A DNA stretch of 64,000 nt from [Pantoea] beijingensis (GTDB taxonomy: Bacteria; Pseudomonadota; Gammaproteobacteria; Enterobacterales; Enterobacteriaceae). The position numbers and the translations under genes were made by a program. Positions within the stretch are counted from its first letter, which is position 1. Each line of letters opens with the position of its first letter. A model generated the notes under the pieces. The model was not told where the DNA came from. It saw nothing but the letters and a program-made list of their open reading frames with translations, and ran no database searches. Location: NCBI RefSeq assembly GCF_022647505.1, contig NZ_CP071409.1, forward strand, positions 3,844,001-3,908,000, in the 5' to 3' direction. Of this stretch, positions 1 to 64,000 are shown in pieces.

Positions 1-556
1 CTTCCAGTTGTTCACGCAGCGGCGTTATTAAACCCTGCAGGCTTTGACGATTTTGTTCATCAACCCGCCGACCACTGCTTTCAAAAATGCGATTCGCCAG
101 GTTTTCAAACTGTGCGGTCAGCCGCTGTTCACTGTTTGTCAGCAAACGCTGCTTTTCTTCAGCCGCCATTCTTGTCTCTTCCAGCCGGATAGTCACTTCA
201 CGCAATTCAGCTTCCTGCGCGCTGTTAATTTCACGCAGCGCACGGAGCTCCTGCTGCAGCAGTTCACACTCATTGCGCCAGTAGCCCAACTGCTCTAGCT
301 TCTCCTGCGCGGCGGTAAACTGCCCGTGAAGATTTCGCAGCTCAATCTCATGCTGGCGCAGGTGTTGCTGATGCTTTTCCAGTGACAGTTGACGCGAGGC
401 TAGCTCCTGCTGTGTCTGGTGCAAATCATGTTCCAGCAGACGCTGCTGCGTATCATGCTGCGCACTACGCTGCTGCGCACGCATACTGACAATTAACCAG
501 CCCAGCAACAGCCCAATCACTAAGCCGCCAATACCGTAAAATAAACTGGTATCCAC
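1..556 (-). CDS. rmuC: RmuC recombination-limiting protein, N-terminal part (cut by window edge)
   Basis: About 185 N-terminal residues are present; the gene runs off the left edge. It opens with GTG at 554-556 behind an AGGAGG site. Residues 1-25 (MDTSLFYGIGG...LLLGWL) form one membrane anchor, followed by a long Gln/Glu/Arg-rich coiled coil. The last residues seen (RRVDEQNRQSL...PLREQLE) match the point where the RmuC family domain begins. RmuC is an inner-membrane-anchored protein with a predicted nuclease-like domain that limits inversions at short inverted repeats. That C-terminal domain is not in the window. It lies beside udp in the same order as in E. coli. Confidence 0.93.
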   Translation of the reverse strand, partial: MDTSLFYGIGGLVIGLLLGWLIVSMRAQQRSAQHDTQQRLLEHDLHQTQQELASRQLSLEKHQQHLRQHEIELRNLHGQFTAAQEKLEQLGYWRNECELLQQELRALREINSAQEAELREVTIRLEETRMAAEEKQRLLTNSEQRLTAQFENLANRIFESSGRRVDEQNRQSLQGLITPLREQLE

Positions 557-774
557 TTATCCTCCTGTTACATCGCGCGTTTCTATCGCGCTACGCGTCT
601 ATTCAACGCCACGTTAAAGGGAGGCTGTATGGATGTCCAGTCTGTTTTATCCTGACCAGATGATAACGGTAAAAATGACCGCATAAGCGGCCACAGAAGA
701 GTGATCATTTTGAGGGCCACGGCCGTGGCACAAGGGAGAGAGCAGGCCGCCGAAACGCCCCCGTCCTGAAAGGG

Positions 775-1536
775 CTACAGCAGGCGGCGAGCCGCTTCAA
801 CCACGATTTTCACCGCGTCGCTTTCCGTCTGTTGCATTGTCTGAGCATCCGGGATCTCTTTTTGAGTCCGGTTAACAATGACACCAGCCACCATACCAGC
901 ACGCAAGCCCTGGCTGGCGCACATCGTTAATAACGTTGCAGACTCCATCTCATAGTTCAGTACCCCCATTTGCTGCCACTCTTTCATCGATCCCTGGAAG
1001 CGGCTCACCACGCGCCCGGAGAATGTGTCGTAGCGTTCCTGACCGGGATAAAACGTATCGGATGAAGCGGTAATCCCAATATGGGTTTTCGCACCAGTGG
1101 CTTTCGCAGCATCGACCAGCGCCGTCGTACAACTAAAATCGGCCACAGCCGGAAACTCCAGTGGAGCAAAATGCAGACTTGCACCGTCAAGACGAACCGA
1201 TCCCGTCGTCACCAGCACATCACCCACATTAATATGCGGCTGGATCGCACCGGTAGTTCCCACACGCAGAAACGTTCTGACGCCTAACTGCGCCAACTCT
1301 TCAACCGCGATTGACGTCGAAGGGCCACCAATGCCGGTTGAACAAACCACAACAGGTTTACCGTCCAGTTCCGCGCGCCAGGTAGTGAACTCGCGATGAG
1401 ACGCAAGATGAACAGGATTCTCCATCAGAGCCGCAATTTTTTTCACGCGCTCAGGATCGCCAGGCACAATCGCCAGTGTCGCTCCCTGTAAATCAGCTTT
1501 TGTAATACCAAGGTGAAAAACGTCAGATTGGGCCAT
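775..1536 (-). CDS. udp: Uridine phosphorylase
   Basis: A 253-residue cytoplasmic enzyme of the hexameric nucleoside phosphorylase family. It splits uridine with phosphate into uracil and ribose-1-phosphate for pyrimidine salvage. The protein shows the PGDPERV phosphate-binding loop near residue 25, VGTTGAIQP near residue 95 and the NYEMES ribose-binding motif. The ATG at 1534-1536 is chosen because AGGAG lies eight bases upstream and the protein then starts [10 protein letters not shown] like its relatives; a longer in-frame start adds 19 unrelated residues. Two CRP-like sites lie upstream. The stop TAG is at 775-777. Confidence 0.96.
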
Positions 1537-1601
1537 AACAGACTCCTGTTTAAAATAGGATTGATAATGCAATGCGCTACTGTAAGGCAGCACTCAATAA
1601 A

Positions 1602-1673
1602 TTTATGTGATTTTTCTCACTCATTAAAATGGAAGTTACATTTCATAAGGAAAAATATGTGGTTTAAATCACA
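1602..1673 (-). promoter_or_regulatory. udp promoter region with two CRP sites
   Basis: TGTGA-N6-TCACT occupies 1606-1621 and TGTGG-N6-TCACA occupies 1658-1673. Their centres are 52 bp apart, which is the spacing I recall for the E. coli udp promoter, where CytR binds between two CRP dimers. If the nearer site sits at -41.5, transcription would start near 1572 and TACAGT near 1580-1585 would be the -10 element. CytR involvement is inferred from the family, not read from the sequence. Confidence 0.75.
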
Positions 1674-1832
1674 TTAAATCACTCTGTAATCATAATTTGC
1701 TACAACCAACCCTGCGCTTTTTCCTGCCCGAGTGTTAAAGAGATAGATGTTAAAAAGGGTACGCAACACATAATCAATGTGTAATTCTGACTATAGTTAC
1801 CTGATTGCGCTAATGCTTGCATGGAGAGAACA

Positions 1833-2669
1833 ATGAACACTGAAAAAAACACCGCTCATAAACAAGACAATAATGGGTTCGCTCCTGCGGTAGCCCCCAC
1901 CGCATCGACCACGATTCTGACTGAAAGTGAGTCGATCACGACTAAAGAAACTTCCATTCCCACACAGGGCGAAAACATGCCCGCTTTTTATGCCAAACCC
2001 AAAGATGCATCAGAGCCGCTACCGGTAGTTTTAGTGGTTCAGGAGGTCTTTGGCGTCCACGAACATATCCGCGATATTTGCCGCCGCCTTGCGATGGAAG
2101 GGTATCTGGCTATTGCCCCTGAACTCTATTTCCGTCAGGGCGACCCTAATGATTACAGCGATCTCTCAACATTGCTGAAAGAGCTGGTCAGCAAGGTGCC
2201 TGATGCACAGGTATTAGCCGATCTTGACCACGTGGCTAATTGGGCCTCGCGGAACGGAGGCGATATGCGTAATACCGCTATCACCGGCTTTTGCTGGGGA
2301 GGACGTATCTGTTGGCTGTATGCCGCTCATAATCCACAGTTAAAAGCAGCTGTTGCATGGTATGGCAGGCTTGTGGGTGAAAAAACCATGAAACAGCCAA
2401 AACATCCGGTTGATGTGACAATGGACCTTAACGCACCGGTGTTGGGTTTGTACGGTGGATTGGATACTGGTATCCCACAGGAAAGCGTTGAATTAATGCG
2501 CCAGGCGTTACGAGCGGCTAACGCTAAATCAGAAATCATTGTCTATCCGGAAGCCGGACATGCATTTAACGCAGATTATCGTCCCGATTATCATGAAGAA
2601 TCAGCGAAAGATGGCTGGTCGCGGATGCTCGCCTGGTTCAAACAAAACGGCGTAAAACCTGCAGCCTGA
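1833..2669 (+). CDS. dlhH: Dienelactone hydrolase family protein (YsgA/DlhH)
   Basis: A 278-residue alpha/beta hydrolase of the dienelactone hydrolase family. The nucleophile is the Cys in GFCWGG (near residue 155), the acid lies in GLYGGLDTGIP and the catalytic His in PEAGHAFNADYRP. The physiological substrate in enteric bacteria is not settled. The ATG at 1833 is preferred over 1821 because GGAGAG lies at 1823-1828. It sits between udp and metE, as ysgA does in E. coli, and is oriented opposite to both. A perfect GC palindrome follows the stop. Confidence 0.9.
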   Translation: MNTEKNTAHKQDNNGFAPAVAPTASTTILTESESITTKETSIPTQGENMPAFYAKPKDASEPLPVVLVVQEVFGVHEHIRDICRRLAMEGYLAIAPELYFRQGDPNDYSDLSTLLKELVSKVPDAQVLADLDHVANWASRNGGDMRNTAITGFCWGGRICWLYAAHNPQLKAAVAWYGRLVGEKTMKQPKHPVDVTMDLNAPVLGLYGGLDTGIPQESVELMRQALRAANAKSEIIVYPEAGHAFNADYRPDYHEESAKDGWSRMLAWFKQNGVKPAA

Positions 2670-2677
2670 GTAAACAA

Positions 2678-2695
2678 GGGGGCGCCGGCGCCCCC
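2678..2695. terminator. GC-rich palindrome between converging dlhH and metE
   Basis: An 18-bp perfect palindrome, GGGGGCGCCGGCGCCCCC, sits between the stop codons of two convergent genes, 8 bp after dlhH and 5 bp before the end of metE. As RNA it gives a 7-bp G/C stem with a 4-nt loop on either strand. There is no T-run, so a role as bidirectional terminator or 3'-end stabiliser is inferred from position. Confidence 0.5.
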
Positions 2696-2700
2696 TAGTA

Positions 2701-4971
2701 TCAGACTTTAGTTTCACGCAGGTTCTGTGCCGCTTTTACCATGTTGGCCAGCGCCTGACGCGTTTCAGTCCACCCACGCGTTTTCAAACCACAGTCCGGG
2801 TTAACCCACAAGCGCTCAACCGGAATACGTTTCGCCGCTTTCAGCAGCAGATCCTGAATCCACTCCACGCCAGGCACGTTGGGTGAATGAATGTCATACA
2901 CGCCCGGCCCAATTTCATTGGGATACTCGAAATCCTCAAACGCCTCGAGCAGGTCCATATCAGAACGCGATGTTTCGATGGTGATCACGTCAGCGTCCAG
3001 CGCGGCGATAGAATCCATGATGTCGTTAAACTCGCAATAACACATGTGGGTGTGAATCTGCGTATCATCCCGTGCAACAGCCGCATTCAGGCGGAACGCA
3101 TCCACGCCCCATTTCAGATAGGCCGCCCAGTCAGACTGACGCAATGGCAAACCTTCGCGCAGCGCAGGCTCATCAATCTGGATGATACCAATGCCCGCTT
3201 TCTCCAGGTCTTCAACTTCGTCACGCAGCGCCAGCGCAATCTGTTTAGCAATGGTTTCACGTGACACATCTTCGCGCGGGAAAGACCAGCAGAGAATGGT
3301 CACCGGCCCCGTCAGCATCCCTTTGACAGGCTTATCGGTCAGAGACTGCGCATATTTGGCCCATTCAACGGTAATCGCTTCAGGACGACTGACATCGCCA
3401 ATAATAACCGGCGGTTTCACGCAACGGGAACCATAGCTTTGTACCCAACCGTTCTGAGTAAACACGAAGCCATCCAGATGCTCGCCGAAGTATTCAACCA
3501 TGTCGTTACGTTCTGCTTCACCATGTACCAGCACGTCCAGACCTAAACGCTCCTGCTCCGCGATCGCCTGTTTGATATGTTCCGCAATGCCGGTGCGGTA
3601 ATGATTACCGTCGAGACGCCCCTGTTTGAAATCCAGGCGCAGGCCACGAATTTCAGTGGTCTGAGGGAATGAGCCTATGGTCGTGGTGGGCCATGCCGGC
3701 AGGTTAAAGCGCTTACGCTGGGCAACGGCACGCGCCGGGTAATCGCTTTGACGTTCAATATCTTGTGGGGTGATCGCGGCCAGACGTTGTGCAACAGCGG
3801 CATTATGTACGCGGTTTGAGTTACGACGAGCGCGGATTGGCGCGCTCCATGATTCCAGAGACGCCGCATCGTTGGTGTTCAGCGCTTTCGTCAGCAGCGC
3901 CAACTCACCGCATTTTTGCAGTGCAAATGAGAACCAGCTTTTCACTTCATCATCAAGCCGTGTTTCAACACTCAGATCGATTGGGCTATGCAGCAGTGAA
4001 CATGAAGAACCCATCCACAGCTGTTTACGCTGACCAACAAGCGGCGCTAAACGCTCAAACCAGGTGCTCAGATCGGCACGCCATACGTTACGGCCATTGA
4101 TCACCCCTAAAGAGAGCAGCCACTCGGCGGGCAGTTTAGCGTTGATATCAGTGATATCATCTTTGCCGTGTACTAAATCAACATGCAGGCCATTTACCGG
4201 CAGTGCGCGAAGGGTATCCAGGTTGTGAGAGATACTATCGAAATAGGTGGTTAACAGCAGTTTTGTATTGCCCAGCAGCGCAGTATAAGCCGGTTTGAAA
4301 GCGTTCAGCCATTCAGCAGGCAGCTCAAGAACCAGTGCAGGTTCATCGATCTGCACCCACTCAATACCACGTTTCGCCAGCTCCGCCAGCACTTGCTGGT
4401 AGACGGGAAGAATATCCTGCAGCAGGCTCAGGCGATCAAACTGCTCACCTTTCACTTTGCCCAGCCAAAGATAGGTAACAGGCCCCAGTAAAACAGGTTT
4501 GACTTTATGCCCAAGGGCCAGCGCTTCATCGACTTCATCCAGCAGCTGTGTCCAGGTCAGTTTGAACTGCTGGCCCTTAGTGAATTCTGGCACCATGTAG
4601 TGATAGTTGGTGTTAAACCATTTGGTCATTTCTGCAGCGGCGGCGGGTTCGCCGGTTGGTGCGCGACCACGTCCCAAACGGAACAAGGTGTCCAGATCGA
4701 CCGAGCCGTCTTTATTTTGGTGACGCGCAGGTACGTTGCCCAGTAACAGACTGGTCGTCAGTACGTGATCATACCAGGCAAAATCACCTACGGGCAGCAG
4801 ATCAACGCCAGCCTCTTTTTGTTGCTGCCAGTGGCGAGCACGCAGTTCACTACCCACGGCCAGCAACTCTTCCTGAGTACTGTTGCCTGCCCAGTAACTT
4901 TCCTGCGCTTTTTTCAGTTCGCGACGTAAGCCGACGCGGGGAAATCCAAGTGTATGGTTCAGGATGGTCAT
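2701..4971 (-). CDS. metE: Cobalamin-independent methionine synthase
   Basis: A 756-residue cytosolic enzyme (E. coli 753) that moves the methyl group of 5-methyltetrahydropteroyltri-glutamate to homocysteine, the last step of methionine synthesis without B12. Two related barrel halves are visible. The C-terminal half keeps the zinc ligands in [11 protein letters not shown] (near residue 645) and in [11 protein letters not shown] (near residue 730). The ATG at 4969-4971 has AAGGATAAAATC before it. The gene is divergent from metR, whose product activates it with homocysteine as co-inducer. Confidence 0.97.
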
Positions 4972-5010
4972 GATTTTATCCTTGTCTGTTAATAACGTTG
5001 CGCAATATGT

Positions 5011-5023
5011 TGAACTGGCGTCA
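5011..5023. promoter_or_regulatory. Possible MetR half-conserved site before metE
   Basis: TGAACTGGCGTCA matches the TGAA-N5-TTCA MetR consensus at seven of eight fixed positions, 40 bp upstream of the metE start. It is close to the start codon for an activator site, so it may instead be one of several weak boxes or chance. Confidence 0.3.
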
Positions 5024-5163
5024 TTAGCACCGTCAGTTTGGACGTGGGTCGCGCGGCATTTTTAGCATGGTTCACCGCGCCGCATTTAAGGTCACCTTGC
5101 GCACTCAGGTGCTCATACGTCTGGTAAAATACACCTCGGTCCAAAATGACAAGCAGGATAGCT

Positions 5164-5200
5164 GGAAGTTTGGACGTCCAGATGTTTACACTGCTATACT
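5164..5200 (+). promoter_or_regulatory. metR promoter overlapped by tandem Met boxes
   Basis: Three adjoining 8-bp units resemble the MetJ box AGACGTCT: 5164-5171 (5/8), 5172-5179 GGACGTCC (6/8) and 5180-5187 AGATGTTT (6/8). TTGGAC at 5170-5175 and TATACT at 5195-5200 could be -35 and -10 elements with a 19-bp spacer. MetJ repression of metR is known in enterics; the placement fits occlusion of RNA polymerase. Confidence 0.5.
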
Positions 5201-5259
5201 GTGCAGGTACTGTATGAACCACAAGCGCAAATTATTCACTCTCGATATGAAGGACTCTC

Positions 5260-6207
5260 ATGATCGAACTCAAACACCTGCGAACGCTGCAAGCATTGCG
5301 AAATACTGGCTCGCTCGCTGCGGCGGCGGCCCAGCTGCACCAAACGCAATCGGCGTTATCCCACCAGTTCAGTGACCTGGAGCAGCGCCTGGGCTTTCGT
5401 CTGTTTGTGCGCAAAAGCCAACCGCTGCGCTTTACGCCGCAGGGAGAGATCTTGTTACAGCTGGCTGAACAGGTGTTACCGCAGATTCAGCAGGCCTTAC
5501 AGGCATGCCATGAACCTCACCAAGCCACCCTGCGTATCGCTATTGAATGCCATAGCTGTATTCAATGGCTGACGCCCGCACTGGATAATTTCCGCCAAAG
5601 CTGGCCGCAGGTGGTGATGGATTTCAAATCAGGCGTGACTTTTGATCCTCAGCCTGCGCTGCAGCAGGGCGAACTTGATGTAGTACTGACTTCTGATATC
5701 TTGCCTCGCAGTGGTCTACACTATTCGCCCATGTTCGATTTCGAAGTTCGGCTGGTACTTGCGCCCGATCATCCGCTGGCCCAGCAGGAACAAATTACGC
5801 CAGTTGACCTGGCGAATGATGTGTTGCTTATTTATCCAGTACAGCGCCAGCGTCTGGATATCTGGCGTAACTTTCTGCAACCCGCGGGCGTCAGTCCGGC
5901 ATTGAAAAGCGTCGATAATACTTTACTGCTGATTCAGATGGTTGCCGCGCGTATGGGCATTGCCGCGCTACCGCACTGGGTAGTAGAAAGCTTCGAACGT
6001 CAGGGATTAGTTGTCACAAAAACACTGGGGAATGGACTCTGGAGTCGACTGTACGCTGCCGTGCGTGATGGTGAGCAGCGCCAACCGGTTATCGAAGCGT
6101 TTATTCGCTCTTCACGCCAGCACGCATGTGATAATTTGCCGCTGGTTCATGACGCCTCGCGTCCCGGCAACCCGATACCACAGCCGCTCTCGTCACCGCT
6201 ACTCTGA
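5260..6207 (+). CDS. metR: LysR-type methionine regulator
   Basis: A 315-residue LysR-family activator (E. coli 317). Residues 1-60 hold the winged helix-turn-helix ([20 protein letters not shown]) and the rest is the periplasmic-binding-like effector domain that senses homocysteine. It controls metE, which diverges from it, and other methionine genes. Identity with E. coli MetR is high by eye ([36 protein letters not shown]). The start is the only ATG before LRTLQALR. A small hairpin follows the stop at 6220-6238. Confidence 0.96.
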
Positions 6208-6219
6208 ATATATACGCAC

Positions 6220-6238
6220 GCCAGTGGGCCTCACTGGC
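6220..6238 (+). terminator. Hairpin after metR
   Basis: GCCAGTG-GGCCT-CACTGGC makes a 7-bp stem with a 5-nt loop 13 bp after the metR stop. No T-run follows, so it may stabilise the transcript end or assist Rho-dependent termination rather than terminate by itself. Confidence 0.35.
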
Positions 6239-6405
6239 CGTCATCAATCCTATCCCTGTCTGCCAGCCATATTCGGCAAAATCCACGATTGCGATGACTC
6301 CTGTTTACCACCTGCAGACACGAATACCGTGAACAGCGCTGCAACTTCAGGGACGACATGTATATAATGCGCCGCAACGCCCTTATAAATTGAAGAGATT
6401 TCATT

Positions 6406-6885
6406 ATGACCAACAATGACGTGTTACGCAGCGTGCGCTACATGCTGGACTTAAGTGACGCCCAGATGGTCGCCCTTCTGGCGCTGGCAGACAGCGACGT
6501 GTCCGCCGAGGAAATGCATGCCTTTTTGAAAAAAGAAGAAGAAGAGGGGTTCCGCGCCTGTCCCGATGTCATCATGGGCTATTTTCTTAATGGATTGATT
6601 TTTCAGCGTCGCGGTAAGAGTGAAGAGGCACCAGCACCGTCCATCGAACGCAAAATGACCAATAACATCATGCTAAAAAAACTGCGCGTTGCCTTTGATT
6701 TAAAAGCGACCGATATTACGGATGTGCTACAGCTAGCCGATTTCTCAGTATCACAAAGCGAGATAGGTGCCATTTTCCGCAAGCCGGGGCACAAAAACTA
6801 TCGGGAATGTGGCGATCAGATCTTAAGAAACTTTTTAAAAGGGCTGACGAAAAAAATACGTCCGACAGCCGAGAAGAAAGCCTAG
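6406..6885 (+). CDS. yehS: DUF1456 family protein, YehS-like
   Basis: A 159-residue cytoplasmic protein made of two copies of the DUF1456 helical unit. They begin at residue 3 (NNDVLRSVRYMLDL) and near residue 83 (NNIMLKKLRVAFDLK), each ending in a CxD..xFLxGL motif (ACPDVIMGYFLNGL, ECGDQILRNFLKGL). E. coli YehS has the same plan but lies elsewhere on the chromosome; here it is between metR and yigM. Function is unknown. TATAAT at 6363-6368 is a plausible -10 element; a -35 is weak (TGCAAC, 6340-6345). Confidence 0.88.
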   Translation: MTNNDVLRSVRYMLDLSDAQMVALLALADSDVSAEEMHAFLKKEEEEGFRACPDVIMGYFLNGLIFQRRGKSEEAPAPSIERKMTNNIMLKKLRVAFDLKATDITDVLQLADFSVSQSEIGAIFRKPGHKNYRECGDQILRNFLKGLTKKIRPTAEKKA

Positions 6886-6916
6886 AGCATCGTAAGCCAG
6901 GTCCGCCTGGCTTCTG

Positions 6917-7768
6917 TTACTGGCTGACAATCCATCGCTTATGCACCCATAATGACGCACAGATTATCGTTGCACCGATAATAAAACTTGGCCAGTGCGG
7001 TTGTTGCTGCCAAATCGCCAGATTGACCAACAACCCTGCGGGGACATGCATGTTGTTCATAATGCCCAACGTGCCGGCATCGACCTGCGTGGCGCCATAA
7101 TTCCACATAAAATATCCCAGTCCTGATGCCACTACACCCAGCCACAGTAAAATGCCCCACTGCAGGCCGGTAACAGGCAATTTGTCTGGATTTCCCCATA
7201 GCAGCCAGGCAACGATAGCAACACTCGCCGCACCAATATAAAACCAGGAAAATGCGGTATGCTGCGGCATAGGCCGCGTTTCCTGCAGCCGTTTATAACC
7301 CACCATACCCACTGCGAAGCAGATATTCGCCAGCTGTACCAGCAGTAAACCATACCAAAAATGGTCGCTTACTTTGTCATAGCGAATAATCGCAGCACCC
7401 AGCACCGCCAGTAACGCGCTCAACGCATACCCCGGACGTACACCCCGACCGCTAATGAGATCATATATTAACGTGACATACAGCGGTGTCATGACGGTAA
7501 ATAGCAGAAATTCCGAGACGCTAAGATAGAGATACGCCTGAAAACTGATGAGATACATAATCCCCAGTTGCAACATTCCCACCAACATATACAGCAGCAG
7601 CGTAAACAACGGATAACCACGCCAGCGTAAAAAGGGCAAGAATACCATTGCGGCCAAACCCAGCCGCATGAGTACGGCAAACCAACTGTCAACCTGGCCT
7701 GCAAGGTACTCACCGATAAGACTAAAAGAAAAAGCCCAAAGAATAGTGGTAATAATCAGTAATGCCAC
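6917..7768 (-). CDS. yigM: EamA-family inner membrane transporter YigM (BioP-type biotin carrier)
   Basis: A 283-residue hydrophobic protein with about ten predicted membrane spans in two EamA halves. Stretches such as WNYGATQVDAGTLGIMN and NMHVPAGLLVNLAIW are the same as I recall from E. coli YigM, which has been reported as a high-affinity biotin uptake carrier. The start is a GTG; 7766-7768 gives the same N-terminus as E. coli (xALLIITTILWAF), while GTG at 7775-7777 would add three residues. Neither has a strong ribosome site. Its position between metR and yigL matches E. coli. Confidence 0.88.
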   Translation of the reverse strand: MALLIITTILWAFSFSLIGEYLAGQVDSWFAVLMRLGLAAMVFLPFLRWRGYPLFTLLLYMLVGMLQLGIMYLISFQAYLYLSVSEFLLFTVMTPLYVTLIYDLISGRGVRPGYALSALLAVLGAAIIRYDKVSDHFWYGLLLVQLANICFAVGMVGYKRLQETRPMPQHTAFSWFYIGAASVAIVAWLLWGNPDKLPVTGLQWGILLWLGVVASGLGYFMWNYGATQVDAGTLGIMNNMHVPAGLLVNLAIWQQQPHWPSFIIGATIICASLWVHKRWIVSQ

Positions 7769-7867
7769 GTTACACACTCATCAAAAAAAGAAGCGCTATT
7801 GTAACGAAAAGTGTGTGCGTTAAGGCATGTTTTTGAGTAACACGCCGCCAACAAATAAATAATTAAA

Positions 7868-7887
7868 TATGTTTGATAAAGAAAACA
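7868..7887. promoter_or_regulatory. Putative upstream GlpR operator
   Basis: A 20-mer starting TATGTTTGATAA matches 15 of 20 positions of the GlpR operator consensus as I recall it (WATKYTCGWTAWCGAGCATW). It lies about 90 bp upstream of a second, better match. GlpR often binds several operators to repress glp promoters. Confidence 0.4.
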
Positions 7888-7919
7888 AACGCGCATCACT
7901 GTAATCAAACTGTAACAAT

Positions 7920-7981
7920 TGAGCAGTTACTCACAGTTATTATCCCCTCCCGCCGCTATTATTTGCTCGAAATGGAACATT
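7920..7981 (+). promoter_or_regulatory. glpTQ promoter with CRP site and GlpR operator
   Basis: TGAGC-N6-TCACA at 7920-7935 resembles a CRP site (full right half, partial left half). TATTAT at 7957-7962 is a -10 element, so +1 would be near 7969 and the CRP centre (7927.5) would be at -41.5, the class II position. A GlpR-like operator (TTTGCTCG-AAAT-GGAACATT, 7962-7981, 16 of 20 consensus positions) covers the start site. This fits induction by glycerol-3-phosphate with catabolite control. Confidence 0.65.
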
Positions 7982-8063
7982 TACACCTGCGTAGTCGAGC
8001 AATGTTCTTACTTAAGATCATCCAATCTGAGATGTCAGAACAAAACGCGCCACTGGAGGCCAA

Positions 8064-9413
8064 ATGCTAACTATCTTCAAACCCGCGCAGCATCAACCGC
8101 GTGTTTCAGATGAACACATTGATCCACACTATCGCCGCCTGCGTTGGCAAATATTTCTGGGTATCTTCTTCGGCTACGCCGCTTACTATCTGGTACGTAA
8201 AAACTTTGCGCTGGCAATGCCCTACCTGGTTGAGCAAGGCTTTTCGCGAGGAGATCTGGGGTTCGCTCTGTCCGGGATTTCTATCGCCTATGGCTTTTCA
8301 AAATTCATTATGGGCTCAGTATCCGATCGTTCAAATCCACGCGTATTCCTTCCTGCTGGTCTGATTCTTGCGGCAGCAGTGATGCTATTTATGGGATTCG
8401 TACCTTGGGCCACCTCCAGCATCATGGTGATGTTTGTTCTGCTGTTTTTATGTGGCTGGTTCCAGGGAATGGGATGGCCGCCGTGCGGGCGTACAATGGT
8501 GCACTGGTGGTCACAAAAAGAGCGCGGCCGTATCGTTTCGATATGGAACTGTGCCCATAACGTTGGCGGCGGCATCCCTCCTCTGCTCTTCCTGCTTGGC
8601 ATGGCCTGGTTTAACGACTGGAAAGCCGCACTCTATATGCCTGCTTTCGGGGCAATCATCATTGCCTTGATTGCATTTGCACTGATGCGTGATACGCCAC
8701 AATCGTGTGGTTTACCGCCTATCGAAGAGTATAAAAATGACTATCCGCCTGACTACACCGACAAAGCGGAAGAAGAACTCACAGCAAAACAGATCTTTAT
8801 GCAGTACATACTGCCCAACAAGCTGCTGTGGTATATCGCTCTGGCCAACGTTTTCGTCTATCTACTGCGCTACGGTATTCTCGACTGGTCACCGACTTAC
8901 CTGAAAGAGGTCAAACACTTCGCACTGGATAAGTCGTCCTGGGCCTATTTTTTATATGAATATGCAGGCATCCCCGGCACGCTACTGTGTGGCTGGATGT
9001 CGGATAAAGTATTTAAAGGTAACCGCGGTGCGACTGGCGTTTTCTTTATGATACTGGTCACTATCGCCACCGTAATTTACTGGATGAATCCGGCAGGTAA
9101 CCCGGGTATCGACATGGCCTGCATGATCGTCATTGGTTTTCTCATCTATGGCCCGGTAATGTTAATTGGGTTACATGCGCTTGAGCTCGCGCCGAAGAAG
9201 GCAGCGGGTACCGCAGCCGGTTTCACAGGACTGTTCGGCTATCTCGGTGGCTCCGTGGCCGCAAGTGCCATCGTTGGCTACACTGTCGATTACTTCGGCT
9301 GGGATGGCGGCTTCATCATTATGATCGGCGGTTGTGTGCTGGCCGTAATTTTACTGCTGATGACCATGCTAAGTGAGAACAAACATAAGCAGACATTACA
9401 GCAGTTGAATTAA
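8064..9413 (+). CDS. glpT: Glycerol-3-phosphate:phosphate antiporter
   Basis: A 449-residue inner-membrane carrier (E. coli 452) of the organophosphate antiporter group of the major facilitator superfamily, with twelve membrane spans. It imports sn-glycerol-3-phosphate in exchange for phosphate. [15 protein letters not shown] (near residue 40) carries the conserved substrate-binding Arg; a second conserved region is [19 protein letters not shown] near residue 290. The ATG has GGAGGCCAA upstream. glpQ follows after 12 bp, so the pair is one operon. The glpACB operon that is divergent from glpT in E. coli is absent here. Confidence 0.96.
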
Positions 9414-9425
9414 TCGGAGGATGCG

Positions 9426-10481
9426 ATGAAATTAAAACCTATGCTGGCTGGGATGCTCTTGATTAGCGCATGTTCAGCACTTGCTGAAACGAATGGAAAA
9501 ATTGTTATCGCGCATCGCGGTGCCAGTGGTTATTTGCCGGAGCATACGCTACCGGCAAAAGCGATGGCCTATGCGCAAGGTGCAGACTTTCTTGAACAGG
9601 ATCTGGTGATGACGAAGGATAACCGACTGGTTGTTCTGCACGATCACTATCTCGATCGCGTGACCGACGTTGCCAACCGTTATCCCAACAGAGCCCGCAA
9701 AGACGGACGCTACTACGCTATAGATTTCACCCTGGCTGAAATCAAAGGACTGAAATTTACCGAAGGCTTCGATATTAAGAACGGCAAGCAGATACAGACG
9801 TTCCCGGGACGGTTCCCGATCAATACGTCCGATTTCCACATACATACCTTTGAGGAAGAGATCGAATTTGTTCAGGGTATGAATCATTCAACCGGTAAAA
9901 ACATCGGCATCTATCCCGAAATTAAAGCGCCCTGGTTCCACCACCAGGAAGGTAAGGATATTGCGCTTGAGGTGCTCAAGGTACTGAAAAAATATGGTTA
10001 TAGCGGTAAAAGCGACAATATCTATCTGCAGTGTTTCGATTTTAATGAACTAAAACGTATTAAAACCGAGCTGGAACCAAAAATGGGTATGGACCTTAAG
10101 CTGGTGCAGTTAGTCGCCGAAACCGACTGGGATGAAACACAGGAAAAACAGAACGGTAAATGGATTAATTACAATTACGACTGGATGTTTAAACCAGGTG
10201 CAATGAAAACGTTGTCGCAGTATGTGGATGGTATTGGACCGGATTACCATATGTTGATCGCACCCGGATCAACACCAGACCATATCAAATTGACCACTAT
10301 GGCACAGGAAGCGCATCAGAATAAATTGCAGGTTCACCCGTATACGGTACGCGCCGACCAATTACCGGATTTTGCTACCAATGTAAACCAGGTGTATGAC
10401 GCGCTTTATAATAAAGCCGGTGTAGAAGGATTGTTCACTGACTTCCCGGATAAGGCCGTACAATTTTTACAGCAGGAATAA
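9426..10481 (+). CDS. glpQ: Periplasmic glycerophosphodiester phosphodiesterase
   Basis: A 351-residue exported enzyme that hydrolyses glycerophosphodiesters to glycerol-3-phosphate and an alcohol, feeding GlpT. A signal peptide occupies residues 1-20 or so (MKLKPMLAG...ACSALA, cleavage before ETNGK). The GDPD motif IAHRGASGYLPEHT begins at residue 28, with metal ligands Glu and Asp in EQDLVMTKD and the second catalytic His in VVLHDHYLDR. GGAGG lies just before the ATG at 9426. A complex inverted-repeat region follows. Confidence 0.95.
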   Translation: MKLKPMLAGMLLISACSALAETNGKIVIAHRGASGYLPEHTLPAKAMAYAQGADFLEQDLVMTKDNRLVVLHDHYLDRVTDVANRYPNRARKDGRYYAIDFTLAEIKGLKFTEGFDIKNGKQIQTFPGRFPINTSDFHIHTFEEEIEFVQGMNHSTGKNIGIYPEIKAPWFHHQEGKDIALEVLKVLKKYGYSGKSDNIYLQCFDFNELKRIKTELEPKMGMDLKLVQLVAETDWDETQEKQNGKWINYNYDWMFKPGAMKTLSQYVDGIGPDYHMLIAPGSTPDHIKLTTMAQEAHQNKLQVHPYTVRADQLPDFATNVNQVYDALYNKAGVEGLFTDFPDKAVQFLQQE

Positions 10482-10494
10482 TATGCTTTAAACC

Positions 10495-10650
10495 ACTGGC
10501 TTCCTGAGAGCTTACTCAGGTAAATGACCAGTCTGACGGCAAAAGAGTTGCATCACAGCAGCAAGCCACCTCGCCCTGTCGCACAGAGAACGATGCGACA
10601 GGGCGAGGTGGCACAGCCGACAATGGGCTGGCTTGAAGAATGACAGGTAG
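10495..10650. repeat. Degenerate enterobacterial palindromic intergenic repeat
   Basis: The left part (GAGAGCTTACTCAGGTAAATG, from about 10506) and the right end (GGCTTGAAGAATGACAGGTA near 10630) resemble parts of an intergenic repeat I recall from Erwinia, Serratia and Pectobacterium (GGGAGCTTACTCAAGTAAGTGACC ... ACTTGAAGTATGACGGGTATA). A related, fuller copy lies at 19674-19888. CCTGAG/CTCAGG at 10503-10520 forms an inner hairpin. It carries no gene. Confidence 0.5.
10565..10612. repeat. Perfect 19-bp inverted repeat with 10-nt loop
   Basis: The arm GCCACCTCGCCCTGTCGCA at 10565-10583 is repeated as its exact reverse complement at 10594-10612 with the spacer CAGAGAACGA. No T-run follows on either strand. 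It lies between the convergent glpQ and yigL, where it could act as a bidirectional transcript end. Confidence 0.85.
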
Positions 10651-10651
10651 A

Positions 10652-11452
10652 TTAGTTTAAGAACAGCTTACGCAAATAATGAGGGACAGCTTCATCCGCA
10701 TTACTGCCAATGACTTCCAGTTCTGGTAACAGATCTTTGAGTCTTTGATGCGCATTACCCATGATGCATCCTTTACCTGCCATTAGCAGCATTTCTTTAT
10801 CATTAAGTCCATCACCGAACGAAATACACTCATTTAATGAATAACCCAACATTTTAGAAACGGCCTCTAACGCGTGGCCTTTGGACACGCCGCCCGCCAT
10901 AACTTCCAGACAGGTTGGAAATGAAAAACTAACATTGACACGATCGCCCCAGCGAGCTTGAATGGCTTGCTCCAGCGGTAACAGTTTGTCGGCGTCATCG
11001 CAGGTGAAGAAGACTTTACTAACGCCTCCGGCATCCAACATACCGGGTTCAAATAAACGACAGGTGAAAATGGATTCCTGGAAGTATTTCTCTTCATCCG
11101 GATGACGTCGATTGAGATACCACTCATCATCGCGATACACGTTGGTCAGAATATCGGGATCGTCATATTTAGTAGCGAACAGCTCCGCCGCTATATCACG
11201 ATCGAGGTTATGGCTGAAGATCAACTCACCTGCAGTGTTATGCACGCGGGCCCCGTTTGAGGTGATCATAAAGGATTCAATTTCCAGGCTATCGCGCATC
11301 TGTGAAACGTCAATATGATGGCGACCGGTTGCAAAGATAAAGTGGATCCCTTTCTTCGTCAGTAGTTTCAGCGTTTCTTTGGTATAGGGCGTCAGATGAT
11401 GGTCAGGTGATAGCAGTGTGCCATCAAGATCGGATGCAACTATATGGTACAT
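10652..11452 (-). CDS. yigL: HAD-family sugar/pyridoxal phosphate phosphatase YigL
   Basis: A 266-residue Cof-type haloacid dehalogenase hydrolase. The catalytic motif DLDGTLL is at residues 8-14, motif II is ITSNGA, the Lys of motif III lies near GGVSKGHAL, and motif IV is FGDGLNDKEML. E. coli YigL dephosphorylates pyridoxal phosphate and some sugar phosphates, and its mRNA is a SgrS target in sugar-phosphate stress. Whether SgrS acts here is not visible. It heads leftward from pldB with 104 bp between them. Confidence 0.93.
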   Translation of the reverse strand: MYHIVASDLDGTLLSPDHHLTPYTKETLKLLTKKGIHFIFATGRHHIDVSQMRDSLEIESFMITSNGARVHNTAGELIFSHNLDRDIAAELFATKYDDPDILTNVYRDDEWYLNRRHPDEEKYFQESIFTCRLFEPGMLDAGGVSKVFFTCDDADKLLPLEQAIQARWGDRVNVSFSFPTCLEVMAGGVSKGHALEAVSKMLGYSLNECISFGDGLNDKEMLLMAGKGCIMGNAHQRLKDLLPELEVIGSNADEAVPHYLRKLFLN

Positions 11453-11556
11453 AATTCTTTCAAACCTCTGGTTAATTTTGTATCGATATCAGCAAAGAGC
11501 TGGGCCTGCGTAGCCACAGCGATTTAGCCCACGATAAAAACGTTCTGAGTAAGTTG

Positions 11557-12549
11557 CTAACGATGCCGCGCATAAAAATCAACGATGGCATCTAGTGCTT
11601 CGGTACGCATATTGTCTTTTTCAAATAAGATCTCATGACGCGCACCTGCGATAACCCGCGGTTTTCCTCCATCACAAGGATGGCCCGCTTCCACCATTTT
11701 GGTGCAAAACAGATCCTGGGCGCGGTTATCCACTACGTTATCTTCACCCGCCTGGAGCAGTAAGAGCGGCGTGACGATCTCTGCCGCCTGATTGACTATA
11801 CGCTGCCCGGCCATCACGCCTTCCCGCACCCAATGATAAGTGGGGCCGCCAACACGAATGCCTGGGTCGTCAGCATAAAAGCGCAAATTACGGCGATAGC
11901 GTTCATCACTATGCGTCAATTCATTTACGCTAAAAGAGCGCACGCGCCATTTGCCGGTACCTAACGCATAGCTATCACGGATCACAGGCCGACGTTCTGC
12001 CCAGTCGAGGATTCGTTTTGCCAGCCAGTTGGGCATCGGTAGAGTGATACCAAACATCGGGGATGCCAGCACCGCCGCGTCAAATGCCTGCGGCTGGCGA
12101 GCCAACATCAGCGCGAGAACAGCGCCCCCCATGGAGTGCCCTAACGCATAGCGGTGGCGATAGTGACCTGCGGCAATCTCCGTCAGATAGAGCGCTTCCA
12201 AATCATCGACATAGTCTGAAAAATTTACCACGTGCCCCCGGTGCGAGTCCTGTAATAAACGTCCCGAACGCCCCTGACCACGATGATCGATAATGATCAC
12301 ATCATAACCGCAATGAAACAGGTCATAGGCCAACTCAGGATATTTGACATAGCTTTCAATGCGTCCCGGAACCAACAAGATGGCCTTGTCATGTCTTGCC
12401 GAGGAGAATCGGACATAACGAATGGGTACATTCGCAACGCCGATAAATTCACGCTCTTCACGGCGGCGCCAAAAATCCAGCAACGGACCGGTGGCAAAAG
12501 CGGCAAAGGCATTTTCACGTGTTAACCAGCCCTTTTGGTGCTTTGTCAT
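11557..12549 (-). CDS. pldB: Lysophospholipase L2
   Basis: A 330-residue alpha/beta hydrolase (E. coli 340) of the inner membrane/cytoplasmic side that removes the acyl chain from lysophospholipids. The oxyanion/nucleophile elbow is GHSMGGAV near residue 140, IDHRGQGRSGR marks the upstream lid region, and the catalytic His is in ARHEILFEKD near residue 310. The C-terminus is about ten residues shorter than in E. coli. The start ATG at 12547-12549 is the only one before LTRENAFAAF; the ribosome site is modest. It is divergent from rhtB. Confidence 0.93.
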   Translation of the reverse strand: MTKHQKGWLTRENAFAAFATGPLLDFWRRREEREFIGVANVPIRYVRFSSARHDKAILLVPGRIESYVKYPELAYDLFHCGYDVIIIDHRGQGRSGRLLQDSHRGHVVNFSDYVDDLEALYLTEIAAGHYRHRYALGHSMGGAVLALMLARQPQAFDAAVLASPMFGITLPMPNWLAKRILDWAERRPVIRDSYALGTGKWRVRSFSVNELTHSDERYRRNLRFYADDPGIRVGGPTYHWVREGVMAGQRIVNQAAEIVTPLLLLQAGEDNVVDNRAQDLFCTKMVEAGHPCDGGKPRVIAGARHEILFEKDNMRTEALDAIVDFYARHR

Positions 12550-12650
12550 CCTGTAATTTTCCGCACAAACATCGCCTGACTACCGCCATAGCAGAACAAT
12601 AAACAATGGCGTATTGTGTCACAATTCCAGGTACACAGGGAGTTTTACCC

Positions 12651-13274
12651 ATGACCATCGAATGGTGGCTGACTTACCTTTTGACGACCAGTATTCTCAG
12701 CCTCTCTCCGGGATCGGGGGCAATAAACACCATGAGTACCGGTATCAGCCACGGCTATCGGGGTGCTGCCGCATCGATTGCAGGATTACAAGTTGGTCTT
12801 GCACTGCATATTATTCTGGTTGGCGTCGGTCTGGGGGCGCTTTTTTCGCAATCGCTGATAGCGTTCGAAATACTGAAATGGGCTGGTGCGGCTTATCTGG
12901 TCTGGTTGGGGATCCAACAATGGCGTTCCGCGGGTGCCATTGATTTAAATGCGGTGGCAAAAGTCACACCACGGCGTCGCCTGTTTAAGCGCGCGATATT
13001 GGTTAATCTAACCAATCCGAAAAGCATCGTTTTCCTGGCAGCGCTGTTTCCTCAGTTTATTATTCCCCATCAGCCGCAGACGATGCAGTATCTGGTGTTG
13101 GGCGTGACAACAGTGATTGTCGATATCATTGTAATGATTGGCTATGCCACGTTAGCCACACGCATTGCCAACTGGATTAAAGGGCCGCAGCGGATGAAAT
13201 TACTCAATCGCATCTTTGGCGGACTTTTTATGGCGGTGGGTATTTTGCTGGCATCCGCACGAAGAATGGCGTAG
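12651..13274 (+). CDS. rhtB: Homoserine/homoserine-lactone efflux protein RhtB
   Basis: A 207-residue LysE-family exporter with about six membrane spans. It carries the family signature [17 protein letters not shown] near residue 20 and [18 protein letters not shown] near residue 120. RhtB-type pumps expel homoserine and related amino acids. The ATG at 12651 is chosen because GGGAG lies ten bases upstream and MTIEWW aligns with E. coli MTLEWW; an earlier in-frame ATG at 12606 would add 15 unrelated residues. It converges with rhtC across a hairpin. Confidence 0.93.
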
Positions 13275-13294
13275 CTCCTCTTTTTCCCGCACCA

Positions 13295-13322
13295 ACGTTG
13301 GCTCAACTTTTTGAGCCAACGT
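13295..13322. terminator. Bidirectional hairpin between rhtB and rhtC
   Basis: ACGTTGGCTCAA (13295-13306) pairs with TTGAGCCAACGT (13311-13322) across a CTTT loop, a 12-bp perfect stem. It lies 21 bp after the rhtB stop and 26 bp before the rhtC stop. T-rich and A-rich flanks are short, so termination efficiency is uncertain. Confidence 0.65.
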
Positions 13323-13347
13323 AAATGAGCGCGTCACACGATGCGAA

Positions 13348-13971
13348 TTAGCGGGAGAGAATAAGATGGATGCCAAAGCCAGCGAATAGCACACCAGCCA
13401 TGCCATCAATCCATTTTGCTAAATGTTGGTAGCCGCGGCGAATCGTCGGCAAAGCAAAAATAGTGGCAACCATGCTGAACCAAAGGAACGTCTCTGTAAC
13501 AATCAATAAAAAGAGCCCCCAGCGTTCGCCAGCACCAACATCATCGCCAACAAACAGGGAAAAAACGCTGCCAAAATAGATCACCGCTTTCGGATTAGAG
13601 AGATTAGTCAGAAAGCCTTTTAAAAAACTGCGACCCTTTTTGGGAAGGATAACATCCGCCTCTGGTGACACTGGACGCCTATGCTGCTGACACGCCGAAC
13701 GCAGCAACTGCCAACCCATCCACAGAAGATACAAGCCCCCGCCGATCATAATAATTTCATGCAGCCAGGCCATCTTCTGCAGTAGCAGATGCAGCCCCAT
13801 GAGTGCCACGCCAGCCCAAATAATAATCCCTAATGAAATACCCAGCACGCCCATCATAGCTTCCTTTCGCGATCGGCTGGCTGCCGTCTGTGAGACAAAG
13901 AAAAAGTCCGGGCCAGGACTCATCAGCGCGATTAAATGCACCATTGCCACAGTCAGGAATAGCATAAGCAT
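13348..13971 (-). CDS. rhtC: Threonine efflux protein RhtC
   Basis: A 207-residue LysE-family membrane exporter that in E. coli confers threonine resistance by expelling L-threonine. The signature SPGPDFFFVSQTA starts near residue 18 and LTNLSNPKAVIYFGSVFSLF near residue 125; about six membrane spans are predicted. The start MLMLFLTVAMVH is the same as in E. coli, with AGGTAAAAGACA before it. Together with rhtB it forms a convergent pair of paralogues between pldB and recQ, as in E. coli. Confidence 0.94.
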   Translation of the reverse strand: MLMLFLTVAMVHLIALMSPGPDFFFVSQTAASRSRKEAMMGVLGISLGIIIWAGVALMGLHLLLQKMAWLHEIIMIGGGLYLLWMGWQLLRSACQQHRRPVSPEADVILPKKGRSFLKGFLTNLSNPKAVIYFGSVFSLFVGDDVGAGERWGLFLLIVTETFLWFSMVATIFALPTIRRGYQHLAKWIDGMAGVLFAGFGIHLILSR

Positions 13972-14116
13972 TGTCTTTTACCTGTTATCTTCTGATTTTC
14001 TGGGGTGAAGTTCGTCATATGTAATGTTGCTACTGCCAGTCTTGAAATGAGGGGCAGACAACCCTGAATAAGACACATACGTAAACAAAGCCACTCATCG
14101 TAATCGTATATGAAAT

Positions 14117-15946
14117 TTATTGGTCACCGCCGTCGACGTGCTCTCTGATCATCATCATAAATGGCTTACCAAACCGCTCCAGCTTACGCTGTCCCACGCC
14201 ATTGATACTCAACATTTCAGACGCAGTAATCGGCATCTGTTCTGACATTTCAATCAACGTCGCATCGTTGAACACAACATAAGGTGGGATATTTTCTTCA
14301 TCGGCAATGGCTTTGCGCAGCTTGCGTAATTTAGCAAACAACTTACGATCGTAATTACCGCCGTAGGATTTCTGGTTATAGCTTTTTGTTTTAATGCTGA
14401 CCATACGCGGGACAGCCAACATCAGGGGCATTTCGCCACGCAAAATCGGGCGGGCAGCTTCAGTGAGTTGTAATGCGGAATGCATCGCGATATTTTGCGT
14501 CACTAAGCCAAGGTGGATCAGTTGACGTAATACACTGGTCCAGTGTTCCGTACTCTGCTCGCGGCCAATACCATAAACCGGCAACTTGTCATGTTGCATA
14601 TCGCGTATGCGCTGATTATTGGCCCCGCGCATCACTTCCACAATATAGCCCATGCCAAAACGCTGCCCAACACGATAGATGCTTGAAAGCGCCTTTTGTG
14701 CTTCCACTAATCCATCATAGCGGCGGGGAGGATCAAGACAGATATCACAGTTGCCACAAGGCTGCTGACGCCCCTCGCCAAAGTAGTTCAGCAGCACTAA
14801 ACGGCGGCAGGTTTGCGCTTCAGCAAACGCGCCCATCGCATTCAGTTTATGTCGCTCAATATCCTGCAGTTGACCCGGTGCCTTCTCTTCCAGACAGCGG
14901 CGCAGCCAAGCCATATCTGCAGGGTCATAGAGGAGTACCGCTTCAGCAGGCAAGCCATCTCTCCCGGCACGGCCAGTTTCCTGATAGTAGGACTCAATAT
15001 TGCGCGGGATATCGAAGTGCACCACAAAACGCACATTAGGCTTATTAATTCCCATACCAAATGCCACGGTGGCGACCACAATTTGTAAATCATCCCTTTG
15101 AAAAGCTTCCTGAACCTGGGCACGATGCACATTGTCCATCCCGGCATGATAAGCCCCAACGCTCAGACCACGGCTCTGCAAGCGTGCAGCTGTATCTTCC
15201 ACTTTTGCCCGGCTGTTGCAGTAAATGATACCGCACTTGCCACGTTGATCCTGTACATAGCGAAGTAACTGCTCGGTAGGCTTAAATTTCTCCACTAGCG
15301 TATAGCGAATATTTGGACGATCGAAACTGCTAATTTGGATTAGCGGGTCGTTAAGTTGTAATAACCGTGCAATATCATTGCGCGTCGTTTCATCTGCCGT
15401 CGCGGTCAATGCCATAACCGGTAGCGCCGGGAAACGCTGGCGTAGCTGACCTAGCGCCCCGTATTCTGGTCGGAAGTCATGTCCCCACTGGGAGATACAG
15501 TGCGCCTCATCAACCGCCAGCATCGCCGGGTTCCAATGCGCAAGATTATCGAGGAAATTATCCATCATCAGGCGTTCCGGCGCGATATACAGCAAACGGA
15601 TACGCCCCGAGCGGCAACCGGTGATAACGTCAAGCTGCTCTTCACGATTTTGAGTTGAGTTGAGGCAAGCTGCCGCCACACCGTTAGCCAACAGTTGATC
15701 AACCTGATCTTTCATTAGCGAGATCAAGGGCGACACCACCAGCGTCAGTCCCTCGCGCACCAGTGCAGGCACCTGATAGCAGAGGGATTTACCGCCACCG
15801 GTTGGCATAACCACCAGACAGTCACGCCCGTTTAACGACGCCTGTATGATGGTTTGCTGGCCGGGACGAAACTGTTGGTAGCCAAAGGTATCTTGTAATA
15901 CCTGCTCCGCCAACGTCTCATGGTTAATTACAGCAGCCTCAGACAC
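14117..15946 (-). CDS. recQ: ATP-dependent DNA helicase RecQ
   Basis: A 609-residue 3'-5' helicase of the RecF recombination pathway, exactly the E. coli length. Order: helicase core with [12 protein letters not shown] (Walker A), [13 protein letters not shown] (Walker B and aromatic loop) and [13 protein letters not shown] (motif VI); zinc-binding Cys set (CRR...CGNCDIC); winged helix; C-terminal HRDC domain ([13 protein letters not shown]). GTG at 15944-15946 is taken as the start since GGGGA lies just upstream and the length then agrees with E. coli; ATG at 15964 would add six residues without a ribosome site. Confidence 0.95.
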
Positions 15947-16057
15947 ATCTTCCCCAAAAATCATTTGTGCATACTTTTCAACAGGAGCGGATAAAAGACT
16001 CGTACTTATGAATCAATTACTGAACCGGATAACGTATTTTTCCGGGACCTTCGCAGA

Positions 16058-16936
16058 TTAAAACAGATCGTTCAAGGTTATTCCGACGCCAAGACGCGTC
16101 TGCCGATGATCGTAGTCAATTAAGGATTCACCGTAACCGCTGAAAAGTTGCGTGTAGAAACGTACGTGCTCGCTGATCGGATAGCTCCATCCAAGTTCAG
16201 CACCACCAAAACCACTGTTCCAGTTGTAATTACCCTGGACGCTAAAAATGCTGTCACCTAACGCATAGCCAAGCTTCAGCCGATAGTAACCCATGTATTT
16301 GGTGATATCCGGGTTATCATCATTATTGGCACTGTCGGGAATACGATACCATGGCTTAATTTCCGCCAGGAAATTACCGTTCTCAGCCATCAAACGCGCA
16401 TAAACGCGGTTCCAGCTGCGCGATGTTGGATCGGAGCGACCATTAGATTGATGGTTCAAGCCAACTTCAATATCCCGAAGCGTCCAGCCAGCAAAGCGAT
16501 AATCCGTGGCCCAGCCCAGGAAAATTTGGGGTTCATAATTCGTTTCACGAAACGGTGAAGAAGCCGAACGGTTGGAAAGCTGCCACCACGAGCGCTGTGT
16601 ATAAGATGCGGCCAGAATAGAGTTATCACCGAGCACACCGCGCCATAATGGAAAAGCCAGGCTAAGCTGGAATTTTACTTCGTCTTTTTTTGCGTTATTG
16701 GCCCAGTCATACGATTCGATAGCATCTTTATTGATCGAGTTGGTATACGTGTAGAGTAAGTAATTGTTTTCGTAGGGATAAAGTAAAAAAGGATTATCAT
16801 GCTTTTCCAGCAGGTTAGCAATGATGCTCCCACGTACCGCTGGCGCATCATGAACCTCGTTGACGGTTGCTTCCTGCGCCTGCGCTATTACAGGGAGTAA
16901 CATCAATGCCGCCAGTATTCCTCGTAGCATACGCAT
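16058..16936 (-). CDS. pldA: Outer membrane phospholipase A
   Basis: A 292-residue outer-membrane beta-barrel lipase that removes phospholipids mislocalised to the outer leaflet. A signal peptide ends near residue 20 (LLPVIAQAQ, cleavage at the Ala-Gln-Ala region), and the chain ends in Phe (GVGITLNDLF), typical of barrels. The catalytic triad region is GLNHQSNGRSDPTSRSWNR (His and Ser in HQS, Asn in SWN). ATG at 16934-16936 is preferred because GGAG sits six bases upstream; an ATG two codons earlier overlaps that site. It follows recQ on the same strand in reverse order. Confidence 0.95.
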   Translation of the reverse strand: MRMLRGILAALMLLPVIAQAQEATVNEVHDAPAVRGSIIANLLEKHDNPFLLYPYENNYLLYTYTNSINKDAIESYDWANNAKKDEVKFQLSLAFPLWRGVLGDNSILAASYTQRSWWQLSNRSASSPFRETNYEPQIFLGWATDYRFAGWTLRDIEVGLNHQSNGRSDPTSRSWNRVYARLMAENGNFLAEIKPWYRIPDSANNDDNPDITKYMGYYRLKLGYALGDSIFSVQGNYNWNSGFGGAELGWSYPISEHVRFYTQLFSGYGESLIDYDHRQTRLGVGITLNDLF

Positions 16937-17112
16937 AATCATCTCCAGATAAGAGGTGCGTTATGATGTGTAAAAAGCAGGCCATTCTACACAGAAATGC
17001 CCCCCGATATCAGCGTTGATTTCTGAATGTGAAAAGTACATCCTCTGATACAGAAAATAATTATTTGTTTAACATCTTTGGTCGTTAATTTGGCCTTCAG
17101 GAATCTCTGTTC

Positions 17113-17583
17113 ATGTCGACTATCCCTTTAACTCAGGATGCTGCACGGCGCCTGATTGGTGAAATTTTCGTCTACCACATGCCATTTAATCAGGCGTTGG
17201 GACTGAAACTGGAACGTCTGGAACCCGATTACGCTGAGTTAAGCTTTACCAATCAGGAGATGCTGGTAGGTAATTCCGCGCAAAAAATTCTGCATGGTGG
17301 TGTTATCGCTTCAGTACTGGACGTTGCCGCCGGGCTGGTTTGCGTGAATAGCACACTGACGAGGCAGGAATGTATAACCGAAGAAGAATTGCGCCAGCGC
17401 CTGTCACGGATGGGGACCATCGACCTGCGCGTTGATTATCTGCGCCCTGGGCGCGGCGAACGCTTTATTGCCAGCAGCAGCCTGTTACGTGGCGGTAATA
17501 AGGTCGCGGTAGCCCGTGTCGAACTACATAACGATGCTGGCGTGTATATTGCCAGCGCGACGGCAACTTACCTTATTGGCTAG
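17113..17583 (+). CDS. yigI: YigI hotdog-fold thioesterase
   Basis: A 156-residue PaaI/YigI-type hotdog protein. The helix motif around [15 protein letters not shown] (near residue 60) with a conserved His-Gly-Gly and Asp marks the acyl-CoA thioesterase active-site region; [13 protein letters not shown] starts the next strand. E. coli YigI has been described as a medium/long-chain acyl-CoA thioesterase. It is a cytosolic multimer by family. AGGAAT precedes the ATG. The order pldA, yigI, rarD matches E. coli. Confidence 0.9.
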
Positions 17584-17712
17584 TAACGTCAAACTACGAT
17601 TCACTTTTCTTAAGCTGATGACATACAGCACAGACAGATATCGCTAACCGCTGTTCCATCCAGTATAAAGCGAGTGAATAATATTGGATATTGTCTACTA
17701 AGCGTGGTTTTC

Positions 17713-18612
17713 ATGGATGCACAACAAACACGCCAGGGCATTCTTTATGCCCTCGGTGCTTATTTCATCTGGGGCATTGCCCCCGCTTATTTTAAGTATA
17801 TCAAGCAGGTTGCTCCCGGTGAAATCATGACGCACCGCGTTATCTGGTCAGCGCTGTTTATGATCATCTTGATTAGCCTTGGCCGTAACTGGGCAGCAGT
17901 GCGCAAGACCGTCCATCAGCGCAAAAAAGTCTTTTTACTCGCGCTTTCCGCGTTGGCTATTGGTGGGAACTGGCTTCTGTTCATCTGGGCGGTCAATAAT
18001 AACCATATGCTGGAAGCGAGCCTTGGCTACTTCATCAACCCGCTGCTAAATGTGCTTGTAGGAATGCTATTTCTCGGTGAACGTTTTCGCCGCATGCAGT
18101 GGCTGGCAGTAGCGCTAGCTGCCTGTGGCGTGCTGATTCAGTTATGGAAATTCGGTTCCTTGCCGATCATTGCTCTGGGTTTGGCATTAAGTTTTTCATG
18201 CTATGGCCTGATCCGCAAAAAAGTGGCGGTCGATGCACAAACCGGCATGCTGATTGAAACTATGTGGTTATTTCCACTCGCGGCAATTTATCTTTTTGGT
18301 ATTGCCGAAAGTAGTACCAGCAATATGAACAACAACGCCTCCACGCTGAATTTATTGCTGATTGCGGCTGGCATTATCACCACTATTCCGCTGATGTTGT
18401 TTACGGCGGCCTGCACGCGTTTAAGGCTATCAACGGTCGGTTTTTTCCAGTATCTCGGCCCCACACTCATGTTTCTGCTCGCCGTGATCTTTTACGGTGA
18501 GAAAATGACCGATGATAAAATGGTGACCTTCAGCTTTATATGGCTCGCACTGGCATTATTCATACTGGATGCGTTGTACACGCTGCGACACTCACGTACG
18601 CGCATAGCGTGA
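17713..18612 (+). CDS. rarD: RarD EamA-family permease
   Basis: A 299-residue inner-membrane protein with about ten spans in two EamA repeats. Characteristic pieces are GAYFIWGIAPAYFKYI near residue 15, FIWAVNNNHMLEASLGYFINP near residue 95 and FFQYLGPTLMFLLAV near residue 255. The substrate is not established. The ATG at 17713 gives MDAQQTRQGIL as in E. coli MDAKQTRQG; the earlier in-frame start at 17674 adds 13 unrelated residues. Its last 21 bp overlap the end of the convergent downstream gene. Confidence 0.92.
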   Translation: MDAQQTRQGILYALGAYFIWGIAPAYFKYIKQVAPGEIMTHRVIWSALFMIILISLGRNWAAVRKTVHQRKKVFLLALSALAIGGNWLLFIWAVNNNHMLEASLGYFINPLLNVLVGMLFLGERFRRMQWLAVALAACGVLIQLWKFGSLPIIALGLALSFSCYGLIRKKVAVDAQTGMLIETMWLFPLAAIYLFGIAESSTSNMNNNASTLNLLLIAAGIITTIPLMLFTAACTRLRLSTVGFFQYLGPTLMFLLAVIFYGEKMTDDKMVTFSFIWLALALFILDALYTLRHSRTRIA

Positions 18613-19638
18613 GATAAAACGCGCCACCGCCGGGCCGGTGAGCAAGATAGTAAATAAGCGTAGCGTCTGCATCGCCATTACAAATGCGATATCGACCCGG
18701 CTCCCGGCGGCGATGATTGCCACGGTATCCAGCCCACCCGGGCTGGTTGCCAGATAAGCTGTCATTAAATCCACATGCAACAACCGTGTTAACATCCATG
18801 CCATCGCACCACATAGCACCATTAATCCAACAATTGACCCGATCATTTGCGGCAAGGTACGTAACGCCAGAAGGAAAATAGATTTAGTGAAACGTAATCC
18901 TACGCTCCAGCCAATAAATGCATAAGCCAGCGCCAATAACCATTCAGGAACCTGTAATACCAGGGTATCCGTCGAGTGCAGCGTTGCACCGATCAGCGCC
19001 GGTAACAGTAACGCGCCGGAGGGAATGCGAAAACACTGACCCAGCCAGGCACCGCCCAACGCGACGACCAGCATCCCAACAAAACCCAGTCCCAGGGATG
19101 GGAACCAGACAAGAGCCCCTGCACTGTGTACATCATTCCCCATACCGATACGCGTGACCATAGCCGCAGCCGTCGCCACGAATAAGACGCGCAAATATTG
19201 CATAAAAGCGACCAAACGGACGTCAGCGCCAAAATCGCCAGCCATGGCGACCATCGCTGATGCTCCTCCAGGTGACGAACCCCACGCTCCTGTAGGCCCG
19301 GGAAGATCGCTAAAACGCACCAGTAGAAAACCCGATAGCCCGCTGGCAGCCAGCGTCATTAGTAAGACGCTGAGTACGACTGGCCAGTTAGCGATGAGCG
19401 GAGTCAGGATTGAGGGGGACAGGCTTTGTGCAATCATGCATCCGAGAATCGCCTGGGAGAAAATAAACAGACGCTTATCAATACGTACCGATGCACCCAA
19501 GAGCCCCATAACAACACCAACAATCATCGGCCCAAGCAGCAAAGCGGCTGGAACGTGAAAGTATTGCAGTGCAAAACCCAGTAGCAGTGAAGCACTCAGC
19601 AAGATAAATCCTTGCAGTCTTAGAGACAGTCGTTCCAT
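18592..19638 (-). CDS. AbrB-family integral membrane protein
   Basis: A 348-residue membrane protein of the AbrB/ammonia-monooxygenase-regulator-like family (two duplicated halves, TIGR03082 type). Around ten hydrophobic segments are seen. Family-like motifs occur in both halves: GPTGAWGSSPGGASAM near residue 115 and YLATSPGGLDTVAIIA near residue 295, each with the SPGG signature. Role unknown; E. coli AbrB has been linked to aidB regulation, without a firm mechanism. E. coli has yigF/yigG at this site instead. Its stop lies inside the rarD coding region (18592-18612 shared, opposite strands). Confidence 0.82.
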   Translation of the reverse strand: MERLSLRLQGFILLSASLLLGFALQYFHVPAALLLGPMIVGVVMGLLGASVRIDKRLFIFSQAILGCMIAQSLSPSILTPLIANWPVVLSVLLMTLAASGLSGFLLVRFSDLPGPTGAWGSSPGGASAMVAMAGDFGADVRLVAFMQYLRVLFVATAAAMVTRIGMGNDVHSAGALVWFPSLGLGFVGMLVVALGGAWLGQCFRIPSGALLLPALIGATLHSTDTLVLQVPEWLLALAYAFIGWSVGLRFTKSIFLLALRTLPQMIGSIVGLMVLCGAMAWMLTRLLHVDLMTAYLATSPGGLDTVAIIAAGSRVDIAFVMAMQTLRLFTILLTGPAVARFISRYART

Positions 19639-19673
19639 ATGATGACAACTTTGCTCAGAAAAATAAGAATATA

Positions 19674-19888
19674 TACCCTAAATGATTTAAGTTGCAGGGC
19701 GCAGTGGAAAGATCGAGCATTCTGGGTCACTTACATAGATATGTGACCGGGGTGGCAAACCTGCCAGGGAAAAGATTTGAACGCGAGTTTAGCCGCCCAA
19801 TGGGGCAATATCCAATCCAGGTGCCCCCGGGAGCTTACACAGGTAAGAACCCGGGGTGACTAAGTTTGTAGCCAGTGTGCAGTATGAT
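19674..19888. repeat. Enterobacterial palindromic intergenic repeat
   Basis: The left end TATACCCTAAATGATTTAAG matches the known intergenic motif TATACCCTAAATAATTCGAG at most positions. The right part, read on the minus strand, also follows the family: TCACCCCGGGTTCTTACC and TGTAAGCTCCCGGGG. The segment 19825-19856 folds as CCCCGGG...CCCGGGG with an inner CTTAC/GTAAG stem, and GGTCAC/GTGACC at 19725-19748 makes another hairpin. It separates corA from the AbrB-family gene. No gene is seen in it. Confidence 0.65.
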
Positions 19889-19893
19889 AAGGA

Positions 19894-20844
19894 TTACAAC
19901 CAGTTCTTACGCTTAAAGTAGGCATAAGGTGCCAGACCTGCCAAAATCATCAGGGTAATCGCCCCCGGATAGCCAAAGCTCCATTTTAACTCTGGCATAA
20001 ATTCGAAGTTCATACCGTAGCTTGAGGCCACCAGCGTAGGTGGCAGGAATACAACGGAAACCACAGAGAAGATTTTGATAATCCGGTTCTGCTCGATATT
20101 GATAAACCCCATTGCCGCCTGCATCAGGAAGTTCACTTTTTGAAATAACGATTCATTATGCGGCAACAGCGACTCGATATCGCGCAGGATTTCACGCGCC
20201 TGCTCTAGCTGGTTACCCGGCAGGCGGGCTTTGCGTACCAGAAAGTTAAGTGCTCGCTGGGTATCCATCAAACACAAACGCACTTTCCAACCGATATCTT
20301 CAAGTTCGGCCAGCGTCGATAGCGCACCGTCAAATTCATCTCCCTGATGCCCTTCCATAATCACACGGCTCAGCTTTTCCAGATCGCTATAAATATTTTC
20401 GATCTCATCAGCCAACTGCTCAATTTTGGTTTCAAACAGATCCAACAACAGTTCGAACGCATTACCATCTATTAGGGTCTGATTACGCGCGCGCATACGG
20501 TAGAGGCGGAATGCCGGTAGCTCACGCTCACGTAGAGTATAGAGACGTCCTTCACGAATGGTAAAAGCTACCGTCGCGTTACCCGCATGATCTTCAGCAT
20601 CTTCATAAAAAAAGAAGGAGTGAATATGCAAGCCATCTTCATCTTCAAAAAAACGCGCGGAGGCTTCGATATCCTCCAGTTCCGGACGAGTGGCCAGACT
20701 CTGCCCTAACTCAGCCTGGACCCGCTCGCGCTCATTCTCTTCGGGTTCGATCAAATCGACCCAAACGGAAGAGATAAGTTCGTCAGACGTTTCGTCCAGC
20801 TCAAGACGCGTTAAGCGACCATGATTCAGTTTAAATGCGCTCAG
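19894..20844 (-). CDS. corA: Magnesium/cobalt/nickel transporter CorA
   Basis: A 316-residue pentameric inner-membrane channel (same length as E. coli) that is the main Mg2+ uptake route. Residues 1-250 form the cytoplasmic domain with long acidic helices. Two C-terminal spans follow, with the selectivity signature [10 protein letters not shown] at the mouth of the pore and the basic tail [11 protein letters not shown] at 20842-20844 is chosen for GGGAG seven bases before it and MLSAF alignment; an upstream in-frame start would add 21 residues. It has a long leader with a short peptide ORF. Confidence 0.96.
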
Positions 20845-20972
20845 CATAACAGTACTCCCAATTGCTGTAACAAATGGGACATCGCGCCAGAACACCAGAA
20901 ACACCAAGGCTTCATTCAGTGATCAACGCTGACTCGTGCGACGGGGGAAATAAGCGGTCGCTGACAACCACG

Positions 20973-21002
20973 AAGGCTATCAGGCAAAAAGAGGATAGCC
21001 TT
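20973..21002 (-). promoter_or_regulatory. Hairpin in corA leader overlapping the leader-peptide stop
   Basis: AAGGCTATC at 20973-20981 and GATAGCCTT at 20994-21002 form a 9-bp stem with a 12-nt loop. In the corA transcript the first arm begins at the stop codon of the small leader ORF, so a ribosome reaching the stop would block the stem. This is the arrangement expected of a translation-sensing leader. Confidence 0.55.
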
Positions 21003-21057
21003 AGGCGTTGTACCTGCGTAACAGGTTAACGAGCCAGTATCGACTGGGTGTGTCCAA
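21001..21057 (-). CDS. CorL-like leader peptide before corA (UUG start)
   Basis: An 18-codon ORF in the corA leader, starting with TTG (21055-21057) behind AGAGGA and reading MDTPSRYWLVNLLRRYNA. Salmonella corA has a leader peptide, CorL, whose translation controls Rho-dependent termination in the leader; position and size here suggest the same. The sequence similarity to CorL was not checked. The stop TAA overlaps a 9-bp hairpin. It lies about 25 nt after the predicted transcription start and 157 bp before corA. Confidence 0.5.
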   Translation of the reverse strand: MDTPSRYWLVNLLRRYNA

Positions 21058-21089
21058 GGCGAATGTCCTCTTAGGGTGATCGTGCGCGC

Positions 21090-21118
21090 ATGTTACGCTG
21101 AGACGAAAAAGCCGTCAA
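21090..21118 (-). promoter_or_regulatory. corA promoter
   Basis: Read leftward, TTGACG (21113-21118) and TAACAT (21090-21095) are separated by 17 bp, a good sigma-70 match. Transcription would start near 21083 and give a leader of about 240 nt. It lies just after the uvrD stop (21143). Confidence 0.65.
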
Positions 21119-21142
21119 GCGCACCACTGCGCCTGAACACAC

Positions 21143-23305
21143 TCAAACCGTCTCCAGCCGCGCGTAGGCTGCAACCAGCCATTTGATACCCTGTCCCTGA
21201 AAGGCGACCTGCAATCGACTATGTTCGCCGCTCCCCTCCAGATTAATAATGGTTCCCTCACCAAATTTCGCATGCCGGACACGCTGCCCCAGCGCAAAGC
21301 CACTGTCATTTTGCGTCATGGGTGTTCCCAGGCGCTGATGGCTTACTGGTCGGCTAACGCTGGCACGTAAACGCACTTCATCCACACATTCTTCGGGCAA
21401 TTCACCAATGAAGCGTGAAGGGCGATGATACACTTCCTTACCATAAAGCCGCCGCGTTTCGGCATACGTCAGCGTCAGTTTTTGCATCGCACGAGTGACG
21501 CCAACATAAGCAAGCCGGCGTTCCTCTTCCAACCGTCCCCCCTCATCCAACGACATCTGACTCGGGAACATGCCTTCTTCCATCCCAACAATAAAAACCT
21601 GGCTAAACTCCAGACCTTTTGCCGCATGCATGGTCATTAGTTGTACCGCATCCTGCCATTTATCGGCCTGCCCTTCACCTGCCTCAAGCGCCGCGTGAGA
21701 AAGAAACGCCTGCAGTGGCATCAGATCCTCATCTTCATCCTGGTAACTGTACTGCCGCGTGGCATTCACCAGTTCTTCTAAGTTCTCGATGCGTGCCTGA
21801 CCTTTTTCGCCTTTTTCCTGCTCATACATCAGCCACAGGCCCGAGTCTTTTACCACACGATCCGTTTGCACATGCAGCGGTAGTTCGGCTGTTTCCTGCG
21901 CCAGTGAATCTACCAGTTCGGTAAATCGCTGCAACGCCGAAGCCGCACGGCCTGCCAGTGCTTTTTCCTGCAGTAATATACGTGTCGCCTGCCACAGCGT
22001 CAGTTGGCGCTCGCGTGAAGTCTGACGTACCACATCCAGCGTGCGGTCACCGATGCCGCGCGTTGGCGTATTGACGACACGTTCAAAGGCTGCATCGTCG
22101 TTACGGTTGGCAATCAGGCGTAAATAAGCAAGCGCATCTTTAATTTCCTGCCGCTCAAAGAAGCGCATGCCGCCATAAATGCGATACGGCATACTGGTTT
22201 GTAATAGTGCCTCTTCCAGCACACGCGACTGGGCGTTACTACGGTAAAGAATGGCACAATCGTTCAATGCACCACCGTTTTCTTGCCAGACTTTGATACG
22301 ATTAACAACAAAGCGCGCTTCGTCCAGTTCATTGAACGCACAATAAAGCGAAATCGGTTCGCCATCGCTACCGTCAGTCCACAATTCCTTACCCAAACGA
22401 CCGCTATTGTTAGCGATAAGGGCATTAGCCGCTTTCAGTATATTATTGGTAGAACGGTAATTTTGCTCAAGGCGGATAGTTTCAGCACCGGAAAAATCAC
22501 TCAGGAACCGCTGAATATTCTCAACCTGCGCACCACGCCAGCCATAAATGGACTGATCGTCATCACCGACAATAATGACTCGGCCACTATCGCCGGCCAG
22601 CAGACGGATCCAGGCATACTGAATATTGTTAGTATCCTGAAACTCATCCACTAAAATATTACTGAAGCGCTCACGGTAATGATTAAGAATATGCGGTTTA
22701 TTCAGCCACAGCTCATGCGCCCGCAGTAACAGCTCTGCGAAATCCACCAGCCCGGCACGATCGCAGGCTTCCTGGTAAGCCTGATAAATTCGTAACCAGG
22801 TTTGCTCAATCGGATTGCCGTAGCTTTCAATATGCTTTGGCCGCAGCCCTTCGTCTTTTTTGCCGTTGATGTACCACATTGCCTGGCGCGCTGGCCACTG
22901 CTTCTCATCCAGATTCATGGCTTTAATCAGACGCTTAAGCAGGCGCAGTTGATCTTCGCTATCAAGGATCTGGAAGTCCTGAGGCAAGTTGGCATCCAAG
23001 TGATGAGCACGCAGCAAACGGTGCGCTAAACCATGAAAGGTACCAATCCACATGCCGCCCTGACTGGTACCAATTAACTGCTCAATGCGGTGGCGCATCT
23101 CAGCCGCTGCTTTGTTAGTAAAGGTGACGGCCATGATGGAGTAAGGCGAGCAGTTCTCTACCGTCAGTAACCAGGCAATACGATGTACCAGAACGCGTGT
23201 TTTTCCGCTCCCCGCGCCCGCCAGCACCAACAAATTGCTGCGTGGCGCCGCAACGGCTTCGCGTTGTTTGTCATTCAAACTGTTGAGCAGATCAGAAACG
23301 TCCAT
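21143..23305 (-). CDS. uvrD: DNA helicase II UvrD
   Basis: A 720-residue superfamily 1A helicase (E. coli 720) that removes UvrC and the excised oligonucleotide in nucleotide excision repair, unwinds DNA in mismatch repair and strips RecA filaments. Motifs: [15 protein letters not shown] (Walker A, near residue 30), VDEFQDTN (Walker B), [13 protein letters not shown] (motif III), LEQNYRS (IV) and YVGVTRA (VI), ending in the Tudor-like tail VAFQGQGIKWLVAAYARLE. ATG at 23303-23305 aligns with the E. coli start; an ATG three codons earlier is possible. A LexA box lies upstream. Confidence 0.96.
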   Translation of the reverse strand: MDVSDLLNSLNDKQREAVAAPRSNLLVLAGAGSGKTRVLVHRIAWLLTVENCSPYSIMAVTFTNKAAAEMRHRIEQLIGTSQGGMWIGTFHGLAHRLLRAHHLDANLPQDFQILDSEDQLRLLKRLIKAMNLDEKQWPARQAMWYINGKKDEGLRPKHIESYGNPIEQTWLRIYQAYQEACDRAGLVDFAELLLRAHELWLNKPHILNHYRERFSNILVDEFQDTNNIQYAWIRLLAGDSGRVIIVGDDDQSIYGWRGAQVENIQRFLSDFSGAETIRLEQNYRSTNNILKAANALIANNSGRLGKELWTDGSDGEPISLYCAFNELDEARFVVNRIKVWQENGGALNDCAILYRSNAQSRVLEEALLQTSMPYRIYGGMRFFERQEIKDALAYLRLIANRNDDAAFERVVNTPTRGIGDRTLDVVRQTSRERQLTLWQATRILLQEKALAGRAASALQRFTELVDSLAQETAELPLHVQTDRVVKDSGLWLMYEQEKGEKGQARIENLEELVNATRQYSYQDEDEDLMPLQAFLSHAALEAGEGQADKWQDAVQLMTMHAAKGLEFSQVFIVGMEEGMFPSQMSLDEGGRLEEERRLAYVGVTRAMQKLTLTYAETRRLYGKEVYHRPSRFIGELPEECVDEVRLRASVSRPVSHQRLGTPMTQNDSGFALGQRVRHAKFGEGTIINLEGSGEHSRLQVAFQGQGIKWLVAAYARLETV

Positions 23306-23340
23306 AAGCACCATTCAAGCAGGAAACGCAGGCTGCGCCT

Positions 23341-23360
23341 CACTGGATATTTATCCAGCT
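23341..23360 (-). promoter_or_regulatory. LexA (SOS) box of uvrD
   Basis: CACTGGATATTTATCCAGCT contains the required CTG-N10-CAG core (23343-23345 and 23356-23358) of the SOS box. uvrD is a known LexA target. The box lies 36 bp before the uvrD start codon and just downstream of the -10 element, so LexA would cover the start site. Confidence 0.8.
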
Positions 23361-23361
23361 T

Positions 23362-23389
23362 ATTATATCAGCGCCGTCAGCGATGCCAA
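23362..23389 (-). promoter_or_regulatory. uvrD promoter inside the end of yigB
   Basis: Read leftward, TTGGCA (23384-23389) and TATAAT (23362-23367) are spaced by 16 bp. The -35 lies within the yigB coding sequence and the -10 touches its stop codon. It gives uvrD its own SOS-controlled start besides any read-through from the dapF-yigB operon. Confidence 0.7.
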
Positions 23390-24079
23390 CTGCGAAATTT
23401 CAAGATGAGGCAGCAAACGACCGTCATTAATCTCCATCAGGCTACCGCCCTGCAAATTAATCCAGCATGCCTGCATACCGCTGCGTAGTGAACCAGCAAC
23501 ATCGGTGGTGAGATCGTCGCCGACGTGCAGGATATTTTCTAAGGGAATGCCAAGTTTTTCTGACGCCAGATGATACATATCCTGCCAGGGCTTCGCGCGG
23601 CCATCTGGCCCCGCACGCAGGATAAACTGAAAGTATTTATCGATACCAAACAGATGCGGCTGCGCATTGCCATTGGTGATGGCCACTAACGGAAAACGTT
23701 CACTGAGTGCCGCCAACGCCGAGTGAGTCTCTTCGGTGATGGTTATCTGGCTACGCCAGTAATCAAAGTTTTCCATCACTTTTCGTGAGCCATGATCTGC
23801 CTCATCGGGCGTTAGACCAACATTACGCATTGCCAACTCAACGGCACGGCGTCGCCACTCGCTCACGTCGTGATAAATATCCGGCTCTTCAGCGCACAGT
23901 TCTTCTCGCAGTTGCTGATAAGCCTCTACGCTGAAATCCTTTAACCCTGGATGGTAGGCCTGCAGAAAAGCATGAGATTCCTGCTGGGTACGGCGAATAA
24001 CCTCAGAGTTATCATACAAGGTATCGTCCAGGTCAAACGTCATCGCTTTGACCGGGCGAAGCGGACGGTAAAAATGCAT
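23363..24079 (-). CDS. yigB: HAD-like phosphatase YigB (flavin pathway)
   Basis: A 238-residue haloacid dehalogenase hydrolase. The nucleophile motif is FDLDDTLYDNSE (residues 15-26), motif II is VAITNGN, the Lys of motif III is in GRAKPWQDMY, and the acidic motif IV is HVGDDLTTDVAGS. E. coli YigB dephosphorylates 5-amino-6-(5-phospho-ribitylamino)uracil, the missing step of riboflavin synthesis, and FMN. Its ATG shares one base with the xerC stop (TAATG), so the two are translationally coupled in the lptM-dapF-yigA-xerC-yigB operon. Confidence 0.93.
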   Translation of the reverse strand: MHFYRPLRPVKAMTFDLDDTLYDNSEVIRRTQQESHAFLQAYHPGLKDFSVEAYQQLREELCAEEPDIYHDVSEWRRRAVELAMRNVGLTPDEADHGSRKVMENFDYWRSQITITEETHSALAALSERFPLVAITNGNAQPHLFGIDKYFQFILRAGPDGRAKPWQDMYHLASEKLGIPLENILHVGDDLTTDVAGSLRSGMQACWINLQGGSLMEINDGRLLPHLEISQLASLTALI

Positions 24080-24987
24080 TACGATTTTCCTCGTTTCGCA
24101 CGGGGGTGTGCAGCATCGTAAACGGATGCAAGGTGTTGAAAGTCGAGATGGGTATAGATTTGCGTCGTCGATAAGTTAGCATGGCCAAGTAGTTCCTGTA
24201 CCGCGCGCAGATCGCCGCTCGATTCCAGTAGATGGGTAGCAAAAGAGTGCCGCAGTTTATGTGGATGAACATGGCTGGCAACACCCTGTTTCACTCCCCA
24301 TTCAGCAAAGCGTTTCTGCACGTTACGCGCTGATATACGTCTACCCTGCTTAGACAAAAACACGGCCTCATCCTCCGGAGCAAACAGAAAGCGCAGCGCC
24401 ATCCATTGTTCCAGCCAGCTCACTGCGGTACGACCTATCGGTAAACGGCGCTCTTTACTGCCTTTACCCATCACCCAAACTTCACCGGAATCAAGATCGA
24501 GATGACCGCAGTCAATTCCAACCAATTCGGAAAGACGCAGTCCCGCACCATACATAATTTCAAGCATCGCACGATCGCGCACCGCCAGCGGATCGTTAAG
24601 ATCGATCTCCAGCAGTTGGTTAATTTCATCCACGTCAATATTTTTAGGCAAATGACGCGGCGCACGCGGTGTAGCAATCCCTTTTGCCGGATTGGCTTTT
24701 AACTTCCCCTGACTTACCAGCCAATCCAGGAAACTGCGTAGCGCGGAGAGACGTAATGCCAGGCTGGCAGGTTCTAAGCCAGCCCGGCGGCTGCGGGCGG
24801 CCAGAGAGCGCACGTGAGCAGCATCCAGCGCTGTCCAGTCTGCCACTTTCAGTTCATCAGCCAGGGCAACCAGTACCTCCAACTGATGAGCATAACTTTT
24901 CTGCGTTAGCGGGCTCAGTTGCCTCTCGACCTTCAGATAACGCAGAAAGCCCTCTACGGCGGACTGTAGAGGAGAAACCGGGGTCAT
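24079..24987 (-). CDS. xerC: Site-specific tyrosine recombinase XerC
   Basis: A 302-residue tyrosine recombinase (E. coli 298) that with XerD resolves chromosome dimers at dif. The N-terminal SAM-like domain spans residues 1-100. The catalytic residues are visible: Arg in [12 protein letters not shown], Lys in [10 protein letters not shown], His-x-x-Arg in [13 protein letters not shown], His in [16 protein letters not shown] and the nucleophile Tyr in IYTHLDF. The start overlaps the end of yigA by four bases (ATGA). Confidence 0.96.
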
Positions 24988-25688
24988 GCTGGCTCAACCC
25001 AGCGGGAGAGGAGCTCCGGCATCATCATAGCCAGGTGTTGTAACAACACGGTGCCCATACCGGATTGATAGTGTTGCGTATCACGGCTGCTGAATATCAG
25101 AACGCCGAGATCGCCCCCTTCACCCATCAGCGACATGGCTACCGAGCCTATGGCTTTAGCCTGAGGAAGCAGCAGCAGCAGTTCCGGCCCGTTGAGATGC
25201 CCCAAATAGTGGTGCTGTTTGCCCAAACGTTGAATGCGAACCGGTTCAAAAGATTGCCGAGAGAGGGCCAGTTGGGTGAAACCAGAGGGGGCACCAATGC
25301 GCCACTTGTCATGGAACAGACGTACATTCGCTCCGGCAAGCCCCAGCTCTCTGGCCCAGCGATGCAGGCGATTGAGCATGTCATGCAGACTGGGGGCCGC
25401 CGCCAGGTGGCTCTGTAGCGCTAACAGCCGATCAAACAGTTGATGGTTGGCAGTCGCCTGTTCCATCAACAAGGTGATTTCTTCTTCCAGTTGCGCAATA
25501 TGGTTACGCTGCCGTGCCAGATGCCACTCCACCAGCGACACTGTGCCGCGTACAGGATGAGGCACAACCATCTGCTCAACCTGACGCGCATTACGAATAA
25601 AGAAATCTGGATTTTGCAGTAGATAATCACCCACTATTCGATCGTCCAGCATGACCTCGCTGGATGTCTGTTCCTCGACATTTTTCAT
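24984..25688 (-). CDS. yigA: DUF484 protein YigA
   Basis: A 234-residue cytoplasmic protein of the DUF484 family (E. coli 235). Typical pieces are [15 protein letters not shown] near residue 20, [20 protein letters not shown] near residue 50 (a short coiled coil) and a GAF-like C-terminal part with [10 protein letters not shown]. No catalytic residues can be named and its function is unknown. It lies between dapF and xerC and overlaps both by four bases, a layout widely kept in gammaproteobacteria. Confidence 0.9.
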
Positions 25689-26509
25689 AGATGGATAAAC
25701 CCGTCGTATACGTGTGTCGCCGGTCCTGTCATAAACAGGGGATGGCCCGGCCCTTTCCAGGCGATATGCAGTGTGCCACCCGGCAAATCGACACGAACTT
25801 TTTCTGCCAGCGTCGTCTGCTGAATCCCAACGGCCACTGCCGCACAGGCCCCACTACCACAAGCCTGCGTTTCGCCAGCACCGCGCTCGTAAACACGCAG
25901 GCGAATGTGCTCGCTACTTACCACTTCCATAAAACCCACGTTTACCCGTTCCGGGAAACGCTCATGGCTTTCCAGCACCGGTCCCAATGTTTCAACCGCA
26001 GCTGTTTTAACGCTGTCGACCTGGATTACGCAGTGAGGGTTGCCCATCGAGACCACGCCACACATAACCGTTTGCTCTGCAGCGCGCATTAGGTAGAGGC
26101 TTTCTGCTTTATTGGCTCGGAAAGGAACCTGTTGCGGTTCAAAATTAGGCTCCCCCATGTTCACCCGCACCCGATCGTCATCGGTCACGCTTAGGACCAT
26201 ACGCCCTGTTTGCGTACTAACATGAATTTCACTTTTATTCGTCAACCCTTTCAGGCGGACAAAGCGTGCAAAACAGCGAGCACCATTGCCACATTGGGCA
26301 ACTTCACTACCGTCAGCATTAAAAATACGGTAATGAAAATCCAGATCGGGATCGTAAGGCGGTTCGACGATCAGCAACTGATCAAACCCGATCCCCAGAT
26401 GACGATCCGCAAGACGGCGGATCAACTCCGGAGAGAAATAGACATTTTGCGTGACGGCATCAACGACCATAAAGTCATTGCCCAGGCCGTGCATTTTGGA
26501 GAACTGCAT
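25685..26509 (-). CDS. dapF: Diaminopimelate epimerase
   Basis: A 274-residue cytosolic epimerase that converts LL- to meso-diaminopimelate for lysine and peptidoglycan. The two active-site Cys lie in [17 protein letters not shown] motif [10 protein letters not shown] (near residue 72) and [11 protein letters not shown] (near residue 216). ATG at 26507-26509 is chosen because GGAG sits six bases before it and [13 protein letters not shown] is then the N-terminus, as in E. coli; a longer frame adds eight residues. It is 39 bp after lptM in the same operon. Confidence 0.96.
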
Positions 26510-26548
26510 CTTCTGCTCCGCCGAGTGCGCCATAGGTTATTAAGTCGA

Positions 26549-26752
26549 TTACATACTCGTATTGATGGTTGTCGGGTTTTCTTCGGCACCATCCGGTTGG
26601 GTCATTCTTGGGTCCTGAGACGTTGGCTGAGGCTGCACCTGCTGCCGATCCGACTTATCCTTCGGCGGAAAATAAAGCGGCCCTTTTAAACCACAACCGA
26701 CCAGGCTCGCCAGCGCCAGCGCCATCGCTAACTGGCAAATTGTTTTATTCAT
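26549..26752 (-). CDS. lptM: Small outer membrane lipoprotein LptM (YifL)
   Basis: A 67-residue lipoprotein. The signal peptide ends in LASLVGC (lipobox), and the mature part begins CGLKGPLYFPPKDK, the strongly kept LptM motif. In E. coli LptM binds the LptD/LptE translocon and helps LptD form its native disulfides. The remainder is a flexible Gln/Pro/Thr-rich tail. ATG at 26750-26752 is preferred for spacing from GAGC; an ATG two codons earlier is possible. It is the first gene of the dapF operon. Confidence 0.88.
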   Translation of the reverse strand: MNKTICQLAMALALASLVGCGLKGPLYFPPKDKSDRQQVQPQPTSQDPRMTQPDGAEENPTTINTSM

Positions 26753-26919
26753 TATCATTCTGCTCGTGATTGATGCTTAGCTCAATTGCTTATCTTCGCA
26801 GGTGAACGCTGAAAAGCAATAGGAATTGGCGATTCACTGTGGTGGGGCCTGTCGCAATTTCATTATTTTCCCTCCGGGGCCATCACGTTATACTCAGCCA
26901 AACGACAAAGGAAATCATA

Positions 26920-27246
26920 ATGAACGACAGCGAATTTCACCGTCTTGCAGACAGCCTGATGCTTACCATTGAAGAACGCCTCGACGAGAATAACGATCAC
27001 GGCGATGCAGACATTGATTATGAGAATAATGGCGGTACTTTAACGCTCAGTTTTGAAAACGGCAGCAAAATTGTCATCAACCGCCAGGAACCTCTCCATC
27101 AGATCTGGCTGGCGACAAAAGCAGGTGGCTATCATTTTGAGCTGAAGAATGAGCACTGGATTTGCAATCGCAGTGGTTTTGAATTCTGGCAATTACTGGA
27201 AGAGGCGTGTGCCGCTCAGTCTGGCGAAAAGATTCCATTTAAATAA
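26920..27246 (+). CDS. cyaY: Bacterial frataxin CyaY
   Basis: A 108-residue frataxin homologue (E. coli 106) that modulates IscS-dependent Fe-S cluster assembly in the cytosol. The acidic first helix (residues 14-32, [16 protein letters not shown]) forms the iron-binding ridge, and the sheet carries [20 protein letters not shown] with the conserved Trp. ATG at 26920 has AAAGGAAATCATA upstream; a longer upstream frame from 26839 has no family match. It is divergent from lptM and converges with cyaA. Confidence 0.95.
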
Positions 27247-27291
27247 ATGCGATCCGCTGGGGCAGCTATCCTGCTCCAGCGCCACATGCAT

Positions 27292-29850
27292 TTAATGTAT
27301 CTGATAACGCTGAATGTAGTCGTTGTTATCATTATCCGGCAGGCTGGCACAGATTTGCGTCAGCGTCTGACTGCGGAAGGGAATAACCTGAAAGTTCCCA
27401 TCTGCCTTCACGATTTGATAGAACTGCGGCAAATTAAAATTGATAAAACTCGAACCATAGGTAAAGCGATCGTGTGATGACGAGTAAAAACGGCTGACGT
27501 CACGTACCAGCTCTTCTTTGCTGCCTTCGCAATGATGATAGATCTCCACACGGTTTGTTTCATCCAGGATATAAATGTTAAAGCCGTGATCGTCACTGGT
27601 ATCTTCAAAAAAGAATTGGATGATCCCCTCACTGGCGTAACCGTTTACCACATTCGGTAAGCGTGTTTGCTCGGTCTCAACCTTGATCGACAACCCGTGC
27701 AACTTGTTGTGGGAGATAGCACCATAGAATTCTACCGCATTTTCCAGCTTCTGCACTGACACGCTCAGGCGTTCGAAGAACAGTCCCCACGTTTGGCCTG
27801 CGACGCGCACCGCTTTAAACCGGCCGGGTTCCTGACGCGTGCTGGAGAGGCGCAGCTCAATACATTCGGAAACCAACTGCTGTACACGCGTACGAATAAG
27901 ACCGCGCAAATGCTGGCTGTAACAAAATACCTCAACGGCATCAGGCGGTGCAGCATCCTGGTGCATTTTCCCCAGAATCGTTTTCAGCGCTTCGGTCATC
28001 GCCTGTTCACCATTAAAGTGCAGCGTACGGACTTCATTCCACGAGTTACGATAAAGCAGATCTATGCTGCCCACTAAACACTGCTGCTGCTGACCAAAAC
28101 TGAAAACGTCCAGCTTACGGAAATCGAAATGCACGACCTGATTACGGAACGCCGATGTCGGATCATGCTCCAGATTTACGATGATCGCCAGATGACGAAT
28201 TTCACAAGGGCTATAAAGCGCTTTCGGCGTCGGCGCAGGCAACCGCAAAGGGAAGTGGTGCGACACATCCGCCACCAACTCCTGCAAACGCGGCAAATCG
28301 CAAATATCATTGCCCTTAATATGCAGTCGCGTTTTCGCCGTCAGCAAACCATTAAACCATGCCCAGGCCACTAACTTATTCAGATAGCGGTTATATTCCA
28401 GTGGCTGGTGGCTAATGATCGAACTCATATCGGGCGACTGATTATAGAGGTACCAGCCGGCACGATTAGCACGCCCCGTCGGTACGTGAATAAATGTCAG
28501 GTGCGGCTCTGAGAGATCCGGTGATATTTGCGGGTTAACCAGCGTGACTTTACCGGGCAACGCCTCAAAGGCCGCATACAGCTTACGCGTTAGCACCCCA
28601 ATATCCTGCGGACTGGCGCTAACGCTTAAGTTGTTCCGACGAGCAAAGCGGATCAAATTACGATAACTCTGCATCATGGCATCCAGCAATTCATTGTGCG
28701 CTTCGCGGACACGCTCAATTTTCCAGTCTGCGCGGCTGTCCAACATTACAACGCGTGCGTTATCCCAGCCCCACTCTTTGACCAGTTGGTTCAGGATCTC
28801 ACGACGCCAGCCTGATTTACCCGACTCAACGTCAACCGACAGTTTTTCACACACCTTCAGGTAGAAACAGCGGCGAACCAGATCGAGACGTGCATGATCA
28901 TCAATGCTGGTCAGATAATGCGTGACGCGCTCCAGCATCATACAGTACGAATCAAGACCAAAAGAGACGATCTCACCATCATGCAAACGCTGCTTAATAT
29001 CCATTGCTAACAACTTGGTGTCCGGATATTCCCAGGAATAGGCTTCCAGCAACAACGTTTTTAATACGGCCTTATAAGGAGAATCGATACTTTTATACAG
29101 TTGCCATAAGCTGGCCCCAAAATACTCTTCCGCTGAAAGCGTGCCGAGGCCGCCAAGATCCAGCCATTCGTTTGGCGTCAATACGCCCTGCGCGTACAGC
29201 GACATGACGTAATCGTCATAATGTTCTTCTTCTTCGCCAGGCACCATATTCCACAGAATACGTTTGCCTGCCATCCGTACAGCGGTACGGTAAAACTCAT
29301 CAAGCAGCAGGATATGTTGCGTTGAGCCGCAGTCTTCACCACCCAAATTTCCGCTTTCGTTATGACGAAAACGATTTTCATCAATCAGGAAAAAGCTCAC
29401 CTCAAAGCCCATCGCCGCGCACCATTTCTGCAGCAGCGTGCATTTTTTTTGCAGGCGCAAGCGCTCTTCGTTATCCAACCAGGATTGATGGCAGACCCAG
29501 ATATCAAGATCGGAGGTAATATTCTGACCGACCGATGAAGTACTGCCCATGGAGTAAACCCCGGTAATCGGCATTTCTCCCTTCGGCGGCACAGCAGCAT
29601 TCGCCCCTGATTTTCCTTCGATATCATTCAGATAACTAATTTGATTTTCATCAGGCGTGAAAAAGCTGATACCATGTGGAACGTTACCTTCAAGGTAACC
29701 CGGCATCAGCGGATGATGATAATGTAATAAGGTCGGCAGCAGACTGTACACCTGCTGGAAAGCAGGTCCCATGGCAGCCAGTGCACGATCGACGCGCAGC
29801 TGGTTGATGGCATCCAGTCTCTGTTTCAATGTCTCAATGTAGAGGTACAA
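27292..29850 (-). CDS. cyaA: Class I adenylate cyclase
   Basis: An 852-residue cytoplasmic enzyme (E. coli 848) making cAMP from ATP for CRP. The N-terminal catalytic half holds [19 protein letters not shown] (nucleotidyltransferase GS-DxD motif, near residue 100). The C-terminal half is regulatory, responding to phosphorylated EIIA-Glc, and includes [14 protein letters not shown]. The start is TTG at 29848-29850, giving [12 protein letters not shown]. coli cyaA also uses UUG, known to keep translation low. A longer frame to 30114 crosses the promoter and is rejected. CRP site at 29944-29965. Confidence 0.95.
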
Positions 29851-29943
29851 GACGTCTCGCCTGATTATCCCAGTGCTTACAAAAAAACCCTGTTCCCAAA
29901 ATCCGCCGCTTGCTTTAAAAATAGTCGTGCGAATTATTGCTGG

Positions 29944-29965
29944 AAACGTGATCAATCTAACACCT
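29944..29965 (-). promoter_or_regulatory. CRP site in the cyaA promoter
   Basis: Read leftward the 22-mer AGGTGTTAGATTGATCACGT(TT) is almost identical to the CRP site I recall in the main E. coli cyaA promoter. There it overlaps the -10 region and lets CRP-cAMP repress cyaA. TTAGAT within the site could be the -10 and TTTACG 16 bp upstream the -35. Confidence 0.7.
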
Positions 29966-30138
29966 GACAGATTGACCGTAAAGAAAGTTGCGCTACACAA
30001 CATTTTAGCACGTTTACGGCCACCCATCCCGCTCAATCCTTTATGCGTACTTTTCCCGTCGCTTAAAAAACGTTGCAACTGACAGTTTTGACTTATCAAT
30101 GATAGGATAATCAATGAACGATCAAAACGGTAAAGAGC

Positions 30139-31080
30139 ATGTTAGACAAAATTTTAAGAATTGCCACCAGGCAAAGCCCGCTCGCTTTGTGGCAAGCACA
30201 GTATGTTCAACAACGTTTGATGGCTTGTCATCCCCAGCTTAGCGTTGAATTAGTCCCGATGGTTACTCGTGGCGATGTGCTACTGGACACACCGCTAGCC
30301 AAAGTCGGTGGTAAAGGCTTGTTTGTGAAAGAACTGGAACTGGCGCTGTTGGAGGGCCGTGCGGATATCGCCGTGCATTCAATGAAAGATGTGCCTGTCG
30401 CCTTTCCTGAGGGGCTTGGGCTGGTCACTATCTGTGAGCGGGAAGACCCTCTGGATGCCTTTGTTTCCAATCTGTATGAGCGTGTTGATATGTTACCGTT
30501 GGGCGCAATTGTGGGCACATCAAGCCTGCGCCGCCAGTGTCAACTGAGCGAACGTCGCCCTGATTTAGTGATTCGTACACTGCGAGGTAACGTTGGCACG
30601 CGTTTATCGAAACTCGATGCCGGAGAGTATGATGCCATCATCCTGGCTGCTGCTGGTTTGAAACGCCTTCAGTTACAGGATCGCATTCGCCATACCATGC
30701 CCGCAGAGGAGTCTCTGCCTGCAGTCGGCCAAGGTGCCGTGGGCGTTGAATGTCGCCTTGGCGATAGTGAAACGATTGAGCTGCTGGCCGCCTTAAACGA
30801 TGATGATACTTCAGTACGCGTAAAGGCCGAACGTGCAATGAACACTCACCTTGAAGGCGGGTGCCAGGTACCAATTGGTAGCTATGCGGTGCTGGAAGGC
30901 GATAACCTCTGGCTGCGCGGATTGGTTGGTTCGCCTGACGGTAAGAAAATGATACGCGGTGAGCGCCGTGGCCCTCGAGAAGATGCAGAAAAAATGGGTA
31001 TCTCGCTAGCTGAAGAACTACTTGATAACGGTGCACGCGCAATCCTCAGCGACATTTATCAGGGAAATCCGCCCGTATGA
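30139..31080 (+). CDS. hemC: Hydroxymethylbilane synthase (porphobilinogen deaminase)
   Basis: A 313-residue cytosolic enzyme that joins four porphobilinogens into hydroxymethylbilane in tetrapyrrole synthesis. [17 protein letters not shown] starts the first domain, VHSMKDVP (catalytic Asp-containing loop) is near residue 80, and the dipyrromethane cofactor attaches to the Cys in [13 protein letters not shown] near residue 242. The ATG at 30139 is behind GGTAAAGAGC. It diverges from cyaA and starts the hemCDXY operon, with its stop overlapping hemD by four bases. Confidence 0.96.
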
Positions 31081-31823
31081 CTATTCTGGTAACCCGCCCC
31101 TCTCCCGCAGCCGAAGAACTGGTCAGCCGGCTGCGCGCCCTGGGAAAGGTTGCCTGGAGCTTACCGCTAATTGAGTTTACACCCGGCCGCGACCTTGACC
31201 ATTTGCCACAGCTGCTGGCAACGTTACAGGCTGGTGATATGGTGTTTGTTCTGTCACAACATGCTATTCATTACGCACAATCTGTTATTAATCAGGCCAG
31301 AACCGAATTAACATGGCCGGTTAACCTGAACTACTATGCAATAGGGCGCAGCAGTGCGCTGGCATTGCATACCGCAAGTGGTATGCAGGTGGAATACCCG
31401 CATGAGCGTGAAACCAGTGATATCTTAGTCCAGTTGCCCGCCTTATTGCGGGTTGCAGGCAAGCGCGCATTAATTCTGCGAGGTAACGGCGGGCGCGAGC
31501 TATTAGCAGAAACACTAAGCGAACGTGGTGCTGAAGTAACATTCTGCGAATGCTATCAGCGTTGTGCAAAAATTTATGATGGCTTCAGTGAAGCCCGACG
31601 CTGGCGTGAACGCAACATTAATACGCTGGTCGTAACCAGCGGAGAAATGCTACAACAGCTTTATTCACTGTTCCCCGAGAGAGATCGCAGGGAATGGTTA
31701 TTACACTGTCGGCTACTTGTCGTCAGTGAACGTTTGGCTACCCTGGCCAGGGAATTGGGCTGGCAAGCGATTACGGTAGCTGATGGGGCTGATAACGACG
31801 CGCTCCTGCGCGCGTTACAATAA
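31077..31823 (+). CDS. hemD: Uroporphyrinogen-III synthase
   Basis: A 248-residue cytosolic enzyme that closes hydroxymethylbilane with inversion of ring D to give uroporphyrinogen III, the branch point to haem and sirohaem. The bilobed family shows [18 protein letters not shown] at the start, a central [21 protein letters not shown] and [15 protein letters not shown] in the second lobe. Sequence conservation in this family is low, so synteny adds weight. ATGA overlap with hemC. Confidence 0.94.
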
Positions 31824-31846
31824 ACTTATAGATGGGAAGTGCCATA

Positions 31847-32971
31847 ATGACGGAACAAAAAGATTCCTCCGCCATAGTTGATGATGCCGCAACAACGGTT
31901 GAAGCAGCGACGCCTGAACAGCCGCAAAAGGCAAAAAATGCCGGAACGGCCCTGGGCGCAATTGCGATTGTAATTGCCCTGGCAATGGGGGTTGGACTTT
32001 ATATTAATGGTAAATATCAGGAACAGCTGCAAACAGAGGCAAATCAGGCGCTGACAACAAAGCTTGAGGAATTGCAGCGGCAATCCACCAGTGACAAACA
32101 GCAACTGACGCAGCAGCTCGCGACACGTGATAGCGCATTGCAGACCGAACGCGATCGCCTCAGTGCCACCAGCCAACAACTGGATGAGCTAAAAGAAAAA
32201 GTGACCACCATTTCTGGTAATGATGCCCATACCTGGCTGCTGGCGCAGGCTGATTATCTGGTGAAACTCGCGGGTCGTAAATTATGGAGCGACCAGGATG
32301 TCACCACTGCCGCAGCCCTGCTCAAAAGCGCAGATGCCAGCCTGGCTGACATGAACGATCCCAGCCTCATCGATGTGCGTCGTGCATTAACTCACGATAT
32401 CAGCGAACTTTCGGCAGTAAGTCAGGTTGATTACGACGGTATTATTCTGAAGTTGAATCAATTGGCTAATGGCGTGGACAACCTCCGCCTTGCTGACAAC
32501 GATAATGATGATACGCCGATGGATGCTGACAGTAATGAACTTACCTCATCTCTGAATGAGTGGCGTCAAAATCTGGTAAAAAGCTGGCACACTTTTATGG
32601 ATGATTTCATTACTATCCGGCGCCGTGATAATACTGCCGAACCGCTTTTAGCCCCCAATCAGGATGTCTATCTCCGTGAAAACATCCGCTCACGTCTGCT
32701 AATTGCCGCACAAGCCGTACCACGTCATCAGGACGAGATCTATCGTCAATCGATTGATACCGTTTCCACTTGGGTACGAGCCTGGTTCGATACTAACGAT
32801 CCCGCGACAAAATCTTTTTTGGCCCAGCTTGATGATTTAAGCCAGCAAAACGTGTCAATGGACGTACCGGATGCGCTGGAAAGCCAGCCAATGCTCAATA
32901 AACTGATGCAAACACGCGTGCGTAATCTGCTGGCTCAGCCGTCAGCATCATCGCAACCACAGGGAGAATAA
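31847..32971 (+). CDS. hemX: HemX inner membrane protein
   Basis: A 374-residue single-span inner-membrane protein. A Thr/Ala-rich cytoplasmic tail (residues 1-35) is followed by one membrane span ([20 protein letters not shown]), a periplasmic coiled coil rich in Gln (residues 65-120) and a conserved C-terminal domain ([29 protein letters not shown]). It was once called a uroporphyrin methylase, but that is not supported by the sequence; its role is unclear. ATG at 31847 has GGGAAG before it and matches MTEQ of E. coli. Confidence 0.92.
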
Positions 32972-32973
32972 GC

Positions 32974-34158
32974 ATGCTCAAAGTTCTGTTGCTTTTTCTT
33001 CTGTTAATCGCAGGCGTCGTGATTGGCCCGATGATCGCAGGCCATCAGGGCTATGTCCTGGTTCAAACCGATAACTGGAATATCGAAACCAGTGTGACTG
33101 GTCTGGTTATCATATTGATCGTCGCTTTACTGATCATTTTTGCTCTTGAATCAATCTTACGCCGGATTTTCCGTACCGGGGCCAGAACGCGAGGTTGGTT
33201 CCTTGGACGTAAACGTAGCCGAGCGCGTAAACAGACCAATGCTGCATTAATCAAGCTGGCTGAGGGTGATTATAAACAGGTTGAGAAGCTCCTATCACGC
33301 AATGCCGACCATGCAGAACAGCCCGTAGTGAATTATTTGTTAGCTGCCGAAGCTGCCCAGCAGCGCGGCGACGAGATCCGCGCCAATCAGCATCTGGGAC
33401 GTGCCTCCGAGCTGGCAGAAAGCGATCAACTTCCTGTTGAGATCACTCGGGTACGCATTCAACTGGCGCGTAACGAAGATCATGCAGCCCGACACGGTAT
33501 TGACCGTTTGCTGGAAATCGCGCCACGTCATCCAGAAGTGCTGAGGCTTGCCGAGCAGGCCTATGTGCGTACCGGCGCATGGAGTTCCATACTGGATATT
33601 CTGCCTTCGATGGAGAAAGCGCAGGTCAGCGACGATGCGCATCGACAAGCACTTCAGCAACAGGCATGGCTTGGTCTGATGAATCAGGCAATGGCAGATC
33701 AGGGTAGTGAAGGTTTGAAGCGCTGGTGGCAGGATCAAAGCCGTAAAACGCGCCACGAAACGGCATTGCAGGTTGCAATGGCAAATCATCTTATTGAATG
33801 CGACGACCATGAAACTGCACAGCAGATCGTTTTAGATGGTCTTAAGCGTCAATATGACGAACGTCTGGTGTTATTAATGCCGCGCCTCAAAACAGGCAAC
33901 CCTGAACAACTTGAGAAAGCCCTCCGCCAGCAGATTAAACAGCATGGTGCAACAGCATTACTCCATAGCACGCTGGGGCAGCTGTTGATGAAGCATGGCG
34001 AATGGGAGCAGGCGAGCGAGGCTTTTCACGCAGCCTTGCAGCAGCGACCCGACGCGTTTGATTATGCCTGGCTGGCCGATACGCTGGAGCGTCTGCATAA
34101 ACCCGAAGAAGCGGCACAAATGCGACGGGATGGTTTATTGCTCACGCTGAAAAACTAG
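32974..34158 (+). CDS. hemY: HemY TPR inner membrane protein
   Basis: A 394-residue protein (E. coli 398) with two N-terminal membrane spans (residues 1-20 and about 42-62) and a cytoplasmic array of tetratricopeptide-like helices. Enterobacterial HemY is unrelated to Bacillus protoporphyrinogen oxidase despite the name; its role in haem or membrane physiology is not settled. The ATG follows hemX by two bases. A strong Rho-independent terminator follows at 34181-34209. Confidence 0.93.
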   Translation: MLKVLLLFLLLIAGVVIGPMIAGHQGYVLVQTDNWNIETSVTGLVIILIVALLIIFALESILRRIFRTGARTRGWFLGRKRSRARKQTNAALIKLAEGDYKQVEKLLSRNADHAEQPVVNYLLAAEAAQQRGDEIRANQHLGRASELAESDQLPVEITRVRIQLARNEDHAARHGIDRLLEIAPRHPEVLRLAEQAYVRTGAWSSILDILPSMEKAQVSDDAHRQALQQQAWLGLMNQAMADQGSEGLKRWWQDQSRKTRHETALQVAMANHLIECDDHETAQQIVLDGLKRQYDERLVLLMPRLKTGNPEQLEKALRQQIKQHGATALLHSTLGQLLMKHGEWEQASEAFHAALQQRPDAFDYAWLADTLERLHKPEEAAQMRRDGLLLTLKN

Positions 34159-34180
34159 AGGCTGAAACACACCATACAAT

Positions 34181-34209
34181 ACCGGAGGCCATCGCCCTCC
34201 GGTTTTTTT
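34181..34209 (+). terminator. Rho-independent terminator of hemCDXY
   Basis: ACCGGAGG (34181-34188) pairs with CCTCCGGT (34196-34203) across a 7-nt loop, followed by seven T. It is 22 bp after the hemY stop. Confidence 0.9.
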
Positions 34210-34224
34210 AGTCTGATTTTAAGC

Positions 34225-34251
34225 AAAAAAAAACCTGCCAAAATGGCAGGT
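34225..34251 (-). terminator. GlmZ terminator
   Basis: On the minus strand ACCTGCC-ATTTT-GGCAGGT is followed by nine T (34225-34233). It faces the hemY terminator, so both strands are closed within 70 bp. Confidence 0.9.
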
Positions 34252-34332
34252 ATAAAGATCAGATCGGTAAGACAACCGATTGGTACCAGACTCAACGTAA
34301 TGCCCACTTTCCAATAAGGTCCTCTAGCCCTG

Positions 34333-34374
34333 CATACTTCGCGTTCAGTCAACAAACCTGCACTTTGAAGTATG
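34333..34374. repeat. Short palindrome-ended element inside glmZ
   Basis: CATACTTC (34333-34340) and GAAGTATG (34367-34374) bound 42 bp. Read leftward its left part resembles the end of the enterobacterial intergenic repeat (TCATACTTCAAAGTGCAGG versus the motif TCATACTTCAAGTTGCAGG). It lies in the middle stem-loop of GlmZ, between CCAATA and TATTGG, which can still pair, as can the outer TGCCC/GGGCA. Confidence 0.6.
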
Positions 34375-34493
34375 AGAGAAAAACGATATTGGCTGGTCGG
34401 GCAACAAGTACCGTAAATTGGCTCTGCATCATTCCCAATTTTATGAAGCATCAGCAAACATAAGGGGTGGAATGAGCATCTACATATTTAGTA

Positions 34494-34510
34494 TTGCACA
34501 ACGCGTGCCA
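34494..34510 (-). promoter_or_regulatory. Sigma-54-type promoter of glmZ
   Basis: Read leftward TGGCACGCGTTGTGCAA matches the sigma-54 consensus TGGCACG-N4-TTGCA with one mismatch. Its GC is 12-13 nt before 34483, the expected RNA start. In several enterobacteria glmY and glmZ are driven by sigma-54 with GlrR; this sequence fits that group. Confidence 0.8.
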
Positions 34511-34539
34511 GTGTAGAATTTCCCTTATTCCGAATAATG

Positions 34540-34552
34540 CAACCTACTGATT
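34540..34552 (-). promoter_or_regulatory. IHF-like site upstream of glmZ
   Basis: Read leftward AATCAGTAGGTTG matches WATCAA-N4-TTR at all but one fixed position. It lies about 63 bp upstream of the RNA start, between the sigma-54 promoter and GlrR-like sites, where DNA bending is usual at such promoters. Confidence 0.55.
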
Positions 34553-34597
34553 TTATATTCTTATTTATTCAAACTATGAAAAATCAGGGAGCCATAC

Positions 34598-34710
34598 TGT
34601 CGCTATCATGCTACGGTTAGCCTTTATCATGTCGTCATAAAACGACAGTTAAAAAGACATCTGTAAAAAAAATTATAAAACAAATAGTTATACGTCTCTA
34701 CTTTGAGACA
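34598..34710 (-). promoter_or_regulatory. GlrR (QseF)-like activator sites of glmZ
   Basis: The GlrR motif is TGTC-N10-GACA. A perfect copy lies at 34630-34647, a 7-of-8 copy (CGTC-N10-GACA) at 34693-34710, and a weak one (TGTC-N10-TACG) at 34598-34615. They sit about 120-230 bp upstream of the start, a normal distance for sigma-54 enhancer sites. Confidence 0.6.
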
Positions 34711-34753
34711 CCTTATGTGGTTCAGCTGTATTTCACAGGATTGAGCTTCACTA

Positions 34754-35150
34754 AACTCCAGACGAAAAAAAAACCTGCTTTTTAAAGCAGGTTTCTTAAA
34801 TAGGGTCGCCGAGAGAGGATGAACGCTCTCTGCGAGAGCCGCCCTGCGGGCCGTTGCTGAAGCAACGTTGTCTCGCTGCATTCGGCTCAAACCTCCTTCG
34901 GAGGTTCTCATCCTCTTTGAACTCCAGACGAAAAAAAACCTGCTTTTTAAAGCAGGTTTCTTAAATATGGTCGGCGAGAGAGGATGACCGCTCTCTGCGA
35001 GAGCTGCCCTGCGGGCCGTTGCTGAAGCAACGTTGTCTCGCTGCGCTCGGCTCAAACCTCCTTCGGAGGTTCTCATCCTCTTTGAACTCCAGACGAAAAA
35101 AAACCTGCTTTTTAAAGCAGGTTTCTTAAATATGGTCGGCGAGAGAGGAT
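34754..35150 (-). repeat. 165-bp tandem repeat of tRNA-Pro 3' end and terminator (rtT-like)
   Basis: Three copies of the tRNA-Pro end segment lie 165 bp apart at 34803-34820, 34968-34985 and 35133-35150; the last is the real tRNA. Each is followed (leftward) by a terminator hairpin with eight or nine U (34765-34794, 34931-34959, 35096-35124). Two 100-bp spacers differ at only about five positions. The array resembles the rtT repeats behind E. coli tyrT, which also start with a tRNA 3' end. Spacers can fold into four small hairpins closed by AGAGGATGA/TCATCCTCT. Confidence 0.85.
35096..35124 (-). terminator. Terminator directly behind tRNA-Pro
   Basis: AAACCTGCTTT (35101-35111) pairs with AAAGCAGGTTT (35114-35124); on the minus strand eight T follow. 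It ends the tRNA operon nine bases after the tRNA. The same hairpin recurs at 34931-34959 and 34765-34794. Confidence 0.88.
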
Positions 35151-35209
35151 TCGAACCTCCGACCCACTGGTCCCAAACCAGTTGCGCTACCAAGCTGCGC
35201 TACTCGCCG
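35133..35209 (-). tRNA. proM: tRNA-Pro (UGG)
   Basis: A 77-nt cloverleaf beginning CGGCGAGTAGCGCAGC and ending TCGCCGACCA, with encoded CCA and anticodon TGG in the loop TTTGGGA. The T-loop is GGTTCGAATCC. Last gene of the four-tRNA operon. Confidence 0.97.
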
Positions 35210-35235
35210 AAATAATGCTGGCACTTTATTTTGCG

Positions 35236-35322
35236 TGGTGCGAAGAGAGGGACTTGAACCCTCACGTCCGTTAAGACACTAACACCTGAAGCTAGCGCGT
35301 CTACCAATTCCGCCACCTTCGC
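35236..35322 (-). tRNA. leuT: tRNA-Leu (CAG)
   Basis: An 87-nt class II tRNA with a long variable arm, beginning GCGAAGGTGGCGGAATTGG and ending CTTCGCACCA. The anticodon loop CTTCAGG gives CAG. Confidence 0.97.
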
Positions 35323-35337
35323 GTACCTTGCAAAATT

Positions 35338-35413
35338 TGGGGTGGCTAATGGGACTCGAACCCACGACAACTGGAATCACAATCCAGGGCTCTACCAACT
35401 GAGCTATAGCCAC
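35338..35413 (-). tRNA. hisR: tRNA-His (GUG)
   Basis: A 76-nt tRNA, GTGGCTATAGCTCAGTTGG to AGCCACCCCA, with anticodon GTG in ATTGTGA. The extra G at -1, typical of tRNA-His, is encoded at 35414. Confidence 0.97.
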
Positions 35414-35477
35414 CACAGTTACTTCTTTAACTAACACGGTATTACATACCGCCGCAGCTCTATGCGCACAAAAATAA

Positions 35478-35554
<77 letters not shown>

Positions 35555-35575
35555 GTAGCGCCGTTGCGGATGTGC

Positions 35576-35604
35576 ATACTACGGATCCGGGCCGAACCTG
35601 TCCA
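35576..35604 (-). promoter_or_regulatory. Promoter of the tRNA operon
   Basis: Read leftward TGGACA (35599-35604) and TAGTAT (35576-35581) are 17 bp apart, followed by a GC-containing discriminator before argX, as expected for a stringently controlled tRNA promoter. It lies between wecG and argX. Confidence 0.65.
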
Positions 35605-35722
35605 GTGCTTTTTTCACAAAAAAACGCGTTTGATTACGCTTTGCGCATTCCGTCGAAACAACCGCCGTTTTTGTCGCATCGCTACCATGCAAAATGCAGC
35701 TAACCTACCGGAAAACCATCGC

Positions 35723-36463
35723 TTAGAGTTGCCCACGATAATGATAACCCAGATATTTCAGCAGTCGGAGCTGCCTGCGCAAACGGCTTGGCTGAAGGAT
35801 CAGGCGATAAAGCCACTCCAGTCCCAAATTTTGCCAGATCAGTGGGGCACGCTTCACATGGCCGGTAAAAACGTCATAAGTTCCACCTACGCCCATATAG
35901 AGGGCTTCAGGATACAGAGCCTGGCAATCCCGCATCACAATTTCCTGCTTTGGCGACCCCATCGCCACCGTCACTATTTTCGCACCACTCTCCCGAACCC
36001 GCTGAAAAAGCGCATCACGATCGGCAACATCAAAATAGCCATCCTGGGTACCCACAATATTGAGGTTCCACTGACGACGCAGCTTATCTTGCGTTTGTTC
36101 CAGTATCTGCGGTTTACCACCGATCAAAAATACCGGCACCCCTTCGCGCCCAGCCCGCTCCATCAGCGCTTCCCACAGATTTGCCCCGGCAATACGCGTC
36201 ACCTTAGCCTGTGGGTATTTTTTGCGTATCGAACGCACAATACTGATGCCGTCAGGATACTTATACTCTGCTGCTGCAATTAACTGATGAAAATCTGCAT
36301 CGCTCTCTGCGGTTAACACTTTTTCAGCGTTTATCGCCACCAGAGAACCCGTTTTTACTCTGCCACCAGCAAAAAGAAAATCCAAAAACTGGGGCATATC
36401 GCGAAAACCATATAGCGTCAGCCCCCTGATCTGATACTGCGGTGCAACAGGAATATTATCCAT
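35723..36463 (-). CDS. wecG: UDP-ManNAcA transferase of ECA lipid II
   Basis: A 246-residue peripheral membrane glycosyltransferase (GT26, same length as E. coli) that adds N-acetylmannosaminuronate to GlcNAc-pyrophosphoryl-undecaprenol, forming lipid II of enterobacterial common antigen (ECA). The WecG/TagA/CpsF signature appears as [15 protein letters not shown] near residue 115 and [19 protein letters not shown] near residue 165, then [17 protein letters not shown]. It is the last gene of the wec operon; yifK, next in E. coli, is missing. Confidence 0.95.
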
Positions 36464-36506
36464 TCGTTTCCCTTACATCGTTCCGATCATTTAATCGGTA
36501 GAGAAT

Positions 36507-37859
36507 TTATTGTGGTATCAGCGGGTAAGCGCGACCCCGAGAGAAGTGCTGCCGAATGAGACCGGCACGATCAAACAGCCAGTACAGCAGTTTCGCCACT
36601 AGCACGCACGCCCCAAAAACAATACAGAAAAACACCACGCGCGAGACAAAAGCATCCAGCCCTTCCCGCGCCAACACAATCATATTAAACACCGCGCCAA
36701 AGCAGAAGCTTTGTAAAATCGCCGCTTTGTAGCGGTTTTTCTCGTATTTTCCCAACGCATAAAGCCAGTCGAACCATTTAATGATAAAACCCACCACAAT
36801 CGCGCCCAACGGGATAAACGCCACGCCCCCCATGACAAGCAGTGAACCAATAAGCGTGGGCGAAATCGCCAGCCCTGAGTGGTTATTCAACACTTCCCAG
36901 GTAAAGTAGTTACCGCTATTCAGCACGACTTGAGGACGCTCCGGCCAAAGCCAACTGGGAATAAAAACATAAAAGTCGCGCACAATCGGTGCTAATCCCT
37001 GAAAATCGATCTTGTCGTAATTTTGCAGCAATAATCCGAGGTTTTCCCACGGCGAAAAGGTATCACGCGTTAAATAAAGGAAAGTATAAAATGTCTCAGC
37101 ACCACTGACATCCAGGTTATAGCGTCGCATCGCCAGTAAAAACATGCCAAGGATGCCTAACACGCCTGCAACGGCCAGCATCCACAGTGTGATCCAGCCG
37201 CGGATAATCCCTATAAACAAGAACAACGCAAAAGCAATGATGATATTGGCACGCGTTCCACCAACAATGACATACGTCAGCAAACCGAAAGCTACGGTGC
37301 TGACAAGGAAAAGTAACCAGGTACGAAAATTCTGCCGCAGGAAATAGATCACTAACATGGCGGGGATGAAAAAATAAAAAAAACGCTTTAGGGCAACCCC
37401 AGAAACGTCACTGGAAAAAATCTGGCTGTAGCTGCGCAATTTCAACAGTAAAAAGCCATTGTGCATGAAGAAGATGCCCACGGTGACCAATGCGATGAGT
37501 GCCAGCAGCATCCAGACCAAATGCGTTTCAACGCGATTCATGCTAAATAGCGGTCGTCGAGACCGGTCGCCATGCGCGCGAAGACGTGTCTTATAACTGA
37601 CATAATAGATCGCATAGAACCCCGTCGCGGCCAACAGCGCCTGCAACAGATACTCGGAGGGGACGACTTTGACATCAAACTGAAAGACCAGCAGGCCAGT
37701 AAGCGGAAAACCGAAGTAGAATGTCAGTAAAAAAAGCAATGAAAAGAATACGTTAAAATTAAAGCGCACACGGCGGAATTCGCGCCAGGTGAGCGTGAGG
37801 ATAAAGCCAAGTGATAACAGATAAACCGTCAATAACCCGCTAAACGCCATCATGCTCAT
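36507..37859 (-). CDS. wzyE: ECA polymerase WzyE
   Basis: A 450-residue inner-membrane protein with about eleven spans, the Wzy polymerase that joins trisaccharide repeats of ECA on the periplasmic side. Conserved pieces include [20 protein letters not shown] near residue 205 and [14 protein letters not shown] near residue 300. Start [10 protein letters not shown] corresponds to MSLLQFSGLF in E. coli; its ATG overlaps the wecF stop (ATGA, 37856-37859), so translation is coupled. Confidence 0.95.
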
Positions 37860-38929
37860 GCCCTATCCCCTTCAGCAAGCAACAGTGCATGTTTCCAACC
37901 ATCAATATAAGCCGGGTCAAAGAAGGCAATGCGCTGTTTATCCAGCAGGCTCATCTGTCGTCGTGCTTCCGCAACCAGCGTTTGATCCAGCGGGTCATCA
38001 CTGAAGAGCACTGGAACGTGCTGTCCTGCTAAATCTTGCCAGAAGGGATTCTCCCGGCTTAGCACAAACGGTACGTTAGCCTGGATCAACAAACATAATG
38101 TCCCAATACCCTGCTGACGTTTAAAAATAAAATAGCCTAAATCACACTGGGCGATCAGCTGCAAATATGCGGTGAAATCGAGCTTTTCCGTAAGCAACTG
38201 CAAATTCTCTGCACGGAATAGCGCTTCACCAGCACGGCGGATCTGACTGATATAGGCATCATTATCCGCCGGGTACCCTAACGGCACCACTACGTTTACG
38301 TTATCGCCAAATTGCTGATAAATAGCCTCTAACGCTTCAATGTGATGATTACTGGCATCCCCGGAATTACCCACCAGAATGGTAAACGGATGAGAAGGCG
38401 TGATAATCTCCGGAAGCTCACTTGGCATCCGTGTCGGAAAGTAGAGCAAAGATACCGGCGTACGTGGATGCCGCCGTTGGTAATGATTGATATCACCTTG
38501 CGTGGCAAAAACATGCCCCACCCGCCCTTGGGCAAAACGGCGCAGCAAATAGAACACGCGAAATTTCAGGCTACCTGATTCTTCATACAGGTCAGCCCCC
38601 CACACATGCCAGAATACTTGCGAAGAGCGTAACTTGCCGCTCAGAATAGCCAGCCATATCCCAGAATTGAATTGTCCGTGAAAAAAGAAACGCGTTTGTC
38701 GATGTTTGGCTCGCTGGATTACCGCCTGTGCCAGCGCTTTTTTTGAGGGAAAACACTCAATATTCAGCTGAGGAAAATCCGTGAAAACACGGGCGTCTTC
38801 GGCAACCACCATAAAATGGCGGGCACCGTCAGCAGGCTGCTGTATGCTCATCACGTCATTAAAAAAACGTAATACCGTTTGGTTATGGTGCGGGATAGGC
38901 GATCCCAGTACGTGAATCAGTGTATTCAT
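37856..38929 (-). CDS. wecF: Fuc4NAc transferase of ECA lipid III
   Basis: A 357-residue glycosyltransferase (GT56, E. coli 359) that adds 4-acetamido-4,6-dideoxygalactose to ECA lipid II. Recognised from [20 protein letters not shown] at the start, [11 protein letters not shown] near residue 110, [17 protein letters not shown] near residue 190 and [20 protein letters not shown] near residue 265. ATG at 38927-38929 is chosen because it overlaps the wzxE stop in the ATGA style used throughout this operon; the longer frame adds 11 residues. Confidence 0.95.
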
Positions 38930-40176
38930 GCTCTTCGACGATAAATAACAAAGGCGCCACAACAGAGCGCAAAATAGAGGATATAGGTTGCCATATAGGC
39001 CTGTGCTGCTCCGGTCGCGCCATAGAGCGGGATGAGCCAGCGAGAAAATGCCGTTAACAGAATCAACTGGCTAATTTCCGTCAGAATATAGAGCCGAAGG
39101 GACGCTTTGGCGATCACCAGATATCCGAAAATATAACATCCGACTTTGAATACATCACCGATTAGTTGCCAAATAAACAGATCCCGCATGCCGCTAAACT
39201 TGCTGGTAAAAAGCAGCCAGATAGTAAAATCACGCAGTAACCAGACGCAAAAACTGGCGGCTGCCACTGCTGGTATCACAAAGCGTAACGCCCGGAAAAT
39301 TTCATTCGCGATGTCAGCTTTATTATTTAGGCGTGAAAGCGTAGGCAACAACCAAACGCTGAAGGTGGCAGTGATGAATTGTAAATAGGCATCAGATATG
39401 CTGGTCACGCCCTGCCATAACCCAACCGATTCCCAGCCATAGCGGGACGCCAGCAAGTTACGCATCATGACCCAGGCAACAGGTAATGTCACTGAGGTGA
39501 TTAACGCCATCAGCGTAAATTTGCCAAGATTTCTCGCCAGTTCGCCGTGCCATTGTGGCTTCAGGTAATGCAGTGGCAGGTGGTTACGCTTTGCCAGTAT
39601 TAACACTGCGGGAATCACGACCAGCGTCGGTACGAGGGCTAACCCGACCAGCGCTCCACTGTACCCGCCCAGCCTGTAGCAGGCGTACCATGCCATAACG
39701 CCGATCAGGCTACCGATAATCAGCGCCAGCGCATTCCCTGCCGCATCACGAAAACCTTTCATGATTGCCAGCGATAAATTGGCCCAGGCAATGCCCATTT
39801 GCAGGAAAGCAACGATACGGACGACGTTTTGATAATCAGAGTGGCCAAACAGTCCAACACTGACCGGTTTTGCCGCCAGCAAAAAAATCACTGCCAGTAA
39901 GGTAGAGAATCCAAGCACCATACTGGTTGCAGTACCCGTAACGGCGTATAACCGATCGGGCTGCTGCTGATATTCAGCAACGTATTTGGTGACGCCGTTA
40001 AAAATCCCGGCACCGGCCAATACCCCCAACACGGTAATCAACTGACGAAAATTTCCCGCCTGTCCTACACCACCCGGCCCATAGCTGACCGCCAGCAGTT
40101 TCACCACCAGCAAGCCCGCTGCAATTTTTACCAGCGTGGACGCCGCCGTCCACACTGACGCTTTTGCCAGTGACAT
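38926..40176 (-). CDS. wzxE: ECA lipid III flippase WzxE
   Basis: A 416-residue MATE/MOP-type membrane flippase (E. coli 416) with about twelve spans that moves the undecaprenyl-linked ECA trisaccharide across the inner membrane. Starts [21 protein letters not shown]. It follows wecE by one base and overlaps wecF by four. In E. coli, Wzx, Wzy and Wzz proteins of the same operon work as one assembly route. Confidence 0.95.
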
Positions 40177-40177
40177 A

Positions 40178-41308
40178 TCAGGAGAAAAAACTCAGTAGCG
40201 AGTTAATTACCGTGCTCTGGTTATTATCGGATAAATTGTAAAACAGTGGCAAACGCAGCAGCCGTTCACTCTCGATCGTAGTGTAGCGATCGTCGCCGTC
40301 AAAACGACCAAACCGTTCTCCCGCGGGTGAGGAGTGCAGCGGAATGTAATGGAAGACCGCAAGAATTTCCGCCTCTTTCAACCAGTTGATAATCGCACTA
40401 CGATCGTCGTTGTTCTTGAGTTTGATATAAAACATGTGGGCATTATGCTGGCAATGCGTAGGCACCGAGGGCAGCGTAATCCGGCCAGCCTCGGCAAGCG
40501 GCAGTAATGCCGTATAATAACGCTGCCACAGACGTAAACGCTGCTCGTTGATGCGGTCCGCCGCTTCGAGCTGCGCCCACAGGTAAGCCGCCTGAAGATC
40601 GGCCATCAGGTAGCTGGAGCCGATATCGCGCCAGGTATATTTATCTACCTGTCCACGGAAGAACTGGCTGCGATTAGTGCCTTTCTCACGAATGATTTCC
40701 GCCCGCTCCACGAGCGAGCTTTCGTTGATGAGTACCGCCCCACCTTCACCACCGGCCGTATAGTTTTTCGTTTCGTGAAAGCTAAAACAACCAATGTGAC
40801 CAATGCTACCCAGCGCTTTGCCTTTGTATTCTGACATCACGCCCTGTGCCGCATCTTCAATAACCATCAGACCGTGCTTTTGTGCCAGTGCCATAATCGT
40901 ATCCATTTCACAGGCTACGCCCGCATAATGGACCGGTACGATCGCACGTGTCTTATCCGTAATCGCCGCTTCTATGCGGGTTTCATCGATATTCATGGTG
41001 TCTGGTCGGACATCAACAAACACGATGGTTGCACCACGTAAGACAAAAGCATTAGCCGTTGATACAAAGGTATAGCTCGGCATAATGACTTCATCACCGG
41101 GCTTAATATCGATCAGGATCGCCGCCATTTCCAGAGATGCAGTACAGGATGGCGTCAGTAATACTTTTTTGCAGCCAAAGTGCTGCTCCATCCACTGCTG
41201 ACAGCGGCGCGTAAAGCCCCCATCACCGCATAATTTACCGCTGCCCATTGCCGACTGCATATATTCGATTTCGGTTCCCACCACCGGTGGAGCATTGAAT
41301 GGAATCAT
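40178..41308 (-). CDS. wecE: TDP-4-keto-6-deoxyglucose transaminase
   Basis: A 376-residue PLP enzyme of the DegT/DnrJ/EryC1 family (same length as E. coli) that makes TDP-Fuc4N for ECA. The PLP-lysine lies in SFHETKNYTAGGEGGA near residue 181, and VEDAAQGVMS carries the Asp that holds the pyridine nitrogen. ATG at 41306-41308 gives MIPFNAPPVVGTE as in E. coli; an upstream extension into wecD adds 25 unrelated residues. AGGT lies before the start. Confidence 0.96.
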   Translation of the reverse strand: MIPFNAPPVVGTEIEYMQSAMGSGKLCGDGGFTRRCQQWMEQHFGCKKVLLTPSCTASLEMAAILIDIKPGDEVIMPSYTFVSTANAFVLRGATIVFVDVRPDTMNIDETRIEAAITDKTRAIVPVHYAGVACEMDTIMALAQKHGLMVIEDAAQGVMSEYKGKALGSIGHIGCFSFHETKNYTAGGEGGAVLINESSLVERAEIIREKGTNRSQFFRGQVDKYTWRDIGSSYLMADLQAAYLWAQLEAADRINEQRLRLWQRYYTALLPLAEAGRITLPSVPTHCQHNAHMFYIKLKNNDDRSAIINWLKEAEILAVFHYIPLHSSPAGERFGRFDGDDRYTTIESERLLRLPLFYNLSDNNQSTVINSLLSFFS

Positions 41309-41312
41309 CAGA

Positions 41313-42005
41313 TTACCTGTATAGCCAGTATGCAGTGCTTTCAAGTGAAGCTCCGCAACGAAGATAAAGCCGCATTGCGGCAAGATTACTTAATTGGGTC
41401 GCCACTCGCAGACTGGAGAGCCTACGCGCCTGACACCAGTCGGCGGCCGCGTTCATCAAGCGTGTTCCAACACCCTGCCCCTGCATTTCTGGCAGTGTTG
41501 CCAGCAGGCCGATACGCGCGGCGCCGTTATCCAACTCACGTAACGAGACAAACCCCTGCAACGCCCCCGTCTCACCGACTGCCAGCAAACACTGATTGTC
41601 AAAGGTGCCACGCACCGCATTTTCAATCCACTGCGCGTAAAAACGACCGCTATCACCCGCTTGATACCAAGGTTCGCGAAAACGGCTACGAGCAAAAGCC
41701 GCACTGGCTGCATCACGTAATAACGGTATATGCTCCACACGGGCAATACGAATGCCGGACTGCCGCTCGGTGGATTCAACGTTAAGTTGCAGCTCAGCTT
41801 CGCCTTCAACCAGCCTGAAGCCCTGTCCGGCAAGCACATCTAACAGGTCAGTCCGGTCTGCGCTCACTTTCGCCTGTATCCGCTCATAAGCTTGCATTTG
41901 CAGAACATCCAGCGGTTGAGCGTCATCAAAGGTAAGCCTTGCACTTTTTATCCCAAAAAAGTGACTTTCCCACTCAAGGGGGCTAATACTGGCGAGGACG
42001 GGCAT
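41313..42005 (-). CDS. wecD: TDP-Fuc4N acetyltransferase
   Basis: A 230-residue GNAT acetyltransferase (E. coli 224) that converts TDP-Fuc4N to TDP-Fuc4NAc with acetyl-CoA. The acetyl-CoA loop is [17 protein letters not shown] (near residue 180) and the substrate region [18 protein letters not shown] near residue 115 matches the family. [14 protein letters not shown] aligns with E. coli MPVRASIEPLTWEN, so ATG at 42003-42005 is chosen. This start lies 23 bp inside rffH. Confidence 0.92.
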
Positions 42006-42864
42006 GAAGAAGATCCAGTAAATATTTGCCATAGCCGGTTTTTGACAACGCGGCTGCCGAACGACGCACGTCGTCGTCGTTTAACCAGCCATTGCGCCAG
42101 CCAATTTCTTCCAGGCAGGCGATTTTGAATCCCTGACGTTTCTCGACCGTTTGTACAAATGTACTCGCCTCTATCAGGCTGTCATGAGTCCCCGTATCCA
42201 GCCAGGCAAAACCGCGCCCCAGCAATTGCACGGTCAACTCACCATTATCAAGATACATCTGGTTTATTGAGGTGATTTCCAGTTCTCCGCGCACGGAAGG
42301 CTTTACCTGTTTAGCGTATTCCACAACCTTGTTGTCATAGAAATATAGTCCGGTCACCGCCCAGTTTGACTTTGGCCGCGCAGGTTTTTCCTCTATCGAA
42401 ATCGCACGAAAATCATCATCGAACTCCACCACGCCAAACCGCTCAGGATCCATCACCTGGTAGCCAAATACCGTCGCACCGGATGTTTTCGCTGCGACGC
42501 TTTTCAGCTTCGGACTAAATCCCTGACCAAAGTAGATGTTATCACCCAATACCAGGCAACATGATTCATCACCGATAAAAGTCTCACCTATAATAAACGC
42601 CTGTGCCAGGCCGTCGGGATGGGGTTGCTCAGCATACTGAAGGGTAATGCCAAACTCTGCGCCATCACCAAGCAGACGCTGATAATGTGATTTATCTTCC
42701 GGGGTGGTAATAATCAGGATTTCGCGGATTCCAGCCAGCATCAGGACAGAAAGCGGATAATAAATCATCGGCTTGTCATATATGGGCAAAAGCTGCTTCG
42801 ATATTCCACGCGTGATCGGATACAGCCGGGTTCCTGAGCCACCAGCAAGAATGATACCTTTCAT
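41983..42864 (-). CDS. rffH: Glucose-1-phosphate thymidylyltransferase
   Basis: A 293-residue nucleotidyltransferase (RmlA family; E. coli RffH 293) that forms TDP-glucose for ECA synthesis. The N-terminal [16 protein letters not shown] is the nucleotide loop and [20 protein letters not shown] carries conserved active-site residues. ATG at 42862-42864 has GAGGAG upstream; the longer frame overlaps rffG and is rejected. It shares 23 bp with wecD. Confidence 0.96.
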
Positions 42865-42886
42865 AGCATGCTCCTCTGTCTTGCGC

Positions 42887-43969
42887 TTAACGCGTGGTGG
42901 TCGTTGGTGACAGGACGGGATGCGCAGCCTGATAGCTACCATCCAGGATAGCTTGCCACCAGCTTTCGTTTTCTAAAAACCAAGTGACGGTTTTACGGAT
43001 ACCGCTGTCGAAACTCTCTTGCGGGCGCCATCCCAATTCTCTCTCAATTTTACCCGCGTCAATGGCATAACGCTGGTCATGGCCAGGTCGGTCAGTCACC
43101 CAACGAATCAAATCGCGATACTGTTTGACGCCTTGCGGTTTATTCGGTGCCAGCTCTTCTAAGAGCGCACATAAGGCTTCCACCACATCAATATTGGTAC
43201 GCTCATTATGGCCACCGATGTTATAGGTTTCGCCAGGCTTCCCCTGCGTGACAACCTGGTACAACGCACGCGCATGATCTTCGACATACAACCAATCACG
43301 GATCTGTCTGCCGTTGCCGTAAACAGGTAGTGGTTTCCCCGATAACGCATTGATGATCATTAACGGGATCAGTTTCTCCGGGAAATGGTAGGGGCCGTAA
43401 TTGTTCGAGCAATTTGTCACAATCACCGGTAAACCATAGGTACGCCACCATGCCCGTACCAGGTGGTCGCTACTGGCCTTGCTGGCAGAGTATGGACTGC
43501 TGGGAGCATACGGCGTCTCTTCAGTGAAAAAAGCCTGGCTGTCGTCCAGATCGCCAAAGACTTCATCGGTAGAGATATGGTGAAAAATAAAGCCTGCTTT
43601 TTTCTTTGCATCCAGCGAGGCCCAATAATGGCGGCTCGCTTCCAGTAACTGCCAGGTACCGACAATATTCGTTTCGATAAACGCAGCAGAGCCATCAATC
43701 GAGCGATCGACGTGGCTTTCAGCCGCCAGATGCATAACCAAATCAGGTTGGAATGCCGTAATAACGCGATCAACTTCACTACGATCGCAGATATCCACTT
43801 TTTCAAACGTAAAGCGTGCATTGCCAGCAACCGATGCCAGAGAGGCCAGATTGCCAGCATAACTGAGCTTATCGATAACCCTCACCTGATGCGTGGTCTG
43901 CCCGATGAGATATCTGACGACAGCAGAACCGATGAATCCGGCACCTCCAGTAACAAGGATACGTTTCAC
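42887..43969 (-). CDS. rffG: dTDP-glucose 4,6-dehydratase
   Basis: A 360-residue extended short-chain dehydrogenase (E. coli 355) that makes TDP-4-keto-6-deoxyglucose. The Rossmann motif is [11 protein letters not shown] (residues 7-17). The catalytic Ser-Tyr-Lys and Asp-Glu are seen in [11 protein letters not shown] and [11 protein letters not shown]. The start is GTG at 43967-43969 with AAGGAG seven bases upstream; it overlaps the wecC stop as GTGA. Confidence 0.95.
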
Positions 43970-45228
43970 CGCCACACTCCTTTGGTATCCACAATCCATT
44001 CCTGTTTAATTCGTGTGGCATCGATCGCTTTAAAAGGATGATGGTCAACCAGCATCACCAGAATATCGGCATATTCAAGGGCATCGTCAATGGAAACAAG
44101 GGTTGCGGCATTCGCCAGTTTTAAGGGAAGGCTATCTATATTTGGTTCAATGACCCATGTTTCACCAACGTTCCAGTTCGCAATTAAATGCGCAACTTCC
44201 ATCGCCGGACTTTCACGTAAATCGTCAATATTGGGCTTAAATGCCAGACCAAAACAGGCAATTTTCAGCTCGCTGGCGCGCTTATTACTGGCTATAAGGC
44301 AATCCGCAACGGTGTTTTTCACCTGTTTCAGAACCCAATGCGGTTTATCATCATTAACCTCACGAGCAGTGCGGATAAGCCTTGCCAGCTGAGGATTCTG
44401 GGCGACGATAAACCAGGGATCGACTGCGATGCAGTGCCCGCCGACACCCGGACCTGGCTGAAGAATATTCACTCGCGGATGGCGGTTTGCCAGGCTAATC
44501 AGCTCCCAGACGTTTATGCCCTGTTCGGCACAAATCACCGATAACTCATTGGCGAACGCAATGTTAACGTCGCGAAAACTGTTTTCAGTCAGTTTGCACA
44601 TCTCTGCTGTGCGCGCATGGGTCGTGATGCACTCACCCTCAAGGAAAATAGTATAAAGCTCGCTGGCGCGCGCCGAGCAAACCGACGTCATTCCGCCAAT
44701 TACCCGATCGTTTTTAATCAGCTCAACCATCACCTGCCCAGGCAAGACGCGCTCAGGACAATAGGCAATATTAATATCGGCCTGTTCACCCACCTGCTGC
44801 GGAAAACGCAGATCGCGCCTTGCTTCCGCCAGCCACTCAGCCATTTGCTCCGTGGCGCCGACGGGCGATGTCGACTCCAGAATCACCAGATCACCCTTTT
44901 TTAATACCGGTGCCAGCGATTTTGCCGCTGCCTCCACATAGCTCAGATCGGGTTGATGCCCATCTTTAAAGGGTGTCGGTACCGCAATCAAAAACGCATC
45001 AGCGGCAACCGGCTGGGTAGCAGCAGATAAAAACCCGTTCTCCACCGCCAGCTTTACAACTTTATCAAGATCGGGTTCAACGATATGAATATCACCGCGA
45101 TTGATGGTTTCTACCGCGTGAGAATTAATATCAATTCCGACAACTTTTTTCCCTTTTGATGCAAAAGCCGCTGCGGTTGGCAAACCAATATAGCCCAAAC
45201 CTATAACGGAAATCGTTTTGAAACTCAT
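43966..45228 (-). CDS. wecC: UDP-ManNAc dehydrogenase
   Basis: A 420-residue UDP-sugar dehydrogenase (E. coli 420) that oxidises UDP-ManNAc twice to UDP-ManNAcA with NAD. The NAD loop is [14 protein letters not shown] (near residue 12), and the catalytic Cys lies in [15 protein letters not shown] near residue 265. Start overlaps wecB by four bases and its stop overlaps rffG. Confidence 0.96.
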
Positions 45229-46355
45229 AGTGTTACTCTATTATTTTTAAGCGCTTGTATAATACGCGCGCAGGCATGTCCATCGCCATAAGGATTGTGG
45301 GCGCGACTCATCGTCTGATACGCCTCGTCGTCTGTTAAAAGACGTGTGACTTCCGCCAGGATTTTCTCCACATCGGTTCCTACCAGACTAACGGTTCCCG
45401 CCTCAACGGCTTCGGGACGCTCTGTCGTATCACGCATAACCAATACCGGTTTACCTAACGACGGAGCCTCCTCCTGTATGCCGCCAGAGTCGGTCAGAAT
45501 TAACCATGAGCGATGCATCAGCCAAACAAAGGGCAGATACTCCTGCGGCTCAATCAGGACAATATTTTCAATATTCGACAGGATGCGGTTAACCGGCTCA
45601 CTGACGTTAGGATTAAGGTGCACAGGGTAGACGATTTGCACCTCAGGATGTAAACGCGCAATGTCAGCCAGTGCCTGGCAAATACGTTCAAATCCGCCAC
45701 CAAAGCTTTCACGACGATGCCCAGTGACCAAAATCATCTTCTTCTGTGGCTGTAAAAAGGCGTAACGCGTTGTCAGGCTGCTACGCAGCGCTTCATCACC
45801 AAGTATTCGGTTTCTTACCCATAGCAATGCGTCAATCACGGTATTTCCAGTAACGAAAATACGCTCACCACTCAGATTTTCACGAAGCAAATTCTGCCTC
45901 GAGGTTTCCGTTGGCGTGAAATGAAAAGTAGCAAGGTGGCCTGTCAGTTTACGGTTTGCTTCTTCAGGCCACGGAGAGTAAAGATCGCCAGTGCGCAAAC
46001 CGGCCTCAACGTGGCCCACAGGAATACGATGATAAAAGGCAGCGAGGCTAGCTGCCAGCGTTGTGGTGGTATCACCATGAACCAATACGACGTCAGGCTT
46101 AAACTCATCAAAAACTGCCTTCAAATCTTGCAAAATACGGCAGGTAATTTCGGTCAGGCCCTGCTCAGGACGCATGATATTCAAATCATAATCAGGCACC
46201 AGGGCAAAAAGGCGCAGCACTTGATCCAACATTTCACGGTGCTGCGCAGTGACGCACAGACGTGAGTCGATATCAGGGTCGTCAGATAGGGCTTTTACCA
46301 GCGGGGCCATTTTTATGGCCTCAGGTCGCGTGCCGAAAACGGTCAATACTTTCAC
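45225..46355 (-). CDS. wecB: UDP-GlcNAc 2-epimerase
   Basis: A 376-residue epimerase (same length as E. coli) that forms UDP-ManNAc from UDP-GlcNAc for ECA. Conserved [13 protein letters not shown] (residues 8-20), [12 protein letters not shown] (near residue 210) and [20 protein letters not shown] (near residue 288) mark the two Rossmann domains and the interdomain active site. The start is GTG at 46353-46355 behind AGAGAG, aligning with [13 protein letters not shown] of E. coli. Confidence 0.96.
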
Positions 46356-46406
46356 GGTATCTCTCTTAATTCGTCTGCAGTAATACGGAACCAAATGAGC
46401 GCTTGA

Positions 46407-47459
46407 TTAAGCGCGTGGTCGACGTATCAGCGCAATGCCCGCGCCAATTAGCGCCCCAACTGCACCCCACATAATCATTAAGAACAGGCGACGCGGACTA
46501 TCACGCTTAACAGGTTCTTCTGGCGTACGCAGATAACGGTACGTCTGGAATTTAGCATCCAGCGTTGGCCCGACATTCAACGTCAGCAGCATCGCTCTGT
46601 TTTTATCATAATCGAGATCGTAACTTGGACCGCTTGCCTGAAGATTTTCCAGACGAGCTTGCAGCATGGGACGTCCGAGCAAAAAGAGTTCAGAATCCGG
46701 CAACTGTTCGGAAGGCGTCGTGGTTTTGAGCTGTTCAACCCCCTGCTGTTGCGCGATTTTTAGCGCTTGCTGAACATTATGCAGCTGGCGATCATAAATA
46801 GATTGAGCAACAGTCTCCTGCCGTTTTACCTGTGCCTTCAACTGCGTTTCACGGGCATTCCAGCCGCCCGTTAACTCGTCATTTAAATGACGAGCAGCGC
46901 GCTGGCTGGCAAAAGCGACATACTGGCGCAGCAGATTATTAGCATCCGCTGCCGTTTCAGCCATTAGCCTGACACTATCGTTAATGTTTTTTGCTGCATC
47001 TGCGGCGGTAAACTCAATATTACCCACCATCTCATCAAGCAATGCCGCATCCTTTTTCGCATTACCATTTTTACGCTGTTTGTAATAATCCGTTTGTAAC
47101 CAAAAATCACGTCGCGTGTCGTAAGCCGACAGTTGCATGACAAACTCCTTGTAAGCATCGTCCATTACCGTTGGCTGCGGGGTTGCAGCCACTGTATTGA
47201 TGCGTGAATCCAGATTTTGCAGAAATTGCTGCTGAGAATAAAAGCCACCAAGCATATTCACCGTTGGACGATCGGTTATCGCCGCCGCACTCCACTGCTG
47301 TTTAACCAGCAAGGAGTAGATAAAAGCAGCAGCAATAAACAGTAGTGCCATACCGGCAATCCAGTGCTTTCCCCGCCACAGGGTGCAGCAGAGCCCACGA
47401 ATATCCAACTCATTTTCCACCCGGGCCGAGTGTGAAAAAACTTCAGAATCTGTTTTCAT
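46407..47459 (-). CDS. wzzE: ECA chain-length regulator WzzE
   Basis: A 350-residue Wzz-family inner-membrane protein (E. coli 348) that sets the number of ECA repeats. It has two spans, near residues 33-53 and 320-340 (LFLMIMWGAVGALIGAGIAL), flanking a periplasmic coiled-coil domain, with the proline-rich motif RTPEEPVKRDSPRR before the second. ATG at 47457-47459 is preferred for GGGA five bases upstream; the ATG seven codons earlier lacks a site. Confidence 0.94.
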   Translation of the reverse strand: MKTDSEVFSHSARVENELDIRGLCCTLWRGKHWIAGMALLFIAAAFIYSLLVKQQWSAAAITDRPTVNMLGGFYSQQQFLQNLDSRINTVAATPQPTVMDDAYKEFVMQLSAYDTRRDFWLQTDYYKQRKNGNAKKDAALLDEMVGNIEFTAADAAKNINDSVRLMAETAADANNLLRQYVAFASQRAARHLNDELTGGWNARETQLKAQVKRQETVAQSIYDRQLHNVQQALKIAQQQGVEQLKTTTPSEQLPDSELFLLGRPMLQARLENLQASGPSYDLDYDKNRAMLLTLNVGPTLDAKFQTYRYLRTPEEPVKRDSPRRLFLMIMWGAVGALIGAGIALIRRPRA

Positions 47460-47480
47460 GGCATTCCCAACATCGTCCAT

Positions 47481-48578
47481 TCAAGAAAGTGTCTTATTCG
47501 CGCTTGAATTACGCATTCTGCGTTTCATTCGTTTAATAAAACGCGCCACGCGCCACGCGCGCTTAATGCAATATCCATACAAGCCAAATGCAAGCAAGAA
47601 CAATACCAACATTATCCATTCGGGAATAAAATTAAGATATTCACCCAGAACACCCACGCCCGCCAGTAACGCAGCAGCCAGCGTGATCAAGACAAAAGCC
47701 TGACGTGAAGAGAAACCCGCCCGCATAATTAAATGATGAATATGCTGGCGATCGGCGGAAAAGGGACTCATCCCTTTACGCAGGCGACGATACATAATGG
47801 CAATCATATCCATCAAGGGGATAGCAATCAGCCAGAGTGCGGTAACCGGGGTGATCGGATGCCTTTTCCCCTGCGTCGTTTCCAGCAGGATCCAGATAAC
47901 GGTAAAACCGATGAGCGTACTGCCCGCATCGCCCATAAAGACTTTATAGCGGCGACCAAAAACACCGAGATTCAACAGGATATAAGGAATAATGGCGGCA
48001 ATCATGGCGAAACACCACATTGCAAGACTAAGCTGTCCGTCGAAATAGAGGATGATTCCCATGGCGCCAAAAGTAACGCAGGAAAGGCCGCCAAGGAGCC
48101 CATCAATACCGTCCACCATATTGAAAGCATTGATGGCCGCCCAGACGGCGAACAGCGTCAGGACATAACCAAATGGCCCAACAACCAGCTCCCATGAACC
48201 AAAGATGTAGCCAAGGCTGAGCAGATAGAGATTGCCAAAATACATCATCGCGATCGCGATCAGCGCCTGCACTGAGGCACGCAGCTTAACACTGATATCG
48301 TACCGATCGTCCAGTGCCCCAATCAGCACAAGAATCCCCGCACAACTCAGATACAGCAGCGCGTGAGGGACATAATAGTTTGTAATCAGAAAAGTAAAGC
48401 AGATACCCGCATAAACGGAGATACCACCCACCAGTGGGATGACACCCTGATGACGTTTACGATAATTAGGTTTGTCCACCAATCCGATTTTTTTGGCTAT
48501 TTTTCGAGCAAAAAACAGGAACACAAGTGAAAACAAAAATATTGAAGCAAGCTCAGTACTCATATTGAGTAAATTCAC
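47481..48578 (-). CDS. wecA: UDP-GlcNAc:undecaprenyl-phosphate GlcNAc-1-phosphate transferase
   Basis: A 365-residue polyprenyl-phosphate sugar-1-phosphate transferase (E. coli 367) with about eleven membrane spans; it starts ECA lipid I and often O-antigen. The magnesium motif ALDDRYD (near residue 90), NAFNMVDGIDGL (near 155) and RQHIHHLIMRAG (near 280) are all present. The start is GTG at 48576-48578 with GAGAGC upstream, aligning with GTG-started E. coli wecA. First gene of the operon. Confidence 0.95.
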   Translation of the reverse strand: MNLLNMSTELASIFLFSLVFLFFARKIAKKIGLVDKPNYRKRHQGVIPLVGGISVYAGICFTFLITNYYVPHALLYLSCAGILVLIGALDDRYDISVKLRASVQALIAIAMMYFGNLYLLSLGYIFGSWELVVGPFGYVLTLFAVWAAINAFNMVDGIDGLLGGLSCVTFGAMGIILYFDGQLSLAMWCFAMIAAIIPYILLNLGVFGRRYKVFMGDAGSTLIGFTVIWILLETTQGKRHPITPVTALWLIAIPLMDMIAIMYRRLRKGMSPFSADRQHIHHLIMRAGFSSRQAFVLITLAAALLAGVGVLGEYLNFIPEWIMLVLFLLAFGLYGYCIKRAWRVARFIKRMKRRMRNSSANKTLS

Positions 48579-48596
48579 ATTAACAGCTCTCAGCAA

Positions 48597-48860
48597 AGAA
48601 TCTCAGGTTTACCGTATAAGGTATGTACCCGATTCTGAAATCCTGCAATGGCGAAGGGCAAATCTGTATAGCGCCATCCTGACCATCATCTCAACGCGGT
48701 CACCCTACCGCAATCTCACCCGTTAACCACTAAAAGAAAACGCCCCTTCAGCGCTTACCGAAAGGGTGAATCCCTCAGACTGATGCGCAACGTAATGTTG
48801 TTCTGACACCCTGGTTAACTATCGGCACAAAGCCGATGCTGACATATCGTATAGCCCATA
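48597..48860. other. wecA-rho intergenic region
   Basis: About 260 bp hold the wec operon leader between the rho terminator and wecA. I see no ORF, tRNA or clear sigma-70 promoter; CGCCCCTTCAGC...GAAAGGG near 48742-48768 is a weak inverted repeat. In E. coli wecA can also be reached by read-through from rho. Confidence 0.4.
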
Positions 48861-48864
48861 AACG

Positions 48865-48891
48865 AAAAACGCCACGTTTCTACGTGGCGTT
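48865..48891 (-). terminator. rho terminator
   Basis: On the minus strand AACGCCACGT-AGAA-ACGTGGCGTT (48868-48891) is followed by TTTTT. It lies 19 bp after the rho stop. Confidence 0.9.
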
Positions 48892-48909
48892 CCCCGAGTT
48901 TTTGTATTT

Positions 48910-50169
48910 TTAAGAGCGCTTCATCATGTCGAAGAACTCATCGTTGGTTTTTGTCATCGCCAACTTATTAATGAGGAATTCCATTGCATCGATCTCACCC
49001 ATTGGATGGATAATTTTACGCAGGATCCACATTTTCTGCAGCTCTTCCTGAGAAGTCAGCAGCTCTTCTTTACGCGTGCCTGAACGATTGTAATCGATCG
49101 CAGGGAAGACACGTTTTTCAGCAATTTTACGGGCAAGATGCAATTCCATGTTACCGGTGCCTTTAAACTCTTCGTAGATGACTTCATCCATCTTCGAACC
49201 GGTATCGACCAGCGCGGTTGCGATGATCGTCAGACTTCCACCTTCTTCCACATTACGTGCGGCACCAAAGAAGCGCTTAGGACGATGTAATGCGTTCGCG
49301 TCTACACCACCGGTCAGCACCTTACCGGAAGCCGGCACCACGGTGTTATAAGCACGCGCAAGACGCGTGATGGAGTCGAGCAGGATGATCACATCTTTTT
49401 TATGCTCAACCAGGCGTTTGGCCTTCTCGATCACCATTTCAGCAACCTGAACGTGGCGAGAGGCAGGTTCGTCAAAGGTAGAAGCAATAACTTCACCCTT
49501 CACCAGGCGCTGCATTTCCGTAACTTCTTCAGGGCGCTCATCGATCAGCAGCACCATCAGTACGCAATCCGGGTGATTATAAGCAATGCTTTGTGCAATA
49601 TTCTGCAACAGCATGGTTTTACCCGCTTTCGGCGGTGCCACAATCAAACCACGCTGCCCACGACCAATTGGCGATGCCAGATCGAGGACGCGTGCGGTCA
49701 GATCTTCAGTGGAGCCGTTACCGCGCTCCATACGTAACCGTGAATTAGCATGCAGCGGCGTTAGGTTTTCGAACAGAATTTTGCTGCGCGCATTTTCAGG
49801 TTTATCGTAGTTAACTTCATTAACCTTCAGCAGTGCAAAATAGCGTTCACCTTCTTTTGGTGGACGAATTTTACCGGCGATGGTGTCGCCCGTGCGAAGG
49901 TTGAAACGGCGAATTTGGCTGGGAGAAACGTAGATATCATCAGGACCGGCGAGGTAGGAGCTATCAGCAGAACGGAGGAAACCAAATCCATCCTGCAATA
50001 TCTCCAACACACCGTCGCCGAAGATATCTTCGCCACTTTTAGCATGCTGCTTGAGGATGGCAAAAATGATGTCCTGCTTACGCATGCGCGCCAGGTTTTC
50101 CAGCCCCATATTTTCGCCGAGAGTAATCAGGTCAGAAACCGGCGTATTTTTTAATTCGGTAAGATTCAT
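48910..50169 (-). CDS. rho: Transcription termination factor Rho
   Basis: A 419-residue hexameric RNA helicase (identical length to E. coli). Residues 1-130 form the RNA-binding OB domain ([21 protein letters not shown]). The P-loop is [15 protein letters not shown] (near residue 175), [11 protein letters not shown] is Walker B, the Q-loop and R-loop follow ([31 protein letters not shown]). [15 protein letters not shown] starts at 50169. A 361-bp leader precedes it. Confidence 0.97.
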
Positions 50170-50530
50170 AATGGTGGGTTCTTAAACTCGGGGTAAATCT
50201 CGAAATGATTGTCGTGAGTGGTATGGCAATACTGTCCATGCCAGTTAATTGCATTGTTTCCGTTGTCCGCTCGGCGATCATGTGCAGGAAAATGCAGATC
50301 TGAAAACGAGGAGACGGTTGGAACGTGATGCCAGAAAAAGTGATGCTAACCGTCAGATTGCTGAATGCTAATGCACTTGCGTGCGGAATACAGTATTCAA
50401 CAAGGGAAAATCTAAGATTCAAACTACAGGTAAGTTCGAAATGCAGTGAAAGTAACTTATCATGCTTAATACCGGGCGTCTAGCGGTCTGAGTAAAATAA
50501 CGCAAACCACCAGCGCCTGGCAACAAAACA
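50170..50530 (-). promoter_or_regulatory. rho leader region without a clear rhoL
   Basis: E. coli rho has a long attenuated leader with a 33-codon peptide, RhoL. Here the 361-bp leader keeps TTTACCCCGAGTTTAAGAAC (near the rho start) but I find no clean separate leader ORF: the best ATG (near 50281) reads into rho out of frame. TTGCGT and TAGACG with a 17-bp spacer near 50481-50510 are a weak promoter candidate. CCAG-GCG-CTGG near 50510-50520 may end trxA. Confidence 0.4.
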
Positions 50531-50863
50531 TTAGTCCAGATTCGCGTTCAGGAATTCTTTAAGCTGGCCTTTAGAGAGGGCACCGACCTTCGTTGCCGCA
50601 ACTTCGCCATTCTTAAATAACAGCAGAGTTGGAATACCGCGAATACCGTATTTCGGCGCTGTGCCCGGGTTTTCGTCAATATTCAGCTTGGCGATGGTCA
50701 ACTTACCTGCATATTCCTCAGCAACTTCGTCGAGGATCGGTGCGATCATTTTGCACGGACCACACCACTCTGCCCAGAAATCTACCAGCGTCAAACCGTC
50801 GGCTTTTAGTACGTCGGTTTCAAAGCTGTCATCGGTCAGGTGAACAATTTTATCGCTGCTCAT
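50531..50863 (-). CDS. trxA: Thioredoxin 1
   Basis: A 110-residue thioredoxin (E. coli 109) with the active site [13 protein letters not shown] near residue 29-41 and the cis-proline loop [11 protein letters not shown]. It reduces protein disulfides using thioredoxin reductase. The N-terminus [14 protein letters not shown] has one extra residue versus E. coli. It is divergent from rhlB across 117 bp and lies upstream of rho on the same strand. Confidence 0.97.
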
Positions 50864-50980
50864 GTCTTACTCCAAAAGTTTATGCCTGGCTGGTTGGCGT
50901 AAAATCTGCCAACTTAGGTTGACTTTATTTCACCGGATACGCTTTCGTAAAGCAATAGTAAGCTGATATTCTATCACACT

Positions 50981-52273
50981 ATGAGCAAAACACACTTAAC
51001 CGAAAAGAAGTTTTCCGACTTCGCCCTGCACCCTCAGGTGATTGAAGCCCTTGAAAGTAAAGGGTTTCATAATTGCACGCCCATCCAGGCGCTTGCATTG
51101 CCTTTTACGCTCTCCGGACGTGATGTAGCAGGTCAGGCGCAAACAGGTACCGGCAAAACGATGGCGTTTCTGACGTCAACGTTCCATCATCTCCTTTCTC
51201 ACCCTGCGGCACCTGGCCGCCAGGTGAATCAACCTCGCGCGCTAATCATGGCCCCTACGCGCGAACTGGCAGTACAAATTCATGCCGATGCTGAGCCACT
51301 GACAAAATCTACTGGCTTAAAACTCGGGCTGGCTTACGGCGGCGATGGCTACGATAAACAGCTTAAGGTGCTGGAAAGTGGTGTGGACATCCTGATCGGT
51401 ACTACCGGCCGCTTAATTGATTATGCTAAACAAAATCACATCAATCTTGGTGCGATTCAGGTCGTCGTACTGGACGAAGCCGACCGCATGTTTGATCTTG
51501 GCTTTATTAAAGATATCCGTTGGCTATTCCGCCGCATGCCGGCAACCAATCAACGTCTGAATATGCTGTTCTCCGCGACGCTCTCTTATCGCGTACGTGA
51601 GTTGGCTTTTGAACATATGAACAACGCTGAATATGTCGAAGTTGAACCGGAACAGAAAACGGGCCACCGCATCAAAGAAGAGCTGTTCTATCCTTCCAAC
51701 GAAGAGAAAATGCGCCTGTTGCAAACGCTGCTGGAAGAAGAGTGGCCCGATCGTGCAATCATCTTCGCAAATACCAAGCATCGTTGTGAGGATATCTGGG
51801 GCCATCTGGCCGCCGACGGACATCGTGTTGGTTTGCTGACTGGAGATGTCGCGCAGAAAAAACGCCTGCGTATTCTCGACGACTTCACCAAAGGTGACGT
51901 TGATATCCTGGTGGCAACCGATGTTGCAGCGCGTGGCTTGCACATTCCCGCCGTTACGCACGTGTTTAACTACGATCTTCCGGACGATCGTGAAGATTAT
52001 GTGCATCGCATTGGCCGTACCGGTCGCGCTGGAGCTAGCGGGCATTCAATTAGCCTGGCATGCGAAGAGTACGCGCTCAATCTGACAGCGATTGAAGAAT
52101 ATATCGGCCACAGTATTCCAATGAGTAAATACAACAGCGAAGCGCTGATGACCGATTTGCCACCGCCGAAACGCTTAACGCGTAACCGCTCAGGCAACGG
52201 CCCACGTCGTGGGGGCAATAACAATCGCCGCAGCAGCGCACCCCGTAATAACAACCGTAAACGCCCGGGTTAA
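50981..52273 (+). CDS. rhlB: DEAD-box RNA helicase RhlB
   Basis: A 430-residue DEAD-box helicase (E. coli 421) that unwinds RNA for the RNase E degradosome. Motifs: Q motif [14 protein letters not shown] (near residue 30), QTGTGKT (I), [10 protein letters not shown] (II), FSATLS (III), [13 protein letters not shown] and [13 protein letters not shown] (VI). The C-terminal tail after residue 390 is basic ([18 protein letters not shown]) for RNA binding. Its stop is seven bases before gppA, so they form one operon. Confidence 0.96.
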
Positions 52274-52280
52274 GTCAGCT

Positions 52281-53765
52281 ATGCTAAGCGCGTCGTCACT
52301 TTATGCTGCGATCGATCTTGGATCTAACAGCTTTCATATGTTGGTGGTGCGTGAAGTCGCTGGAAGTATCCAGACCGTCGCGCGGATTAAACGTAAAGTT
52401 CGCCTCGCGGCCGGCCTTGACAACGCCAATCATCTTTCTGATGAAGCAATGGCGCGAGGCTGGCAGTGCCTGCGGCTATTTTCTGAACAACTCCAGGATA
52501 TCCCGCTGGAGCAAATTAGGGTTGTCGCTACTGCAACGCTCAGGCTAGCCGCTAATGCGGATATTTTTCTGTCTAAAGCCCAGCATATTCTCGGCAGCAC
52601 TATTAACGTCATCAGCGGTGAGGAAGAAGCACGGCTGATTTATCAGGGCGTCGCACATACCACTGGTGGTTCTGATAAGCGTTTAGTCGTTGATATTGGC
52701 GGCGGCAGTACCGAACTCGTGACTGGCGATGGCGCGCATGCGACATCACTATTCAGTTTACCAATGGGCTGCGTGACCTGGCTTGAACGTTATTTCACCG
52801 ATCGTCATCTGGGTAAAGCGAATTTCGAACAGGCAGAGCAGGCCGCACGGGCGATGATCCAGCCGGTTGCTGCAGCCCTAAGAACGCAAGGATGGCAGAT
52901 TTGCGTTGGTGCGTCCGGTACCGTACAGGCACTGCAGGAAATTATGGTTGCACAGGGCATGGATGAGCAAATCACGCTGTCCAAGCTGCAACAACTTAAG
53001 CAGCGCGCCATTCAGTGTGGCAAGCTGGAGGAGTTGGAAATCGAAGGACTAACACTGGAACGAGCGTTAGTTTTCCCGAGCGGCTTATCGATCCTGATCG
53101 CCATTTTTAACGAATTGGGTATCGAAAGTATGACATTAGCGGGTGGCGCGTTACGCGAGGGACTCGTTTATGGCATGCTGCACTTACCCGTCGATCGTGA
53201 TATTCGTAGTCGCACGCTGCAGAATGTCCAACGCAGGTTCACAATTGACACCGAGCAGGCAGAGCGCGTACGCCAACTGGCAGAAAGCTTTGCTCGTCAG
53301 GTGAAGCAAAACTGGAAGTTGGATGAGCGCTGCTGTGAATTACTGGAAAATGCCAGTCTGATCCATGAAATCGGCCTTAGTGTAGATTTCAAGCAAGCCC
53401 CGCAACATGCAGCCTATCTGATTCGCCACCTCGCGATGCCTGGCTTTACTCCCGCCCAGAAAAAATTGCTGGCAACGCTGTTGCAAAACCAGGGTAACAA
53501 CATCGACCTTGGGCTATTAAGTCAGCAAAATGCCGTGCCACAACGTATGGCGGAACGGCTATGCCGGCTGCTGCGTTTAGCCATTATTTTTGCCAGTCGC
53601 CGCCGCGATGACACGCTGCCAGCAGTGCGTCTGCATGCTGATGACGAAACGTTATCGTTAACACTCCCGACCGACTGGCTGGAAGCGCATCCGCTGCGCG
53701 CGGAGCTGCTTGAGCAAGAGAGCCACTGGCAGAGTTATGTTCACTGGCCGTTAATCATCTCCTGA
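52281..53765 (+). CDS. gppA: Guanosine pentaphosphate / exopolyphosphate phosphohydrolase
   Basis: A 494-residue member of the sugar kinase/Hsp70/actin-fold PPX-GppA family (same length as E. coli). It turns pppGpp into ppGpp. The phosphate loops are [17 protein letters not shown] (near residue 8) and [14 protein letters not shown] (near residue 140), with [10 protein letters not shown] between them; the second half is HD-like. ATG at 52281 aligns with E. coli; a frame running further upstream into rhlB is rejected. Confidence 0.95.
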
Positions 53766-53865
53766 TTTATTTTGTCGCTGATGCCGGGTTGGCATCGGCT
53801 ACATTGCTTGACGTTCACTGCCTGGGGGCAACCTTAAGCCATGTTAAGTTGCGTCGCCGCCGGGG

Positions 53866-55887
53866 TTATCCCCCTTTTGCCTTCGCTAACTGCGCCCGGA
53901 TATTCGCTAAATGGCTTTGCCCTTTCTGCATCCTCTCCTCAGCGCTCACAACTTTTCGCTCCGTTTCCCATTGCAGGTCATCCTGAGGCAGCTCCAGCAG
54001 AAAACGGCTAGGCTCGGGCCGTACAATTTCACCATATTGTCGACGCTCGCGGCATAAAGTAAACGTCAGCTCTTTCTGCGCGCGCGTGATCCCTACATAG
54101 GCGAGTCGGCGTTCTTCTTCCACATTGTCTTCATCGATACTGCTCTGATGCGGCAACAGCCCCTCTTCCATACCGACAAGATAAACGTAAGGAAACTCCA
54201 GACCTTTTGATGCATGCAGCGTCATCAGCTGTACCTGATCGAGCTCTTCATCACTCTCTCCGCGTTCCATCATATCGCGCAGGGTAAAACGCGTGACAAC
54301 CTGGGTTAAGGTCATCGCCTCATCAATTTCCGACCCTTCGAGCATTTCCGTCATCCACTGAAATAGCGTATTGACGTTTTTCATTCGCATTTCGGCGGCT
54401 TTTGGGCTGGCGGAGGTTTCGAACAACCAGCTTTCATAATCGATACCGTGAATCAAATCACGCACCGCAGCCACAGGCTCACGTTCCGCCAGTTGTGAAA
54501 TATCCCGTAGCCAGAAGGTAAAGCGCTGCAGTGATTCCAGTCCACGGCCGTTCAGCGTTTGCTCCAGTCCCATATCAAAACTGGCGTTCAGCATGCTTTT
54601 ATTCCGCTGCATCGCCCATTCGCCCAGTTTCTGCAGCGTAACCGGACCAATCTCCCGGCGCGGCGTATTCACAATGCGCAGGAACGCACTGTCGTCATCC
54701 GGGTTGGTTAAAATCCGCAGATAAGCCAGCAAGTCCTTTATCTCCGGACGCGAAAAGAAAGAGGTTCCACCTGAGATGCGGTAAGGGATACGGTTTTGCA
54801 TCAGCATCTTTTCAAATACGCGTGACTGGTGGTTGCCGCGATAGAGAATGGCATAGTCTTTATACTGCGTTTTATTAATAAAGTGATGGGCGATAAGTTC
54901 TCCGGTCACGCGTTCAGCTTCGTGCTCCTCGTGGTTCGCCGTCACCACTTTGAGCTCAGCACCATAGCCTAGCTCAGAGAAGAGTCGCTTCTCAAAAACA
55001 TGCGGATTATTCGCAATCAAAATGTTCGCTGCTTTAAGGATGCGTTCAGATGAGCGGTAATTCTGTTCCAGTTTAATCACCTGTAGCGCAGGGAAATCCT
55101 CTTTGAGCAGTACCAGATTTTGTGGGCGGGCCCCGCGCCAGGAGTAGATCGACTGGTCATCATCCCCTACTACGGTAAAACGCGCACGTGCGCCCACCAG
55201 CAGTTTCACCAGCTCATACTGGCTGGTATTAGTGTCCTGATACTCATCTACCAGCAGATAACGAATACGCTGCTGCCAGCGCTCACGGACCTCTTCATTA
55301 CGCTGTAGCAACAGCGTTGGCAGTAAAATAAGATCGTCAAAATCAAGCACATTACAGGACTTAAGATGACGATCGTACAGGGCATAACAGTGGGCGAAAA
55401 TTTTATCGCGCTCGCTGTTTGCTCTCGCCGCAGCGTGAGAAGGATCGATCAGATCATTTTTCCAGTTAGAGAGGGTCGAGATCAGCTGTTGTAATAAGGC
55501 TTTGTCATTTTCCAGCCACTCTGCGGTGAGATCCTTCAGCAAGGCCATCTGGTCCTGATCGTCAAACAGTGAGAACTTCGCTTTCATCCCGAGCGCTGCA
55601 TACTCACGCTTAATGATCTCAAGCCCTAACGTATGAAACGTGGAAATCATCAGGCCACGCGATTCTTTACGCCCAAGCGTTTGTGCAACTCGCTCTTTCA
55701 TCTCACGGGAAGCTTTATTGGTAAACGTCACTGCAGCAATATGACGCGCCTGATAACCGCATTCACGGATCAGATGAGCGATTTTATTGGTTATCACACG
55801 TGTTTTACCGGATCCCGCCCCCGCCAGAACCAGACAGGGTCCGGTAACGAATTCGACGGCTTGTTGTTGACCTGGATTTAAACGCAT
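53866..55887 (-). CDS. rep: ATP-dependent DNA helicase Rep
   Basis: A 673-residue superfamily 1A helicase (same length as E. coli) that travels with the replisome and clears proteins ahead of forks. Motifs: [16 protein letters not shown] (near residue 22), [41 protein letters not shown] and [14 protein letters not shown]. It is a paralogue of uvrD, also in this window. It converges with gppA and is divergent from ppiC. Confidence 0.96.
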
Positions 55888-55977
55888 AAGTGAAATCGCT
55901 CAGTGAAAAAGGCAGAGGGGGATAAATTTCAGCGTGGTAGTATAGCCAGCGAAATCAATATGACTCAAGGTACTATC

Positions 55978-56259
55978 ATGGCAAAAACAGCGGCAGCACT
56001 GCATATCCTTGTTAAAGAAGAGAAACAGGCTCAGGAGATTCTGGCACAGCTGGAAAATGGCGCAGACTTTGAAAAACTGGCCAAAAAACATTCGATTTGC
56101 CCGTCTGGTAAAAAAGGCGGCCATTTAGGCGAGTTTAAGCAGGGCGCTATGGTGCCGGCGTTCGATAAAGTGGTTTTTTCCTGTCCGCTGATTACGCCGT
56201 ATGGCCCACTGCATACGCAGTTCGGTTATCACATCATTAAGGTGCTGTACCGCAATTAA
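55978..56259 (+). CDS. ppiC: Peptidyl-prolyl isomerase C (parvulin)
   Basis: A 93-residue single-domain parvulin (E. coli 93). Family residues are [11 protein letters not shown] at the start, [22 protein letters not shown] in the middle and [15 protein letters not shown] at the end. It isomerises X-Pro bonds in the cytosol. ATG at 55978 has AAGGTACTATC before it; the longer frame to 55903 has no match. A bidirectional terminator follows. Confidence 0.95.
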
Positions 56260-56288
56260 AAAAGGAGCCGATCGCTCGGCTCCTTTTT
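56259..56288. terminator. Bidirectional terminator between ppiC and ilvC
   Basis: AAAAAGGAGCCGA (56259-56271) pairs with TCGGCTCCTTTTT (56276-56288) across TCGC, with T-runs on both strands. It starts at the last base of ppiC and is 36 bp before the ilvC stop. Confidence 0.92.
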
Positions 56289-56323
56289 ATCTACATTCCC
56301 CCGGCATCGGGGGAGTTTGGGAA

Positions 56324-57799
56324 TTAGCTAGCTACCGCAATACGTTTCATATCGGTCATATAACCACGTAATTTACGGCCAACCGCTTCAATCGGGTGAT
56401 GACGAATGGCCTCGTTAATATCACGCAACTGCGCGTTATCGACGGAACCGGCTGCGATCGCTTTACCCAAATCGCCAGCTTGCAGCGTGGTCATAAACTC
56501 TTTCAGCAGCGGTACGGCAGCGTAAGAGAACAGGTAGTTACCATATTCTGCGGTATCCGAGATAACCACATTCATTTCGTACAGACGCTTACGCGCGATG
56601 GTATTTGCAATCAGCGGCAGCTCATGCAGTGATTCGTAGTAAGCTGACTCTTCAATGATGCCCGCATCCACCATGGTTTCGAATGCCAGTTCAACACCCG
56701 CTTTCACCATCGCAATCATCAGAACGCCCTGATCGAAGTAATCCTGTTCAGCAATTTTCCCTTCGAATTGCGGGGCGGTTTCGAAGGCGGTTTTACCCGT
56801 CTCTTCACGCCAGCCCAACAGCTTCTTATCATCGTCCGCCCAGTCAGCCATCATGCCGGAAGAGAAATCACCGGAGATGATGTCATCCATATGTTTCTGG
56901 AACAGCGGCGCCATAATGGTTTTTAACTGCTCAGACAGGGCGTATGCACGCACCTTCGCCGGGTTGGAAAGGCGGTCCATCATTAATGTGATCCCGCCCT
57001 GCTTCAGCGCCTCGGTCACAGTTTCCCAGCCAAACTGAATCAGTTTTTCAGCATAAGCAGGGTCAGTGCCTTCTGCTACCAGCTTGTCAAAGCAGAGTAA
57101 AGAACCCGCCTGCAGCATGCCACACAGAATAGTTTGCTCACCCATCAGGTCAGATTTGACTTCCGCAACAAATGAGGATTCCAGCACGCCCGCACGGTGA
57201 CCACCGGTTGCCGCTGCCCAGGCTTTGGCGATGGCCATACCTTCACCTTTCGGATCGTTTTCCGGGTGAACCGCGATCAGCGTCGGTACGCCAAAGCCGC
57301 GTTTGTACTCTTCACGCACTTCAGTTCCCGGACATTTCGGTGCAACCATCACCACGGTAATATCTTTACGAATGGTTTCGCCCACTTCAACAATGTTGAA
57401 GCCGTGAGAATAACCCAGCGCAGCGCCCTCTTTCATCATTGGCTGAACCGCTTGAACCACGGTTGAGTGCTGCTTGTCCGGCGTCAGGTTTACCACCAGG
57501 TCGGCTTGTGGAATCAGCTCTTCATAGGTGCCAACTTTGAAACCATTTTCGGTGGCTTTACGCCATGATGCGCGTTTTTCAGCGATCGCTTCGGCACGCA
57601 GAGCATAGGCGATGTCCAGTCCTGAATCACGCATGTTGAGGCCCTGGTTTAATCCCTGGGCGCCACAGCCAACAATCACGACTTTTTTCCCTTTCAGGTA
57701 GCTTGCTTCATCAGCAAACTCGTCACGCGACATAAAGCGGCATTTACCTAATTGCGCTAATTGGTTGCGCAAGTTCAGGGTGTTGAAATAGTTAGCCAT
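56324..57799 (-). CDS. ilvC: Ketol-acid reductoisomerase (class II)
   Basis: A 491-residue NADPH- and Mg-dependent enzyme for isoleucine and valine synthesis (E. coli 491). The NADPH loop is [16 protein letters not shown] near residue 38; metal-binding acids lie in [12 protein letters not shown] and the C-terminal duplicated knot region. As a long-form enzyme it has two KARI C-domains. ATG at 57797-57799. It is divergent from its activator ilvY. Confidence 0.97.
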
Positions 57800-57927
57800 G
57801 GGTACTCCATTATAAGGTTATGTTTATCATTTGTTCGACGGGCGAGGCGCTTATCAACCTGCCTTGAATGTTTCCCATCATATGACAGGAAATGCGTTGC
57901 TTAAATTGATATATTAACAACGTGACA

Positions 57928-57942
57928 TTGCAATAAGTGCAA
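57928..57942. promoter_or_regulatory. IlvY operator between ilvC and ilvY
   Basis: TTGCAATAAGTGCAA is a TTGCA-N5-TGCAA palindrome that fits the IlvY operator pattern. Read leftward, TTGCAA (57928-57933) with TATCAA 16 bp away is a possible ilvC promoter overlapping the operator, so one bound IlvY could repress itself and activate ilvC with acetohydroxyacids. Confidence 0.6.
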
Positions 57943-57965
57943 CGCAAAAACGAGGCCTGCATCGC

Positions 57966-58847
57966 ATGGATTTACGAGATCTGAAACTGTTTCTACATTT
58001 GGCTGAAAGCCGCCATTTTGGGCGTACGGCAAGAGCGATGCATGTCAGCCCGTCAACGCTTTCCCGCCAGATTCAAAGACTCGAAGAGGATCTTGGACAA
58101 TCACTTTTTTTACGCGATAACCGCACGGTCATCCTGACCGATGCCGGGGATCGCCTGCGGGAATTCGCACAACACACCCTGCTGCAATACCAGCAGCTAC
58201 GCCATGCTATTGGACAGAATGGCCCCTCATTAAGCGGCGAGCTCCGCCTTTTTTGCTCGGTAACCGCAGCCTACAGCCATTTGCCACCAATACTTGATCG
58301 TTTCCGCGCCGAGCACCCGCAGGTGGAAATTAAACTGACCACCGGTGATGCCGCCGATGCCGTCGAAAAAATACAATCCAACGATGCAGATTTAGCGATT
58401 GCGGGTCGACCTGAAACACTGCCAGCCAGCATTGGCTTTACGCCTCTCGGTGATATCCCCCTTGTTTTGATCGCTCCCGCTCTTGCATGTACGGTGAGGG
58501 CGCAGGCAACACAGCACCATCCCGACTGGTCCCAAATTCCTTTTATCCTGCCAGAACAGGGGCCGGTGAGGCGACGAATCGATCTCTGGTTTCGTCGCCT
58601 GCATATTGCGAATCCGCTAATTTATGCCTCGGTATCGGGTCATGAAGCGATCGTTTCAATGGTTGCACTAGGCTGTGGCATCGCCCTGTTACCCGATATC
58701 GTACTGGAGAATAGCCCTGAGCCAGTGCGTAACCGTGTGCTGGTGCTGGATAATGTAACCTCCGTTGCGCCATTTGAGCTCGGTGTATGCGTACAAAAAA
58801 AGCGGCTCAATGAGCCGCTTATCCAGGCATTCTGGAATCTGCTGTAA
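57966..58847 (+). CDS. ilvY: LysR-type activator of ilvC
   Basis: A 293-residue LysR regulator (E. coli 297). The helix-turn-helix is in residues 1-60 (DLKLFLHLAESRHFGRTARAMHVSP). The effector domain senses acetolactate or acetohydroxybutyrate, the substrates of IlvC. It diverges from ilvC. Its stop (58845-58847) directly touches the end of the convergent ilvA, and its last 17 codons contain a terminator for the other strand. Confidence 0.94.
   Translation: MDLRDLKLFLHLAESRHFGRTARAMHVSPSTLSRQIQRLEEDLGQSLFLRDNRTVILTDAGDRLREFAQHTLLQYQQLRHAIGQNGPSLSGELRLFCSVTAAYSHLPPILDRFRAEHPQVEIKLTTGDAADAVEKIQSNDADLAIAGRPETLPASIGFTPLGDIPLVLIAPALACTVRAQATQHHPDWSQIPFILPEQGPVRRRIDLWFRRLHIANPLIYASVSGHEAIVSMVALGCGIALLPDIVLENSPEPVRNRVLVLDNVTSVAPFELGVCVQKKRLNEPLIQAFWNLL
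58795..58820 (-). terminator. ilvGMEDA terminator embedded in the ilvY coding region
   Basis: Read leftward AAGCGGCTC-ATT-GAGCCGCTT is followed by seven T (58795-58801). It begins 28 bp after the ilvA stop and lies wholly inside ilvY codons (KKRLNEPLI). Confidence 0.85.
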
Positions 58848-60401
58848 CTATTTCTCATTCCCGGCGAGGAAAAAGCTGAACGCCGGGTTACGTGTTTCAT
58901 CATGACAATCATAGCCCAGTGCGGTGAGATGGCGCTCAAACTCCGGCTCGTTTTCTCCCAGTTCGAAGCCTGCCAGCACGCGTCCGTAATCAGTACCGTG
59001 GCTGCGATAATGAAACAGTGAAATGTTCCAGTGCGTACCCAGCGTTTGCAGAAAACGCAGTAATGCGCCAGGTGCCTCAGGAAACTCGAAGCTAAACAAC
59101 CGCTCGCGTAGCGGCTTCGAAGGACGTCCACCGACCATATAACGCACGTGTAGCTTTGCCATCTCGTCGTCAGAGAGATCGACCACCTTGTAACCACCTT
59201 CGGTCAGTAACGAAATAATTTCGCTCCGCTCTTCAAGGCCCCGGGTCAAACGCACACCGACAAAGATGCAGGCGTTATCTGCGTCCGCATAGCGGTAATT
59301 AAACTCGGTGACCGAACGTCCACCCAGCAGCTGGCAAAATGTCAGGAAGCTCCCTTGTTGTTCAGGAATGGTCACCGCCAGAAGGGCTTCACGTTGCTCA
59401 CCCAATTCGCAGCGCTCTGAGACATAACGCAATCCGTGGAAGTTAACGTTTGCCCCTGAAAGGATATGTGCCAGGCGTTCCCCTTTGATGTCATGCTGCT
59501 GGATGTACTTCTTCATTCCTGCCAATGCCAGCGCCCCCGAGGGTTCTGCCACCGCACGGACATCTTCAAACAGATCCTTCATGGCAGCACAAATCGCATC
59601 ACTGTCTACCGTGATGATATCGTCCAGATAAGCCTGGCACAGACGGAAGGTTTCATTGCCAATGCGCTTCACTGCAACGCCTTCAGCAAACAATCCAACA
59701 CGAGGCAGGTCAACAGGTTCCCCTGCTTCCAGTGCCGCTTTCAGGCAGGCCGAGTCTTCCGCTTCAACGGCAATGACCTTAATCTGCGGCATCAGCTGCT
59801 TAATTAATACGGCTACGCCAGCCGCCAGTCCACCACCACCAACCGGAACAAAGATACGATCGAGATGTGCATCCTGCTGCAACAACTCCATCGCCAGCGT
59901 GCCCTGACCGGCGATGACTGCAGGATGATCGAACGGCGGAACGAAGGTGTAACCCTGCGCTTCCGATAATTCGATCGCCTTCGCTTTTGCCTCATCAAAA
60001 TTGGCACCAAACAGCAAAGCCTCACCGCCAAAGGCACGCACCGCATCCACTTTAATGTCCGCGGTCGCTAGTGGCATCACGATCAATGATTTGATCCCCA
60101 GCTTGCTGGCGGAAAGCGCTACGCCTTGCGCATGGTTACCCGCGGAAGCCGTTACAACACCACGTGCTTTTTGCTCGTCGGTCAGCCCGGCAATCATTGC
60201 GTAGGCACCACGAAGCTTAAAACTGTGGACTGGCTGCCGATCTTCACGCTTAACTAAAATAGTGTTCGCAAAACGTGACGAGATTTTTTCCATTTTCTGC
60301 AGCGGCGTCACCTGTGCCACTTCGTACACCGGCGAACGGAGAACCGCTCGCAGGTACTCTGCGCCATCAGGCTTTTCCGATAGCGGTTGAGACTCTGCCA
60401 T
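58848..60401 (-). CDS. ilvA: Biosynthetic threonine deaminase
   Basis: A 517-residue PLP enzyme (E. coli 514) that converts threonine to 2-ketobutyrate, the first step to isoleucine. The PLP-lysine is in VHSFKLRGAYAM near residue 65, and GGGGLAAGVAVLIKQL forms the phosphate loop. Two ACT-like regulatory units follow from about residue 340 (LAVTIPEQQGSFLTFCQLLG and FSFEFPEAPGALLRFLQTLG), for isoleucine inhibition. Last gene of the ilv operon, two bases after ilvD. Confidence 0.97.
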   Translation of the reverse strand: MAESQPLSEKPDGAEYLRAVLRSPVYEVAQVTPLQKMEKISSRFANTILVKREDRQPVHSFKLRGAYAMIAGLTDEQKARGVVTASAGNHAQGVALSASKLGIKSLIVMPLATADIKVDAVRAFGGEALLFGANFDEAKAKAIELSEAQGYTFVPPFDHPAVIAGQGTLAMELLQQDAHLDRIFVPVGGGGLAAGVAVLIKQLMPQIKVIAVEAEDSACLKAALEAGEPVDLPRVGLFAEGVAVKRIGNETFRLCQAYLDDIITVDSDAICAAMKDLFEDVRAVAEPSGALALAGMKKYIQQHDIKGERLAHILSGANVNFHGLRYVSERCELGEQREALLAVTIPEQQGSFLTFCQLLGGRSVTEFNYRYADADNACIFVGVRLTRGLEERSEIISLLTEGGYKVVDLSDDEMAKLHVRYMVGGRPSKPLRERLFSFEFPEAPGALLRFLQTLGTHWNISLFHYRSHGTDYGRVLAGFELGENEPEFERHLTALGYDCHDETRNPAFSFFLAGNEK

Positions 60402-60403
60402 GT

Positions 60404-62254
60404 TTAGCCTCCCAGCTTGCTCTTATCGCGTACCGCACCTTTATCGGCACTGGTTGCTAACAGCGCATAAGCACGCAGAGCAAAGGAGACAGAACGCTCG
60501 CGTCCGTGTGGCGTATAGGCCGCTTCACCACGCGCCTCTTCCTCTTCGCGGCGCGCGTGAAGTTCACTGTCCGCTACGTCAAGCTTGATGCCACGGTTCG
60601 GAATATCGATATCGATCATATCGCCATCTTTCACCAATGCGATGGTACCGCCGCTTGCCGCTTCAGGAGAAACGTGACCGATTGACAGGCCAGAGGTGCC
60701 GCCGGAGAAACGACCATCGGTGATGAGCGCACAGCTTTTACCGAGTCCCATGGATTTAAGGTAGGTGGTGGGATAGAGCATTTCCTGCATTCCCGGGCCA
60801 CCTTTCGGGCCTTCATAGCGGATAACGACGACATCGCCTGCAACCACTTTACCGCCCAAAATCGCTTCTACCGCCGCATCCTGGCTTTCATATACCTTCG
60901 CTGGGCCACGGAATGTCAGGCTCTCTTTCTCAACGCCGGCGGTTTTTACAATCGAACCGTCTTCCGCCATATTGCCGTACAGTACCGCCAGACCGCCATC
61001 CTGACTGAAGGCATACTCACGGGAACGGATACAGCCTTCCTGACGATCGTTATCCAGCGTATCCCAGCGGCAATCCTGTGAGAATGCCTGCGTGGTGCGA
61101 ATACCTGCCGGACCGGCACGGAACATTTTCTTCACGCTTTCATCCTGGGTCAGCATGATGTCGTACTGCTCCAGTGTCTCTTTCAGCGTCAGATTAAGGA
61201 TGTTTTTAACACTATTATCCAGCAGCCCTGCACGATCCAACTCGCCAAGGATACCCAGAACACCGCCGGCGCGATGCACATCTTCCATATGATATTTTTG
61301 CGTACTCGGGGCAACTTTGCACAGATGAGGAACTTTGCGGGAGAGGCGGTCGATATCGGAAATATTAAAATCTACACCGCCTTCCTGTGCAGCAGCCAGC
61401 AGATGCAGAACGGTATTGGTTGAACCGCCCATCGCGATATCCAGCGTCATGGCGTTTTCAAAGGCAGTTTTATTGGCGATATTGCGCGGCAGCACGCTTT
61501 CGTCATCCTGCTCGTAGTAACGTTTCGCCAGGCCCACGATACGCTTGCCCGCGTTCAGGAACAGCTCTTTACGATCGGCGTGGGTTGCTAACAACGAGCC
61601 ATTACCCGGTTGCGACAGCCCCAGCGCTTCGGTCAGACAGTTCATCGAGTTCGCGGTAAACATACCGGAACAGGAGCCGCAGGTTGGGCAGGCTGAACGT
61701 TCAATTTGCTCACTATCCGCATCGCTCACATTGGGATTCGCGCCCTGGATCATGGCATCAACCAGGTCCAGCTTGATGATCTTATCGGACAGTTTGGTTT
61801 TACCGGCTTCCATTGGACCACCGGAAACAAAGATCACCGGAATATTGAGGCGCAAGGCTGCCATCAGCATCCCGGGGGTAATTTTGTCGCAGTTAGAGAT
61901 ACAGACCATGGCATCTGCACAGTGTGCGTTAACCATGTACTCGACGGAGTCAGCAATTAATTCGCGAGACGGCAGTGAATACAGCATGCCACCATGTCCC
62001 ATCGCAATACCGTCATCGACAGCGATAGTGTTGAACTCTTTAGCGACGCCACCGGACGCTTCAATTTGCTCGGCGACAAGTTTTCCCAAATCGCGCAAAT
62101 GCACGTGTCCCGGTACAAATTGGGTGAATGAGTTAACGACCGCAATGATCGGTTTACCGAAATCATCATCAGTCATTCCGGTTGCGCGCCACAGGGCACG
62201 GGCACCTGCCATATTTCGGCCATGGGTGGTGGTGGCGGAACGGTACTTAGGCAT
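60404..62254 (-). CDS. ilvD: Dihydroxy-acid dehydratase
   Basis: A 616-residue Fe-S dehydratase (E. coli 616) making 2-keto acids for valine and isoleucine. Cluster-binding Cys are in [12 protein letters not shown] (near residue 122) and [19 protein letters not shown] (near 195). [21 protein letters not shown] begins at 62254. The Fe-S cluster is oxygen-sensitive in the E. coli enzyme. It is 63 bp after ilvE. Confidence 0.97.
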
Positions 62255-62317
62255 GCTCTATTTACTCCAGTCTGAAAAAGTTGCGAGCAGGGAATTCCCC
62301 GCTCGCTAAATCGTTAT

Positions 62318-63247
62318 TTATGGGTTAACCGGATCTAACCAGCCCCATTTATCTTCTGTCTCGCCAGTGAATAAACCAAAGAAGGCTTGCTGAATACGTT
62401 TGGTCACAGGACCACGTTTTCCTTCACCCACCTTAATACCATCAACGCTGCGGACTGGGGTAATTTCAGCGGCAGTTCCGGACATGAAGACTTCATCAGC
62501 CAGGTACAGCGATTCACGCGACAGAACCTGCTCGCGCACTTCTATACCCAAATCCTTCGCCAGTTTGATAATTGCATCACGTGTGATGCCCGGCAGAGCG
62601 GATGAAGTAAAGGGTGGGGTGAACAGAATGCCATCCTTCACTTCAAACAGGTTCTCGCCAGCACCTTCAGAAATATAGCCTTGGGTATCCAGAGCGATCC
62701 CTTCCTGATAACCATGACGGCGCGCTTCGCTACCGACAAGCAGTGAAGAAAGGTAGTTACCACCGGCTTTTGCCGCGGTCGGAAGGGTATTTGGCGCAAC
62801 ACGGTTCCAGGAGGAAACCATCGCGTCAATACCTTGCTCCAGTGCTTCAGCACCCAAGTAAGCTCCCCATGGGAAAGCAGCAATAATGACATCAGTGCTG
62901 TAACCGTCTGGAGGATTCACGCCCAGACCAACATCACCGACGAATACCAGTGGACGAATGTAAGCACTTTTCAGTTTGTTTTCACGCAGTACCTTACGGC
63001 ACGCTTCCATCAGTTCATCGACGCTCTGGCTGACAGGGAAGCGGTAAATTTTTGCCGAGTCATGCAGGCGTTGCATATGTTCACGATGGCGGAAAACAAC
63101 GGGTCCCTTGTGCGAGTCGTAGCAGCGGACGCCTTCAAACACTGACGTACCGTAATGCAACGCATGGGACATCACGCTAACTTTCGCCTCTTCCCATTTA
63201 ACCATCTCGCCATTGAACCAGATAAAGTCTGCTTTCTTCGTCGACAT
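62318..63247 (-). CDS. ilvE: Branched-chain amino-acid aminotransferase
   Basis: A 309-residue fold-type IV PLP aminotransferase (E. coli 309) that makes valine, leucine and isoleucine from their keto acids. The PLP-lysine is in TAAKAGGNYLSSLL near residue 160, followed by EGAGENLFEVKDG and SGTAAEITPV. It is 18 bp after ilvM. ATG at 63245-63247 is preceded by GAGAGGGAATAAGA. Confidence 0.97.
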   Translation of the reverse strand: MSTKKADFIWFNGEMVKWEEAKVSVMSHALHYGTSVFEGVRCYDSHKGPVVFRHREHMQRLHDSAKIYRFPVSQSVDELMEACRKVLRENKLKSAYIRPLVFVGDVGLGVNPPDGYSTDVIIAAFPWGAYLGAEALEQGIDAMVSSWNRVAPNTLPTAAKAGGNYLSSLLVGSEARRHGYQEGIALDTQGYISEGAGENLFEVKDGILFTPPFTSSALPGITRDAIIKLAKDLGIEVREQVLSRESLYLADEVFMSGTAAEITPVRSVDGIKVGEGKRGPVTKRIQQAFFGLFTGETEDKWGWLDPVNP

Positions 63248-63265
63248 TCTTATTCCCTCTCGCGG

Positions 63266-63523
63266 CTAAGCGCGGATTTGTTGTGTTGTTTGTTGTTGAA
63301 CCTGGACGCATTCAACGTCCATTAATTTGCTTAACTGCGATGACAGTAAATCGACTGAGCGTTGGCTGGCAACGGTCATTTCAATATTTATATTCTGAAG
63401 GTCGATCGCAGGGGCCATATTCATGGCACAAACCTGAAAGCCGCGATGGCGCACAACGCGTAAAATGCGTTCCAATAATTCAGGTCGGAAACGCGCTTCG
63501 ATAGATAATTGGTGTTGGTTCAT
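63266..63523 (-). CDS. ilvM: Acetolactate synthase II small subunit
   Basis: An 85-residue ACT-domain regulatory subunit (E. coli 87) of acetohydroxyacid synthase II. It begins MNQHQLSIEARFRPELLERIL and keeps the short form without the longer C-terminal domain of IlvN/IlvH types. AHAS II is the valine-insensitive isozyme. The ATG overlaps the ilvG stop by four bases, so the two subunits are translated together. Confidence 0.95.
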   Translation of the reverse strand: MNQHQLSIEARFRPELLERILRVVRHRGFQVCAMNMAPAIDLQNINIEMTVASQRSVDLLSSQLSKLMDVECVQVQQQTTQQIRA

Positions 63524-64000
63524 GAAATTTTCTCCATCATATTTGCGTTGCTGGCTCCCGGTGGGACCAGTGGCCAGACATTTTCAAGCTCGTCGATAGA
63601 AACATGTAATATGTAGGGGCCTTCACTTTTCAGCAGGGCGTCTAACGCACCGTCGACTTGGTCTTTACGCGTGATCTGTTGGCCCGGGATACCAAAAGCG
63701 CGTGCCAACATCAGGAAATCCGGATTATCAGAGAGGTTAGTCTCACTATAGCGTTCAGAGAAAAATAGCTGCTGCCACTGTCGAACCATCCCTAAACGTT
63801 GGTTATCCAGCAAGACGATTTTCACCGGTAGCTGTTTTCGTTTAATGGTTCCCAGTTCCTGCACATTCATCATAAACGAGCCGTCACCCGAAACGCAGAT
63901 GACCATATCGTGTGGGCGGGCTACCTGCGCACCAACGGCGGCAGGCAAACCAAAGCCCATCGTTCCCAGCCCGGCGGAAGTGATAAAATTTTCCGGCGCG
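63520..64000 (-). CDS. ilvG: Acetolactate synthase II large subunit, C-terminal part (cut by window edge)
   Basis: About 159 C-terminal residues of the thiamine diphosphate-dependent large subunit are present, entering at the right edge with APENFITSAGLG. The ThDP/Mg motif is GDGSFMMNVQELGTIKRK-like (GDG...N), followed by QRLGMVRQWQQLFFSERYS. The frame is open to the window end. In E. coli K-12 ilvG is frameshifted upstream of this part; whether this copy is intact cannot be told here. Confidence 0.94.
   Translation of the reverse strand, partial: APENFITSAGLGTMGFGLPAAVGAQVARPHDMVICVSGDGSFMMNVQELGTIKRKQLPVKIVLLDNQRLGMVRQWQQLFFSERYSETNLSDNPDFLMLARAFGIPGQQITRKDQVDGALDALLKSEGPYILHVSIDELENVWPLVPPGASNANMMEKIS

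Follow-up and report, generated by a model that had tools for sequence, protein, structure and literature searches.

What is the tandem repeat that follows the proline tRNA gene proM in this genome, and did it arise there independently of the repeats known behind other tRNA genes? Tandem Repeats Finder reports a single array in the window (the whole 64-kb stretch of DNA analysed here), at 34754-35150, with a period of 165, 2.4 copies, 96% matches and a score of 743. The initial annotation described it as an rtT-like tandem repetition of a tRNA tail, a terminator and a spacer, with three terminators in series, and this description is borne out. There are two units of 165 bp, which differ at 6 of 165 positions, and three identical terminator hairpins of 30 nt each, of which a terminator scan of the window picked up the distal one alone. 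From the tRNA outward, the features are as follows.

35133..35209, minus strand: tRNA-Pro(UGG), proM, last gene of the argX-hisR-leuT-proM operon (ARAGORN; Rfam tRNA, 65.8 bits; gene names by K-12 order)
35133..35150, minus strand: last 18 nt of tRNA-Pro, the copied segment (sequence)
35098..35127, minus strand: terminator hairpin 1, directly behind the tRNA (inverted repeat)
34968..35132, minus strand: tRNA-linked repeat unit 1, 165 bp (Tandem Repeats Finder, sequence)
34968..35097, minus strand: RtT RNA 1 (RF00391), 81.1 bits, full model length (Rfam cmscan, alignment)
35063..35081, minus strand: 5' arm of unit 1, AGAGGATGAGAACCTCCGA, antisense to the tRNA-Pro T-arm at 17/19 positions (inverted repeat)
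35051..35061, minus strand: unit 1 sense copy of the T-stem 5' strand and T-loop start (read from sequence; class-wide test)
34968..34985, minus strand: tail copy 1, 18/18 identical to the tRNA 3' end (sequence)
34933..34962, minus strand: terminator hairpin 2 (inverted repeat)
34803..34967, minus strand: tRNA-linked repeat unit 2, 165 bp (Tandem Repeats Finder, sequence)
34803..34932, minus strand: RtT RNA 2 (RF00391), 76.4 bits (Rfam cmscan, alignment)
34898..34916, minus strand: 5' arm of unit 2, identical to the unit 1 arm (inverted repeat)
34803..34820, minus strand: tail copy 2, 16/18 identical to the tRNA 3' end (sequence)
34768..34797, minus strand: terminator hairpin 3, array end (inverted repeat, terminator scan)

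Repeats of this plan are the tRNA-linked repeats (TLRs), which stand directly behind a tRNA or rRNA gene; passages of PMC8144298 date their first description to 1978 and state that their last 18-19 bp repeat exactly the 3' end of the tRNA or rRNA before them. In the window, unit 1 begins at the base right after the CCA of tRNA-Pro, and its tail copies the tRNA end exactly, while that of unit 2 does so at just 16 of 18 positions, as the initial annotation had noticed. When searched with cmscan against Rfam 15, both spacers match RtT (RF00391) over model positions 1-130, with scores well above the gathering threshold of 45 bits. It is virtually certain that this is a two-unit TLR array of the RtT family. 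The initial annotation had taken the spacer to be different from that of E. coli rtT and the array to be an independent amplification of a tRNA tail. Nothing apart from the tandem structure speaks for that reading, and we reject it: the RtT match spans the full model length, and RtT matches with E <= 0.001 occur in 33 of 60 genomes of the same bacterial family, one per genus. An unrelated spacer of separate origin has next to no chance of being the right account. An assembly error is likewise rejected, because like arrays follow tRNA-Pro in other genomes, named records included, and the host genome is a single contig.

We note that a 188-codon open frame (34627-35193, minus strand) spans part of proM and the whole array, which it can do because 165 bases are 55 codons; in K-12, a small protamine-like gene, tpr, lies inside rttR. 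A protein reading of the array was rejected, as the frame is not kept among units: 174 unit lengths leave remainders of 0, 1 and 2 modulo 3 in 47, 66 and 61 cases.

The spacer is not an ordinary dispersed repeat in the host genome, where four tRNA loci account for all 7 RtT matches. Behind another tRNA-Pro(UGG), at 116 kb (L001), come three nearly identical units, and one match stands behind tRNA-Lys at each of two loci (34.1 and 32.5 bits, below the cut-off). At the 116-kb locus, the start of a further, fourth unit breaks off before any tail. A tail-copy scan around the 79 tRNA matches of this genome found copies at the four RtT loci and none elsewhere except one at a Thr tRNA, with 4/18 mismatches, which we count as chance.

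The annotation note for E. coli RtT reads "processed from tyrT transcript". The initial annotation held that E. coli has the structure solely behind tyrT. This view fails, since RefSeq places two RtT units of an E. coli genome behind tRNA-Pro (CGG by ARAGORN), between eptB and dppA, and passages of PMC8144298 count 22 TLRs at ten K-12 loci. By blastn, the window array has matches in 5375 of 5426 genomes of an E. coli collection, matches to the tRNA gene alone counted in. K-12 tyrV (L273) has three exact tail copies at 178-bp steps, and tyrT has one at 175. K-12 proM (L271) was searched for tail copies with up to 4 mismatches and has none, which makes the proM position a novelty with respect to K-12 alone. 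For its kind, the array is an ordinary TLR.

Its likeness to the E. coli TLRs, rtT/rttR of tyrT-tyrV (RF00391) among them, is close: the units stand in tandem behind a tRNA gene, have a tail of 18-19 bp equal to the 3' end of that tRNA and contain an RtT body above the Rfam cut-off. The window array differs in its place behind proM, in its step of 165 bp where the tyrV units have 178, and in that each unit opens with a terminator. The units rrA, rrB and rrF of the E. coli rRNA operons also lie between serial terminators and have as their tail the 3' end of the stable RNA that precedes them (passages of PMC8144298). In K-12 rrnB, the same plan is seen behind 5S rRNA, whose tail recurs 168 bases further on, and the body is, by eye, like that of the window units; unlike theirs, the tail comes from 5S rRNA and has no tRNA CCA end. 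The same passages state that rrA, rrB and rrF bind CsrA and Hfq, and give CsrA-type predictions all <0.01 for 19 tRNA-operon TLRs. The leuZ 3' external transcribed spacer, a sponge RNA, is similar in coming from a tRNA transcript outside the mature tRNA, and differs in that those passages mention no repeated tail for it. Of TLRs, they state that no function was known prior to that paper's own work on the rRNA units, and they record the retraction of an earlier report that tied a tyrT-tyrV unit to a starvation phenotype.

As the initial annotation had proposed, we looked for arrays after proM in related genomes. All 37 genomes of the host genus match the array query, many over little more than the tRNA. 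Thirty congeneric loci were retrieved, two without a tRNA, one with tRNA-Pro alone and 27 with leuT-hisR-argX neighbours. At 12 of these 27 proM loci, the window's included, there is at least one unit with no more than 2 tail mismatches; one further locus has a tail copy at 4 mismatches, and at the other 14 the unit search found none within 4 tail mismatches. Named records were represented by 42 stretches from a 37-base exact search of genome contigs, and 11 of the 42 have a unit behind a tRNA-Pro with a tRNA-Leu neighbour: Erwinia oleae, E. aphidicola, Cedecea davisae, C. sulfonylureivorans, Pantoea rwandensis, Pantoea sp. IMH, Mixta mediterraneensis, Dryocola boscaweniae, Budvicia diplopodorum, Ewingella americana and Serratia sp. 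AKBS12, the two Erwinia overlapping the congeneric set. The host genus is probably Erwinia, as one congeneric proM stretch equals the E. oleae record along its full 2294 bases and a second congeneric genome has a proM-unit segment that lies, unchanged, inside the E. rhapontici stretch. The tRNA-Pro(UGG) gene is itself tandemly repeated in 21 of the 27 congeneric proM loci (L200-L228), with four copies in L200 and two in the others, and in some the units lie between the copies.

Beyond the family, the order scan gave RtT matches with E <= 0.001 in 39 of 197 genomes, 27 of which are above the cut-off, and the class scan gave them in 34 of 185, with 12 above it. We fetched 80 loci from the family scan and 59 from the order and class scans, three of the 59 being again from the family. 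Tail copies are present at 78 of the 80 family-scan loci and absent at 2 (within 4 mismatches), and they are present at 44 of the 59 order and class loci and absent at 15 (within 3), a count that includes L160 and L163, which have unlike Ala tail repeats as well. The tRNAs with units behind them are Tyr, Pro (three anticodons), Lys, Ser (four), Arg, Gln (two) and Glu; tail matches at tRNA-Thr and tRNA-Ala, which are chance or unlike, and units over 330 nt were left out. Six of the 59 order and class stretches have no ARAGORN tRNA, some of them stopping at a contig end, and passages of PMC2965389 report rtT-like elements within BIMEs upstream of protein genes, so that placement at tRNA genes only is less clear outside the host genome.

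In all, we gathered 200 distinct arrays, 143 with one unit, 43 with two, 10 with three and 4 with four, and the first-unit tail is exact in 172 of them. One of the 200 is an Arg-TCG artefact from the opposite strand of L176. In the 57 arrays with at least two units, the last tail copies the tRNA less well than the first in 14 cases, better in 1 and equally well in 42 (sign test p = 0.001, which is optimistic because arrays share ancestry). The initial annotation had read the decayed distal tail as growth from the tRNA end; these counts support it, and the decay pattern, as read from sequence, fits growth from, or correction by, the tRNA end.

Some loci depart from the standard plan. Behind tRNA-Ala(GGC) in two genomes of the order (L160 and L163), there are 84-86-nt segments that end in a tail copy, with two of 200 nt in L163; by eye they have no RtT body, and they are possibly another kind of tail repeat. 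Short units of 98-101 nt lie behind or between tRNA-Lys genes at L093, L103, L108, L110, L113 and L114, where a CCCGNAGGG-type hairpin and the tail are kept and a second hairpin is missing in most. At L097, also a tRNA-Lys locus, there are three such units, 94-95 nt long, with the arm and the second hairpin kept and the CCCGNAGGG-type hairpin missing.

A standard unit runs 5' to 3' from an arm, through a short hairpin, the 3' strand of which repeats in sense the T-stem and the beginning of the T-loop, and through the body to the tail; the CCCGNAGGG hairpin of the body is present in 229 of 258 units. Comparison of units with tRNAs shows that the 5' arm is antisense to the T-arm of the unit's own upstream tRNA and tends to fit the local tRNA. 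As RNAalifold gave almost no consensus fold for an alignment of all tRNA classes, we used tail-by-arm matching. The longest exact antisense match between a unit and its own tail is 7.17 at 83 loci, against 5.82 when permuted (0/10000), with a small gain for Lys (5.90 vs 5.38) and a large one for Tyr (8.72 vs 5.49). When one unit was chosen per distinct tail, to blunt shared descent, the 35 tails (the Arg-TCG artefact excluded) gave 12.44 vs 8.42 permuted, with a permutation maximum of 9.66 (0/10000), and the own tRNA was the best match for 19 of the 35 tails and among the three best for 31. The seven-base closing stem was scored in 120 units, that is, 141 minus 16 without the search motif and 5 duplicates. 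It pairs at 5.84 of 7 positions with the own tail and at 4.83 with tails of other classes, the own tail being better in 97 units, tied in 5 and worse in 18. The sense T-stem copy, usable in 102 of the 120 units, agrees with the own tRNA at 4.10 of 5 positions vs 3.53 over 67 loci (0/10000). As a control, 85 flanks of tRNAs without a tail copy average 7.11 vs 11.58 for the 200 arrays, and an antisense score of at least 12 is reached by 113 of 200 arrays vs 9 of 85 control flanks. The eight highest controls listed are at Tyr, Ser, Pro and Lys tRNAs and are possibly decayed units.

Single cases illustrate the match. With the tRNA-Ser tail CCCTTCC, the arm is GGAAGGG in three of four units and AGAAGGG in the fourth; with the tails CCCTCCC and CCCCCCC, the arms are GGGAGGG (2/2) and GGGGGGG (2/2). 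The Gln unit in L185 has the arm GGGGAACAAGGAT, the exact complement of its tail. Over all 258 units, a good arm is present in 186 and none was found in 72. These comparisons indicate that the tRNA-matched arm tends to be a wider feature of the TLR/RtT family. Covariation support for RtT helices is reported in passages of PMC7657543 and PMC8250186, and conserved RNA structure as such is therefore not new. In the part of the RtT/TLR literature that our search covered, with the 1991 and 1999 papers outside that coverage, we did not find locus matching of the arm stated.

What might such units do? The best explanation as a whole, to which we assign a probability of roughly 0.65, is an RtT-family TLR array whose read-through RNAs would fold by pairing of arm and tail and be cut at the tail. 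A unit would be transcribed solely when RNA polymerase fails to stop at the terminator that follows the tRNA; its RNA would take a branched fold closed by a stem of the 5' arm and the tail, and the machinery that makes the tRNA 3' end would then cut behind the tail. The outcome would be low-level RNAs of about 165 nt, in amounts that track tRNA transcription, and the repeated terminators would halt read-through before glmZ. The array could grow and shrink by recombination between the 18-nt tails, and we propose that, as the tail changes along with the tRNA gene, maintenance of the closing stem keeps the arm fitted to the local tRNA. In E. coli, the 3' ends of the proline tRNAs are made by RNase E.

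The three serial terminators and two tails of the window fit the read-through model of the rRNA case. There, according to passages of PMC8144298, read-through produces the unit that lies between T1 and T2; a figure of 87% is cited for the transcripts that T1 stops, and the authors suggest an RNase E cut at the tail. Being drawn by analogy, the read-through and tail-cutting steps could equally well prove right or wrong. As a precedent for the model, Northern signals are reported for two RtT-family RNAs in Actinobacillus in passages of PMC4986893; these place both upstream of tRNA genes, and we count this placement against the model. Folded alone, the window unit pairs its arm with its tail at -51.9 kcal/mol (z -2.5; 4 of 200 shuffles as good). 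When tRNA-Pro and unit 1 were folded together, the minimum was -113.0 kcal/mol vs -101.7 for the native tRNA with a closed unit, in an equilibrium computation that leaves aside co-transcriptional folding and tRNA modification, both of which favour the native tRNA. In the -113.0 fold, the better one by 11.3 kcal/mol, the arm lies on the tRNA T-arm and the tail on the 5' acceptor strand, which pairs with the unit tail at a mean probability of 0.990 and with its own tRNA 3' strand at 0.000. The computed lowest-energy structure thus differs from the assumed one, with the arm paired to the tRNA, and this counts against the model.

With the T-arm of its own tRNA present in it as an inverted copy, the unit allows two exclusive precursor folds. 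A read-through precursor might hold either the native tRNA and a closed unit, or an arm that has seized the T-arm and 3' end, with the tail on the 5' acceptor strand. It is the joint fold that prompts the idea of such a switch, which we consider improbable. If it were true, TLRs would act in cis as antisense elements and hold back the maturation of unterminated tRNA precursors, or, alternatively, would tie sRNA release to tRNA folding, and this would apply to many tRNAs across Gammaproteobacteria.

The matching of arm and tail could also be a mutational by-product, made and maintained by events at the DNA level alone (tandem duplication, gene conversion involving the tRNA gene, template switching at the inverted repeat of the T-arm), with units that do nothing. 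The arms of L196, L186 and L006 copy the tRNA in antisense almost without error and take in the T-loop or the bases that precede the T-arm, as this account would have it, and the antisense T-loop TTCGAA in the arms of L006, L196 and L182 fits a copying mechanism without function. Base pairs in the closing stem point the same way. In 120 units, its five T-stem positions hold 16 G-U vs 20 A-C cells; in the 186 units with a good arm, the T-stem part holds 14 vs 13 and the first acceptor position 1 vs 40. The closing stem has no G-U excess, and therefore no sign there of selection on RNA over DNA pairing; outside it, the outer pair of the CCCGNAGGG hairpin has 38 G-U vs 21 A-C cells, which we count in favour of the read-through model. 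The variation in copy number, from 1 to 4 units per array, and the 14 congeneric proM loci with no unit within 4 tail mismatches also suit units that do nothing, as does a table row of PMC4606813 in which RttR overexpression left biofilm at 97%, the other columns being unmarked. Against these stand the presence of the CCCGNAGGG hairpin in 229 of 258 units, the like body (by eye) behind 5S rRNA in K-12 rrnB and the published covariation of RtT helices. The age of the bodies is a further objection. We compared 72 first units from 26 genomes. For bodies that follow different tRNAs, the likeness is 0.695 within a genome (79 pairs) and 0.699 between genomes (1805 pairs), and 827 of 2000 permutations equal or exceed the observed value. 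Being from one genome thus adds nothing to their likeness, which gives no support to recent exchange between the tRNA loci of one genome, and the likeness is therefore old and kept. For the same tRNA, the values are 0.896 in the same genome (14 pairs) and 0.737 in another genome (658 pairs). Overall, we think it rather unlikely that DNA processes alone suffice.

The array might instead serve mainly to multiply terminators, so that tRNA-operon transcription stays out of glmZ. The GlmZ sRNA gene (34225-34483, minus strand, Rfam 119.9 bits) is on the same strand as the array and starts about 270 bp beyond it, and three identical terminators in series would suit this purpose. Such an insulator leaves the tail copies, matched arms and conserved body unexplained; tRNA-Tyr units such as L040's have, by eye, no terminator hairpin in the spacer, and K-12 proM has no array and has aslB and aslA between it and glmZ. 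Termination as the main role therefore seems very unlikely to us, and we retain the RtT-family array with read-through RNAs as the preferred reading.

The array at proM has two units with a locus-matched tail and arm, and like arrays are present in relatives; by analogy, its RNA steps may follow those of the rRNA units. In itself, the array is one more TLR. The wider picture is that a repeat family described mainly from E. coli occurs in 34 of 185 genomes sampled across the class, with tail and arm tending to suit the local tRNA, and this arm-tail match makes TLR function directly testable by genetics.
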